From assembly GCA_009694865.1 (NCBI GenBank), contig SICD01000004.1, positions 1 through 44,895 of the forward strand: a stretch of 44,895 nucleotides of DNA. The letters are read 5' to 3'. The number at the start of each line of letters is the position of its first letter. The stretch's first letter is position 1. The notes under the pieces were generated by a model, which worked only from the letters and a program-made list of their open reading frames with translations, had not been told where the DNA came from and did not search any database. Made by a program: the position numbers and the translations under genes. The stretch comes from Candidatus Magasanikiibacteriota bacterium. GTDB lineage: Bacteria; Patescibacteriota; Patescibacteriia; Magasanikbacterales; GWA2-37-8. This document shows positions 1-44,895 of the stretch, in pieces.

Positions 1-193
1 ATTCTAGAGCGCCCTGAATTTGTTTTAAATCGGACAACCGCGTGGCATCGCGCGCTTTTTGCTTGGCCGAACCAAGGGCAACAACTGCCAAAGTGGACAA
101 AAGACCGATAATAGCAATCACGACCAAGAGTTCAATTAAAGTAAAGCCACTGCCGCGAGTTTTCCGGCGCCCTTTTTCACTTGCATACAGCAT
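1..193 (-). CDS. type IV prepilin-like protein (partial, runs off the window)
   Basis: Only the first 64 residues lie in the window. The protein begins MLYASEKG and then shows a prepilin signal: a short basic leader, the cleavage site G-F-T-L-I-E-L with glutamate at the fifth mature position, and a hydrophobic helix (LLVVIAIIGLLSTLAVVAL). The following SAKQKARDATRLSDLKQI pattern is typical of type IV pilin or type II pseudopilin N-terminal helices. The ATG at 193 is the first in frame and has no SD. It lies just after the membrane protein gene at 197-1024 on the same strand, so the two are probably co-transcribed with pilM upstream. The C-terminus is cut by the window edge, so the pilin subtype cannot be told. 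Confidence 0.85.
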   Translation of the reverse strand, partial: MLYASEKGRRKTRGSGFTLIELLVVIAIIGLLSTLAVVALGSAKQKARDATRLSDLKQIQGALE

Positions 194-196
194 AGA

Positions 197-1024
197 CTAA
201 AAAAGCTTAAAGGAGTTAAAAAAGAAATCTCTGTTGTCTGCATTATCTCGTTGATTTTTAGTCGCATCAAGCACATACAGCCTACTGCCTTTCAAAAATA
301 TTATGGTGCGCTTTTCCGAATTTAAGTATTGTGTTTCGAGAGGGAACACAAATGAATCAATATAACTAAGAGCCGGACGGCCATTGAAAGAGACAACGGT
401 TGATGTCGGGGCTGGCGAATTAGGCAGCTCACTAGCTAATTCGGCACGATATCCTTTTATAAATTTTATCTGATCCACTTCGTTCGTTTGATCGAAGTTA
501 ATATCTAAATAAGTGTACACGCCCACAGTATAAGCTAGAGGAATTGTATAAAAATGTGCCGTCCTCTTCCTGCCCGCCTTATCAGTTAGTGGCTCATCAT
601 AATTGGACACGTTGGGTTTTTTAGGGAATACTACGGAGAATTGATCCTTAGCCGAGGTAAATGGTATCCACGTTTTAGTATCCGCGGAAGCTGTTTGCGT
701 CGCTTTATCGGATTTTACTTGTAGTTGGAGTAACAAAACAGGAACTAACAATGTTAGCAAGATGAGAACCAAAGTGATCGCTATTTGTGAAAAACGGAGA
801 CCAAATTTTTTATACAGAGCCACGCCAAATAAAACGAAATAAATAGGAATACCAATCGACCCAAAAAACCCGCCAATCATTCCAGCCACTATCACAATGC
901 CAATTAAAGTCCACGGCGAAGCTTTTTCAGCTTTAAACACATATTTTACCATCACAAGTAAAATTATGAACTGCGCTATGGGTACCAATATTTGTGAAAG
1001 TATTAATGTGGTGAACAAACTCAT
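197..1024 (-). CDS. membrane protein with extracytoplasmic domain, unknown function
   Basis: A 275-residue protein with three or four hydrophobic segments in the first 105 residues (about 5-28, 38-58, 60-72 and 82-101). A soluble domain follows, beginning near W-I-P-F-T-S and containing FSVVFPKKP, and is presumably outside the membrane. That start (a 'flat' motif followed by a strand-rich domain) recalls small surface or lipoprotein domains found after membrane anchors in many bacteria, but I do not recognise a named family. It lies between a response regulator and a pilin gene on the same strand, which makes a role at the cell surface plausible. The start at 1024 is the only good ATG; there is no SD. 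Confidence 0.6.
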   Translation of the reverse strand: MSLFTTLILSQILVPIAQFIILLVMVKYVFKAEKASPWTLIGIVIVAGMIGGFFGSIGIPIYFVLFGVALYKKFGLRFSQIAITLVLILLTLLVPVLLLQLQVKSDKATQTASADTKTWIPFTSAKDQFSVVFPKKPNVSNYDEPLTDKAGRKRTAHFYTIPLAYTVGVYTYLDINFDQTNEVDQIKFIKGYRAELASELPNSPAPTSTVVSFNGRPALSYIDSFVFPLETQYLNSEKRTIIFLKGSRLYVLDATKNQRDNADNRDFFFNSFKLF

Positions 1025-1044
1025 ATTTATTTAAGACAAAAAAA

Positions 1045-1425
1045 TTATTGTTTTAAAACAATCCGCACTTTCTCTACCACTTCCGATGGTTTAAAATGCG
1101 CCTTAATTAAATAATCCACCGCTCCGGCCTCCAATCCTTTTTCGACATCATCTTTTTGCCCTAAATTGGTTAGTAAAATAACCGGAATTTTTTTAGTCGC
1201 TGCGTCCGCCTTTAATTTTGCCAAAACACCAAAGCCGTCCAATTTGGGGAGTAAAATATCCAAAAGGATAATATCCGGCTTTTTCTTCTTGGCATCGGCA
1301 AGTCCTTTTTCACCATCACCCGCCACGCTCACTTTAAAATTTTCCATTTCAAATTTTTTCTGGTAAATACCAGCCAAAAAAGTATCATCTTCAACCAGGA
1401 GCACGTGAATTTGTTTTGTTTCCAT
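1045..1425 (-). CDS. single-domain response regulator (receiver only)
   Basis: A 126-residue CheY-like receiver domain with nothing attached. The acidic pair is in LLVEDD (E12-D14), the phospho-acceptor is D56 in ILLDILLP, the conserved threonine is in ILLTN, and the lysine is in DYLIKA. Stand-alone receivers act by binding partner proteins rather than DNA. It lies 100 bases downstream of pilM on the same strand. Two similar single-domain receivers flank the pilus operon at 28518 and 36608, so all three may tune pilus function. No SD precedes the ATG. The spacer upstream contains an AAAGTTATAAAGTT-type inverted repeat. Confidence 0.9.
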   Translation of the reverse strand: METKQIHVLLVEDDTFLAGIYQKKFEMENFKVSVAGDGEKGLADAKKKKPDIILLDILLPKLDGFGVLAKLKADAATKKIPVILLTNLGQKDDVEKGLEAGAVDYLIKAHFKPSEVVEKVRIVLKQ

Positions 1426-1433
1426 AAATAAAG

Positions 1434-1515
1434 AGTTATAAAGTTATCAAGTAGAAAGTTCATAAAGGATTTTGGGCGAGACACCCTTTAAACTTTATAA
1501 CTTTATAAACTTTTA
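1434..1515. repeat. AT-rich inverted repeat (AAAGTTATAAAGTT type)
   Basis: AGTTATAAAGTT on the left and AACTTTATAACTTTATAA on the right form an inverted pair between pilM and the response regulator. The same motif pair occurs at 16051-16128, so this is a small repeat family. A transcript would fold into a long AU-rich hairpin. Confidence 0.6.
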
Positions 1516-1529
1516 ACTTCGTTACATGA

Positions 1530-2687
1530 TTATACCATATTTCTTAAAGTAAGACCAATCGCCACTGCCATGCGTGGCCCAATTGAGCGCAACAACGGTT
1601 TGAGACGTTCTTGATAGACTACCCGACCCCACGGGTCGCCGATATAACATTTAATTTTAAATTTCTCGGCAATGGCATCGGTTAAGTAGGGCAAATGAGC
1701 CGCTCCCCCCGTAAACACCACCTTCTCGGGACGTTTTTGTTCATTACCGCTTTGGCGAAAATACAAATCAAAACTAAATTCAATTTCTTTGGCAATCGGT
1801 TCAATAATACTATCAAATAAATCAAAAAACTTCTCCCGCGACACCCCTATTTTTCCGCCCGAAAGAAAAAAACTATCAAACAAGTCGTGCTTTATTTGCT
1901 CCACAACCGTATCATCTACCCCCAAAACACGCTTTAAAATAGCGTTAATCCGCGTACCCCCCATTTCAATACTATGATGCGTAATAGGCACTGCCCGGTC
2001 GATAATAAAAAAATTGGTGCGCTCAGCGCCAATATCCACCAGCATGGTTACCGCCATATCTCGCCCAATAAGGGAGCGGGACAGCGCCATCGACTCGGGT
2101 TCCAACGAATCAAGCTTAAGGCCGGCCGCTTGAAAAATTTTGGTATAATACACTACCAAAGAACGTGGTACCGCGTTTACCAAAACGCGCTGACTTTTGT
2201 CTCCCGCGAGCGTGGGCAATATTTGGTAATCGAGGGCGGTTTCTTCCAAACTATACGGCAACAACTTTTTAATTTCCGCTTTTAAAATTTTATCAAACTC
2301 CTGCTTTTTAACTAAGGGAAGTGTGACAATAGCGTGGAACACCCCTGACACCGGCAAACTAACCACCGCGATTTTAGAAATGGTCTTCGCGGCTTGGCAC
2401 ACTTCCTTAATCATGGCGGCATAACGGTCAATCTTATCATCATCAATTTGTTCAGGCGTAGGCGGAGTGGAAGATTCAGAGGATACCATCTGGCCCGCCG
2501 CCGCTCGGCGGAGCTCATCGATTGATTTTTCTTGAACCGCCAACAGATGGTGCACATCCTGCGCTTCCGAGGTAAATCCGTAGGTAAACAAAACCGGACG
2601 GTTTTTCTCCCGCCTTAATTCCACCAGCTTAACACCGCCGGCCCCAAGGTCGACACCCAGATATGATTTTGGTTTGCCAAATAACAT
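1530..2687 (-). CDS. pilM: type IV pilus assembly protein PilM (actin-like ATPase)
   Basis: A 385-residue protein of the PilM/FtsA actin-like fold. The phosphate-1 loop YLGVDLGAGGVKLVEL is at residues 8-23, a second nucleotide-binding strand is in TMLVDIGAERTNFFIID, and the adenosine motif is VVFTGGAAHLPYL. PilM is a cytoplasmic ATPase that links the pilus platform (PilN/PilO, not present in this window) to the inner membrane. An upstream ATG would add 26 residues, but the ATG at 2687 fits better: the protein then begins MLFGKPKSYLGVDLG, as PilM does. An extended -10 box lies only 7 bases upstream, which implies a leaderless or nearly leaderless mRNA. It heads a leftward run with the receiver, membrane protein and pilin. 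Confidence 0.88.
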   Translation of the reverse strand: MLFGKPKSYLGVDLGAGGVKLVELRREKNRPVLFTYGFTSEAQDVHHLLAVQEKSIDELRRAAAGQMVSSESSTPPTPEQIDDDKIDRYAAMIKEVCQAAKTISKIAVVSLPVSGVFHAIVTLPLVKKQEFDKILKAEIKKLLPYSLEETALDYQILPTLAGDKSQRVLVNAVPRSLVVYYTKIFQAAGLKLDSLEPESMALSRSLIGRDMAVTMLVDIGAERTNFFIIDRAVPITHHSIEMGGTRINAILKRVLGVDDTVVEQIKHDLFDSFFLSGGKIGVSREKFFDLFDSIIEPIAKEIEFSFDLYFRQSGNEQKRPEKVVFTGGAAHLPYLTDAIAEKFKIKCYIGDPWGRVVYQERLKPLLRSIGPRMAVAIGLTLRNMV

Positions 2688-2694
2688 ATACACC

Positions 2695-2703
2695 ATTATA
2701 GCA
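2695..2703 (-). promoter_or_regulatory. extended -10 promoter of pilM
   Basis: On the minus strand TGCTATAAT gives a TGn-TATAAT extended -10 (hexamer 2695-2700). The ATG at 2687 is about where transcription should begin, so the pilM message is likely leaderless. Confidence 0.6.
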
Positions 2704-2879
2704 AGAAACAAGGTAAAGTTACACTGGTACTGTTGATAAGTATCAAAAAATAAGATAGAATGCAAAGGCCAAAGGCCTAATATCTAATGACTAATAAAAT
2801 ACCCAATACTAAATGCCGAAATTTGACATTGGAAATTTTATTAGAAATTAGGATTTAGAACTTAGACATTAAAAACAGT

Positions 2880-4337
2880 ATGCTTCGCCTATACAACACC
2901 CTCACCCGCAAACTTGAGCCTTTTGAAACCCTTAAAAAAGGTAGCGTCGGCCTCTACACCTGCGGCCCCACCGTGTATAACTACGCCCACATTGGCAATT
3001 TACGCACTTATATTTTTGAGGATATTTTAAAACGCACCCTCCTGTACAATGGCTACAAAGTTAAGCACGTAATGAATATTACGGATGTAGGGCACCTAAC
3101 CAGCGATGCCGACGAAGGCGAAGATAAAATGGAAAAAGGCGCCGCGCGCGAAGGCAAAACCGCCTGGGACATTGCCGAGTTTTATACTAAAGCATTTTTG
3201 CACGACCTTAAAGACCTAAACATTCTCCCAGCCGACAAACACCCCCGCGCCACTGATTACATCAAGGAACAAATTAAACTGGTCGCAACATTAGAAAAAA
3301 AAGGCTTTATCTACCAAACGAGTGACGGTGTTTATTTTGACACTTCCAAACTATCCGACTACGGCAAACTCGCCGGGCTCAAAAAACAATCGCTCAAAGC
3401 TGGTGCGCGCATCGACATGGGAGAGAAAAAACATATTACAGACTTCGCGCTCTGGAAGTTCTCGTCTCGCGTGTCCCCCTCTGCCCGAGAGGGGGCTCGA
3501 GGGGAGAGGGAGAAACGTCAAATGGAATGGAAAAGTCCGTGGGGCGTTGGCTTTCCTGGCTGGCACTTAGAGTGCTCGGCCATGTCCGAAAAATTCCTGG
3601 GTCAGCCGTTTGATATTCACTGCGGGGGCATTGACCACATTCCTGTACACCACACCAACGAAATAGCGCAGAGCGAAGCCGCCTACGGCAAACCCTTGGC
3701 CAATTACTGGCTCCACGGTGAATTTTTAGTTATTCCCGGTGGCGATAAAATGGCTAAGTCTAGCGAAAATTTTATCACACTCGAGTCGCTCAAGAAACAT
3801 GACATATCCCCACTCGCGTACCGCTATTTTTGTTTACAGACACATTATAGAAAGCCTCTCACGTTTAGTTGGAAGGCTTTAGAGGCCGCGCAAAACGGCC
3901 TAAATCATCTTTACGCCGCGTCGGCATCACTCGCCGGTTCAATTGTCATTCCGAGCGAGGCTCGCGCCGACGAGGTCGAAGATACTCCGAGGAGTGAATC
4001 TCTGTCTCAATCAATCACCAATCAATTCCTCACCCACCTCAACTCCGACCTCGATCTCCCCGCCGCCCTTGCCCTCTTCTGGCAATCACTCAAAAATCAC
4101 TCAATCACACAAAAACAATTATTCCAATTCGATGAAGTGCTTGGCTTAGACATCAAATCCCACTTAAAAAAACCAATCGAAAAAATTTCTGCTGCTGCTC
4201 AAAAATTCGTTTCCGAACGCAACACCGCCCGCGCCGCCAAAGACTGGCCCAAGAGCGACGAACTCCGTAAAAAATTAGAGGAGATGGGATATGAAATTAA
4301 AGACACCAAAGACGGAACCGAAATAACAAACAAATAA
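2880..4337 (+). CDS. cysS: cysteinyl-tRNA synthetase
   Basis: A 485-residue class I synthetase that charges tRNA-Cys. The HIGH-type motif is HIGN at residues 37-40 inside [10 protein letters not shown], the KMSKS motif is KMAKS at 290-294, and zinc ligands are visible at C28, C232 and H257/H258. The ATG at 2880 begins [15 protein letters not shown], the usual N-terminus; no SD is present. Two stretches look inserted. Residues about 197-213 ([15 protein letters not shown]) come from a palindromic GC-rich element. Residues about 355-378 ([19 protein letters not shown]) come from the TGTCAT-type repeat that also occurs between genes. Both keep the frame. The catalytic core is complete, so the enzyme should work. 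Confidence 0.97.
3469..3516. repeat. GC-rich palindromic element inside cysS
   Basis: CCCCCTCTGCCCGAGAGGGGG and the following CTCGAGGGGAGAGGG form nested inverted repeats. The stretch is in frame and codes about 16 Ser/Arg/Glu/Gly-rich residues that interrupt conserved CysRS sequence between LWKFSS and MEWKSPWG. A similar CCTCTCC...GGAGAGG element lies in dnaX at 12077-12159. Confidence 0.7.
3946..4010. repeat. TGTCAT-family palindromic element inside cysS
   Basis: TGTCATTCCGAGCGAGGCTC starts an element that matches the intergenic and in-gene copies at 10957, 13478, 23503, 34723 and 36508. Here it is translated in frame as part of the linker before the CysRS C-terminal helical domain. Confidence 0.75.
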
Positions 4338-4338
4338 T

Positions 4339-4980
4339 ATGCCAGATTTTTATAAAGCGTATATGCCTGGGCCGAACGACCCTCGTTTTCCTCCAGAAAT
4401 TGAAACAAATATGCATGTGACTGAAGTGCCAATTTCACTTGAAGATAGCGCTTTCGCGAACAGTGAACGCGGTTTGTTCCATAGGTATGTTACCGACCTT
4501 GATTTAACACCTGATGATTTTAAAAAAGCCATCCTCGATGTTGGAGCTGACGGAGCAAAATTTGCCAACTTCGCAAAAGAAAATGGAATTAGTGACAATA
4601 TTTTTTCGGTTGATATTGGGCACAACTTGGCAGGCAAACAAAAGGCAGTTAGGGCTGACGCTAATGCTCTTCCATTTAAAGACAGCTCTTTCGATTTAGT
4701 GATTTCACACTATTCGGTACCCGGACACGAGGATACAGCTATAATTCGCGAGATGATACGAGTCGCAAAGAAAGAAGTTCGATTTGGGCTCAAGAATATG
4801 GGTACGAATAATCAGGTAATAAAACGGGAATACGATTCACTAAAAGCTACTCTAGAAAATCTGGCGCGCGAAGAAAATCTGACAGTTGAAGAAGTGCCTA
4901 AAGAGTTAAGACGTAGAAAAGACTCTACAGCAAAGGGATTTTTTAGCTATTTTCGAATTATTAAACCATCACATCAATAG
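4339..4980 (+). CDS. SAM-dependent class I methyltransferase
   Basis: A 213-residue protein with a Methyltransferase_11-type core. Motif I is AILDVGADGAKFANFAKENG (residues 64-83), the acidic end of strand 2 is in FSVDIG, and the post-II region ADANALPFKDSSFDLVISHY (110-129) is typical of small-molecule or lipid methyltransferases. The substrate cannot be read from the sequence. The start lies 1 base after the cysS stop, so it is probably translated from the cysS message; there is no SD. The C-terminus (SYFRIIKPS) closes the Rossmann sheet, so the protein looks complete. Confidence 0.8.
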   Translation: MPDFYKAYMPGPNDPRFPPEIETNMHVTEVPISLEDSAFANSERGLFHRYVTDLDLTPDDFKKAILDVGADGAKFANFAKENGISDNIFSVDIGHNLAGKQKAVRADANALPFKDSSFDLVISHYSVPGHEDTAIIREMIRVAKKEVRFGLKNMGTNNQVIKREYDSLKATLENLAREENLTVEEVPKELRRRKDSTAKGFFSYFRIIKPSHQ

Positions 4981-5007
4981 AGGTTTAAAATTTGTCATTT
5001 TCCAACT

Positions 5008-5286
5008 ATGCCAGCTTACAAGACCAAGGCAAAAAAACTGCCCGGCACTCACTGGTGGCAAGTATCAAGAAAGGCTTTTGGCCTGTATAAACAAATAACC
5101 TCTAAAACAAAACGCCGCCCCTACATCAGGTCGGCATACTTTAACAAACAAAAAATCTTTCTAGGACTATTTTGGAGTCATCTGCACGAAAAAGATAATA
5201 TTCGTGATAAGGTCAGACGTTTAAAATTCTTTTGGAATAGAGCCTTAAAAGCAAAAAAGGACTTCCGACCAAGTTGGGGTGTATAA
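5008..5286 (+). CDS. small basic protein, possibly a truncated nuclease-like domain
   Basis: A 92-residue, strongly basic protein. The pattern RRPYIRSAYFNKQKIFL, then FWSHLHEK, then DKVRRLKFF resembles the N-terminal half of a family of toxin- or phage-associated proteins that I recall as having RPYIRS-YF-K-K-FL and RVRRLKYFPCA motifs. If so, the C-terminal half is missing here and replaced by a short tail ending FRPSWGV. That family assignment is from memory and weak. It follows the methyltransferase on the same strand with no SD. A 14-base inverted repeat (AAGGCTTTTGGCC at about 5072 and its complement at about 5290) spans most of the gene, which may mark the truncation point. Confidence 0.5.
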   Translation: MPAYKTKAKKLPGTHWWQVSRKAFGLYKQITSKTKRRPYIRSAYFNKQKIFLGLFWSHLHEKDNIRDKVRRLKFFWNRALKAKKDFRPSWGV

Positions 5287-5407
5287 ACCCCGGCCAAAAG
5301 CCTTTTTCTATATACCAGATTATCATACCTATAAAATTTGTCAAGCGGAGCCTGTGGATTGGCGATAGCCTGGATAGGCAAAAAACTGCAAACAATTAAT
5401 TATTCCT

Positions 5408-6079
5408 ATGCTCACCACCGAAAAATTTGCCGGCGATAAAAAGGTAGGCCTATCGCTCTTGGGAAAATGGGAGAAAAAATTTGTTGATGCCTACGTTGGA
5501 AAAATCCCCAAAAGCATTGAAACCTATCATCTCACACTCTCCACAATCGTCTGGTGCGCTTTTATTGTACTCTTTGGCTACCTCGCCAAATACGATGTCC
5601 GTTGGTTTTGGGGAACCAGCATAATGATTGTACTCCAATACCTCACCGACCTATTTGACGGCGCCGTGGGGCGGTACCGCAACACCGGCCTCATTCACTG
5701 GGGTTACTACATGGACCACTTTTTGGACTACATATTTTTATGCGCCGTCCTCATTGGTTACTCCTTCACTTTCCTGGATCGTTTTAATACCATCTTCTTT
5801 ATTTTAGCCAGCTACGGGGCTTTCATGGTCAATTCCTACCTCTCATTTTCCGCCACGAACGAATTCCGCATCGCCTACTTTAAAATCGGCCCTACCGAAA
5901 TTCGCCTGTCATTCATTATCACCAACATCTTAATTATATTTTCAAAAGACAAAGTACCGCTCACGAGCCTCCTCCCTATTATCTTTTGGTTGTCGATGGC
6001 TGGGCTAACCGTAGTTGTGTATACTACCCAAAAAATGATGTGGAAAAAAGATATGGAAAACAAAAAATCCCTTACTTAA
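5408..6079 (+). CDS. CDP-alcohol phosphatidyltransferase family membrane enzyme
   Basis: A 223-residue integral membrane protein with the CDP-OH transferase signature D-x2-D-G-x2-A-R-x8-G-x3-D-x3-D. Here it reads DLFDGAVGRYRN followed by GYYMDHFLD, at residues 80-107. The usual A-R pair is G-R, a mild departure; all four catalytic aspartates are present. Five or six further hydrophobic helices follow. Such enzymes join a CDP-linked lipid to an alcohol (for example phosphatidylglycerol phosphate or inositol lipid synthesis). Which alcohol is used cannot be told. The start at 5408 has no SD; a 120-base AT-rich spacer separates it from the previous gene. Confidence 0.85.
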   Translation: MLTTEKFAGDKKVGLSLLGKWEKKFVDAYVGKIPKSIETYHLTLSTIVWCAFIVLFGYLAKYDVRWFWGTSIMIVLQYLTDLFDGAVGRYRNTGLIHWGYYMDHFLDYIFLCAVLIGYSFTFLDRFNTIFFILASYGAFMVNSYLSFSATNEFRIAYFKIGPTEIRLSFIITNILIIFSKDKVPLTSLLPIIFWLSMAGLTVVVYTTQKMMWKKDMENKKSLT

Positions 6080-6129
6080 AGAGATTTTTCGTATCTTTTA
6101 GCAACAAAATTTATTACTAAAAGACGATG

Positions 6130-6179
6130 AAGGACGATGCGAACTCTCTCCCTTCTTTCCTGCTCCTCGCATCGTCCTT
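6130..6179. terminator. hairpin terminator between the lipid enzyme and GC-rich island 1
   Basis: AAGGACGATGCGA and TCGCATCGTCCTT make a 13-bp perfect stem. On the plus strand pyrimidine-rich sequence ending in TTTTT follows; on the minus strand a TCTTTT tract follows. It can serve the converging genes on both sides. Confidence 0.8.
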
Positions 6180-6195
6180 TCCTTTCTCCTTTTTG

Positions 6196-6681
6196 CTACC
6201 CCGTCGTGGGCTCCCAGCCATTCAGCTTTTTGCCGAGCGTCACTCCCCGGAGCAACAGCTTGTTCTTGATCTCGACCAGCCAACGCGCCACGTCGGTCTT
6301 GCGCTTGCCGTGGAGCTTGCCGCGCGCGATGATCTCACGCTCCGTCCACGCAACCAGCCGGCCGATGATGTCGGCCTCGAGGTTCACCCGGGCGAACTCC
6401 GCCGCCCCTCGTGAGAGCTTCAGCCCGCTGATGGGCTTGTTGAGCAGGTCGGGGTTGATGAAGGTGGCGCGATTGACCAGGGGCGACAAGGCCGAAGCCG
6501 GCGGTGCCGGCGGGGCGCTCTCGACACCCACCTTGATGCCAGGCACCAGGGTGGTGAGCACGTTGAAGAGCGCTTGAGTTATGGCTTCCCTGCCACTGTC
6601 GCTGATGACCCACAAACGGACATCGGTCTTCTCATCGACGAAGTGGTACACACCGCCGCTGCTTTCCGTGTCTTCCGGCAT
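6196..6681 (-). CDS. GC-rich island 1: hypothetical protein, 161 aa
   Basis: I do not recognise this protein. It begins MPEDTESSGGVYHFVDEKTD, has a Pro/Ala-rich stretch near residue 58 (APPAPPASALSPL), and a basic, helical C-terminal part (KLHGKRKTDVARWLVEIKNK). It looks soluble and cytosolic. A strong SD, AAGGAGG at 6686-6692, lies 4 bases before the ATG, whereas neighbouring housekeeping genes have none. Base composition differs sharply: 37 of 60 bases are G or C at 6421-6480, against 26 of 60 in a typical stretch of the ATPase gene (10321-10380). It ends at a strong hairpin terminator. It is probably laterally acquired, or belongs to a special gene class shared with 12927, 16600 and 37214. 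Confidence 0.75.
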   Translation of the reverse strand: MPEDTESSGGVYHFVDEKTDVRLWVISDSGREAITQALFNVLTTLVPGIKVGVESAPPAPPASALSPLVNRATFINPDLLNKPISGLKLSRGAAEFARVNLEADIIGRLVAWTEREIIARGKLHGKRKTDVARWLVEIKNKLLLRGVTLGKKLNGWEPTTG

Positions 6682-6770
6682 GGCGCCTCCTTGTGTGAGT
6701 ACTGCGTTAAACTGCTGTTTTACTGATTGTTGGTCTTAAACTTATTTTAATTTAAGCTCAACAATTAGCC

Positions 6771-6812
6771 CGCGAGTCCCGACTTCCTGTGGTAGGAATG
6801 TCGAGACTCGCG
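6771..6812 (-). terminator. strong stem-loop between the two island-1 genes
   Basis: CGCGAGTC ... GACTCGCG closes a stem of about 18 bp with one bulge and a 5-base loop. There is no clean U tract, so it may be an RNA stabiliser or attenuator rather than a classic terminator. GC-rich hairpins of the same kind follow the other GC-rich island genes. Confidence 0.65.
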
Positions 6813-6872
6813 TCTGTGTGCCGGCGCCATCTGGCCTTACGGGGCCAGTGGGCGCACGGGTGTCGCGCCTTT

Positions 6873-7272
6873 CTACGGGCGCACCATGTAATTGCCGTTC
6901 CCGGTCATCGCCTCCACCTGCAACTTGTAGCGGTCGTTGAATCGCAACTTGAAGCCCGGCATGTCGCTGACATCCACCGTGGTCGTGGCCTCGACGCCCT
7001 TGGTGTAGATGTACAGGCGGCTGGTCAGTGCCGCGGTCATCTCGAAGCGCCTGAAATTCCGTGAGGCGTTGTCGTCGGGGTGGACGGCCTTGAGAAGCTC
7101 CTGGGCATCGGGCAACTCGCCATTCGCAACCAGCCCGAGCCGTCCTTCCTTGGCCCAGAGCAAGCTGATGTCGAGTTTGGGGCCACTCTATCGCTCCGTC
7201 CACTCGGACGGTGACAAAGGGCTTGGTATCAGTCTTTTAGACTAACACTAAGCCTCTTACCAACTTTATCAT
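6873..7272 (-). pseudogene. GC-rich island 1: broken gene (internal stop plus frameshift)
   Basis: A good promoter (7310-7338) and an SD (GAGGAG) lead to an ATG at 7272 that codes only MIKLVRGLVLV before a TAA at 7237-7239. The same frame then continues KTDTKPFVTVRVDGAIEWP. At the CCCC run near 7182-7186 the reading must shift by one base to continue as KLDISLLWAKEGRLGLVANG and on to the end (GNYMVRP). Removing one C joins the two parts smoothly. The complete protein would have about 130 residues. I do not recognise the family. Alternatives are re-initiation at GTG 7203 or TTG 7163, or an assembly error in the C run, but the TAA would remain. Confidence 0.6.
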
Positions 7273-7309
7273 AAATCTCCTCTAAACTAAGCCAAAATTA
7301 TAACATTTG

Positions 7310-7338
7310 ATCATACCACAAAAGAAAGACGCCGTCAA
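7310..7338 (-). promoter_or_regulatory. sigma-70-type promoter of island 1
   Basis: On the minus strand: -35 TTGACG (7333-7338), 17-base spacer, -10 TATGAT (7310-7315). An SD (7277-7283) and ATG follow about 40 bases downstream. It overlaps back to back with the plus-strand promoter at 7352-7380. Confidence 0.75.
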
Positions 7339-7351
7339 GTCGTTTTTGCCT

Positions 7352-7380
7352 TTGTCCCACTCTACAAAATATGCTATACT
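7352..7380 (+). promoter_or_regulatory. sigma-70-type promoter giving a leaderless mRNA
   Basis: -35 TTGTCC (7352-7357), 17-base spacer, -10 TATACT (7375-7380). The ATG of the next gene is at 7388, about where transcription should start, so the message probably lacks a leader. Confidence 0.75.
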
Positions 7381-7387
7381 AAATCTA

Positions 7388-7915
7388 ATGAACGACCCTA
7401 AACTAGAACCACAATTTAAGCCCACCCCCGAACAGCCGAGTGCCCCACGCACGGAGATTTTGGTTACTCCCAAACGAGAAACGGCCGAATCTAAGGATGA
7501 AGCCACCCCGCTCGAGATTGAAAAAGAAAAATCAACGGTACGAGAAATTAGCGAAATGATTGGCGGCCTCCTCCCGGGCAAACGCCGCCCCCGCCCAACC
7601 GCTATTCCCCAAGTACGCGATGGGGTGACCGTAAAAATAGAAAAAATTATGGAAGACGGAGTAGGCGACGCTTTTAGCCGTCTTTCGCCCGTAGCGCGCG
7701 AAGAATTCAAACTCAAGGGCGAAGAAACCGCCCGCGCCATTCGTCTGCTTCTCCAAAATACACATATTAAAGTCAAAAAAATATTTGAACTAATTTTAAA
7801 CTGGCTCCGCATGCTCCCGGGCATTAACCGATTCTTTTTAGAACAAGAAGCAAAAATAAAAACGGACCGCATCATCGCGATCCATGATAAAGAAATTGGG
7901 AAATTGGGAAATTAA
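7388..7915 (+). CDS. conserved hypothetical protein upstream of the conjugation-type ATPase
   Basis: A 175-residue soluble protein. The first 60 residues are Pro/Glu/Lys-rich and probably disordered (PKLEPQFKPTPEQPSAPRTE). The rest is helical: VREISEMIGGLLPGKRR, then FSRLSPVAREEFKLKGEETA, then LLLQNTHIKVKKIFELILNWL and MLPGINRFFLEQEAKIKTD. The LLQ-xxxKVKKIFELI-WL-MLPGINRFFLEQE block reads like a small conserved domain that I associate with genes beside TraG-like ATPases in Parcubacteria-type genomes (recalled, not checked). An in-frame ATG at 7307 exists but lies upstream of the promoter, so 7388 is the start. The gene is probably leaderless. Confidence 0.7.
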   Translation: MNDPKLEPQFKPTPEQPSAPRTEILVTPKRETAESKDEATPLEIEKEKSTVREISEMIGGLLPGKRRPRPTAIPQVRDGVTVKIEKIMEDGVGDAFSRLSPVAREEFKLKGEETARAIRLLLQNTHIKVKKIFELILNWLRMLPGINRFFLEQEAKIKTDRIIAIHDKEIGKLGN

Positions 7916-8362
7916 GAAATTGTTGCCCGATCCAGTATAGTATGGATGAAAATTATCTTACACTCGATAATTTAGTCGTATATCAGCAGACTCGCGAATA
8001 TAGCCGTCAGGCGTGGCAAATATACGAGCGGCTTAGATGGCAACAAAAAAAGATTATAGGCGATCAAATGATAACGAGTGTTGACTCAGTTGGCGCCAAT
8101 ACTGCCGAAGGGTACGGACGATTTCATTATCTCGACAAAATAAAATTTTACTACAACGCTCGCGGATCGCTCTTAGAATCGAAACACTGGATCGAGCTCT
8201 TTTATGAAAGAAAGATTGTAAATCAGGCAGAACTCAACAAAATGATAAAGTTACAGAGCGAAATTTTACTGAAACTTAATTTGCTTATACAATCCCAATA
8301 CAAACGAAAGACCCAATCGTAAATTTCCTAATTTCTATATTTCCATATTTCTTAATTTCTTG
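7897..8362. repeat. inverted GAAATTAAGAAAT repeats around the four-helix-bundle gene
   Basis: GGGAAATTAAGAAATTG at 7906-7922 and its complement-like tract (TTTCTTAATTTC) at 8346-8360 flank the gene at 7942-8322. The pair could mark the edges of a mobile cassette. The repeats are simple and AT-rich, so chance cannot be excluded. Confidence 0.45.
7942..8322 (+). CDS. four-helix bundle protein (23S rRNA intervening-sequence protein family)
   Basis: A 126-residue protein matching the S23/IVP-type four-helix bundle family. It has an N-terminal LVVYQQTREYSRQAWQIYE helix, then the hallmark SVDSVGANTAEGYGR (residues 46-60), then KIKFYYNARGSLLESKHWIE. In some bacteria the family is encoded in insertions within 23S rRNA; most free-standing copies have no known role. 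Here it sits alone between two genes of the ATPase locus, inside inverted AT-rich repeats, which suggests an insertion. The ATG at 7942 has no SD. Confidence 0.85.
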   Translation: MDENYLTLDNLVVYQQTREYSRQAWQIYERLRWQQKKIIGDQMITSVDSVGANTAEGYGRFHYLDKIKFYYNARGSLLESKHWIELFYERKIVNQAELNKMIKLQSEILLKLNLLIQSQYKRKTQS

Positions 8363-8381
8363 CTGACAAATAAGGCATATT

Positions 8382-10946
8382 GTGTTCAACGAAATTCTTA
8401 ATTTCTTTTCCGATTTCGTAAATTACCTGTTATCCAACCAGACTGCTTTTTTTATTACCATCGGAACGGTAGGGTTCGGTGGGATGCTTACACTTATTTT
8501 TATTGTTCGCGGCATTATTCACGATAAAGGCAAGGCGCATAAAGCTTTTCACAAATCAATTCTCCTTATTAAAGTCCCCAAAGAAAAAAAGGGAGAAAGC
8601 CAGGGGCAACAAAACAGCGGCGAAGAGAACATCAACCAGGTGCGCGAACACATTGGCGTTGCCGAAACCTTGTTTAGCGCGGCCGCCGGTCTTAAGCCCA
8701 ACAAAGGTTTCACAAGTTGGCTTTGGGGGAGAAACGACCACATGGCTTTTGAAATTGTAACGAAAGACAATAAAATTTCCTTTTACGTGGCCGTGCCCGA
8801 TAAATTAAAACAATTTTTAGAACAACAAATTCACGCCCAGTACCCGCACGCCGAAATTACCGAGGAGCCGGACTACAATATTTTTCAACCCAACTCGCAC
8901 ATTGTGGCGGCAGAATTATGGTTTAAATTCCGCTCGGCCTTTCCTTTTAAAACCTACAAAAAAATGGAAAGCGACCCCCTCACCGGTCTTTTAAATCCAT
9001 TAAGTAAAATTTTAGGCGATGAAGGCGCGATGATTCAATACGTGGTACGCCCGGCCACACCCAAGTGGCGCCGTGAGGGAGTACGAATGATTAGAGACAT
9101 TAAAGAGGGGCAAAAATTTGAATACGTGGCGCAACGCGGTTGGCTTGGCCGTGGATTATTTCGCTGGAAAAAACAAATCTTCCCCAACAAAAAAGACCCC
9201 GCCAAACAAAATAGCGGCGCTGAGCAATACCACTTAACGCAAATGGAAGAGGAGATGGTTAAATCGATGGAAGAAAAATTAAGTCGCGGTGGTCTTGAGA
9301 TTACGGTTCGCTTGGTGAGCGCGGCTCCAGCTAAAGAAAAAGCGCAAATGAATTTAGAAAATATTCTGAACGCTTTTTCTCAATACAATATTTACCGCTA
9401 CGGCAATTCGTTCGGCGCTATTTTGCCGAAAAAACCCGACCGCCTCATCCGCGAATCAATCTATCGATCATTCGATACGCGTTATTATATGGTTGCCAAC
9501 GCCGAAGAAATGGCCGGCTTCTGGCATTTACCAACTCCGAGCACCGAAACACCCCACCTCAACTGGCTTACTGCCCGTAAAGCCCCGCCGCCGGTAAATA
9601 TGCCCAAAGACGGCATTATGCTCGGCCGGTCAGTATACCGCGGCGAAGAGACTATTGTCCGCATGACCAGAAGCGACCGCCGCCGCCACCTCTATACCAT
9701 TGGTAAATCAGGCTCGGGTAAATCAGTCTTCATCCAAAATTTAGCCGTCCAAGACATTCAAAACGGTGAAGGGGTTTGTGTGGTTGACCCGCACGGAGAT
9801 TTTGTGGAATACGTGCTTCAACATATTCCCAAAAACCGCATTGACGACGTAATTTGTTTTAGCCCCGCCGATGTTGATCGCCCCATCGGTTTAAACATGT
9901 TGGAAGCTAAAACCGAAGAACAAAAAGATTTCGTGACACAAGAAATGATTTCCATTTTCTACAAACTGGTAACCGACCCCTCCATGATCGGCCCCATGTT
10001 TGAGCACAACATGAGAAATGTAATGTTAACCCTAATGTCTGATATGGTTAACCCTGGTACCATCGCCGAAATTCCCCGCATGTTTACCGACGACGCCTTT
10101 GTGGCCAAATGGAAAAAGAAATTAAAAGACCCGGTCGTCTTGGCTTTTTGGGACAAAGAAATGGCCAAAACTTCCGACTTCCATAAATCAGAAATGTTGG
10201 GCTACCTCATTTCCAAAGTCGGCCGTTTTACCGAAAACGCCATGGTACGGAACATCATCGGCCAGAGTCATTCCGGTTTTAGTTTCCGCGAAGTCATGGA
10301 CAAGAAAAAAATTCTCCTCGTTAATTTATCCAAAGGCTTGGTGGGAGAAATTAACGCCAATCTCCTCGGCATGATTGTGGTCTCAAAATTACAAATGGCC
10401 GCCCTGGAACGCGCCAGCCTCCCCGAAGAACAGCGTAGTGATTTTTATCTCTACATTGATGAATTCCAAAACTTCATTACCGATTCCATCGCCACCATTC
10501 TTTCCGAAGCCCGTAAATACCGCTTGGAACTTATTATTGCCCACCAGTATATGAAACAACTGGAAGACAACAAAGGCAAAACCACGGTGCGCGATGCCGT
10601 GCTTGGTAACGCCGGTACCATCGTCGCTTTCCGCATGGGCGTGGAAGACGCGGAAGTGCTCGCCAAAGAATTCGCGCCGGTCTTTGGCGCCTACGATTTG
10701 GTAAATATCGAGCAATACACCGCCTATACCAAACTCCTTATTGACAACACCGCCTGTAAGCCGTTTAATATGATGACCTACCCCCCACTCCCCGGCAACA
10801 AAGAACTAGCCGCCGCCATCAAAGAACTCTCTCGCCTTAAATACGGCCGCCCGAGGGAAATTGTAAATGCGGAGATAATGGAAAGAGCCCAGTTGGGGGT
10901 GGCAGCGAAATCGAGCGAGACAGAATTAAGTGAAGCGTCGCTGTAA
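8382..10946 (+). CDS. membrane-anchored TraG/VirD4- or HerA-type ATPase (type IV secretion DNA-binding domain)
   Basis: An 854-residue protein. One membrane helix lies at residues 21-44. A conserved N-terminal region follows (about 95-430; hallmark stretches FYVAVPDKLKQFLEQQI and YPHAEITEEPDYNIF). The C-terminal half is a RecA-like motor: Walker A GKSGSGKS at 441-448 and Walker B LYIDEFQ with D693-E694. Relatives pump DNA through type IV secretion systems or translocate DNA in repair. No relaxase or VirB genes are in this window, so the cargo is unknown. The N-terminal region resembles the ATPase-less protein at 14598-16040. The start is GTG at 8382, without an SD. Codon use matches the host genes. 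Confidence 0.85.
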   Translation: MFNEILNFFSDFVNYLLSNQTAFFITIGTVGFGGMLTLIFIVRGIIHDKGKAHKAFHKSILLIKVPKEKKGESQGQQNSGEENINQVREHIGVAETLFSAAAGLKPNKGFTSWLWGRNDHMAFEIVTKDNKISFYVAVPDKLKQFLEQQIHAQYPHAEITEEPDYNIFQPNSHIVAAELWFKFRSAFPFKTYKKMESDPLTGLLNPLSKILGDEGAMIQYVVRPATPKWRREGVRMIRDIKEGQKFEYVAQRGWLGRGLFRWKKQIFPNKKDPAKQNSGAEQYHLTQMEEEMVKSMEEKLSRGGLEITVRLVSAAPAKEKAQMNLENILNAFSQYNIYRYGNSFGAILPKKPDRLIRESIYRSFDTRYYMVANAEEMAGFWHLPTPSTETPHLNWLTARKAPPPVNMPKDGIMLGRSVYRGEETIVRMTRSDRRRHLYTIGKSGSGKSVFIQNLAVQDIQNGEGVCVVDPHGDFVEYVLQHIPKNRIDDVICFSPADVDRPIGLNMLEAKTEEQKDFVTQEMISIFYKLVTDPSMIGPMFEHNMRNVMLTLMSDMVNPGTIAEIPRMFTDDAFVAKWKKKLKDPVVLAFWDKEMAKTSDFHKSEMLGYLISKVGRFTENAMVRNIIGQSHSGFSFREVMDKKKILLVNLSKGLVGEINANLLGMIVVSKLQMAALERASLPEEQRSDFYLYIDEFQNFITDSIATILSEARKYRLELIIAHQYMKQLEDNKGKTTVRDAVLGNAGTIVAFRMGVEDAEVLAKEFAPVFGAYDLVNIEQYTAYTKLLIDNTACKPFNMMTYPPLPGNKELAAAIKELSRLKYGRPREIVNAEIMERAQLGVAAKSSETELSEASL

Positions 10947-10956
10947 ATAAACCTAC

Positions 10957-10981
10957 AATTCTTCGCTGCGCTCAGGATGAC
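10957..10981. repeat. TGTCAT-family half element before dnaX
   Basis: ATTCTTCGCTGCGCTCAGGATGACA is one arm of the palindromic element, ending 7 bases before the dnaX ATG. The same arm precedes dus (13478-13502), and the other arm precedes pilC on the minus strand. Confidence 0.75.
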
Positions 10982-10987
10982 ACTTTT

Positions 10988-12580
10988 ATGACAACCTTAT
11001 ATCGAAAATATAGGCCCCAACAATTTTCCGACCTCACCGGCCAGGAACATATTGTGCAAACCGTGATGAACGAAATTACGCTTAATAAAATCGCGCACGC
11101 TTATTTATTTTCCGGACCGCGCGGTGTTGGCAAAACCACGCTCGCTCGCCTCTTGGCTAAGGCCGTCAACTGCCCAAACCGCAAAGCGGGAACGAGTGAA
11201 CCGTGCGGAACTTGTTCCTCGTGCCAGGAAATTGCCACGGGACGAAACATTGACGTAATTGAAATTGACGCCGCCTCCCACACCGGCGTGGACAGCGTGC
11301 GGGAAAATATTATTGAGAACGCGCAGTTTAAGCCAACCAAATCCCCCTACAAAGTTTTTATTGTGGACGAAGTCCACATGCTTTCTAACAGCGCTTTTAA
11401 CGCGCTTTTAAAAACACTCGAGGAGCCACCGGCCCACGTTATTTTTGTCTTAGCGACAACCGAACTCCACAAACTCCCGGCCACGGTAGTTTCCCGTTGC
11501 CAACGGTTTACTTTTAAAAAAATCCCTAGCGACTTAATGATGACGCGCCTTAAAAAAATCTGTAGTGATGAAGACGTCAAAGTGGATAAAGAAGTGTTGC
11601 AACGCATTATTATTAAAAGCGAAGGCGGCATGCGCGATGCGGAAAGTTTGCTCGGACAAATTCTGTCGCTCAATCTTAAAAAGATTACCGCCGCCGACGC
11701 GGAACTGATGCTTCCGGTATCCAACATTGGTTCGGCGGTTGCGCTTTTGGAAAAATTGTTCGCTGGCGAAACTGGGGAAGCTCTTAGACTTTTAGAAACT
11801 ACTGTCGCCGACGGTATAAACCTGGATCAATTCGCGTTAGACTTGTTGGACGCGCTCCACGCGCTTCTCCTAGTTGTCAGCGGCGCACCAGATTCACTGG
11901 GCGATTTCTCCGAAGACACACTCAAAAAATTAAAATCTCTCGGAACTAAAATCGAACCAGCTACTCTCCTCGCCCTCACCGATTCGCTTCTCAAACGCCG
12001 CCAGGATATGAAAACCTCACCCGTACCACAATTACCCCTGGAACTTTTGGTAGTGGAATTTGTTAATGTTAAGACAACCTCTCCCACCGCCCTCTCCTCT
12101 GCTGAGGCGAGGGATATCGTCGCCACCTCCCCTTCGCAAAGGGGAGGGCAGGGAGAGGTCTCGCCTATCGCTCCAATCACCAACACCAAACCCCACACCC
12201 TTAAAGACTCCATCACCGCCGCCATCTCGATCATCACCCATCGCCATACTATTACGACCACACTCGAAACGATTACCGAACGTTGGGCTGAGCTGATTGC
12301 CAAAATTGGGCAGCAAAATCATTCCCTCACCTTTATTTTAAGCGCGGTTAAACCAACCGCTGTTTCTCACAGCGGGCTTACACTTTCCGTCCCCTATTCC
12401 CTCCATCGCGATAAACTGATGGAAGTAAAAAATCGTATGATGATTGAATCGTGCCTCAATGAATTATTTGGAGAAAAAATTCCGCTGGTGTGCGAAGTCG
12501 CCGCCATCGATAACACTTCCTCCGCCGACACCGAAATTAATAGCCTCGCCATGCAATTTGGGGGTGAGGTGGTCAATTAG
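10988..12580 (+). CDS. dnaX: DNA polymerase III subunit gamma/tau
   Basis: A 530-residue clamp-loader ATPase. Walker A is GPRGVGKT at residues 43-50, the zinc module has C62, C73, C76 and C79, the DEAD-like box is VDEVHML (126-132), and the sensor region reads PAHVIFVLATTE. After the AAA+ and collar domains (to about 350) a Ser/Pro/Thr-rich linker carries an inserted palindromic element (residues about 360-395). A tau-like C-terminal domain follows, with LPFGEKIPLVCEV-type ending sequence. It loads the sliding clamp at the replication fork. The ATG at 10988 gives the family's usual start (MTTLYRKYRPQQFSDLTGQE). There is no SD; the repeat arm lies directly upstream. Confidence 0.97.
   Translation: MTTLYRKYRPQQFSDLTGQEHIVQTVMNEITLNKIAHAYLFSGPRGVGKTTLARLLAKAVNCPNRKAGTSEPCGTCSSCQEIATGRNIDVIEIDAASHTGVDSVRENIIENAQFKPTKSPYKVFIVDEVHMLSNSAFNALLKTLEEPPAHVIFVLATTELHKLPATVVSRCQRFTFKKIPSDLMMTRLKKICSDEDVKVDKEVLQRIIIKSEGGMRDAESLLGQILSLNLKKITAADAELMLPVSNIGSAVALLEKLFAGETGEALRLLETTVADGINLDQFALDLLDALHALLLVVSGAPDSLGDFSEDTLKKLKSLGTKIEPATLLALTDSLLKRRQDMKTSPVPQLPLELLVVEFVNVKTTSPTALSSAEARDIVATSPSQRGGQGEVSPIAPITNTKPHTLKDSITAAISIITHRHTITTTLETITERWAELIAKIGQQNHSLTFILSAVKPTAVSHSGLTLSVPYSLHRDKLMEVKNRMMIESCLNELFGEKIPLVCEVAAIDNTSSADTEINSLAMQFGGEVVN
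12077..12159. repeat. palindromic element inside dnaX
   Basis: CCTCTCCCACCGCCCTCTCC on the left and GGGGAGGGCAGGGAGAGG on the right are inverted copies, with further inner pairing (CTCCCCTTCGCAAAGGGGAG). The stretch is translated in frame in the linker of DnaX. It resembles the GC-rich element in cysS at 3469. Confidence 0.75.
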
Positions 12581-12598
12581 AAACCCCAAGCTAAAACA

Positions 12599-12627
12599 TT
12601 GACTTTTTACTCCCCGCTGTGTTAAAA
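12599..12627 (+). promoter_or_regulatory. candidate promoter of the tRNA-Gln unit
   Basis: -35 TTGACT (12599-12604), 17-base spacer, -10 TTAAAA (12622-12627). An inverted pair CCCCGC/GCGGGG (12613-12636) overlaps it and could also act as the dnaX terminator. Confidence 0.5.
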
Positions 12628-12647
12628 TTGCGGGGTTATTTAGAAAT

Positions 12648-12711
12648 TCCGAGGTCGGCTAACGGTAGGCCAGCAGAATCTTCCGCCAAAGGCGGACCCG
12701 CCTCTGGCGGG
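12648..12711 (+). pseudogene. degenerate tRNA-Gln: 5' half followed by two palindromes
   Basis: TCCGAGGTCGGCTAACGGTA at 12648 matches the 5' end of the intact tRNA-Gln at 12725 except at three of 20 positions. The D-stem is changed on both sides (GTC/GAC to GGC/GCC), so pairing is kept. After the 5' anticodon stem (AGCAGA) the sequence runs into two back-to-back hairpins, TCCGCC...GGCGGA (12682-12696) and CCCGCC...GGCGGG (12697-12711). No T-arm or matching acceptor strand follows. It looks like a second tRNA-Gln whose 3' half was lost to a palindromic insertion. Confidence 0.65.
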
Positions 12712-12724
12712 GAATCATCATTAT

Positions 12725-12795
12725 TCCGAGATCGTCTAATGGTAGGACCCAAGACTCTGAATCTTGGTATCTAGGTTCGAATCCTAGTCTCGGAA
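12725..12795 (+). tRNA. tRNA-Gln (anticodon CTG)
   Basis: A complete cloverleaf. The acceptor stem TCCGAGA/TCTCGGA has seven pairs. The D-arm is GTCTAATGGTAGGAC, the anticodon stem CAAGA/TCTTG encloses loop CTCTGAA with anticodon CTG, and the T-arm is CTAGG-TTCGAAT-CCTAG. The discriminator base is A at 12795. The 3' CCA is not encoded (the next bases are CAA), so it must be added after transcription. Confidence 0.96.
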
Positions 12796-12800
12796 CAAAT

Positions 12801-12867
12801 AAAAAACCACCTGCTCGACATTTTCCACACTGGTGAAAAACAACGAGCATTGAGGTGGTTTTTTTCG
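12801..12867. terminator. bidirectional terminator after tRNA-Gln
   Basis: AAAAAACCACCT pairs with AGGTGGTTTTTT, with an inner stem GCTCG/CGAGC. It ends the tRNA transcript on the plus strand and the GC-rich gene on the minus strand. Together with the tRNA genes it fills the 345-base space between dnaX and 12927. The same ACCACC/GGTGG outer stem recurs at 37718-37774. Confidence 0.85.
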
Positions 12868-12877
12868 CTTAGCCTTG

Positions 12878-12912
12878 CCGCCACGATCCCCCGAACTGCC
12901 GGGACGTGGCGG
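12878..12912 (-). terminator. GC-rich hairpin at the end of island-2 gene
   Basis: CCGCCACG and CGTGGCGG enclose a smaller TCCC/GGGA stem, 15 bases past the stop of the gene at 12927. There is no U tract. It is GC-rich like the gene itself and may have come with it. Confidence 0.6.
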
Positions 12913-12926
12913 GTGATGACTGCTCG

Positions 12927-13256
12927 CTAGAAGTCGACCACTTTGATGTGATCGGCAGTTCCGTGCTTCCAGCCCGGGTTGAACTCCGGCCGGTGGAACG
13001 TCCGGCGGTAGCGTCGATCGAGGCGACCATTATCGCCCCCTTGTCGCACCTGGGTCGCAGTCATGACGACGAGCGTAGCGGCGTGTCCGAATCCCCGCTT
13101 GATCGCCAGCCGCCAGGCCTCATCGACGGTTGGTGCCCGTCCCAGCTTCGCAACAGCGTTCGCGACCTGGTTCGCCTTCATCCCGTCCATGCCGGCGACG
13201 ATCTTCATCACGACTTCTCCACCTTTGCGAACCGTGACCAAACCTTGCGTGGCCAT
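12927..13256 (-). CDS. GC-rich island 2: hypothetical protein, 109 aa
   Basis: The protein begins MATQGLVTVRKGGEVVMKIV and continues with GMDGMKANQVANAVAKL, a helical middle (TVDEAWRLAIKRGFGHAATL), and a C-terminal part with FNPGWKHGTADHIKVVD. It looks like a compact alpha/beta protein. I have a faint memory of relatives with the pattern TRGLVTVR-KVVMKIV-G-DG in other genomes but no function. The start at 13256 is set by a strong SD, AGGAGG at 13262-13267, 5 bases before the ATG; an ATG two codons upstream is too close to the SD. It has its own near-perfect promoter (13290-13317) and terminators. Its composition is far more GC-rich than dnaX or dus on either side. Confidence 0.8.
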   Translation of the reverse strand: MATQGLVTVRKGGEVVMKIVAGMDGMKANQVANAVAKLGRAPTVDEAWRLAIKRGFGHAATLVVMTATQVRQGGDNGRLDRRYRRTFHRPEFNPGWKHGTADHIKVVDF

Positions 13257-13289
13257 TTCCACCTCCTGTCGTACATTCGACGACCAGGG

Positions 13290-13317
13290 AGTATAACAAA
13301 TAGTTCTATTTTGTCAA
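13290..13317 (-). promoter_or_regulatory. sigma-70-type promoter of island 2
   Basis: On the minus strand: -35 TTGACA (13312-13317, perfect), 16-base spacer, -10 TATACT (13290-13295). It is followed by a 30-base leader with an SD. Confidence 0.85.
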
Positions 13318-13356
13318 TAGCTTGTAAGATCATAAAAGCTAAAATTAGCCAAATAT

Positions 13357-13385
13357 TTGACAAAACAACTAATCTAAGCCATAAT
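13357..13385 (+). promoter_or_regulatory. sigma-70-type promoter of dus
   Basis: -35 TTGACA (13357-13362), 17-base spacer, -10 CATAAT (13380-13385). It gives a leader of about 115 bases that contains two repeat elements (13423-13455 and 13478-13502) before the ATG at 13508. Confidence 0.75.
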
Positions 13386-13422
13386 ATCGACTCTTAAGTT
13401 GAGCCCTCAGCCACTCATCGGG

Positions 13423-13502
13423 CTCACCTACCCCTACCCCGCCCAAGCGTGGAATAATGCTTACGACGGTGAGAGTGATTCTTCGCTTCACTCAGAATGA
13501 CA
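13423..13502. repeat. two repeat elements in the dus leader
   Basis: The first is CTCACCTACCCCTACCCCGC followed by CCAAGCGTGGAAT, whose near-copies occur twice, inverted, inside dus. The second is GATTCTTCGCTTCACTCAGA followed by ATGACA, one arm of the TGTCAT-family palindrome, ending 5 bases before the dus start codon. Confidence 0.75.
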
Positions 13503-13507
13503 ATTTT

Positions 13508-14644
13508 ATGATATCCGGTTTCTGGAAAAACTTACCCAAACCAATTTTTGGCCTCGCTCCCATGGCCAATGTTACTGACGCCGCCTTTCGGCGCATCATC
13601 GCGAAATATGGTAAGCCGGACGTAATGTGGACCGAATTTGTTTCCTGCGACGGTTTGCAATCTCCGGGACAAAAAGAACTCCTGGTAGATTTTATGTACA
13701 GCGAACCGGAGCGCCCCATTGTAGCGCAAATTTTTGGCAGTAAACCAGATAATTTTTACAAAACCGCGCTTCTCATTCAAGAACTTGGCTTTGATGGCAT
13801 TGATATTAACATGGGCTGCCCCGATAGGAACGTGGAAAAACAATGCGCTGGCGCAGCCATGATGAAAAACCCCAAGCTGGCGCAGGAGTGCGTGGCCGCG
13901 ACCAAACGGGGCGCTGGCAAACTCCCCATTTCTATAAAAACCCGGCTGGGATTTAACAAAAACGAACTCGATACCTGGCTCCCCACCCTACTTGAGACTG
14001 ACGTGTCCGCTATTACCATTCACGCCCGCACCAGAAAAGAAATGTCCCAAGTTCCGGCCCGCTGGGAAGAAATTGCTCGCGCCGTTGCGATTCGTGATAA
14101 ATTTGATAATTCTTCAAACAAAACTCTCATCATCGGCAACGGAGACGTTATCGACATTGCCGACGCTAAACAAAAAATTGTCGCTACTGGTTGTGACGGC
14201 GTTATGATTGGCCGCGGAATTTTTGGCAATCCGTGGTTGTTCCGTAATTGTCATTCTGAGGCGCAAACAATTCCCCGCTTGGGCGGGGTAGGGGTGGGTG
14301 AGACTTTGCGTGGCCAACACTCACCGGCCTCACCCACCCCTGGCCGCGAGGCCTTCCCCGCCCAAGCGGGGAATTGGCCATCGCCAGCCACGGAAGTGGA
14401 CATTGCCGAAAAACTCCGCGTGATGGTAGAGCACACCAAACTCTTCGAAAAACTCCTCGGCGACAAAAAAAACTTCCACATTATGAAGAAGCACTACAAA
14501 GCGTATGTGAATGGATTCGCTGGAGCGAAGGAACTACGGATAAAATTGATGACGGAAGCGGAGGACGCTAGCGCGGTTGAAAAAATAGTTGAAAAATTTA
14601 TCCAAATAACAAATTCTCCGGCGGCACCCCTTCCTCTTGCGTAG
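13508..14644 (+). CDS. dus: tRNA-dihydrouridine synthase (DusB-like)
   Basis: A 378-residue FMN enzyme that reduces uridines in tRNA D-loops. Visible motifs are the FMN site LAPMANVTDAAFRR, the catalytic-loop region GFDGIDINMGCPDRNVEKQ with its cysteine and the following C-A-G-A-A-M, then IKTRLGF, ITIHARTR and the glycine-rich GNGDV and GVMIGRGIFGNPWLF. An upstream in-frame ATG at 13457 lies inside the repeat; the ATG at 13508 is favoured. Residues about 247-295 are a Pro/Gly-rich insertion made of palindromic repeats, between NPWLF and the helical tRNA-binding domain, which begins near DIAEKLRVM. The last 47 bases overlap the 3' end of the convergent gene at 14598. Confidence 0.93.
   Translation: MISGFWKNLPKPIFGLAPMANVTDAAFRRIIAKYGKPDVMWTEFVSCDGLQSPGQKELLVDFMYSEPERPIVAQIFGSKPDNFYKTALLIQELGFDGIDINMGCPDRNVEKQCAGAAMMKNPKLAQECVAATKRGAGKLPISIKTRLGFNKNELDTWLPTLLETDVSAITIHARTRKEMSQVPARWEEIARAVAIRDKFDNSSNKTLIIGNGDVIDIADAKQKIVATGCDGVMIGRGIFGNPWLFRNCHSEAQTIPRLGGVGVGETLRGQHSPASPTPGREAFPAQAGNWPSPATEVDIAEKLRVMVEHTKLFEKLLGDKKNFHIMKKHYKAYVNGFAGAKELRIKLMTEAEDASAVEKIVEKFIQITNSPAAPLPLA
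14247..14390. repeat. composite palindromic insertion inside dus
   Basis: TGTCATTCTGAGGCG opens the element. ATTCCCCGCTTGGGCGGGGT with GGTGGGTGAG then pairs with CTCACCCACCCC and CCCCGCCCAAGCGGGGAAT further on. The whole stretch is translated in frame as about 48 residues at the junction of the two Dus domains. Confidence 0.8.
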
Positions 14645-16040
14645 CATCGCTCTCGATGGGGAGCGCCATCGGCGCTGGTTCGTGATGTGCTGACGCCATC
14701 CCCTTGCGCCGCAGAGGCGTTTCACTCCACTCCACCGGCAAACCGGTCGGCGGCTCGGCTCGTTTATAACCAGCTTTCTGCAACAGCGGCGTCTTTACAA
14801 ACGGCAGTGGAAAATGCCAAATAGTGGCCAATTCTTCAATATTCAAAATATAGCCATTGGACTTTTTCCACCTCATTTTGCGTTTTTTAAATGTTTTTAC
14901 AAACGTGTTCTGCATGCGATAACTCTTAGTATGGTGTCGATCATAAGAAGCGTGCGTATTCATATACGGCACGATTGAGTTTCGGTTCTGCATATGGAAC
15001 TGACTTAACGACCCAACAAAACCATCAATACAGCGGTTGGGATGAAACACTTCTTTACGCGCCGCGTACAATACCCGCATCTTAGTTTTAAAACCAATTT
15101 TAGAAATTTTGTCTTCAATCGCTTCCACGGTCTTCTTTGCGCCGGGGGTGAGCTTATCAGCGGTTGTTCCACGATCTTCCTCGTGCCCTTCACTGGGTTC
15201 AAAATTCCAATGCCACACATTGCCGAGCTCAGTCATTATCGCCATAGGGATACTAGCGAATTTAGCCGCGATGGACTCACTGTGATGCGTCTCATTACCC
15301 ATCAATTTTTTTACCAAATCTATTCCTTTTTCTTTCCAACCGCCATTGGTTGGCTCAATTATAAGTTGCATCCACAAATTTTCTCCGTGACCGAGACGCG
15401 TAAAATTTTCCAAAATCGCCGCCATCGGATCACTAAACACGGCGTCTTTGCTTAAATTATATTCAAAATTTTCATAGGTGCGAATGGGGTAGGCGTCATC
15501 ATCGGCTAATTTAAACTCCACGCCAATCATATCGTACTCGGCATTGGGGTAACGACTGGGAATAGCATCAATATAATCCTCCACTTCCGTAATTTCCGCT
15601 TCGGTATATTGGGCGTAAATCGCCGCCTCAATCAAATCCCGATACTCCACTTCCGTGCGCACTAAAAATTGAATATACCCTTCAATGCTTACAATTTCAA
15701 AACTAAACCATTTTTGTTTTTTCCCCAGCCAAAATTTATCAAACAACGAGATATGCGGCACAGCGCCGCTCAAATGGGCGAAAATTTGCTCTACGGCTTT
15801 AGGAGTTTGAATAAAAAGCGGCGGAATATCCACGGCCAACACCACCCACTCCCAATGTGGAATATATTTAGTGTCTTCGCGATACTTCACCCACAATTCG
15901 GCCAATGCCTTAACAAAAAATAAAATAAGAACAACCCAGCCAATCACGGCAAACAAAACCACGGCCATCTCGGGGACGCCTAAACTCATAAACCAACCCC
16001 AAAACGAAAAATCAATTGTGAGTCCCGGAAATATTTCCAT
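14598..16040 (-). CDS. ATPase-less relative of the N-terminal region of the conjugation-type ATPase
   Basis: A 480-residue membrane protein with one or two hydrophobic segments near residues 8-45 (LGVPEMAVVLFAVIGWVVLILFFVKAL). The middle resembles the N-terminal half of the ATPase at 8382. FEIVSIEGYIQFLVRTEVEYRDLIEAAIYAQY with AEITEVEDY lines up with FEIVTKDNKISFYVAVPDKL and AEITEEPDY. ELATIWHFPLPFVKTPLLQ lines up with EMAGFWHLPTPSTETPHLN just before where that protein's motor begins. There is no Walker motif. The protein ends in a Pro/Glu-rich tail (QEEGVPPENLLFG). It may pair with the ATPase as a second subunit of one membrane complex. The ATG at 16040 lacks an SD. Confidence 0.75.
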   Translation of the reverse strand: MEIFPGLTIDFSFWGWFMSLGVPEMAVVLFAVIGWVVLILFFVKALAELWVKYREDTKYIPHWEWVVLAVDIPPLFIQTPKAVEQIFAHLSGAVPHISLFDKFWLGKKQKWFSFEIVSIEGYIQFLVRTEVEYRDLIEAAIYAQYTEAEITEVEDYIDAIPSRYPNAEYDMIGVEFKLADDDAYPIRTYENFEYNLSKDAVFSDPMAAILENFTRLGHGENLWMQLIIEPTNGGWKEKGIDLVKKLMGNETHHSESIAAKFASIPMAIMTELGNVWHWNFEPSEGHEEDRGTTADKLTPGAKKTVEAIEDKISKIGFKTKMRVLYAARKEVFHPNRCIDGFVGSLSQFHMQNRNSIVPYMNTHASYDRHHTKSYRMQNTFVKTFKKRKMRWKKSNGYILNIEELATIWHFPLPFVKTPLLQKAGYKRAEPPTGLPVEWSETPLRRKGMASAHHEPAPMALPIESDATQEEGVPPENLLFG

Positions 16041-16050
16041 ATCGCAGTTG

Positions 16051-16128
16051 AAAGTTTAAAGTTATAAAGTTCAAAGGACGCGTAACAACTGTTACTTTAC
16101 AAACTTTCTACTTTATAACTTTATAAGC
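16051..16128. repeat. AT-rich inverted repeat (AAAGTTATAAAGTT type), second copy
   Basis: GAAAGTTTAAAGTTATAAAG and ACTTTATAACTTTATAAGCT form an inverted pair in the spacer. It matches the arrangement at 1434-1515. TTCAAAGGACGCGTAAC in the middle resembles part of the secA/pilin leader repeat. Confidence 0.55.
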
Positions 16129-16131
16129 TCA

Positions 16132-16320
16132 CTAATGGTGCTTGCCTCCGCCGTGTCCGCCGGCATCCACAAATTTATACACGCCGCCGTAAATAATGAG
16201 GCAGCCAAACGCCACCCACCACCACCCATGCCCGCCCGATATATAGCCGCTCCAAAAGGCCATGAGGGTGATAAGCGTGAATACAAAGGCAATAATATGT
16301 CGTAATACGGTATCGTTCAT
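16132..16320 (-). CDS. small membrane protein with histidine-rich tail
   Basis: A 62-residue protein with two hydrophobic helices (residues about 7-28 and 32-50) separated by SGGHGWWW. The C-terminal tail, DAGGHGGGKHH, is rich in Gly and His and could bind metal. No family is recognised. It lies 91 bases upstream of the ATPase-less protein gene on the same strand and may be co-transcribed with it. The leader carries a TCCGCC/GGCGGA palindrome (16369-16383). Confidence 0.65.
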   Translation of the reverse strand: MNDTVLRHIIAFVFTLITLMAFWSGYISGGHGWWWVAFGCLIIYGGVYKFVDAGGHGGGKHH

Positions 16321-16368
16321 ATGGATAATTTAGAGTTTATTTAAAAATTGTCAGCCAAAGACTGATCC

Positions 16369-16383
16369 GCCTGTGGCGGATAA
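16369..16383. repeat. TCCGCC-GGCGGA palindrome
   Basis: TCCGCCTGTGGCGGA is a 6-bp stem with a 3-base loop. Two similar hairpins interrupt the degenerate tRNA at 12682-12711. Confidence 0.65.
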
Positions 16384-16393
16384 GATTACCAAT

Positions 16394-16402
16394 AGTATAG
16401 CA
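16394..16402 (-). promoter_or_regulatory. extended -10 promoter of the small membrane protein
   Basis: On the minus strand TGCTATACT is a TGn extended -10 (hexamer 16394-16399). The leader is about 70 bases and contains the TCCGCC palindrome. Confidence 0.5.
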
Positions 16403-16430
16403 TATTTGCAAGAATTACGGAATAAAACAA

Positions 16431-16456
16431 AAAACAGCCTTAATAAAAGCTGCTTT
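16431..16456 (-). terminator. terminator of island 3
   Basis: On the minus strand AAAGCAGC pairs with GCTGTTTT (one G-U pair) across a 10-base loop, and a TTTTTTGTTTT tract follows. A GC-rich hairpin (CCCCGA/TCGGGG, about 16463-16484) lies just before it, as in the other islands. Confidence 0.75.
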
Positions 16457-16599
16457 AGTTCCTCCCCGATGCTACGTGTCGGGGATATCACGGCACGGCT
16501 ACGTGCGTTGTGAGTTTTGCGGTGGCCAGTGCCGCGCTAGCGTCCGCTCATCTTGCGAGAGCGTACGGCCCCATTGCGGGGCGGTTGGTTGGCCGATGA

Positions 16600-17013
16600 C
16601 TACTCTGCCTGTCGACGGAGACCGGAGTGCTCGCGGGACAGGACGCGGTCGTGCTGCCGGTATTCACCGGAACGCAGGTCGTAACACGCCTCGTCCTGGA
16701 AAATACAGTTCTGAGCCTTGCTGAAAGCGAGGACGACCGCGCGGACACCCTCACCCTTGGCCAGCTCGATGGTGATCTCCACTCGCTCGGAGAGCCCGAT
16801 CGCTGCCATGAGGTCGTTGAAGTCATCGTAACCGAGGTTCACCTTGATGCCCGCACAGCACATCAAAGCGATCTTCTGAGCGAACTCCATGACCGCGGAG
16901 ACACCCAGAAACTGATTGACCTCGTCTTCGGCGCTCCGGTTCAAGGTCTCCTTGAGCCAGGGATTGAAAAACGTCGTGCACTTCTTGACTCGGGTTCGCT
17001 TGGGCTTTTTCAT
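16600..17013 (-). CDS. GC-rich island 3: hypothetical protein, 137 aa
   Basis: The protein starts with a basic segment (MKKPKRTRVKKC), then TTFFNPWLKETLNRSAEDEVNQ, and continues as an alpha/beta protein with IKVNLGYDDFNDLMAAIGLS, then VEITIELAKGEG and a C-terminal QDEACYDLRSGEYRQHD. Five cysteines are present. No family is recognised. The start at 17013 is set by an AAGGAG SD (17021-17026) 7 bases upstream; the longer frame back to 17130 lies across the promoter's start site and is not used. It has a consensus promoter (17139-17167), a GC-rich tail and a terminator. Its composition differs strongly from secF and the small membrane protein beside it. Confidence 0.8.
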   Translation of the reverse strand: MKKPKRTRVKKCTTFFNPWLKETLNRSAEDEVNQFLGVSAVMEFAQKIALMCCAGIKVNLGYDDFNDLMAAIGLSERVEITIELAKGEGVRAVVLAFSKAQNCIFQDEACYDLRSGEYRQHDRVLSREHSGLRRQAE

Positions 17014-17138
17014 GCGATTTCTCCTTGTGGATTGGCTCGCTTGGGCCGTTAAGGGTGCATGCAATCGGCAGCGCCTTCCCTCTCTACCAAGCCAAGGCTT
17101 AGCGTAATAGAGAGAAAAACCGCATCTCAAAACAAATG

Positions 17139-17167
17139 ACTATATCACAAAAAACCAACCCTGTCAA
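17139..17167 (-). promoter_or_regulatory. consensus sigma-70-type promoter of island 3
   Basis: On the minus strand: -35 TTGACA (17162-17167, perfect), 17-base spacer, -10 TATAGT (17139-17144). The leader is about 115 bases and becomes GC-rich near the SD. It reads out of the 3' flank of secF. Confidence 0.88.
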
Positions 17168-17220
17168 GGGGTTGGTTGTAATCACAAATATTACAATCTT
17201 CTAATATTCTAATCTTCAAT

Positions 17221-18132
17221 CTACGCCACTCGCCTCTGCCACTTCTCCACCATTGCCAAAAGCGGGCTCGCAATAAAAATAGACGAATACGCCCCGCTCG
17301 CCATACCAATAAAGAGCGCCAAAGCAAAATAATGAATCGTGGGGCCGCCGAGAAAATACAAGGCACCGAGCGGAATCAGAACGGTAAGCGTGGTGTTAAT
17401 CGAACGCATTAAAGTTTCATTGAGTCCATTATTCACCATCGTACTAAAATCATCAGACTTGCGCAATTGCAAATTCTCACGCACGCGATCAAACACCACA
17501 ATCGTATCATTTACTGAAAATCCTAAAACTGTAAGCAGAGCCACCACAAACGCGATATCTACCTCCACGCCTTTAAAATGCCCTAAAACAGCAAATACAC
17601 CTAGCACTAAAATAATATCGTGAATCATAGCCAAAACCGCCACCGTACCATACTTCCAACTCGCTACCGGCCGAGAAACCTTGCGAAACGCGTAAGCCAT
17701 ATAAAGAACAATGCCGAGACTCACCGCGATAATTGCCCAAATCGCGCGCTGGCGCAATTGTGAACTAACAGCCGAACCAATCGTCTCAAACCGCTCTTCG
17801 CGAATTTCAGCGCCATTTTTGCCAAACTGACCGCGAATATTTTTGAGTATGGCTTGGTGCTGTTCCTCGCTTAAAAAATTGGTACGGACAATCATTTTTT
17901 GGTCGCCGGATTTTTGGACAACAGTATCGTTAAAACCAGCTTCCGTAAACAAAGGCTTAATGGCTTCACTGCTGGGTCGGTTAGCGCTAAACGACAGCTC
18001 CAAAAGAGAGCCGCCGGTAAAATCAATTCCCGGCTCAAGACGCCACACCACCAACGCCGCCAAGGATACCGCTACGGTCACGACACCTATGGCAAGCCAA
18101 ATTTTTGAATATTTAATAAAAGGAATAATCAT
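17221..18132 (-). CDS. secF: protein translocase subunit SecF
   Basis: A 303-residue RND-type membrane protein that works with SecD to drive and release secreted proteins using ion flow. It has a first helix (KIWLAIGVVTVAVSLAALVVW), the conserved LEPGIDFTGGSLLEL box, an extracytoplasmic domain, and five further helices with GFSVNDTIVVFDRVREN and NETLMRSINTTLTVL. The ATG at 18132 overlaps the secD stop (ATATGA), so translation is coupled. An in-frame start further upstream (18159) would lie within secD and is not needed. The length is normal for the family. Confidence 0.96.
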   Translation of the reverse strand: MIIPFIKYSKIWLAIGVVTVAVSLAALVVWRLEPGIDFTGGSLLELSFSANRPSSEAIKPLFTEAGFNDTVVQKSGDQKMIVRTNFLSEEQHQAILKNIRGQFGKNGAEIREERFETIGSAVSSQLRQRAIWAIIAVSLGIVLYMAYAFRKVSRPVASWKYGTVAVLAMIHDIILVLGVFAVLGHFKGVEVDIAFVVALLTVLGFSVNDTIVVFDRVRENLQLRKSDDFSTMVNNGLNETLMRSINTTLTVLIPLGALYFLGGPTIHYFALALFIGMASGAYSSIFIASPLLAMVEKWQRRVA

Positions 18133-20177
18133 ATTTTTTTGTTTCCCAAAAATAACCAATTCGCTTTATCGGTAAAAAATCCAAACACAAAACGCATTAC
18201 CACGCGAGTAATAACAATGTTGGTAAACAAACTCACAATGGTACCAATCGCTAAAACGGTAGCAAAACCCTGAATAAACCCGCTCCCAAACCAAATAAGA
18301 AGCGCGCAACTAATCAACCCGGTAGCATGGCCATCGCGAATCGATGGCCAAGCCCGCAGAAACGATTCCTCGCTCGCGCTTTTCAACAGCTTGCCTAAAC
18401 GCAACTCTTCTTTCAGGCGCTCAAATACCAGCACATTCGCATCCACCGCCATGCCAATGGAGAGAATAAACCCAGCAATGCCGGCTAAAGTTAAGGTTAC
18501 GCCGATTAATTTAAAAATTGCTAGGTTAAGCGCCGCGTACACGGCCAATGAAAATACCGAGAGCAAACCAGGCAACCGATAGTAGAGGACCATAAAAATC
18601 ATGACGATAATAAGACCAACCACACCCGCTTTAAAACTTTTGGCAAGTGAATCTGCCCCCAAGGTCGCGTCTACCTTTTCTTGACTAATAAGTTCTACCG
18701 GCACAGGAAGCGCCCCGGAATTTAGTCGCTGGGCCAAAAGCTTGGCTTCGGCAAAACCAAACGTGCCGCTAATAACGGCACTACCGCTAGTTATGGGTTC
18801 ATTAACCACCGGCACACTAATTGGATCATTGTCCAAAAATATCGCTACTTTCTTGCCAGCGTTTCTGGTAGTAATTTCACCAAATAATTTAGTTCCTTCA
18901 TCGTCAAACTGCAAACTAACTTGTATCTGGCCAGTGCGCGAATCCTGGGTGACCTCGGCCCGCTTTAATTGCTTGCCCGACAGGCCGGTAACTTTCCATT
19001 GTTCGGACGGCGGCACGAAATCGGATGTCTGTTTGTATTTTAATAAAATCCTAGCAATCTTATAGGTCAAGGGGGTTGTTTCGCCCTTTTTATAAATAAG
19101 ATGATAACCAAAAGACGTTTCAACCGGATCGGAAATAGTACCGACGGCCATAGAAAATGCTGCTGTTGCGAATTCTGGCACCATCATTTCTTTCTTAAAA
19201 CTACCCAAATCGCCGCCTCTGTCCCCCGCTCCCGGTTCGGTAGAATTGGCTTTTACAAGCTCAACAAAATTTTGCGGCGTCGCTTGCTTTTTTAATTCCT
19301 GAACTTTCACGAACACCTCTTGTTTGGTTAAAGTGCTGGCGCAACCCTGAACGCCCTTGTAACAAACCAAAATATGAGCCGCTTGGACTTCTTTCTTCCC
19401 CGGTTGTTGCGCAAAACGTTTTACCACATTAACGCTACCGGAAGTTTTAATCACCGGATTAGAAACATCGCCATCTTTATGCGCCTTGGCCCAAGCATAC
19501 ATTTCTGGATATTGTTCTGGAGTAATAAATCCCAAATCGCCGCCATTGTTTTTAGTTTTGTCATCTTCCGAGTATTTGGCGACGACCTCCGCGAATGGTA
19601 CACCGCTCTTAATTTCGGCCAAGGCTTTGGTGGAAGAGACGTTGACGCGAGCATTAAAAAGGGCTAATTGTTTTTTCTCATCCGCGGTTAAATCACGGGG
19701 CGGCACATTATTCTCTTCTTTAAACTCCAAAACCGGCGTCTCGCCAATCATTTTAATCGCCTGATTCACGTTCGTAACACCTGGAAGCTCTACGATAATA
19801 CGGTACGCTTGCGCCACTTTCGTGGTTTGTACCAGCGGCTCGGCCACTCCCAACCCTCCCCGCACACGGCGTTCAATAACATCACGCACACCCTCCACCG
19901 CGCTTGCGCGGTCACCCGGCGCAATAGTATCAGTCTTAGCTTCGTAAATAAGATGCGCCCCACCCTGCAAATCCAGCCCCAAATTAAAGCCTTTGGCTGG
20001 CAGTGTTGGAATCCCCAGGTTGGTTACGCCGTTCACCGCATTAATACCGCGATTGGCATAGGTTGGCGCGACCACCAGCAAACACAATAAAAAAAGCACA
20101 ACGGAACCAGCCGTGCGCCAGGCAATTTGGGGGCGGGTATAAGTTTTAGTAGTTGGACGTCTGGATTTAACTGCCAT
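18129..20177 (-). CDS. secD: protein translocase subunit SecD with embedded parvulin-like region
   Basis: A 682-residue protein, longer than typical SecD of this fold. It has the first helix (GSVVLFLLCLLVVAPTYA), the box FNLGLDLQGGAHLIYE (64-79), and the C-terminal five-helix RND domain (MAVDANVLVFERLKEELR). Between residues about 165 and 380, inside the first extracytoplasmic domain, lie two rotamase-like stretches. The first is weaker (FAEVVAKYSEDDKTKNNGGDLGF, 195-217). The second is fuller (AAHILVCYKG at 267, then GDRGGDLGSF and SFGYHLIYKK to 364). These are typical of PpiC-type prolyl isomerases. A built-in folding helper for emerging proteins is the obvious reading. The promoter lies at 20205-20233; there is no SD. 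Confidence 0.94.
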   Translation of the reverse strand: MAVKSRRPTTKTYTRPQIAWRTAGSVVLFLLCLLVVAPTYANRGINAVNGVTNLGIPTLPAKGFNLGLDLQGGAHLIYEAKTDTIAPGDRASAVEGVRDVIERRVRGGLGVAEPLVQTTKVAQAYRIIVELPGVTNVNQAIKMIGETPVLEFKEENNVPPRDLTADEKKQLALFNARVNVSSTKALAEIKSGVPFAEVVAKYSEDDKTKNNGGDLGFITPEQYPEMYAWAKAHKDGDVSNPVIKTSGSVNVVKRFAQQPGKKEVQAAHILVCYKGVQGCASTLTKQEVFVKVQELKKQATPQNFVELVKANSTEPGAGDRGGDLGSFKKEMMVPEFATAAFSMAVGTISDPVETSFGYHLIYKKGETTPLTYKIARILLKYKQTSDFVPPSEQWKVTGLSGKQLKRAEVTQDSRTGQIQVSLQFDDEGTKLFGEITTRNAGKKVAIFLDNDPISVPVVNEPITSGSAVISGTFGFAEAKLLAQRLNSGALPVPVELISQEKVDATLGADSLAKSFKAGVVGLIIVMIFMVLYYRLPGLLSVFSLAVYAALNLAIFKLIGVTLTLAGIAGFILSIGMAVDANVLVFERLKEELRLGKLLKSASEESFLRAWPSIRDGHATGLISCALLIWFGSGFIQGFATVLAIGTIVSLFTNIVITRVVMRFVFGFFTDKANWLFLGNKKI

Positions 20178-20204
20178 AAATATAAAGCAATAAAAACTCC
20201 CAAA

Positions 20205-20233
20205 ATTGTACCTTAAGCCATTTTTTTTGGCAA
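20205..20233 (-). promoter_or_regulatory. sigma-70-type promoter of secD-secF
   Basis: On the minus strand: -35 TTGCCA (20228-20233), 17-base spacer, -10 TACAAT (20205-20210). The leader is about 22 bases with no SD before the ATG at 20177. Confidence 0.7.
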
Positions 20234-20252
20234 GGGGATAACCCCACTTATA

Positions 20253-20699
20253 TTATATCTCTCGATCCATCCACACATAGCTACCACCTTCCGCAAACCC
20301 CTGTTTCTTCATAAAAGCAAGCGTCCTCCTACGATTCTTGGTCGTAACCCACGCGTAAATATGAGTGATCCCTTTTTTCTTTAAAACAGCCCTGGCAGTT
20401 GCATAAAGCGCTTGCCCCATTCCTTTACCCCGCGCGCCTTTAGCTACCACTAAATAAACCAGACACGCTTCATTATAAATTGCCGTGCGTTCAATGTCGC
20501 GAGTATTAATATAAATAAATCCCTGAAGCGTCTTTCCCTCCCGAGCGCACAAAAATACGCCGTGACGGTTTTTAATTGCCGCCTTAAATTCCGTTGGATG
20601 CATAAACGGCTGAATCGCGCTCACACGGAGTTCTGGTGTTTTTTCACCCAAGGCGTATAACTTATTAAAATCTTTAAGACTAGCGCGGCGAATACTCAT
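20253..20699 (-). CDS. GNAT-family N-acetyltransferase
   Basis: A 148-residue acetyltransferase. The acetyl-CoA loop reads VVAKGARGKGMGQALYATAR (the Q/R-x-x-G-x-G/A motif is GARGKGMG). The N-terminal motif is MSIRRASLKDFNKLYALGEK and the C-terminal one is AFMKKQGFAEGGSYVWM. The substrate is unknown. The ATG at 20699 starts 4 bases after the upstream gene's stop. A longer frame from a TTG at 20720 begins inside that gene and is less likely. GGAGGAG lies about 14 bases upstream but is also coding sequence of the previous gene. Confidence 0.85.
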   Translation of the reverse strand: MSIRRASLKDFNKLYALGEKTPELRVSAIQPFMHPTEFKAAIKNRHGVFLCAREGKTLQGFIYINTRDIERTAIYNEACLVYLVVAKGARGKGMGQALYATARAVLKKKGITHIYAWVTTKNRRRTLAFMKKQGFAEGGSYVWMDREI

Positions 20700-20703
20700 A
20701 GAC

Positions 20704-21120
20704 TCAAGCAGCTCCTCCAATTACATACTTTCCCAATTGGGCTTTATTTATAGCTTCCACCACCCTTACTCTATCAGCGCTATCAGGATGTGCAAAGGAA
20801 TTACAAAAAAAGACTTTCAAATCCCCTCTCGTTTTTCGATAGACGAAGCGGATCCCTTGCGAACCTTGTTCTACAAGAGGTATACCTAAAGCGGCGGCTT
20901 CGGTTAACAAAAATTTTTTTTCGATATTCTGTTCGACTATGCTAAATCCAAGACCTCGCAAAACTTCCCCAATTTTTCTTAAAATCTGTAAGTGAAATTC
21001 AGCTGCAACTTCTTGTTCTTCCTCTCCTAAACGTCTAGTTGAAGGATACGTCATGACCGTGTCATGATTTCCGCCTTTTTCTGATAAAGTCATACTCATT
21101 AAAATAAAGTTACTTCCCAT
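20704..21120 (-). CDS. hypothetical protein, about 138 aa
   Basis: I do not recognise this protein. It contains STRRLGEEEQEVAAEFHLQI, then LRGLGFSIVEQNIEKKFLLT, then GIPLVEQGSQGIRFVYRKT and LKVFFCNSFAHPDSADRVR. It looks like a small soluble alpha/beta domain. The start is uncertain: ATGs at 21120, 21099, 21093 and 21054 are all in frame and none has an SD. The most upstream one overlaps the remnant of a SecA-like tail (21110-21215). It is followed by the GNAT gene at a 4-base distance, so the two form a pair. Confidence 0.55.
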   Translation of the reverse strand: MGSNFILMSMTLSEKGGNHDTVMTYPSTRRLGEEEQEVAAEFHLQILRKIGEVLRGLGFSIVEQNIEKKFLLTEAAALGIPLVEQGSQGIRFVYRKTRGDLKVFFCNSFAHPDSADRVRVVEAINKAQLGKYVIGGAA

Positions 21121-21215
21121 GACACTTCTTAAACTTTTTTTCACCCCCGCCCGCCTCTCGGTCCATCGCGCAGACCATTCGGCGCTGCGGCACCCGCACT
21201 GCACGGCGGACTCCG
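21110..21215 (-). pseudogene. remnant resembling the SecA C-terminal zinc tail
   Basis: Just past the secA stop, the minus strand codes KKFKKCHGK followed by TAA (ending at 21110). This is very close to the real SecA end KKFKQCHGG. About 60 bases before it, in a frame shifted by one, CGCRSAE could represent the C-x-C part of the motif. The stretch is GC-rich. It reads as a duplicated, frameshifted SEC-C tail. Only the KKFKKCHGK part is strong evidence. Confidence 0.5.
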
Positions 21216-21239
21216 CTTATAAGGAAATAATTACAAAAT

Positions 21240-24104
21240 TTATCCTCCATGGCATTGCTTGAATTTCTTTGGACGGCCGTCCGGGTGTTTCGCTCCGCAA
21301 TAACACGGGTCATTACGACCGATATCTTCCCCGGTTGGAGTTTTTGGTTTCGCGCTAGAATAGACAATTTTCGCGCCGCTTCCCTCGCCAGAATTTGACG
21401 CGCCTGGGCCAAACGCGCCGCCAATATCCGAATCACTCGCGCCCTGCAAAATTAAGTTACGCTGCTGCATCACGCTCGGAGCGAGGTCAATGCCTAAACT
21501 CACCTTATATATAGTGTAGACCACTTCCTTTTGTATCAAACTCAAAAGCTCATTAAACATTCGATACGTTTCTTTTTTATATTCAACCAAAGGATCACGC
21601 TGACCATACCCGCGGAGGCCAATACCCGTCCGCAAATAATCAATGGCCACCAAATGTTCCACCCATAAATTGTCAATCGAACGAAGCAAAATCTGCTTTT
21701 CTATCTCTAGCATCATCTCTGGATGTGGCACTTTTTTAACTAACAAATCATCGTATTTGGTATTGGCTAACTGGGAAAGATACTCGATAATTTTGGTACG
21801 CTCTTCCACGTCTTGAAGTTTTTGTTGGTCAGGGCGGCTAAACAAGAGTAGGGTATTTTTTTCCGCCTCCGCCAACGGAAAAATAGTAGCTGCCGTTTCA
21901 GCAATTTCCTTCATGTCCCAGTCACGCGCGTCCTCGGCGTTGGTGTGGAACGACACCACCTGTTCAATTTCTTGATCAATCATTTCAAAAATCATGGAAC
22001 GAAGCGTCGATAGATTTTTTTGAGCAAACGCTTCCAAAACAGCGCGCCGTTTTCCATAAATAACCTGGCGATGCCGGTTAATTACATCGTCATATTCCAA
22101 CAAGTGCTTACGGGTATCAAAATGAAAACCTTCCACCTTCTTTTGCGCAGACTCAATAATCCGCGTAATCGTACGTTGTTCAATCGGCATGTCATCTGGT
22201 ACTTTCAGCGTATTCATAACATTCTTAATTCGCTCGCCGGCAAAAATCCGCATCAAATCATCTTCGGTGGAAAGATAAAACTGCGTCTCGCCCGGGTCGC
22301 CCTGGCGCGCCGCGCGACCGCGCAACTGGTTATCAATACGCCGCGATTCATGCCGTTCCGTCCCGAGCACAAAGAGCCCCCCAGCCTCCTTAGCCTTCCG
22401 AGCCTCCCCAGCCTCAACTGGATTGCCGCCTAAAATAATATCAACACCGCGCCCGGCCATATTGGTCGCGAGCGTCACGGCCCCGGGTCGGCCGGCTTGG
22501 GCGATAATTTCGCCTTCTCGTTCGTGATTTTTAGCATTTAAAATTTCGTGTTTAATTCCCTCTTGCTCTAAATACAAACTCAATCGCTCATTTTTTTCTA
22601 CCGAAATGGTACCAATAAGTACCGGCTGGCCTTTGGCTTGAAACTCCCGCACTTCTTTGGCAATCGCTTTATTCTTTGCGTCTTCAGTTTTATAAATTCG
22701 ATCCGGCCGGTCAAAACGCTTGTTCGCACGGTGCGTCGGAATCACAACCACCTCAAGTTTGTAAATCTTGCCAAACTCTTCCGCCTCGGTTACCGCTGTA
22801 CCGGTCATGCCCGATAATTTACTGTACATACGGAAATAATTCTGAAACGTAATTGTGGCCATGGTCTGGCTTTCACGCTGAATGGGCACATTTTCTTTGG
22901 CTTCAATCGCTTGATGCAAACCTTCGGAATAACGGCGACCAGGCATTTTACGACCCGTAAACTCATCCACAATAATTACTTCCCCGTTTTCAATAACGTA
23001 ATCGCGATCCCGCTTAAATAACGCCTTCGCGCGCAAGGCCTGCTCCACGTGATGCACGGTCGCCATACCTCCTTCGGCATAAATATTTCCCACTCCCAGC
23101 CACCCTTCCATTTTTTTAATACCCCCAGCGGTGAGCGTGGACGCGCGCATTTTTTCGTCAATATTAAAATCCTCGTTCTCCAGCAATCGCTCCACCAACT
23201 CGGCATATTTGTAGTACATCTCCGTCGCCTTCTCGGCCGGCGCCGAAATAATGAGCGGAGTTCTAGATTCATCAATTAAAATCGAATCTACTTCGTCCAC
23301 AATCGCGTAATTCAAGCCACGCTGGCTCATTTCTGCCAAATCCCCCACCATGTTATCGCGCAAATAATCAAATCCGAATTCATTATTGGTTCCGTAAACG
23401 ATGTCGCATTTATACGCATCCTGCCGGCTACATTTTTCTAAATGGTCGTACTCAACCTTATACATCCCAGCTTTTTCTTCGTCATTTTCACTTTCCGCTT
23501 TGTCATCCCGAATCCCCTTCGCAGGGGTGAGGGATCTCTGTCCGTCGGTTGGTTGAGACAGAGATTCCTCGTCGCCGCGAGGCTCGCTCGGAATGACAAA
23601 CTGTTGCGCTTGATATTTATACGACACCAACAAATTTTGAATTATTCCTACACTCAACCCAAGATAGTCGTATATCTGCCCCATCCACACCGCATCACGT
23701 TTGGCCAAATAATCATTCACGGTAACCACATGCACCCCTTGGCCGCTCAATGCGTTTAAATACGCGGGTAGAGTCGCCACCAGCGTCTTGCCCTCACCAG
23801 TTCTCATTTCAGAAATAGTACCGCGGTGGAGGGCGACCCCGCCAATCAGCTGCACGTCAAAATGGCGCATCCCGGTAACGCGCCGCGCCACTTCGCGAAC
23901 TGTTGCGAAAGCTTCGGGAAGAATATCATCCAGCGTCTCACCCTTGGCTAAACGTTCCTTGAGTTCCGGAGTTTTAGCTTTTAATTCAACCTCGCTCAAT
24001 TCCAAAAGTCCTGGCTCAAAGCCATTTATCTTTTCAATAATTGGTTGGATTTCGGAAATCACCTTAACATTCGGATCGCCGAAGAGTTTAGTAAGAAATG
24101 ACAT
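21240..24104 (-). CDS. secA: preprotein translocase ATPase SecA
   Basis: A 954-residue motor that pushes preproteins through SecYEG. Walker A is in MRTGEGKTLVATLP, Walker B in IVDEVDSILIDESRTPLI, and helicase motifs include TNMAGRGVDIILGG and QLRGRAARQGDPGETQFYLS. The C-terminal zinc site is CYCGAKHPDGRPKKFKQCH. Residues about 169-215 (around VIPSEPRGDEESLSQPTD and QRSLTPAKGIRDDK) are an insertion encoded by the TGTCAT palindrome, in frame, between the Walker A and B regions. The ATG at 24104 lies at the edge of a leader hairpin; there is no SD. The gene is otherwise complete. Confidence 0.97.
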   Translation of the reverse strand: MSFLTKLFGDPNVKVISEIQPIIEKINGFEPGLLELSEVELKAKTPELKERLAKGETLDDILPEAFATVREVARRVTGMRHFDVQLIGGVALHRGTISEMRTGEGKTLVATLPAYLNALSGQGVHVVTVNDYLAKRDAVWMGQIYDYLGLSVGIIQNLLVSYKYQAQQFVIPSEPRGDEESLSQPTDGQRSLTPAKGIRDDKAESENDEEKAGMYKVEYDHLEKCSRQDAYKCDIVYGTNNEFGFDYLRDNMVGDLAEMSQRGLNYAIVDEVDSILIDESRTPLIISAPAEKATEMYYKYAELVERLLENEDFNIDEKMRASTLTAGGIKKMEGWLGVGNIYAEGGMATVHHVEQALRAKALFKRDRDYVIENGEVIIVDEFTGRKMPGRRYSEGLHQAIEAKENVPIQRESQTMATITFQNYFRMYSKLSGMTGTAVTEAEEFGKIYKLEVVVIPTHRANKRFDRPDRIYKTEDAKNKAIAKEVREFQAKGQPVLIGTISVEKNERLSLYLEQEGIKHEILNAKNHEREGEIIAQAGRPGAVTLATNMAGRGVDIILGGNPVEAGEARKAKEAGGLFVLGTERHESRRIDNQLRGRAARQGDPGETQFYLSTEDDLMRIFAGERIKNVMNTLKVPDDMPIEQRTITRIIESAQKKVEGFHFDTRKHLLEYDDVINRHRQVIYGKRRAVLEAFAQKNLSTLRSMIFEMIDQEIEQVVSFHTNAEDARDWDMKEIAETAATIFPLAEAEKNTLLLFSRPDQQKLQDVEERTKIIEYLSQLANTKYDDLLVKKVPHPEMMLEIEKQILLRSIDNLWVEHLVAIDYLRTGIGLRGYGQRDPLVEYKKETYRMFNELLSLIQKEVVYTIYKVSLGIDLAPSVMQQRNLILQGASDSDIGGAFGPGASNSGEGSGAKIVYSSAKPKTPTGEDIGRNDPCYCGAKHPDGRPKKFKQCHGG
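23503..23601. repeat. full TGTCAT...ATGACA palindromic element inside secA
   Basis: The element runs from TGTCATCCCGAATCCCC to GCTCGGAATGACA and contains an inner pair (GATCTCTGTC / GACAGAGATTC). It is translated in frame. Its borders match the intergenic copy at 34723-34803. Confidence 0.85.
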
Positions 24105-24151
24105 GATTTAGCGAAATCATGCCGCGTAACGTCCTTTGAAACGCGGCGAAA
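24103..24151 (-). promoter_or_regulatory. structured 5' leader of secA (shared with a pilin gene)
   Basis: On the minus strand a stem GCCGCGT/ACGCGGC holds the loop TTCAAAGGACGTT. It is followed by the small palindrome ATGATTTCGCTAAATCAT, whose last two bases belong to the secA ATG. AAAGGA in the loop could act as an SD for the first ATG, which opens a 10-codon frame (MISLNHVISY) out of phase with secA. The same modules precede the pilin gene at 31200. Confidence 0.65.
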
Positions 24152-24191
24152 TAACTTAAAATATCCCCATCCTTAATAGGGATTTGTATAA

Positions 24192-24220
24192 ACTATACCA
24201 CCTTTAAACAATTTTGTCTA
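24192..24220 (-). promoter_or_regulatory. sigma-70-type promoter of secA
   Basis: On the minus strand: -35 TAGACA (24215-24220), 17-base spacer, -10 TATAGT (24192-24197). It gives an 80-base leader with the two hairpins. Confidence 0.7.
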
Positions 24221-24222
24221 TA

Positions 24223-24231
24223 TGTTATAAT
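24223..24231 (+). promoter_or_regulatory. extended -10 promoter of the antiporter gene
   Basis: TGTTATAAT is a TGn extended -10 (hexamer 24226-24231). It is divergent from and overlaps the secA -35 region. The leader before the ATG at 24255 is about 17 bases with no SD. Confidence 0.6.
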
Positions 24232-24254
24232 GGAGCGGATTAACTATTATTTCT

Positions 24255-26003
24255 ATGAAAAAATTACTTCCCTATGGCGGAGCGCTCCTGGCTCTGGCCG
24301 CCACGGCAGGGCTATCTGGTTTCACCCCCGCTTTATTTCATATTTTTGAAAAAAACAGCGAGCATGAGCTCCTTAGCATCTTCTTCCAAATTGGCCTATT
24401 GTTTGTATTAAGCTTTATTGTTTTCTATATCTCCCATATTACGGCGCTACCTTCATTTGTTATCGCTATTTTCTTCGGCATCGCCGCCCAAAAAGCATTA
24501 TTACCTATCGTCACTCGCCACGAACTCCTGGGCGCGATTGTGGGATTGAGCGCCACGCTCATCCTCTTTAGCGGCGGTCTGGAAACTCCCTTTGCCAACT
24601 TTAAAAAACTCTTGGGCCGCATTATCTCGCTATCGTTTATAGGCCTGTTTATTACGGCCGCCACTTTCTCACTGGCAGTACTCTCAATTGGTCGTTTTTT
24701 AGGGGCGGAGGTGCCGCTGGTTATAGCGGTGCTCCTCGGGGCCGTACTGTCTTCCACCGACCCAGCGGCCATTATTCCCATACTCAAACGTTTACGTTTT
24801 TTTAATCGTTCCACCAAAGACCTCATTATTTCTGAAAGCGCGGTCACTGATGTTACAGGCACGCTCCTCACTATCGCCTTCCTGGCGCTCATCGCGGCCG
24901 GTACCGCTCTGCCATCGGTGGGCGCATGGTACGCTAGCATCTTTTCCGCTCACAGCGGGGTAATTGTACTGCGACAAATTGTATTTGGCATCGCTTTTGG
25001 CGTGGTTGGCTATGGATTTTTAGAACTGCTCCAGCGCCTCAAGAGGCGTCATGAGCGCGAATTTGAGGCTGACTCAGCCTTCTTTTTGTTTGTTCCGGTA
25101 ATTATCTTTGCCATTGCCGTGTCATTTGGCGGCAGCGGATACTTGGCCGCCTTTATTGCCGGGCTTATTTTTAATCTCACCGAACATCTGTACCAAACCG
25201 AGCGGTTTTTTAACCACGTTATTGATGGATTTTTAAAGCCCATGATTTTTATTCTGCTTGGCGCGCTGGTCAACGTCAATGAGTTGGTAAACTACGCGGC
25301 CGTTGGAATAGTGTCTGCCCTGGTGTTTATGGTTATCATCCGCCCCCTGGCCGTTTTTATTTCGCTCGGTCCATCATGTTGGTTGGGGCGGGAACGCTTA
25401 TCCATCAGGGATTTGCTCTTTATAGCCTGCGTGCGGGAAACAGGCGCTATACCGGCGGTTCTGCTTATTACCATCGCCAGCCTTGGCCTCCCCTACACGC
25501 AAGCCCTGGTGGCCATTGGCATGTGGGTAATTTTACTTACACTTATTATTGAACCAATTATGACCCCGGCAGTAGCTCGGCTTTTAAAAGTAGCGGAGCT
25601 TATTGAAGATGAACATAAAGCTGAAGTCGGACCTAGCCCGGTGGCGCTTCTCGGTACGCGCGGGCGATCCTTTATCAATCGGCTGCCGCGTGTGGCGGAA
25701 TGGGCAAATAAACACTCTATTAAACGAGTAATAGTCCTCTTATGCTTGGAGAACAAATTTACTGCAAAGCTCGAACAAGAAATTATCGCTGAAGCAGAAC
25801 AAGAGTTTGCTCGTCTCAACACTACCCTTCCTCACAAATTGGAATTCTCGGTTTTAAGCCGTCGCGGTTTTTTACAGACAAATATCAAAACGCTGGCGGA
25901 AAAAGATACGAGTGTAACGGCTATATTTGTAGGCCATAAAATGCTTGATTTTAGGCTAAAAGAAATTAAAAAACTGCACGCTCCTCTCTATTTCATGGAA
26001 TAA
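24255..26003 (+). CDS. Na+(K+)/H+ antiporter, CPA1/NhaP type
   Basis: A 582-residue transporter with about 12 hydrophobic helices up to residue 450. The CPA1 core motifs are SSTDPAAIIPILKRLRF (166-182) and ISESAVTDVTG (192-202), which sit at the ion-binding crossover of this fold. The usual N-D pair of electroneutral members reads T-D here. A soluble tail (residues 455-582) follows and includes IKRVIVLLCLENKFTAKLEQ, a fold that could sense nucleotides or pH. It exchanges sodium or potassium for protons at the cell membrane. The ATG at 24255 gives a good first helix. It is followed 3 bases later by the split membrane gene. Confidence 0.9.
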   Translation: MKKLLPYGGALLALAATAGLSGFTPALFHIFEKNSEHELLSIFFQIGLLFVLSFIVFYISHITALPSFVIAIFFGIAAQKALLPIVTRHELLGAIVGLSATLILFSGGLETPFANFKKLLGRIISLSFIGLFITAATFSLAVLSIGRFLGAEVPLVIAVLLGAVLSSTDPAAIIPILKRLRFFNRSTKDLIISESAVTDVTGTLLTIAFLALIAAGTALPSVGAWYASIFSAHSGVIVLRQIVFGIAFGVVGYGFLELLQRLKRRHEREFEADSAFFLFVPVIIFAIAVSFGGSGYLAAFIAGLIFNLTEHLYQTERFFNHVIDGFLKPMIFILLGALVNVNELVNYAAVGIVSALVFMVIIRPLAVFISLGPSCWLGRERLSIRDLLFIACVRETGAIPAVLLITIASLGLPYTQALVAIGMWVILLTLIIEPIMTPAVARLLKVAELIEDEHKAEVGPSPVALLGTRGRSFINRLPRVAEWANKHSIKRVIVLLCLENKFTAKLEQEIIAEAEQEFARLNTTLPHKLEFSVLSRRGFLQTNIKTLAEKDTSVTAIFVGHKMLDFRLKEIKKLHAPLYFME

Positions 26004-26006
26004 CCT

Positions 26007-26572
26007 ATGCCACCAGAACGAAAAAACCTTATACGCGATGGACTCATTATACTTATGAGTATTGGGGTTGCCGTTCTCCTGGTTACCGGCGGGTGGTTAG
26101 AAAACATATTCCATTCCATTAAAGGTTTTGAGTACATGGGCAGTTTGGTAGCCGGAATCTTTTTTACTTCTGTCTTTACCAGCATTCCCGCCGCGGCCGT
26201 TCTTGGTGAAATTGCTCAAGAAATTCAGTCATCGTGACTGCGGTATTTGGCGGGCTGGGGGCTGTGTGCGGAGACATGATTGTTTTTCGCTTTGTAAAAA
26301 ATCACGTAAGCAACGACTTTGAATATATAGTTAAATCGCTTAAAAAACAAAAACGGCTACTTTTTTTCAGAAGCCGCTTTTGGAAACTCAAGGCAATACG
26401 TTTTGTTATCCCTCTCCTCGGCGCGCTTATTATTGCGTCGCCTTTGCCGGACGAACTGGGTTTAATGCTGCTTGGGCTGTCCAAGGTAAGGATGCGCGTT
26501 TTTATCCCGCTTAGTTTTTTTCTCAATACGGCGGGTATTTTTATTATCGGAATCGTTGCTAAAAATCTGTAA
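26007..26572 (+). pseudogene. split membrane protein gene (two overlapping frames)
   Basis: The first frame (26007-26237, 76 aa) codes two membrane helices and ends GEIAQEIQSS. The second (from a GTG at 26234 to 26572, 112 aa) starts VTAVFGGLGAVCGDMIVFRF and has two more helices. In relatives I recall, one protein of about 185 residues runs continuously from a SIPAAAVLGE-like helix into a FGGLGAV-GD helix. One missing base near 26222-26230 would join GEIAQEIQ to VIVTAVFGG. So this is either a frameshifted gene, an assembly error, or two proteins coupled by the GTGA overlap. The function is unknown. It lies 3 bases after the antiporter gene. Confidence 0.65.
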
Positions 26573-26583
26573 CAAACGCGCTG

Positions 26584-26620
26584 AATTAAAACCACTCGTA
26601 AAATGTGAGTGGTTTTAATT
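26584..26620. terminator. bidirectional terminator
   Basis: AATTAAAACCACTC and GAGTGGTTTTAATT form a 14-bp perfect stem with a 9-base loop, with A and T tracts on both sides. It ends the antiporter unit and the convergent permease gene. Confidence 0.93.
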
Positions 26621-26626
26621 TTAAAA

Positions 26627-28414
26627 TTATTCCAAAATAATCCGTACCCCGCCAAACTCGCGGTACTCAAATTCATGCGAATCATGAATGGAACCGATGA
26701 ATACATAATTTAAAGGTATGTTGTTGTGCCGGGCAAATTCGTGAATAGTTTGCGGGGAAAAAGAATCTTTAACATATTTAAACTTTACCCGAAAATGGGG
26801 GAAGACGCCGGCCAACTTTAACACGGGAATAACGTGCTTAATTTCTTCGTGCTCGCCTTTATCCCCCTTACCGCAATGTACAAAGGTAATGTTGCGTCCG
26901 CCTTCGTTATGGTGCACGTACTCCAGCGCTCGAAAAATATTTTTACTGTGGTGGAGAAACACATAGTACATAATATTCTCGGCCGAATCCTCCAGGCGCG
27001 CGAAATAGCGTCGCAGAACGCCAATGGGAATAACCGTAAAAGCCCGTCGCATATTTTTATAAAAATCTTTTTTGAAAATCATGGTTAAAACTACCAAAAA
27101 AGTCGGCACAAAATACACCAAGAAATAAAGGACATTTTGCGTATCAGCTTCAATTCTGCCAATCAGCCCCACCATAGTGGTGAGAGCCGCTAACATTACC
27201 ACCACCACTGATGCTTGATACGACCGTTTAAGTTCCGGCCGGGTAAGACGCAAAACGAGGTTGCCGATGGCAAAAAGCGTCATGACGCTCAAAAAACTAA
27301 TAGTATAAACGCCGGCCAAAGACAATAAATTACCTCGAGTCAATAGTAAAATCGACGAACACAACAGGAAGAACATCAGTACAATTCGCGGATAAGAACC
27401 GCGATCATTCTTTTTTGCTAGAAAGGATGGTAAAACATTATCCATGGCCATACGATTGATAAGACCAGATACCCCAATGTAGCCAGTAAGAACCGCTCCG
27501 CACAAAACCAAAAAAGCATCAATACCAATCAGACCAAGCATCACGAGCCCGCCATACTGATACCCCACCGCTCCCAAGACAAAATCTTTTTCCACCACAA
27601 TTTGCGCTAAAGGCAAAATGAGTAGTGTTACCATGGCAATAAGAGGATTAAAAACCATCACGCCAGCCGTCATATTACGAAGTGTTTTGCGAAATACGCC
27701 CGGGGCCTGCTCTTCCACAAAATCAGCCGAACTCTCAAAACCGGAAATACCGAGGAGCGATACGGAAAAACCAAAAAATAACACCTGCCATAGCCCGCCG
27801 TGCGTGGCTACGAGTTGTTCGGTTGCCACCCAATTGCTGGCGGCAATCGCTCCCCCGCCGAAAAAAATAACGTACCAAACGCCAGCCAAAACAAACAAAG
27901 TCAAAGTTATGATATGAAAACTAAAAATACCGGCCGCCACTTTGGCCGAGTCGCGCACCCCCGCGATTACCAGAAGAGCAAACGCTAGCATTACGCCAAT
28001 CGTGAGAGGTATTATTAAACTACTAAACGTGATTGAGGCAAACCCCAAATTAAAACGCCCAAACAATTTGCTTAAAAAATACAATAAATACTCCACTCCG
28101 GTCTTGGCAGAAATAACCACGGTAGCCAGGTATGACAGCGCGGTCATGGTGCCGGCCACCGAAGCGGCAATTTTACTGGTAGAATTAAGGAGCGCGTTAT
28201 ACGCCCCCCCATTCACGGGCAAAGCTTCTACGACTTCTTGGTAAACCGACCGATAAAGTAAAAGCACAACGCCGACCAAGAGCAGCACCAATGGCGCGTA
28301 CATCCCAGCAAATAAAGCGGCAATTCCGGAAACATACAACGCCGAACTTAAAATATCATTACCGCAAATGGCCGTGGCGAAAAATTGATTTAGTTTATGA
28401 ATTTGTTTTTTCAT
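26627..28414 (-). CDS. APC-superfamily amino acid permease-like transporter
   Basis: A 595-residue membrane protein with about 12 helices in the first 460 residues. The start AICGNDILSSALYVSGIAAL matches the broken first helix of APC transporters, and GISGFESSADFVEEQAPGVFRKTLRNM matches the sixth-helix region. The C-terminal 130 residues are soluble (NITFVHCGKGDKGEHEEIKHV, then VKYVKDSFSPQTIHEFARH) and resemble a small nucleotide-binding-like regulatory domain. Substrate not evident. It is monocistronic, with its own promoter (28432-28440) and the terminator at 26584. Confidence 0.85.
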   Translation of the reverse strand: MKKQIHKLNQFFATAICGNDILSSALYVSGIAALFAGMYAPLVLLLVGVVLLLYRSVYQEVVEALPVNGGAYNALLNSTSKIAASVAGTMTALSYLATVVISAKTGVEYLLYFLSKLFGRFNLGFASITFSSLIIPLTIGVMLAFALLVIAGVRDSAKVAAGIFSFHIITLTLFVLAGVWYVIFFGGGAIAASNWVATEQLVATHGGLWQVLFFGFSVSLLGISGFESSADFVEEQAPGVFRKTLRNMTAGVMVFNPLIAMVTLLILPLAQIVVEKDFVLGAVGYQYGGLVMLGLIGIDAFLVLCGAVLTGYIGVSGLINRMAMDNVLPSFLAKKNDRGSYPRIVLMFFLLCSSILLLTRGNLLSLAGVYTISFLSVMTLFAIGNLVLRLTRPELKRSYQASVVVVMLAALTTMVGLIGRIEADTQNVLYFLVYFVPTFLVVLTMIFKKDFYKNMRRAFTVIPIGVLRRYFARLEDSAENIMYYVFLHHSKNIFRALEYVHHNEGGRNITFVHCGKGDKGEHEEIKHVIPVLKLAGVFPHFRVKFKYVKDSFSPQTIHEFARHNNIPLNYVFIGSIHDSHEFEYREFGGVRIILE

Positions 28415-28431
28415 ACAAAAAGATACTCAGT

Positions 28432-28440
28432 AGTATATCA
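28432..28440 (-). promoter_or_regulatory. extended -10 promoter of the permease
   Basis: On the minus strand TGATATACT is a TGn extended -10 (hexamer 28432-28437). TTGTTT lies 18 bases further upstream as a possible -35. Confidence 0.5.
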
Positions 28441-28490
28441 CAAAAATGACTTCAAAACAAAACAAAAAACGCCCCTGTCGGGCGGATTTG

Positions 28491-28515
28491 GCTGTCATCC
28501 TGAAAAAACGAGGTT
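28491..28515. repeat. degenerate TGTCAT-family fragment
   Basis: GCTGTCATCCTGAAAAAACG resembles the left arm of the palindromic element. It lies just past the response regulator gene's stop and has no matching right arm. Confidence 0.4.
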
Positions 28516-28517
28516 TT

Positions 28518-28895
28518 TTAATTCGTCAAACCAAATTTATCATGCACCTTTTTTACCAAATCAGCTAACATCCAATCTGATTTCACTAAATAGTCTCCCA
28601 CATCGTGCGTTAACGCTTCAGCCACTTTTTCTGAGTCGCTTAAATTAGTGAGGATAATAACCGGAACAGACACGCCCCATTCATCACGACGCAAATCACG
28701 GAGTATTTCCATACCACTCAAACCAGGTAGCAACAAATCTAAAAGAATCAAATCGGGATGGTGGCTTTTGGCCATCGCCAAACCCTCAACACCATCTTTT
28801 GCTTGGAGTATAACAAACCCTTCTTTCTCAAATTTTTGCGTTAAAGCCCGGAGCAAAGGTAATTCATCCTCCACGATCAAAATAGTTTTAGGCAT
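28518..28895 (-). CDS. single-domain response regulator
   Basis: A 125-residue receiver. The acidic pocket is in ILIVEDE, the phospho-acceptor is D53 (LILLDLLLPG), the threonine is in IILTN, and the lysine is in DYLVKS. It follows the histidine kinase gene at 28961 on the same strand and has a promoter in between. It could be that kinase's output partner, although there is no DNA-binding domain. Confidence 0.9.
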   Translation of the reverse strand: MPKTILIVEDELPLLRALTQKFEKEGFVILQAKDGVEGLAMAKSHHPDLILLDLLLPGLSGMEILRDLRRDEWGVSVPVIILTNLSDSEKVAEALTHDVGDYLVKSDWMLADLVKKVHDKFGLTN

Positions 28896-28925
28896 ACAAA
28901 TTATGAGACTTGTTAAATTAAACCA

Positions 28926-28954
28926 ACTGTACCACAGATGCCTTATTTCGTCAA
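28926..28954 (-). promoter_or_regulatory. sigma-70-type promoter of the response regulator
   Basis: On the minus strand: -35 TTGACG (28949-28954), 17-base spacer, -10 TACAGT (28926-28931). The leader is about 25 bases without an SD. Confidence 0.65.
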
Positions 28955-28960
28955 CGCTAG

Positions 28961-30235
28961 CTATCCAATTTTAGCTGTGGGCATGGGTGGCGTCGACGCG
29001 TCCACGGCAATAAGCTGACGGTCGCCGCCGTGAGGAGTGCTACCAATAAGTGGGATGCTGACGTAGAAAGTGGTGCCTTTATTTTCTTCCGATTGAAACC
29101 AAATTTTGGCATTGGATGCTTCCACAATCATTTTAGAAATGTATAAACCAATGCCCGATCCTTCTGTAACGGCGTGAATAGCATTTTCGGTGCGGAAAAA
29201 CTTTTCAAAAATGCGCGGCTGGACATCTTTAGCTATGCCGATACCATCATCTTTCACGCTAATCACATAGTCTTTAGACTGACCCTTAAAAAGAGTTACT
29301 ACTACCGCACACTTGCCTTCAGTCGAATAACGAAGAGCGTTGGTAAGAAGATTGTGAACAACCTGACGCATAAGTACCCCATCGAGCGGAATAAGCGGAA
29401 CTTTTTCTGGCGGCTGATTGAATATAATAGTACAATTACGAGCGCGCGCCAATGGTTCAATTTCCTTAATAATATCATTTATAAAAGGTATTAATTCAAG
29501 GGGTTTTGGCTCAATTTTAAGCCGGCCTGATTCCAAACGCGACACGTTAAGAAATTCATTAACAATCTGGATCATGCGATGACTGCCTTTATACACTTCT
29601 TGCAAAAATGATTTTTGTTCATCGGTAATTGGTCCGGTGTCACCCGAAAGCAACATTTCAATATACCAATTGATGGCGGTCAACGGGGTCCTCAGCTGGT
29701 GCGAAGCCAGTGATACGAACTCAGTTTTAGCTTCATCGATTTCTTTCTCACGCGTAATATCCCGAAATGTTACCACCGCGCCGATAATTTTTTGCTTCAA
29801 TAGCACTGGGGCGGCGGTAACCGCCGCTGGAAAACGGGTTTTGGTATCAGACCGCACAAAATAATAGGTGGTGGTCGTGGCCGAAGTAGAAATAACTTTT
29901 TGACCGGAGGACGTGGCCAGATGTATTGGACGTCTCTCTGGAGAAAGTGGCGCCCCGTTTGATTCCACCATCGGAATAGCATCGACGACATATTTTCCCA
30001 CTACTTCCGCGAGCGGTAAACCAAGCAATTCTTCGGCCGCCCGGTTCATAAGCATGATTTTGCCCACATTATCAGTCACAATCAAACCATCGCCAATACT
30101 TGCCAAAAAAACTTTATCAAGTGCTTGTTCTTCGGCCAAGCGGCGACTCTGGCGCGCCACCCCAAAATTGAAACCAATAAGCGCCCCGGCAACGGCGACG
30201 CTTATTATTAAAAATAAAAAATAAAATAACCCCAT
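28961..30235 (-). CDS. PAS-containing sensor histidine kinase
   Basis: A 424-residue membrane kinase. One N-terminal helix (residues 3-24) anchors it with almost nothing outside. A PAS domain (about 42-160) follows: VFLASIGDGLIVTDNVGKIM to VVTFRDITREKE. The phospho-acceptor is H179 in SLASHQLRTPLTAINW. The ATP-binding domain shows the N box VVHNLLTNALRYS (292-304), G1 DDGIGIA (329-335), the F box IFEKFF and G2 GSGIGLYISK (359-368). It probably senses an internal signal through PAS. Its gene ends the pilin gene run, 9 bases after the last pilin stop, which suggests it monitors or controls the pilus. Confidence 0.94.
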   Translation of the reverse strand: MGLFYFLFLIISVAVAGALIGFNFGVARQSRRLAEEQALDKVFLASIGDGLIVTDNVGKIMLMNRAAEELLGLPLAEVVGKYVVDAIPMVESNGAPLSPERRPIHLATSSGQKVISTSATTTTYYFVRSDTKTRFPAAVTAAPVLLKQKIIGAVVTFRDITREKEIDEAKTEFVSLASHQLRTPLTAINWYIEMLLSGDTGPITDEQKSFLQEVYKGSHRMIQIVNEFLNVSRLESGRLKIEPKPLELIPFINDIIKEIEPLARARNCTIIFNQPPEKVPLIPLDGVLMRQVVHNLLTNALRYSTEGKCAVVVTLFKGQSKDYVISVKDDGIGIAKDVQPRIFEKFFRTENAIHAVTEGSGIGLYISKMIVEASNAKIWFQSEENKGTTFYVSIPLIGSTPHGGDRQLIAVDASTPPMPTAKIG

Positions 30236-30243
30236 AAATCTTT

Positions 30244-30690
30244 CTAGCGGGTCACACTAATTACAGCGCCTTGTTCAGCGTTGGGAGCACTTACTGTGAC
30301 GCGATTATTGGCTGTTTTTACAATTCTATAACACACCCCATTCGCGTTACATCCACCCCCTGGATCGGTCGGCATAGCCGTCAAATATTTTTCACTAGCT
30401 GTCAAAACGCTCAAGTCGATTAGCCCGGCGCAATTGCCGCCGGTTTTACAAATTTCGGTTACAACATTAGTAATGCCCGGTGGAAGAGCGCCGTTAGAGT
30501 CAATCGCGTATTGATACACCGCATCAATAATTGTCTTAACATCCACCCGCCGCGTAGCGTTCCGCGTATCGCCCAATTGCTTGGTGGGATTAATGGCAAT
30601 AATAATGATACTGGCTAAAATAGAAATAGCCGCCACCACGAGCAAAATTTCAATTAAGGTAAACCCATGTTTATGTTCGTTGCTCATCAT
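30244..30690 (-). CDS. type IV prepilin (copy 2 of a tandem pair)
   Basis: A 148-residue pilin. The leader MMSNEHKHG is followed by FTLIEILLVVAAISILASII with glutamate at mature position 5. The C-terminal domain has paired cysteines (ICKTGGNCAG; GGCNANGVCYRIV) and ends NAEQGAVISVTR. It is about half identical to the gene upstream at 30700, with the same ending, so the two arose by duplication. It is likely a structural or minor pilin. It lies 9 bases after the first copy. Confidence 0.92.
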   Translation of the reverse strand: MMSNEHKHGFTLIEILLVVAAISILASIIIIAINPTKQLGDTRNATRRVDVKTIIDAVYQYAIDSNGALPPGITNVVTEICKTGGNCAGLIDLSVLTASEKYLTAMPTDPGGGCNANGVCYRIVKTANNRVTVSAPNAEQGAVISVTR

Positions 30691-30699
30691 ACAAAAACA

Positions 30700-31200
30700 C
30701 TAGCGAGTTACGCTGATTACAGCTCCTTGTTCTGCTCCTGGGGCGCAAACTGTGATGCGTCCGTTGACTGATTTAGAAATTCTATAACACACCCCATTGG
30801 CATTACAGGCGGGAACGGTTTGATTGGGATCTTTGGGGAAGGCTGTCAAATATTTCTCAGCTAAAATTAAAGCGGAAATATCAACCACACCAGCCGCGCA
30901 GGGGGCGGTTTTACAAATTTCACTAGCGGCGAGCGCGCCCGAACAAACCCCAACCGGAATTGGACTTGCGACCGTATCTGGCAATTTGCCGCTGTTATCA
31001 ATTACATACTGATACACCGCGTCCAAAATCGTACCCACATCTACCCGGCGCTGGGCATTGCGAGTATCGGCCAATTGTTTACCGGGGTTAATAGCCACGA
31101 TTACTATACCGGCTAAAATTGCAATGGCCGCGACGACCAAAAGAATTTCGAGTAAAGTAAAACCGCCTGGCGTCTTGATGTGCTGATTATTTCTTCGCAT
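30700..31200 (-). CDS. type IV prepilin (copy 1 of a tandem pair)
   Basis: A 166-residue pilin with a leader ending TPGG, then FTLLEILLVVAAIAILAGIV. Cysteines occur in VCSGALAASEICKTAPC and VPACNANGVCYRI, and the end is GAEQGAVISVTR, as in the copy downstream. Two in-frame starts exist. The ATG at 31218 adds MISLNH, which is coded by the leader repeat. The ATG at 31200 (MRRNNQHIK) gives a normal-length prepilin leader and is preferred. The leader carries duplicated hairpin modules shared with secA and an extended -10 promoter, so the pilin pair may be transcribed strongly on its own. Confidence 0.92.
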   Translation of the reverse strand: MRRNNQHIKTPGGFTLLEILLVVAAIAILAGIVIVAINPGKQLADTRNAQRRVDVGTILDAVYQYVIDNSGKLPDTVASPIPVGVCSGALAASEICKTAPCAAGVVDISALILAEKYLTAFPKDPNQTVPACNANGVCYRISKSVNGRITVCAPGAEQGAVISVTR

Positions 31201-31284
31201 ATGATTTAACGAAATCATGCCTGATTCAACAGAATCATGTCGCGTAGTGTCCTTTGAAACGCGACCTGTCCTTTGAAGCGCGGC
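31201..31284 (-). promoter_or_regulatory. structured 5' leader of the pilin pair (doubled secA-type modules)
   Basis: On the minus strand the order is: CGCG-bounded hairpins with TTCAAAGGAC loops (two copies), then the palindromes ATGATTCTGTTGAATCAG and ATGATTTCGTTAAATCAT, then the pilin ATG. The second palindrome differs from the secA copy at one base. Both the hairpin and the palindrome are duplicated here and single at secA. Confidence 0.7.
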
Positions 31285-31309
31285 TTAAATAATAAATAAA
31301 TTATTCTAT

Positions 31310-31318
31310 AGTATACCA
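31310..31318 (-). promoter_or_regulatory. extended -10 promoter of the pilin pair
   Basis: On the minus strand TGGTATACT is a TGn extended -10 (hexamer 31310-31315), with no clear -35. The leader is about 100 bases. Confidence 0.55.
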
Positions 31319-31366
31319 CACATCCTAGCAAAAGCTAAACAGCATCGACCATGGCCCTGTTGATAA

Positions 31367-31759
31367 CTAAAAATCCGGTACTTCCTGCCAGCTAATTATA
31401 TGAATCTGGGGATTAATCGCGTCTAAGATAATTTTTTCTTTGCGCGTAATCGTGCCAACTGTACCTAAGATAGTAATCTGGCGGTTCTCACCAGCAAACT
31501 TTATAACGGTATACGTACAAGTACCATCTCCCAAAATAATATTCGCTTGCCCGAAAAAATCGGTATTTCCGCGAACCTGTTCCAAGGCCTCTTCGGCGCA
31601 GGCATCGGACAACCATCGAGCCTGTGTCGATTGCTCCATTGCTAAACTTGTTTTACTGTTCCCCACTCCAAACCACAGCAGGGCCGCCCCAATACTAAAA
31701 CCCACCGCCCCAATTAAGAGAACACTTAGCAAAGTTATAAAACCGCGATTATTGATCAT
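31367..31759 (-). CDS. prepilin-like protein, PilX-like
   Basis: A 130-residue protein with a short leader MINNRG and a hydrophobic helix (FITLLSVLLIGAVGFSIGAAL). Unlike true pilins it lacks the fifth-position glutamate (F-I-T-L-L). The body has SDACAEEALEQVR and a following C-T-Y-T motif, the pattern of PilX/GspK-like minor components whose helix is followed by an S-x-A-x-E-x-A motif. It may cap or prime the pilus tip. It lies 7 bases after the next prepilin gene upstream. Confidence 0.75.
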   Translation of the reverse strand: MINNRGFITLLSVLLIGAVGFSIGAALLWFGVGNSKTSLAMEQSTQARWLSDACAEEALEQVRGNTDFFGQANIILGDGTCTYTVIKFAGENRQITILGTVGTITRKEKIILDAINPQIHIISWQEVPDF

Positions 31760-31765
31760 ACAGAA

Positions 31766-32293
31766 TTATCGAAGGCTCGCCGAACCAATAAAATCTTTCT
31801 TGTAATTAAATTCATTGCGCCCAATAGGGTTAATATGAGTGATGGTAAAAGACAACTGTACCGTGCCGGATGTTTGCGGACGTGATAAATTCTTAAAATT
31901 AACTCCGCTCACTATTACTCGATTATTGGTCAATGCTACACTGGGAGCGTTACCCTCTTGCAATATTAAAGCGCCATTCTGCAGATTCACCACCGTCGGG
32001 CTCTTGGCGCCATCGAGGACAACAAAGTTAAGTGTTGAGCCGTTCCCTGGCGCCGCTGGAATGTTAATTTGAGTAGCATTGCGCATAAGTTGTGAAACGA
32101 TCGCCAAAACCTGTTGCCCCTGACCATCAACCTCGGCGATCACTTGACTGCGTACGCGCGTGCGGAGTAAAAAAGATAAAAAAACCGCCACCGTAGTCAA
32201 CATTATCGCGGCGCATGAAATATATAGCAGAAGTTCAATTAAGGTAAAACCCTTTCTGCCTAAGCTTGGTTCATTTATTTTGACATTTAACAT
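31766..32293 (-). CDS. prepilin-like protein, PilW/GspJ-like
   Basis: A 175-residue minor pilin. The leader MLNVKINEPSLGRKG leads to FTLIELLLYISCAAIMLTTV with the E5 residue. The body has QVLAIVSQLMRNATQINIPA and ends DFIGSASLR. The long beta-rich domain after the helix, with QGQQVLAIVSQLMRNA, resembles PilW/GspJ. It is one of four minor components encoded in a row between pilC and the pilin pair. Confidence 0.82.
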   Translation of the reverse strand: MLNVKINEPSLGRKGFTLIELLLYISCAAIMLTTVAVFLSFLLRTRVRSQVIAEVDGQGQQVLAIVSQLMRNATQINIPAAPGNGSTLNFVVLDGAKSPTVVNLQNGALILQEGNAPSVALTNNRVIVSGVNFKNLSRPQTSGTVQLSFTITHINPIGRNEFNYKKDFIGSASLR

Positions 32294-32311
32294 TTGGATT
32301 TTGATATTACA

Positions 32312-32803
32312 TTACGGACCTGGCGGAGGTGGCGGCACTACCACTCGACGCCAATTTGTGAGATAGGTGGTAAGATTAATTTGCCCGCTCCGACGGATGT
32401 TTTCTTGCCACGCAACCGTGGCAACTACTTTTTTTCGGTTCAAATCAAGACTCGTTATGGTAAGCTGGCGAGCATAAACACCAACAGTGTCGGAAACGCC
32501 GGAAAAAACCCACTGATTGTTGCTAACAGCCAAACCGTGGACGCCATCAACTAGGAGGGCATAATCCGCGTCACGCATATTGCGAACAGCGACCATCGAT
32601 TCATCGGCCAAAGCAACAGCCGCGCCGCGCTGACCAGCAATAACCACCGCTTCTTCTCCATATAACAATGTACCCGCCAATCCGGTGGTAATAAGCGCAA
32701 AAAGAGCCGAGGCTAAAATAACCTCAACAATAGTAAAACCGCTCGCTTGGTTTTTAGTAAGCCAGCGTGCCTTTGTTCGTAAGGGTAATTGTGTGAACAT
32801 CAT
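32312..32803 (-). CDS. prepilin-like protein, PilV/GspI-like
   Basis: A 163-residue minor pilin. The cleavage site is SGFTIVEVILASALFALITT with E at mature position 5 or 6, followed by a helix and a beta-rich domain containing DESMVAVRNMRDADYALLVD. The end is VVVPPPPPGP. The long leader (about 22 residues) is unusual, and a shorter in-frame start at the second Met may be used. The first 50 bases overlap the 3' end of the gene upstream (32754-33218), so translation is probably coupled. Confidence 0.8.
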   Translation of the reverse strand: MMFTQLPLRTKARWLTKNQASGFTIVEVILASALFALITTGLAGTLLYGEEAVVIAGQRGAAVALADESMVAVRNMRDADYALLVDGVHGLAVSNNQWVFSGVSDTVGVYARQLTITSLDLNRKKVVATVAWQENIRRSGQINLTTYLTNWRRVVVPPPPPGP

Positions 32804-33218
32804 TATTAGAGGCGGTAAGAGTAAGCGCGCCGACGGGGGTCGGTTCGCCCAGGACTTTAGAGAAAACTATTTCCGACCAACCAGCGAAAATGATACCGGT
32901 AGAAAAAGTAAATACTTCATCGGCCGCCGTAATTCGACCGGCATAATTAGACCCTTGAAACAACGTCACAGTGCCGGGCGCCACCGCTACTCCCCAACTA
33001 GTATCGCCATCGTTGGCTTGAGCCAGAACTTGCGCGCGCCGCAAACTTTGCACAATGGAAGCTGTTGCGAGATCTAAATCATTCTTAACATACACCACCT
33101 GATAGAGCGGTAAAAAAATCCCCGCTAAAATTGCGATCAACGAAATCGCCAAAAACATTTCGATAAGCGTAAAACCGGGTGATTGTTTGGATTTGGAAAT
33201 TGATTGCGAGTACGACAT
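32754..33218 (-). CDS. prepilin-like protein, GspH/FimT-like
   Basis: A 154-residue minor pilin. The leader MSYSQSISKSKQSPG leads to FTLIEMFLAISLIAILAGIF with E5. The domain after it contains TASIVQSLRRAQVLAQANDG and TLTNKG, as in GspH/FimT-type initiators of pilus assembly. It lies 16 bases after pilC's stop and is the first of the minor pilins in the operon. Confidence 0.83.
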   Translation of the reverse strand: MSYSQSISKSKQSPGFTLIEMFLAISLIAILAGIFLPLYQVVYVKNDLDLATASIVQSLRRAQVLAQANDGDTSWGVAVAPGTVTLFQGSNYAGRITAADEVFTFSTGIIFAGWSEIVFSKVLGEPTPVGALTLTASNNDVHTITLTNKGTLAY

Positions 33219-33234
33219 ACGACAAACAAATCAA

Positions 33235-34710
33235 TTACTCCCCCACCACATTCACGTACTTCGCTGACACCCACCCCAGCGCGGCATCGGGCAACACAAT
33301 TTGGTACCAATCACCCTCGCGGGCTTGAAAAGAATAGGCGGATCCGACCTGGGCTTTACCAATCACCTCGCCTTTAGTCGACGGCTCACGACGAATTTTG
33401 AGATAGCCAATTTCGGTGGGCAAAATAATAAGTTTGTTGGACTGCGAAGAAACGGGGGTCGAAGTGGCGACAACAACAGTTGCTGGAAAAAGCGTGGTTG
33501 CCGCGGGCGCAGAAACAACTGGTATAATTGATGTTTCTTCCGTTGCCGGCTGCGGAGCAGACACATCACTCGACTGACTCAAGCCGCCAATTAAACTATA
33601 AATTGGCAAAATGACCGAAAGCGCTACCGCGACCACTCCGAGCCACACCGTTACTAGCAGAATCGGCTCCAAAATCACCGTAAGATTTTTGGTAGTCAAC
33701 TCCGTTTTAGCCTCGTAGACAGCGCCAATATTTAATAAAGTTCCAGGAAGTTTGCCGGATTGTTCTCCAGCGCCAATGAGCTGTTGCATTGCCACGGGAA
33801 ACAATTTATGAGCGCCACGGTACAAACTAAAACTTTTACGAAATGAATTGCCTTCTTCCACGCGATCGTGGAGGTGCGTGTACAATCTTCGAAAACTACG
33901 AAAAACTGTCGCATCACGAATCGCGATCAGAGCGGCCGTAACGGGCAAGCCGGCTTCAAGCAAAGTTCCTAAAATATAGCCAAACCGACCAAGCTCCACT
34001 TCCTGAAGCAAACGGTTCACCCCGGGAGTATGAAATAAAATTGCTTGACCGATAAACTTAGTAGCGGGGAAAATAAATAAAAAATACAACCCCAGTGCGA
34101 TCACGAGCATCACGAACGGAATCACGATTGACCCCCATTTTCCCAAAAAAATTCCCACCGCCATCAGCACCCGCGTAATAAATGGAAGCGGTATGTTAAG
34201 ACCGGTAAAAATACTCGTGAGTCGCGGCAAAATAAACCAAGCGATACCTAAACCCACCACCAGCGCCAAACCAAGCACAAACAAGGGGTACATCATGGCC
34301 GAGCGCATTTTGGAACGAAAACTTTTTTCTTTGCGCTGTTGTTCCACAATCACGTTAAGATTATGAGACAAAGTACCAGCTTCCTCGCCAATTTTTATAA
34401 GCGCGGTAATATGGAGTGGCAACAATCCGCTTTTCTCAAACGCCCGCCAAATTTGCGAACCCGCCTCAATTTCACCTTGCACTTCAAACACAACTTGCTG
34501 TAAAGGCTTGGATTGAATGCTCGTTTTTATTGCCTCCAGTGCCGTTAACACATCCATGCCAGCCGACACGAGCATGGCAAAATTTTCCACAAAATTATCT
34601 TTTTCTTTGCCCGAACCAATCAACGAAAGACGACGAAAAAACCGAGATTGTGAGACAGACACGGCAGGTCGCGACAATTTGGTTTCGCTATTTTGAACTT
34701 TGGATTTCAT
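33235..34710 (-). CDS. pilC: type IV pilus platform protein PilC/GspF with C-terminal SH3-like domain
   Basis: A 491-residue inner-membrane platform protein. Two T2SS-F domains (about 45-170 and 250-370) each have the typical FAMLVSAGMDVLTALEAIK-like and FGYILGTLLEAGLPVTAALI start. They are joined by helices LGLALVVGLGIAWFILPRL and similar, with a last helix at about 360-385. An Ala/Pro/Thr-rich linker follows, then a C-terminal domain YLKIRREPSTKGEVIGKAQV to GWVSAKYVNVV, which is a bacterial SH3 fold. The start at 34710 is chosen over the ATG at 34725, which lies in the repeat. It lies next to pilB. Confidence 0.92.
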   Translation of the reverse strand: MKSKVQNSETKLSRPAVSVSQSRFFRRLSLIGSGKEKDNFVENFAMLVSAGMDVLTALEAIKTSIQSKPLQQVVFEVQGEIEAGSQIWRAFEKSGLLPLHITALIKIGEEAGTLSHNLNVIVEQQRKEKSFRSKMRSAMMYPLFVLGLALVVGLGIAWFILPRLTSIFTGLNIPLPFITRVLMAVGIFLGKWGSIVIPFVMLVIALGLYFLFIFPATKFIGQAILFHTPGVNRLLQEVELGRFGYILGTLLEAGLPVTAALIAIRDATVFRSFRRLYTHLHDRVEEGNSFRKSFSLYRGAHKLFPVAMQQLIGAGEQSGKLPGTLLNIGAVYEAKTELTTKNLTVILEPILLVTVWLGVVAVALSVILPIYSLIGGLSQSSDVSAPQPATEETSIIPVVSAPAATTLFPATVVVATSTPVSSQSNKLIILPTEIGYLKIRREPSTKGEVIGKAQVGSAYSFQAREGDWYQIVLPDAALGWVSAKYVNVVGE

Positions 34711-34722
34711 ACAAAAAGTTGT

Positions 34723-34803
34723 CATCCTGAGCGGAGCGAAGGATCTTCTTTGCTCCCGTTCGCTTGAGTAATAGGAAGATTCTTCGTTTCACTCAGAATG
34801 ACA
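34723..34803. repeat. complete TGTCAT...ATGACA palindromic element
   Basis: TGTCATCCTGAGCGGAGCGA opens and GTTTCACTCAGAATGACA closes it, with arms GAAGGATCTTC and GAAGATTCTTC inside. This intergenic copy between pilB and pilC shows the whole unit (about 80 bases). Confidence 0.9.
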
Positions 34804-34815
34804 ATTGTGTAATTC

Positions 34816-36483
34816 TTATGACGTGTGCCTTATTTCGGGCGGAGCGGCCACGCGCGCTAACTCTTCAATCGTGGTCAAACCATTTTTTATCTTCTCCACC
34901 CCATCCTCAAACATTGAGCGCGCCCCTTGCTTTTGCGCTAAATCCCAAATTTGTTTAGTGGACGGATGTTGCAAAAGCAAATCTTTCATCTCGGGCGTCA
35001 TGGGAATAAATTCAAACACCGCCGTGCGACCCTTAAAACCGGTTTGGCCGCAATTGGCGCACCCTTTGCCGGCGTACAAAGTGAGTGACTTTTTAGAAAA
35101 ATAGTGGGACATGCCAGGAACTTTTTTTTCAATATCAGAGGGCGATAATGTGACAGCGTGACGGCAGTTCTCACAAATTTTACGCACCAGTCGCTGGGCG
35201 ATGACAACTTCGAGAGTTGACGCCAAGAGAAACGGCTCAATACCCATATCGAGCAAGCGGGGCAAAGCGGTGGCGGCATCATTAGCGTGAAAAGTAGACA
35301 AGAGCAAATGTCCGGTCAAGGCCGCATTAACGGCAATTTCAGCCGTTTCACCATCACGAATTTCACCAACGAGGATAATATCTGGGTCTTGCCGCGCGAT
35401 TGACCGCAACCCCTTGGCAAAGGTAAGATTCGTCTGGGTGTTAATTTGAATTTGATTAATCCCGGGTAGATGATACTCCACCGGATCTTCAATGGTGGTA
35501 ATATTTACCTCGGGACGATTAAGAGTTTTGAGGAGCGCGTAGAGGGTGGTTGTTTTCCCCGAACCGGTCGGGCCGGTCACCAAAATCATCCCAAAAGGCT
35601 TTTTAGCCGCTTTAAAAAATAATTCCTGATCCATTGCCGAAAGACCCACATCCCCTAGAGCAAACCCTTGAATATACTGCGATAAAACGCGCAACACAAT
35701 TTTTTCGCCACTCAAAGTCGGAAGAATTGACACGCGAAAATCCAACACTTGCTTGTTCTTATCCGTATATCTAATGGCGCCGTCCTGAGCGGAAAAATGG
35801 TCATCAATTCTAAGGTGCGCTTGCACTTTTACCCGGTTAAGCACATTATCATAATGTTCGGTGGGAATCCGGCCCGCCTCGTGAAGGACACCGTCGACGC
35901 GGAACCGCACTTCCACATCTTTATCCTGCGGTTCAAAATGAATATCCGAACAGCGAAACGCCACCGCGTCTTCAATAATCGCGTCAATCAATTCCGGCGC
36001 CACTCGTTTGCTTACCTTGATGATGTCGGTAAAACGCGTGGATAATTTTTTTCGATAATGAATTAAAGTGGCTTCAATATCTTCCGGCAAGGCATAAGCC
36101 ACGCTCACTTTGCTAGATCCAAAAATCTTTTTGAGCGCGCCACCCAACCCTTCCGCCACGGGATTATCGGTCGCCACGGTGATCCCCTTTTTTGTTTCAT
36201 TAAAAAAAACCACGCGGAATTGAACGGCAATTTCTTCCGGAATTTTGGCAGTTTGCTCGGCTGAAGGCTGGGCGCTATTTAAATCGGCATAGGTGGCCTT
36301 AAAAGATTCCGCCATCGCCTGCCCCACCAAATCTTTGGTAACCAGCCCCTGTGCCAAGAAAAAATCTACAACACCAACATGATTTTTCTCTTTGGCCGCT
36401 TCGGCCGCTTTCACGTCATCCTCGGTAACATAATTGCCTTTAAGAAGAAGGTCTTTGATTATATCGTCAGATATACTTAACAT
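34816..36483 (-). CDS. pilB: type IV pilus extension ATPase PilB/GspE
   Basis: A 555-residue hexameric ATPase that drives pilin polymerisation. The N-terminal GspE-N domain (about 1-150) is followed by the motor: Walker A GPTGSGKT (304-311), Asp box IEDPVEYHLPGINQIQIN (331-348), Walker B region QDPDIILVGEIRDGETAE and His box GHLLLSTFHANDA. The tetracysteine zinc site has C437, C440, C475 and C478. The ATG at 36483 has no SD. It lies first but one in the operon; the gap to pilC holds the complete palindromic element. A separate retraction ATPase (PilT) is not seen in the window. Confidence 0.95.
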   Translation of the reverse strand: MLSISDDIIKDLLLKGNYVTEDDVKAAEAAKEKNHVGVVDFFLAQGLVTKDLVGQAMAESFKATYADLNSAQPSAEQTAKIPEEIAVQFRVVFFNETKKGITVATDNPVAEGLGGALKKIFGSSKVSVAYALPEDIEATLIHYRKKLSTRFTDIIKVSKRVAPELIDAIIEDAVAFRCSDIHFEPQDKDVEVRFRVDGVLHEAGRIPTEHYDNVLNRVKVQAHLRIDDHFSAQDGAIRYTDKNKQVLDFRVSILPTLSGEKIVLRVLSQYIQGFALGDVGLSAMDQELFFKAAKKPFGMILVTGPTGSGKTTTLYALLKTLNRPEVNITTIEDPVEYHLPGINQIQINTQTNLTFAKGLRSIARQDPDIILVGEIRDGETAEIAVNAALTGHLLLSTFHANDAATALPRLLDMGIEPFLLASTLEVVIAQRLVRKICENCRHAVTLSPSDIEKKVPGMSHYFSKKSLTLYAGKGCANCGQTGFKGRTAVFEFIPMTPEMKDLLLQHPSTKQIWDLAQKQGARSMFEDGVEKIKNGLTTIEELARVAAPPEIRHTS

Positions 36484-36507
36484 AAAAATTATTGGTTAAT
36501 TGAAACT

Positions 36508-36605
36508 CGTCATCACGAGCGAGCTCAAGGCGAGCGTCGTGATCCCCTAGCTTACGAACTTCCTAAGCTAGGGGATTGCTACGTCGCTTCGCTCCTCGCA
36601 ATGAC
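36508..36605. repeat. palindromic element between response regulator and pilB
   Basis: CGTCATCACGAGCGAGCTC opens and CTCGCAATGACG closes the element. The core is the inverted pair ATCCCCTAGCTTA/TAAGCTAGGGGAT. It is a variant of the TGTCAT family. Confidence 0.8.
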
Positions 36606-36607
36606 GC

Positions 36608-36985
36608 CTATTTAATTGCTTCTTGCACGTGTTGCACAAGCTCGCTTAAAGACGTATTTGATTTTACGAAATATCCCTTCGCTCCCAAATCGCGGGCCTT
36701 TTTTTCATCTTCTTCCTGCCCCAAATTGGAGGTAACAATTACGTTTGCTTTCTTGCCTTTTTTCTTCAAAGTCTCCAAAATTTCAAACCCATTCATCTTG
36801 GGCAAGATTAAATCTAGCAGAATCAAATCGAAATCTTCGTCAGTTGCAATTTTTAACGCCTCCTCGCCATCATAGGCCACCTTTACGTCAAACCCGGAAT
36901 GATGCAGTTTTAATTCCAACGCACGGGCCACCGGCCGCTCATCCTCCACAATTAAAATTTTTTTTCCTCCCGCCGCTTTTGGCAT
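36608..36985 (-). CDS. single-domain response regulator
   Basis: A 125-residue receiver. The acidic pocket is in ILIVEDE (E14-D15), the phospho-acceptor is D58 in LILLDLILPKMNG, and the lysine is in GYFVKS. It is the first gene of the pilus operon. It shares the layout of the receivers at 1045 and 28518. A possible role is to link a kinase signal to pilus assembly by protein contact. The promoter is at 37046; there is no SD. Confidence 0.9.
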   Translation of the reverse strand: MPKAAGGKKILIVEDERPVARALELKLHHSGFDVKVAYDGEEALKIATDEDFDLILLDLILPKMNGFEILETLKKKGKKANVIVTSNLGQEEDEKKARDLGAKGYFVKSNTSLSELVQHVQEAIK

Positions 36986-37045
36986 AAAGTAATCAGAAGC
37001 TGAAGATAAATCAAATAAACTGGTGCCGCTTATTCCAGTGGTTTA

Positions 37046-37054
37046 ATTATACCA
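37046..37054 (-). promoter_or_regulatory. extended -10 promoter of the pilus operon
   Basis: On the minus strand TGGTATAAT is a TGn extended -10 with a perfect hexamer (37046-37051). A leader of about 55 bases leads to the ATG at 36985. Confidence 0.65.
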
Positions 37055-37079
37055 TAAATAGTGAAAGCGACCTATATAC

Positions 37080-37108
37080 TTGACAAAATACAAATTATAT
37101 AATACTGT
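37080..37108 (+). promoter_or_regulatory. candidate promoter of island 4
   Basis: A perfect -35 TTGACA is at 37080-37085. With 17-base spacing the -10 would be TACTGT (37103-37108), while a perfect TATAAT overlaps at 37098-37103 with a spacer that is too short. The exact -10 is therefore unclear. The leader holds a CGTAGC/GCTACG hairpin (about 37150-37167). Confidence 0.5.
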
Positions 37109-37213
37109 TTGATGTTAAATTGTAACTTGAGAATCTGCTTGATCCCGCCGTAGCGATGATGCTACGTTGAATCAATGGGGTCTCAAGACCGCGCAACAAC
37201 GAGGGAGCGTGCC

Positions 37214-37657
37214 ATGAAAATGGATAAGATGCGGAAGTACGCCCTGGCCAAGCGGGCGCGAATGATCCTCGGAGTGGTCATTGGGTTGGCGATCCTGGTC
37301 GGCTCCATCCTGGGCTCCCGCCAGGAGCTGATCATGCGGCGAGGCCAACAGGGCAGCGAGATCACGCTCGAGGTCGCGATCTTCCTCGCCATCGCGATCC
37401 TGGCGCTGGGGTCGGTGATCGCCCTCGCCGTCGTGCAGCACATCTGGATACTCCCCGTCGAGGAGGAGCTGCACAAGGTGCACTTGGAGAAGTACAAAGG
37501 GCAGCTCGACGCGGCAGTCAAGGCCGCGTGGGAGAAGGTGGCAGTCGTCCGGGCCGAGGTGAAAGAAAAAGAGCGAGAACTCGAAGAAGCCAAGGCAATG
37601 GTCGCGGCCCTTCGCCGGCACGATCGGATGGATTCCAAACGGCGACCGAAGGCGTAA
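37214..37657 (+). CDS. GC-rich island 4: membrane-anchored coiled-coil protein, 147 aa
   Basis: A protein with a basic start (MKMDKMRKYALAKRARM), two membrane helices (ILGVVIGLAILVGSILG and LEVAIFLAIAILALGSVIAL), and a long C-terminal helix that looks like a coiled coil (VEEELHKVHLEKYKGQLDAA to EVKEKERELEEAKAMV). It ends in a basic tail. No family is recognised. The ATG at 37214 follows an SD-like GAGGGAG (37201-37207). Composition is strongly GC-rich: 42 of 60 bases at 37381-37440. It stands alone between the pilus operon and a hairpin-terminator array. It may help shape or tether something at the membrane, but nothing in the sequence says what. Confidence 0.8.
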   Translation: MKMDKMRKYALAKRARMILGVVIGLAILVGSILGSRQELIMRRGQQGSEITLEVAIFLAIAILALGSVIALAVVQHIWILPVEEELHKVHLEKYKGQLDAAVKAAWEKVAVVRAEVKEKERELEEAKAMVAALRRHDRMDSKRRPKA

Positions 37658-37675
37658 CGTCGCAACGAGCGCCAA

Positions 37676-37702
37676 CCCACCCTCGGCTTCCGAGGGTGTG
37701 GG
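37676..37702 (+). terminator. GC-rich hairpin after island-4 gene
   Basis: CCCACCCTCGG and CGAGGGTGTGGG pair around CTTC. No U tract follows, but a full terminator lies 15 bases further on. The arrangement matches the other GC-rich genes. Confidence 0.7.
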
Positions 37703-37717
37703 ACCAAGAGAAACAAC

Positions 37718-37774
37718 AAAACCACCTCACCTAATGAGCTTTAAAAAAAATTTAAAATTCATTAGGGTGGTTTT
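37718..37774. terminator. bidirectional terminator
   Basis: AAAACCACC pairs with GGTGGTTTT and CTAATGA with TCATTAG, with a TCAC bulge. The outer stem is the same as in the terminator at 12801-12867. Confidence 0.85.
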
Positions 37775-37786
37775 GTAAAAAATAAC

Positions 37787-37815
37787 CCGCCCCACAACTG
37801 TGGGGCGGATTTTAT
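37787..37815. terminator. second terminator hairpin
   Basis: CCGCCCCAC and GTGGGGCGG form a 9-bp stem followed by ATTTTATTT. On the minus strand a T-rich tract follows too, so it can end the aldo-keto reductase transcript. Confidence 0.85.
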
Positions 37816-37885
37816 TTAAATTTACTACACAATTAACGAAACTTGCTCCGAATTCTAACCTTTTTAAGATGCTACAAAAAACATT

Positions 37886-38818
37886 TTATTCAAAATATGG
37901 CACCTGCCACCACTCCCACGGATCCACAAATCGATGCCTACGTTCAAGCGCGGCAAGAGCTTTCCCATCTTCTTTGGAGAGTTCGAAATCAAACACCGAA
38001 ATATTTTCCCGCAACCTCGTGGGCGAAATACTTTTGGGTATTACAATCGTATTGCGCTCCACCGCCCAACGAATGAGTATTTGGCCGGGTGTTTTATTGT
38101 GCCGTTCAGCCATCGCCACAACAATTTTATCTTGCAATAAAACAGGTTCATCAGATTTGCCTTTGATTGTCCCGGGCGTACCAAGCGGCGAATACGCGGT
38201 AACCACAATACCCTGGCGCTGACAAAACTCCACCAACCGCGATTGCTGATTATACGGGTGGAGTTCAATTTGATTCACAGCCGGTTTAATTCTGGCGTAG
38301 GTCAATAAGTCAAAAAGCGCAAGGCCAGTAAAATTAGCAACACCAATGGCTTTAACCAGCCCGGCATCCACCAGGTTCTCTAACGCTTCCCACGTTTCTC
38401 GCACTGGGATGCGCGGCGAGGTACCAGAAACAACGTGTTCAATAACACGGCTAACCAAATGAGGCGACTCCGCAATTCCCCAATGCATTAAGTACAAATC
38501 CAAATAATCGAGTTGTAAATCGTGGAGTGTTTTTTTGCACGCGGTGACGACATCGCCTGAAGCATGCGCGGTGTTCCACAATTTACTTGTAATAAAAACC
38601 TCTTCGCGTTTTACTTTTCCACTGGAAAAAACTTTTTTAAACGCAACTCCAATTTCTGGTTCATTTTCATAAATTGCCGCACAATCAATGTGCCGATAAC
38701 CGGCCTCAAGAATAGCGTGTTCGACCGCGACTCCAACAACCCCCGGTGGTGATTTCCAGGTACCAAGGCCGAGGAGGGGTATGGAGGCGCCGGTGTTTAG
38801 GGTGATGGCGTTGTTCAT
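37886..38818 (-). CDS. aldo/keto reductase
   Basis: A 310-residue NADPH-dependent reductase with an (alpha/beta)8 barrel. The catalytic tetrad is visible as D45, Y50, K79 and H112 (GYRHIDCAAIYENE; ITSKLWN; LYLMHW). The nucleotide site is in VIPKSISPTRLRENISVFDF. Members reduce aldehydes and ketones, often with broad substrates. The ATG at 38818 overlaps the stop of the upstream gene (ATATGA), so the two are co-translated. Confidence 0.95.
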   Translation of the reverse strand: MNNAITLNTGASIPLLGLGTWKSPPGVVGVAVEHAILEAGYRHIDCAAIYENEPEIGVAFKKVFSSGKVKREEVFITSKLWNTAHASGDVVTACKKTLHDLQLDYLDLYLMHWGIAESPHLVSRVIEHVVSGTSPRIPVRETWEALENLVDAGLVKAIGVANFTGLALFDLLTYARIKPAVNQIELHPYNQQSRLVEFCQRQGIVVTAYSPLGTPGTIKGKSDEPVLLQDKIVVAMAERHNKTPGQILIRWAVERNTIVIPKSISPTRLRENISVFDFELSKEDGKALAALERRHRFVDPWEWWQVPYFE

Positions 38819-40332
38819 ATTTCTTTTTGGCCAACAAGCTCTGCTAAAGCCACAACGCCTTCACGTACGGCCAGCGCTAATAATATACGTCGTTCTGAAA
38901 AAGAAAGCGAATCGGAGCTTACTAATCCTATCAGCTTGCGTTTACTTTGAATATATCTCTCTTCGGCGAGAATGGGATTCAACTCTGGATACGGCACCAT
39001 TAGCTCTAAATCAAAGCCAACCACTTCGAGAGTAACTCTTGGACTTTCTCTAGTTATATATACATGCTCATTCTTATCGTCGCTTTCAAGACCGAGACGA
39101 TTTTGCGCTCGCGTCAATTCCAGATATGCTATACAATATAAAAATTCGTCCTTAGCTGCCACAAAATCCTCAAATGTTAAATCACTTAATTTGCCATCTG
39201 TTTTTAACTTCCGATCTTTTTCTACAAAAAAATATTTAACATACTCATTCTCCCGCAACGCTTCTGATATCGTAGTAAGAGTGGCCGCTTTATCAAGACG
39301 AAGCGCTAGCTCTGTTACCTGCGTAAACTCTTCTTTAAATTCTTCGGGATTTCGCACAATAGCCTCGCGGAGCGAGGGGCCGTTGTATTCAAAAGCTGGC
39401 TCGTACTTATACAAAACAAATTGATAGCCATCTGGCATGGTAACGCAGCCAATCGGCATTTCGAAACGAACACGCACGCGATCGTTCTCAGCTTGGCCAA
39501 AATCTTCTAATTGTTTTGCAATTTGAAATTCCTGTTTGGATGAGTGAAATTTATTTATATCTACCGACAAATTAGCGCGATACTGTTTCGTACGATGCTC
39601 CTTTAAAACGTACTTCTGCCCCTTAATTGTCACAATCGAGACGCGAGATGTGTCGACATATTTTCGTTTCTCCCAAAGCGTGGGATCAAGAACCTCTGCG
39701 TCAATATTTGGATAGTTTGTATTAACGGCAATTTCAATACCATTTGGCAATGTCGTTATACCCTCTGAGTTCCGTGCCAGTGGATGCGGTTGACCGGCAA
39801 CCTCCGCCATCAAAGCCAATAATTTTAAATCACGCGCCATTTCGAAAATTAAAAAACCATATCTCCGAGCAAGGCTGTTGGGGTCGGACAAAAACGGCTC
39901 AAACGTATCGCGATATCGATCAAGAAGCTTGTTGATGCGCGGACTAATTATGGCGAGACGCGTGAATGCCCAATACGGCATCTCCGCAGTTACTGGTTCT
40001 AAGCAAACATGCTCCAGCACGGCCGCGACCTCGGCATTATGCAAAGCTTCCTGCCGAATTACTTCAGAAACATGTGACCATCGCCTATTAATCGATAGCA
40101 GATCTTTATTTATGGCCTTCCATTCCCTTGTTTTTTCAGCGTCTTCTTCACCTGCTCGAATTGTTTCTTCTGCCACCGCTAACCGCGCTTCCCTACTTTT
40201 AGGAAACAGGCGATCGCGGATTATTCTAGGCTTCAATAATTTTTTCGCTTTAACCTGAAAAGGATCCATGACCTGGGCCATCTCATGCGCAATATCTGGA
40301 TCTTTTTCCCAACCAGACGGTTTTTCGCTCAT
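38815..40332 (-). CDS. large hypothetical protein, 505 aa
   Basis: I do not recognise this soluble protein. The N-terminal 190 residues are helical and charged (IRDRLFPKSREARLAVAEET, then PYWAFTRLAIISPRINKLLD). The middle has strands VSIVTIKGQKYVLKEHRTKQ and VRFEMPIGCVTMPDGYQFVLYKYEPAF. They resemble the N-lobe of a kinase-like fold (a conserved-looking lysine in YVLKE, then a hinge). VTLEVVGFDLELM could hold the metal-binding aspartate, but no clear H-x-D catalytic loop is seen. A kinase-like or pseudokinase protein is therefore a weak inference. It is co-translated with the aldo/keto reductase. Confidence 0.6.
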   Translation of the reverse strand: MSEKPSGWEKDPDIAHEMAQVMDPFQVKAKKLLKPRIIRDRLFPKSREARLAVAEETIRAGEEDAEKTREWKAINKDLLSINRRWSHVSEVIRQEALHNAEVAAVLEHVCLEPVTAEMPYWAFTRLAIISPRINKLLDRYRDTFEPFLSDPNSLARRYGFLIFEMARDLKLLALMAEVAGQPHPLARNSEGITTLPNGIEIAVNTNYPNIDAEVLDPTLWEKRKYVDTSRVSIVTIKGQKYVLKEHRTKQYRANLSVDINKFHSSKQEFQIAKQLEDFGQAENDRVRVRFEMPIGCVTMPDGYQFVLYKYEPAFEYNGPSLREAIVRNPEEFKEEFTQVTELALRLDKAATLTTISEALRENEYVKYFFVEKDRKLKTDGKLSDLTFEDFVAAKDEFLYCIAYLELTRAQNRLGLESDDKNEHVYITRESPRVTLEVVGFDLELMVPYPELNPILAEERYIQSKRKLIGLVSSDSLSFSERRILLALAVREGVVALAELVGQKEI

Positions 40333-40378
40333 ACATTTAAATTCTTAGTCGATATTTTCATCCTAACAGAAAACAAAA

Positions 40379-40406
40379 ATTTTAACAATATTGTCTTCTT
40401 TGGCAA
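40379..40406 (-). promoter_or_regulatory. candidate promoter of the 505-aa protein and reductase
   Basis: On the minus strand: -35 TTGCCA (40401-40406), 16-base spacer, -10 TAAAAT (40379-40384), about 47 bases before the ATG. Confidence 0.4.
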
Positions 40407-40418
40407 CCAGTCTTTTTT

Positions 40419-41291
40419 TTAATCACGCGTAACGATTGTCCAATCCTCTCCCCCATTTCCCGCCGCCACTATTTTTTGGTATTTTTTAATAACATCTTTT
40501 AAAAATGGAGTATCCAGATGGGTTTGCAATTGCTTGGCATATTGTAAATCTTTCAATATCCATTGAGCAGAAAAGTTTATTGGTTTCGGAATTTTTTTAT
40601 AGTGGCGCCAGGCCATGGTGGTGGCAGCTCCCCCGGGTTTTTGCACCAAAGTATCGCCAACCAACTGAAGATTGAGGCCAATTGCCCGGGCAATTTTAAG
40701 CGCCTCTCCAAAAGCGGCAATGTGGATGGCCGCGAGCATATTCAGTAGTAATTTAAAGCGCATACCAGAACCAGCCTTTCCAAAATACCACACGTGTTCG
40801 CTAATTGCCGCAAGGTCGGTTTCAATTTTATGCAATTTGTTTTTGTTGCCGCCAACCAAAAGCGTTAATGTCCCACCCTCCGCCCCACCACGGCTACCCG
40901 TGAGCGGCATGTCAAAAAAAGTTAAACCTTTTTGATTGCATTTTTTACTTAACTCATCAATCCAACGCACCGAGAGAGTTCCGGAGGCTACTAAATAACT
41001 TTTTTTTGTGGCCCCGTGTAAAATACCATTTTCCCCATACCATACAGCACGTGATGAAGCATCGCTGGCGGTAACTTCAAAAATAATATCACTTTGCGCG
41101 GCCGCAACTTGTGGCGTAGGAGCGGCAATCGCCCCGGCTTTAAGCAAGGGTTTAAGTTTGTCGGAATGTCGATTCCACACGACCACATGATAGCCGTGCT
41201 TTAAAAAATTCAAAGCCATACCACTGCCCATAATACCGGTTCCGATGACGGCAATGGTTTTTAATTTATTTTTGTTGATTTTATTTTTCAT
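40419..41291 (-). CDS. NAD(P)-dependent beta-hydroxyacid dehydrogenase (HIBADH/GarR family)
   Basis: A 290-residue oxidoreductase. The Rossmann motif is IAVIGTGIMGSGMALNFLKH (13-32). The substrate-binding stretch DMPLTGSRGGAEGGTLTLLV (127-146) is the family's hallmark. The catalytic lysine is K180 in GKAGSGMRFKLLLNML, with N184. Members act on 3-hydroxyisobutyrate, tartronate semialdehyde or glyoxylate; which one cannot be read. It is the last gene of a short run with the kinase and hydrolase upstream. Confidence 0.93.
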   Translation of the reverse strand: MKNKINKNKLKTIAVIGTGIMGSGMALNFLKHGYHVVVWNRHSDKLKPLLKAGAIAAPTPQVAAAQSDIIFEVTASDASSRAVWYGENGILHGATKKSYLVASGTLSVRWIDELSKKCNQKGLTFFDMPLTGSRGGAEGGTLTLLVGGNKNKLHKIETDLAAISEHVWYFGKAGSGMRFKLLLNMLAAIHIAAFGEALKIARAIGLNLQLVGDTLVQKPGGAATTMAWRHYKKIPKPINFSAQWILKDLQYAKQLQTHLDTPFLKDVIKKYQKIVAAGNGGEDWTIVTRD

Positions 41292-41320
41292 AATCTTAAC
41301 ATGGTTTAAAACAACTACAG

Positions 41321-41953
41321 CTACGATTGTAAATATTTTATCGCTTCCTGAAGTTGCTTATTAAAATTATCATCCATACTCAAAACCTTGTAACCATATT
41401 TCGTCGCCTCTTTTTCGAGCCAACGACTGTACAAGGAAACCATTCTACCAACTTTGAAGAACGTTTCTGGCTTTTTAGTTCCAACGATTAGCCAATCATT
41501 CGGAGTCGTGCTTTTGTGGACATCAATGGCAAATTTTTCAGCATTATATTTTACCAAAAAAATAGCTTTAATATTTTTATGGCCATATTTTTTGGTGAGC
41601 TTAGAAGCTAAGCTTGGTTCAATATGATAGCCTTCAATGACGTAATCATTGCCGTCGTTAATCTCACAAATTGCTGCCATATCAATGGCACGAAACGTCT
41701 GCCTGGCTTGCTGGCGTAATACACTCACAATTTTCTGTGGAGTCAGCTTATTATAAAATGCGTCGTTGGTTTTGAGTTTACGACGCAACAGGGTATAAGG
41801 GTGGCTTTTGTTCCACTCCTGTTGCGACATATATTCGCCACTCACTACTTGTAGCGTGTCGGTAGAAATCCAAGGAATACCATATTTTTTTGACATGGTT
41901 TTGGCGAAGGTTGTTTTGCCACAACGCGGTGGACCGCCGATGAGGTAGATCAT
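41321..41953 (-). CDS. P-loop kinase-like protein (AAA_33/zeta-like NTPase)
   Basis: A 210-residue nucleotide-binding protein with Walker A GGPPRCGKTT (6-15) at the start and a strand ending WISTDT. A later hydrophobic strand reads NDYVIEGYHIEP, as in small-molecule kinases that phosphorylate non-nucleic substrates. AIFLVKYNAEKF may form the lid region. Substrate unknown. It starts 6 bases after the hydrolase's stop codon, in one unit. Confidence 0.8.
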   Translation of the reverse strand: MIYLIGGPPRCGKTTFAKTMSKKYGIPWISTDTLQVVSGEYMSQQEWNKSHPYTLLRRKLKTNDAFYNKLTPQKIVSVLRQQARQTFRAIDMAAICEINDGNDYVIEGYHIEPSLASKLTKKYGHKNIKAIFLVKYNAEKFAIDVHKSTTPNDWLIVGTKKPETFFKVGRMVSLYSRWLEKEATKYGYKVLSMDDNFNKQLQEAIKYLQS

Positions 41954-41959
41954 AAAATA

Positions 41960-42541
41960 TTATTTTAAGATTTCTTCCAAAAGTTCAGGAAATCTCTTAA
42001 TCAAAAAAGAGAAATGCCCACGATCTTCAAAACGTATAACTTTTGCCCCAAGTTCTTTCTCGTATACCTTTACCGCATCCAAAATCCCCGCCCAATCATC
42101 ATTAGAGACAAAAATTGTTGTGCTATCTTTTATATTTTTTTGAATATCGGGAGTAATTACAAAATCGTATACGTCCTTAGTAGCCGGCGGGTGATCTGCG
42201 GCGGCATGTCTGGCAGGCGCAATCAGGATGAGCTTTTTTATAATTTTCTGTTTCTCAATAATGTACCTAACACAACTAGCCGCCCCCGCGCTGAGTCCAA
42301 CCAAAACCGTCTCTTCATCAACACCAGCTTCATCAATAACTTTTTTCCATTCACTATAGGGCGCTTCCCATACTTTTGGAACTATGGGACAAGTAACGAG
42401 GTAACCTTTTTTCTCAAGTTGTTTTTTTGTCCACCCCATCCAATTATTCTCGTTGTTGGGGTTGCATTCGGGAATATCAACAACCGGCACGCCATCAATT
42501 GTTTCAGAAAACCTCCCGTATAATAAAATTGCGTTTTTCAT
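41960..42541 (-). CDS. alpha/beta hydrolase (RBBP9/YdeN-like serine hydrolase)
   Basis: A 193-residue hydrolase. The nucleophile is S84 in the elbow VGLSAGAAS. A likely acid is in FVSNDDW, and the histidine is in FEDRGHFSFL near the C-terminus, completing the triad. The compact size and the W-x-x-x-L-E-K-KGY layout resemble RBBP9/YdeN-type hydrolases with unknown substrates. The ATG at 42541 overlaps the stop of the DinD-like gene (ATATGA). Confidence 0.87.
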   Translation of the reverse strand: MKNAILLYGRFSETIDGVPVVDIPECNPNNENNWMGWTKKQLEKKGYLVTCPIVPKVWEAPYSEWKKVIDEAGVDEETVLVGLSAGAASCVRYIIEKQKIIKKLILIAPARHAAADHPPATKDVYDFVITPDIQKNIKDSTTIFVSNDDWAGILDAVKVYEKELGAKVIRFEDRGHFSFLIKRFPELLEEILK

Positions 42542-43380
42542 ATCTTGGGCAATTGTTTCTTTTTAAACGTTTTAAAATTACCTTTAGAGAGCGCCGACCG
42601 CCCGGTCTTGTGTTCAATTTGTTGGCGAGCCGTGCCAGCAATTGAGCCTCCCTCGCGGGCAATTTGTTTATTCTCCAAAAAATCTTTTGATTCACGCTTT
42701 TCGGAAATTTCTGTGGTCGCGGTTTCGGCGAGCATGTTGAGAACGATTTCCAGATTGGTCATGTTGTCGCGCAGGCTTTCTTTTTTCAGGCCTTTGAGAT
42801 TTTTATATTGTTTGGTTGTTAAGCCCGCCCACGCTTCTGTAATTTCGTCCGTAAGAATCGCGAACTCAGCACCTTCTTTTACCCCCCGTTTTTCCCACTC
42901 ATCCGTGAGCGCTTTCCTTACCTCAATACTTTTGAGGCGTTGGTTGATCCACTCCCGACTTTACCCTTTAAGGAGGTAAGTTTTGAGAGCACGGTTAATA
43001 GCCAGCTCCGGATTAGCGGTTTCTTCCAAACGCTCATAACCAACCCGCGCAAGCCACAGCTTGAAGGGCTCGGCATTGGGCGAGGGAATAGATTGAATGA
43101 AACGGAGCATGGTTTCGGTGTCGGCGACGTCGGTAAGATAATATTTGCCATCCGACGCCTGCATTTTCAGTTGGTGACATTTTGTCACCACCTCACTTCC
43201 TTCTTCCCTAAGCCGTTGACTCAGCTTGTTCCAGTACTTTCTGGGGTCGATACTGCCCGACAGCACGCCGACAATATCCACAACCGAAAAATACCACAAC
43301 TCTTTGTCATCATCCCAGTGACGACGAATTTGCTGGCCATCGAACAGGGCGATGGTGTTAGGTTTGGTTCCTTGGTTCAT
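42538..43380 (-). pseudogene. DinD/BRO-type protein gene with an internal TAA stop
   Basis: The first part (42964-43380) codes 139 residues with a BRO-like N-terminal domain: IRRHWDDDKELWYFSVVDIV and KYWNKLSQRLREEGSEVVTK. It stops at a TAA (42961-42963) directly after YLLKG. The same frame continues SREWINQRLKSIEVRKALTD, then EGAEFAILTDEITEAWAGLT and MTNLEIVLNMLAETATTEIS, to LPKI. In DinD-like relatives I recall, YLLKGYSKEW is continuous, so a Tyr codon (TAT or TAC) has become TAA. DinD is a DNA-damage-induced protein of unclear function. Both halves look well preserved, so the change is recent, or the stop is read through. Confidence 0.75.
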
Positions 43381-43494
43381 AAAATTAAGGTGAAAATTGA
43401 AACAACAACTTAAATCCCGCGCGAATAATTATTAAAAATCTCATTTCCTTTGTTTTGTATTGTAGTCATTTTGAGAGAGATGAAAGAGATAGCT

Positions 43495-44439
43495 TTATAG
43501 AAAATTTAATCCGTTAATTATTTCTTCAAATTTTAAAATGGGTTTCACGCCCTTCCCATTTTCTCCATAAAACATTATTTCCATAGCCCCAATAACAAAA
43601 TTTCTAAAAAGAATAACGTCTTTGAGTGTTTTAAGTTCGAGCTTGGTAAGTGTTCGCTGTTTAGTGTACGCCGCAAGATACGTAAAGATGTTTCGAGCAT
43701 CTTTGGTAATATACCAGATATCCCATAAAGTAGAACCCAGACAAACTATAGATGGCGAAAAACTAGCGTCGTCAAAATCGAACACTGCCGTTACACGATT
43801 ATTTTGAACGAGAATATTGTCGTGGGTAATATCGGAATGGTTATAGGCTTGAGGGAGGTTGGCGGGCAACATTGCTTCAAACTTTTTTGCACGCTTAACA
43901 AAATTCTTAACAGCGGTATTTTTAATCGTGGATATTTTGATATGGGGCGAAAATGCCTTTTCCCGCAGATACTTCCAGAATCGTTTTGGTGTAACTAACT
44001 TTTTTGCAAATGCACTACCGAGTTGGTGCATTTTCGCTTGGATTGTGGCGAGGTCTTTGATGGTGCTTTGTGAATAACTTTTTGGATGCTTGCCGCGGGC
44101 AAATTCCATGAGAATATAACTCCACACAGCAGCGCTGTTTTTATACCTTGATACCTGACTCCCAAAAATATTTTTAAACACCTTAGGAGTAGAAATTTTT
44201 GCCTTACTCAAAAACTCCATGAAAGCTATTTCTTGCTCGATATTTTTGATAATTTTTTTATTCTTCTGATATACCCGCAAAACATAGTTTCCTTGGTTGG
44301 TTTTAACCAACAGGGTAGTATTTTCAATACCATGCGGGAATACTTTAAAAGACCGCACTGTGAGGTCATAAGCTTTAAGCAAATCACTTACAATGCGCTT
44401 GTTCAGTTTTATTTGTTTATGTGGTTTAAGTTTTGGCAT
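43495..44439 (-). CDS. aminoglycoside phosphotransferase/choline-kinase-fold protein
   Basis: A 314-residue kinase-fold protein. The N-lobe has NTTLLVKTNQGNYVLRVYQK. The catalytic loop is H-S-D-I-T-H-D-N (H201, D203, N208), and the metal-binding aspartate is in VFDFDDASF (D221/D223). Relatives phosphorylate aminoglycosides, homoserine or choline. The H-S-D form and lack of specificity motifs leave the substrate open; drug resistance should not be assumed. The gene stands alone, with an AT-rich 114-base spacer to the DinD-like gene. Confidence 0.85.
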   Translation of the reverse strand: MPKLKPHKQIKLNKRIVSDLLKAYDLTVRSFKVFPHGIENTTLLVKTNQGNYVLRVYQKNKKIIKNIEQEIAFMEFLSKAKISTPKVFKNIFGSQVSRYKNSAAVWSYILMEFARGKHPKSYSQSTIKDLATIQAKMHQLGSAFAKKLVTPKRFWKYLREKAFSPHIKISTIKNTAVKNFVKRAKKFEAMLPANLPQAYNHSDITHDNILVQNNRVTAVFDFDDASFSPSIVCLGSTLWDIWYITKDARNIFTYLAAYTKQRTLTKLELKTLKDVILFRNFVIGAMEIMFYGENGKGVKPILKFEEIINGLNFL

Positions 44440-44484
44440 GTATTGATCGTATTCGGTTTTTGAATATTAAAAATGTTATCACGG

Positions 44485-44895
44485 CTAAACCTTTCGCACC
44501 ATTCTTACCTCTGGCAACATTTTTCCCGAAGGCAACTTGTACAAATCTTTTTTCGGTGTTGCGCCAATCTTTTTGAAACCTAATTTTTTATAAAACACAA
44601 TTGCCGTAGCGTTGTATTTTACCACATCAACAACTATATCCTTTTTGCCCAACCACTCAAACGCCACGCCTGCTAATTTTTGTCCAATACCTTTCCCTTG
44701 GTATCTTGGCAAAACATATATCGCCCCCAGTATATTGCATAGCTTGGCCTTTCTAGCGACACAGAAACCAACAACTTTGTTTGCTTTATTTTTTGCTACC
44801 CAAACTTTAATTATCTTTTTTTTCTGCAAGGTTCCTTCCCAACGCTTATGTCGCTCGGCGCTAACAAAATTTATAACTTTAATATCGCGAACGGT
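44485..44895 (-). CDS. GNAT-family N-acetyltransferase (5' end cut by window)
   Basis: The acetyl-CoA loop is in YVLPRYQGKGIGQKLAGVAF (Q-G-K-G-I-G). The C-terminal motif is VFYKKLGFKKIG, with a final strand MLPEVRMVRKV. The frame is open from the first TTG (44829) to the window edge, reading VRDIKVINFVSAERHKRWEG, so the true start lies beyond 44895. Substrate unknown. Confidence 0.85.
   Translation of the reverse strand, partial: TVRDIKVINFVSAERHKRWEGTLQKKKIIKVWVAKNKANKVVGFCVARKAKLCNILGAIYVLPRYQGKGIGQKLAGVAFEWLGKKDIVVDVVKYNATAIVFYKKLGFKKIGATPKKDLYKLPSGKMLPEVRMVRKV

Follow-up and report, generated by a model that had tools for sequence, protein, structure and literature searches.

The PilC/GspF-family platform protein encoded in the window (the whole 44,895-nucleotide stretch of Candidatus Magasanikiibacteriota bacterium contig SICD01000004.1 that was analyzed) ends in a bacterial SH3 domain, which is joined to the last membrane helix by a linker that is predicted to be disordered. 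It is the combination of PilC and SH3 that appears new, the T2SSF and SH3_3 halves both being known families, and no report of a PilC-SH3 fusion was found in the open-access literature. We give a probability of about 50% to the reading that the SH3 tail tethers the pilus platform to peptidoglycan or a wall polymer from outside the membrane, of which the outside location, the wall ligand and the anchoring are what we infer. Little is known of what holds type IV pilus machines in single-membrane cells without a secretin, and pili are main host-attachment tools of these episymbionts. A candidate wall tether on PilC itself would offer a direct, deletable handle on platform anchoring.

Layout of the PilC protein and its operon

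The whole protein matched T2SSF (PF00482) in two stretches (E 4.5e-41, 140.2 bits versus a cut-off of 25.2), and hydropathy and AlphaFold2 concur on the positions of its three membrane helices (Table 1), whose orientation is presumptive. The PilC gene adjoins genes for a PilB ATPase and pilins, as expected of the PilC/GspF platform family, and these neighbors, the two T2SSF repeats and the three membrane helices are all shared with the PilC, PilG, GspF and ComGB platforms, from which the protein differs in its extra linker and SH3 domain. The assignment was made at the family level only, since the scores were below the NCBIfam equivalog cut-offs for HofC (203.5 versus 401) and GspF (179.4 versus 424), and the curated cut-offs of the equivalogs for Thermus or Myxococcus PilC and for ComGB were likewise not reached. 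The first 58-80 profile positions of the HofC and PilC models were unmatched by this PilC, whereas the ComGB model was matched from its start.

Table 1. Features of the SH3-tailed PilC, its operon and the distant pilM gene in the window
Feature	Positions	Strand	Basis or remark
PilM, without SH3 domain, about 30 kb from PilC	1530..2765	-	PF11104
PAS histidine kinase, operon end	28961..30235	-	similar place in many relatives
Pilin-like protein	30244..30690	-	TIGR02532, E 2.6e-07
Pilin-like protein	30700..31218	-	prepilin N-terminal motif
Small membrane protein, perhaps PilX-like	31367..31759	-	position and N-terminal helix only; without library match
Pilin-like protein	31766..32293	-	prepilin N-terminal motif
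Pilin-like protein	32312..32803	-	prepilin N-terminal motif
Pilin-like protein	32754..33218	-	prepilin N-terminal motif
PilC/GspF-family type IV pilus platform protein with C-terminal SH3 domain	33235..34725	-	496 aa
Bacterial SH3 domain (SH3_3)	33238..33438	-	residues 430-496; PF08239; AlphaFold2; fold matches
Pro/Thr/Ser/Ala linker, predicted disordered	33439..33579	-	residues about 383-429; pLDDT 40-52; composition; faster protein change
Third membrane helix	33595..33675	-	residues 351-377; hydropathy; AlphaFold2 helix up to residue 382
Second T2SSF domain	33604..33972	-	PF00482
First T2SSF (cytoplasmic) domain	34225..34593	-	PF00482; residues 45-167
PilB-type assembly ATPase, upstream of PilC, same operon	34816..36483	-	PF00437 (E 4.7e-122) and MshEN
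Response regulator, head of operon	36608..36985	-	sequence motif; similar place in many relatives

The original prediction had described a tail, composed of a Pro/Thr/Ala linker and an SH3-like domain, that follows the last membrane helix. This arrangement held: by hydropathy and AlphaFold2 a three-helix platform is followed by the linker (76% P/T/S/A/V), for which the model of the full protein predicts disorder, and then by the SH3 domain. The span that had been given for the tail, 33235-33460, placed the domain correctly but included a few linker residues.

The sole type IV pilus PilC found in both genomes of the genus is the tailed one, with no ordinary PilC in a protein search of the own or the sister genome. 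PilN and PilO were found neither in the own genome nor in G001, and a PilT-sized ATPase was not found among the four PF00437 genes of the own genome, three of which are PilB-size (532-580 aa) and one of Tad type; as the own assembly is 94.7% complete, these absences of PilN, PilO, PilT and ordinary PilC are provisional. In the family as a whole, Pfam matches to PilN (17/22 genomes) and PilO (8/22) adjoin ordinary PilC, not operons of the tailed type. Two more PilB-type ATPases are present in the own genome (L162:7142-8884 and L163:1625-3223), with no adjoining PilC. The own genome (G000) also has a Tad pilus cluster on contig C30 (L102:146-5446), which comprises TadE/G-like and CpaB-like proteins, TadA, TadB, TadC and a prepilin peptidase. 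The other T2SSF pair of the genome was rejected as a second type IV pilus because it is of TadB/TadC type and lies in this cluster.

Fold and selection of the SH3 domain

SH3_3 (PF08239) was matched at residues 441-491 (E 5.9e-10, 39.6 bits versus a gathering cut-off of 27), and at E 1.5e-11 when the 67-residue C-terminal piece was searched alone. In the full-length AlphaFold2 model, which was built with 31 sequences, the PilC core was of high confidence and seven strands were placed at residues 430-496, with pLDDT 96-97 over most of them. When modeled alone the domain had a pLDDT of 90.8 and TM-scores of 0.80-0.87 versus solved bacterial SH3 domains, and the SH3 fold that had been proposed is thus well borne out by family match, model and structural comparison. 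A chance match or an assembly artifact was ruled out because about twenty contigs from different assemblies carry the fusion. No SH3_3 match other than the PilC tail was found in the own genome.

Among solved structures the closest in sequence is the SH3 part of the autolytic lysozyme/endolysin 4KRT (E 0.0014), and this phiSM101 endolysin was also the best fold match of the isolated domain, followed by the model of YrvJ, a wall amidase. The SH3_3 ends of these two proteins are alike to that of PilC in fold and sequence family, but they are attached to a hydrolase, whereas here a single copy is borne by a membrane platform with no enzyme. That the best solved matches are wall hydrolases argues for a tether, as does the listing of SH3_3 among wall-attachment domains in a review (PMC5817068). 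The same review suggests that SH3_3 domains may bind proteins as well (PMC5817068), which argues against a tether and would suit a protein-protein module that acts on an outer part of the pilus (minor pilins, the pilus base or a partner's proline-rich linker) and steers or gates assembly. The six pilin-like or small membrane genes downstream of PilC would be in keeping with such a module, which we nevertheless consider somewhat unlikely given that the nearest solved folds are wall enzymes and that the presence of the tail shifts repeatedly within one kind of operon (see below).

The SH3 domain is under purifying selection and the linker is much less constrained. Between this species and the other species of the genus, pN/pS was lowest in the PilC core (0.16), slightly higher in SH3 (0.22) and highest in the linker (0.53), values to be read as ratios only because synonymous sites are near saturation between the two. 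Across distant tailed PilCs the SH3 positions W-Y-x-I, G-W and Y are invariant, and the tail is still kept in diverged members whose SH3 parts are 23-48% identical; both the selection and this retention are in favor of a tether. Across the tailed family the linker ranges from 26 to 79 residues and varies in sequence as well as length, as would suit a spacer.

Distribution of the tail among PilC proteins

The distribution was compiled from protein searches in relatives, from scanned species genomes and from 380 genomes drawn evenly from the phylum. The tailed PilC was present in 9/380 genomes of the even draw (G000, G036, G078, G100, G192, G327, G374, G409 and G418), two of which (G409 and G327) have weaker SH3 ends, and in 8/25 genomes of the family, a count that includes one (G022) with the gene split over two contig ends. 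The carriers are Magasanikbacteria (including the sister species JAHFHV), Moranbacteria UBA12116, two Doudnabacteria, two Nealsonbacteria and UBA2193, with G036, G078, G418, G100 and two other records as further carriers. Among family genomes with this PilC paralog the tail is present in eight of nine, the exception being G012. The reading frame of the tailed PilC is interrupted by stops in G020. In one Magasanikbacteria MAG the PilC-SH3 gene (L046:7080-8645) has in-frame stops and is either a pseudogene or an assembly error.

The contrast that had been drawn with PilCs that end at the last helix was supported by the survey of relatives. Ordinary PilCs, which are about 24-32% identical, end just after that helix, and many sister PilCs (of Staskawicz-, Lipton-, Kerfeld-, Falkow-, Adler- and Uhrbacteria, among others) stop within a few residues of it. 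The tail was rejected as a general PilC feature of the phylum based on its presence in 9/380 genomes and in none of the ordinary PilCs seen. No separate SH3 gene was seen adjoining tailless PilCs in loci L048 and L050-L069. Of the phylum-survey ORFs with an SH3 domain and a length like that of PilC, those that were read encode one PilM and otherwise exported or membrane proteins, among them PEGA-type ones; none is a PilC. For other phyla, none of 532 plasmid records with relatives covered 80% of the query, a weak negative that extends to plasmids only.

Gain and loss of the tail

In a tree of the PilC core only, the tailed paralog and its sisters split from ordinary PilC with branch support of 100/100. 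Within this group the tailed proteins are scattered among tailless ones, with 10 changes on the best tree and 10-11 in bootstraps, of which at least three are forced by well supported branches; each change may be a gain or a loss. A single clade of tailed PilCs was rejected (AU test, p 0.0003), and a tree of the SH3 domains alone had too few columns to resolve the origin of the tail. Tailed and tailless genes share one operon type, in which PilB, PilC and several pilin-like genes are often preceded by a response regulator and followed by a PAS histidine kinase, as judged from gene labels that in the relatives derive from simple sequence motifs. The PilN sequence motif was seen in none of the tailed and tailless loci of this operon type that were examined. 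The tail is a rare add-on with several gains or losses in related pili, and because it changes repeatedly within one operon type, pili that have it can be compared with natural counterparts that lack it.

One PilC (L077:1420-2706 (-)), sister to the tailed protein of L041, has a charged linker-like tail of ~50 residues and no SH3, which looks like a loss of the domain. This protein, the patchy distribution with about ten gains or losses, and the commonness of SH3 ends elsewhere among the proteins of the phylum are what would be expected if the tail were a mobile helix-linker-SH3 end, of the kind borne by Patescibacteria envelope proteins, that had accreted to PilC under loose constraint and with little effect on the pilus. 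We judge this distinctly unlikely in view of the purifying selection on the SH3 domain, the retention of the tail in all but one of the family genomes with the paralog and the SH3 end that PilM, another pilus part, bears in G418.

A possible tether between platform and wall

The charge pattern of PilC is consistent with the canonical three-helix topology, and based on that topology for GspF/PilC together with the charge distribution the tail would lie outside the membrane. A cytoplasmic tail that regulates PilB or another cytoplasmic partner would call for a different arrangement, and a non-canonical topology is indicated for the PilC relative BfpE by a title cited in PMC4527729, a point that also counts against the tether reading. 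We regard a cytoplasmic tail as highly improbable, as the charged T2SSF domains and the tail are on opposite faces under the canonical topology, and in other proteins of the phylum the Ser/Thr/Pro linkers that precede SH3 come after a membrane helix. From the outside, binding of the tail to the wall or to pilus parts would be plausible. In the tether reading, the platform would have gained a flexible linker (26-79 residues) and one SH3_3 on the membrane's outer face; the linker would cross the space beyond the membrane up to the wall, and the SH3 domain would grip the wall (peptidoglycan or an attached polymer) and so fix the platform beneath it. The tail would then take part of the job that PilN/PilO and wall-binding partners have in other type IV pili.

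Supporting a tether is that searches of the two genomes of the genus turned up no PilN or PilO, which in the family adjoin ordinary PilC. Against it, many sister PilCs that occupy the same operon type, again with no PilN motif seen nearby, are tailless. The tail is therefore not essential and, since the tailless sisters seem to be without adjoining PilN/PilO too, would be an aid rather than a requirement. The search of this assembly for a PilT-sized ATPase also came up empty, so it is not obvious that the platform has to withstand retraction force.

Further support for a tether comes from an independent PilM-helix-SH3 fusion where PilC is tailless. In G418, and in no other of the 380 genomes, PilM is fused to SH3_3 inside a type IV pilus operon (L117:368-1963 (+), also L124:8768-10363), in the order PilM (E 6e-34), a PilN-like 'YDINLLP' motif, one membrane helix, a Ser/Thr/Pro linker and SH3_3 (E 4.8e-12). 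The PilC of this operon is ordinary and tailless, and G418 also has a PilC-SH3 elsewhere in its genome. As PilC and PilM both have the same kind of outer SH3 end, the finding suggests a common use for these ends on two inner-membrane pilus parts. A more general proposal, which we hold to be tentative and rather unlikely, is that Patescibacteria have a simplified wall-tethered pilus, arisen several times, in which an SH3 domain on whatever inner-membrane part is available (PilC here, PilM in a relative) takes the place of the PilN/PilO collar in linking platform to wall.

In diderm type IV pilus machines the peptidoglycan-binding parts are the LysM domains of TsaP and FimV and the AMIN domain of PilQ. 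The SH3 tail would resemble these in joining the pilus machine to the wall, but they are other domains on other subunits and not on PilC. Nanosynbacter lyticus, of the same superphylum of episymbionts, also has more than one pilin-based system, T4P-1 and T4P-2, and needs PilC2 for normal host binding (PMC12206443). Genes for PilM, PilN and PilO are present in both TM7x systems (PMC12206443), whereas none adjoins the operon described here and its PilC has SH3.

Other SH3-ended proteins of the phylum

SH3 ends are common on other proteins of the phylum and the helix-linker-SH3 arrangement recurs among them, a matching layout that also favors a tether. Twelve exported Patescibacteria proteins with an SH3_3 end (L106-L108, L110-L115, L118, L119 and L123) look PEGA-repeat-like, the repeats being confirmed by Pfam in L107 and L123 only. 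Five short proteins (L093, L094, L096, L098 and L099) consist of a cytoplasmic part, one membrane helix, a Pro/Thr linker and an SH3_3 end, and four of them share a 'KPxxEGIN(A/T)P'-like motif ahead of the helix.
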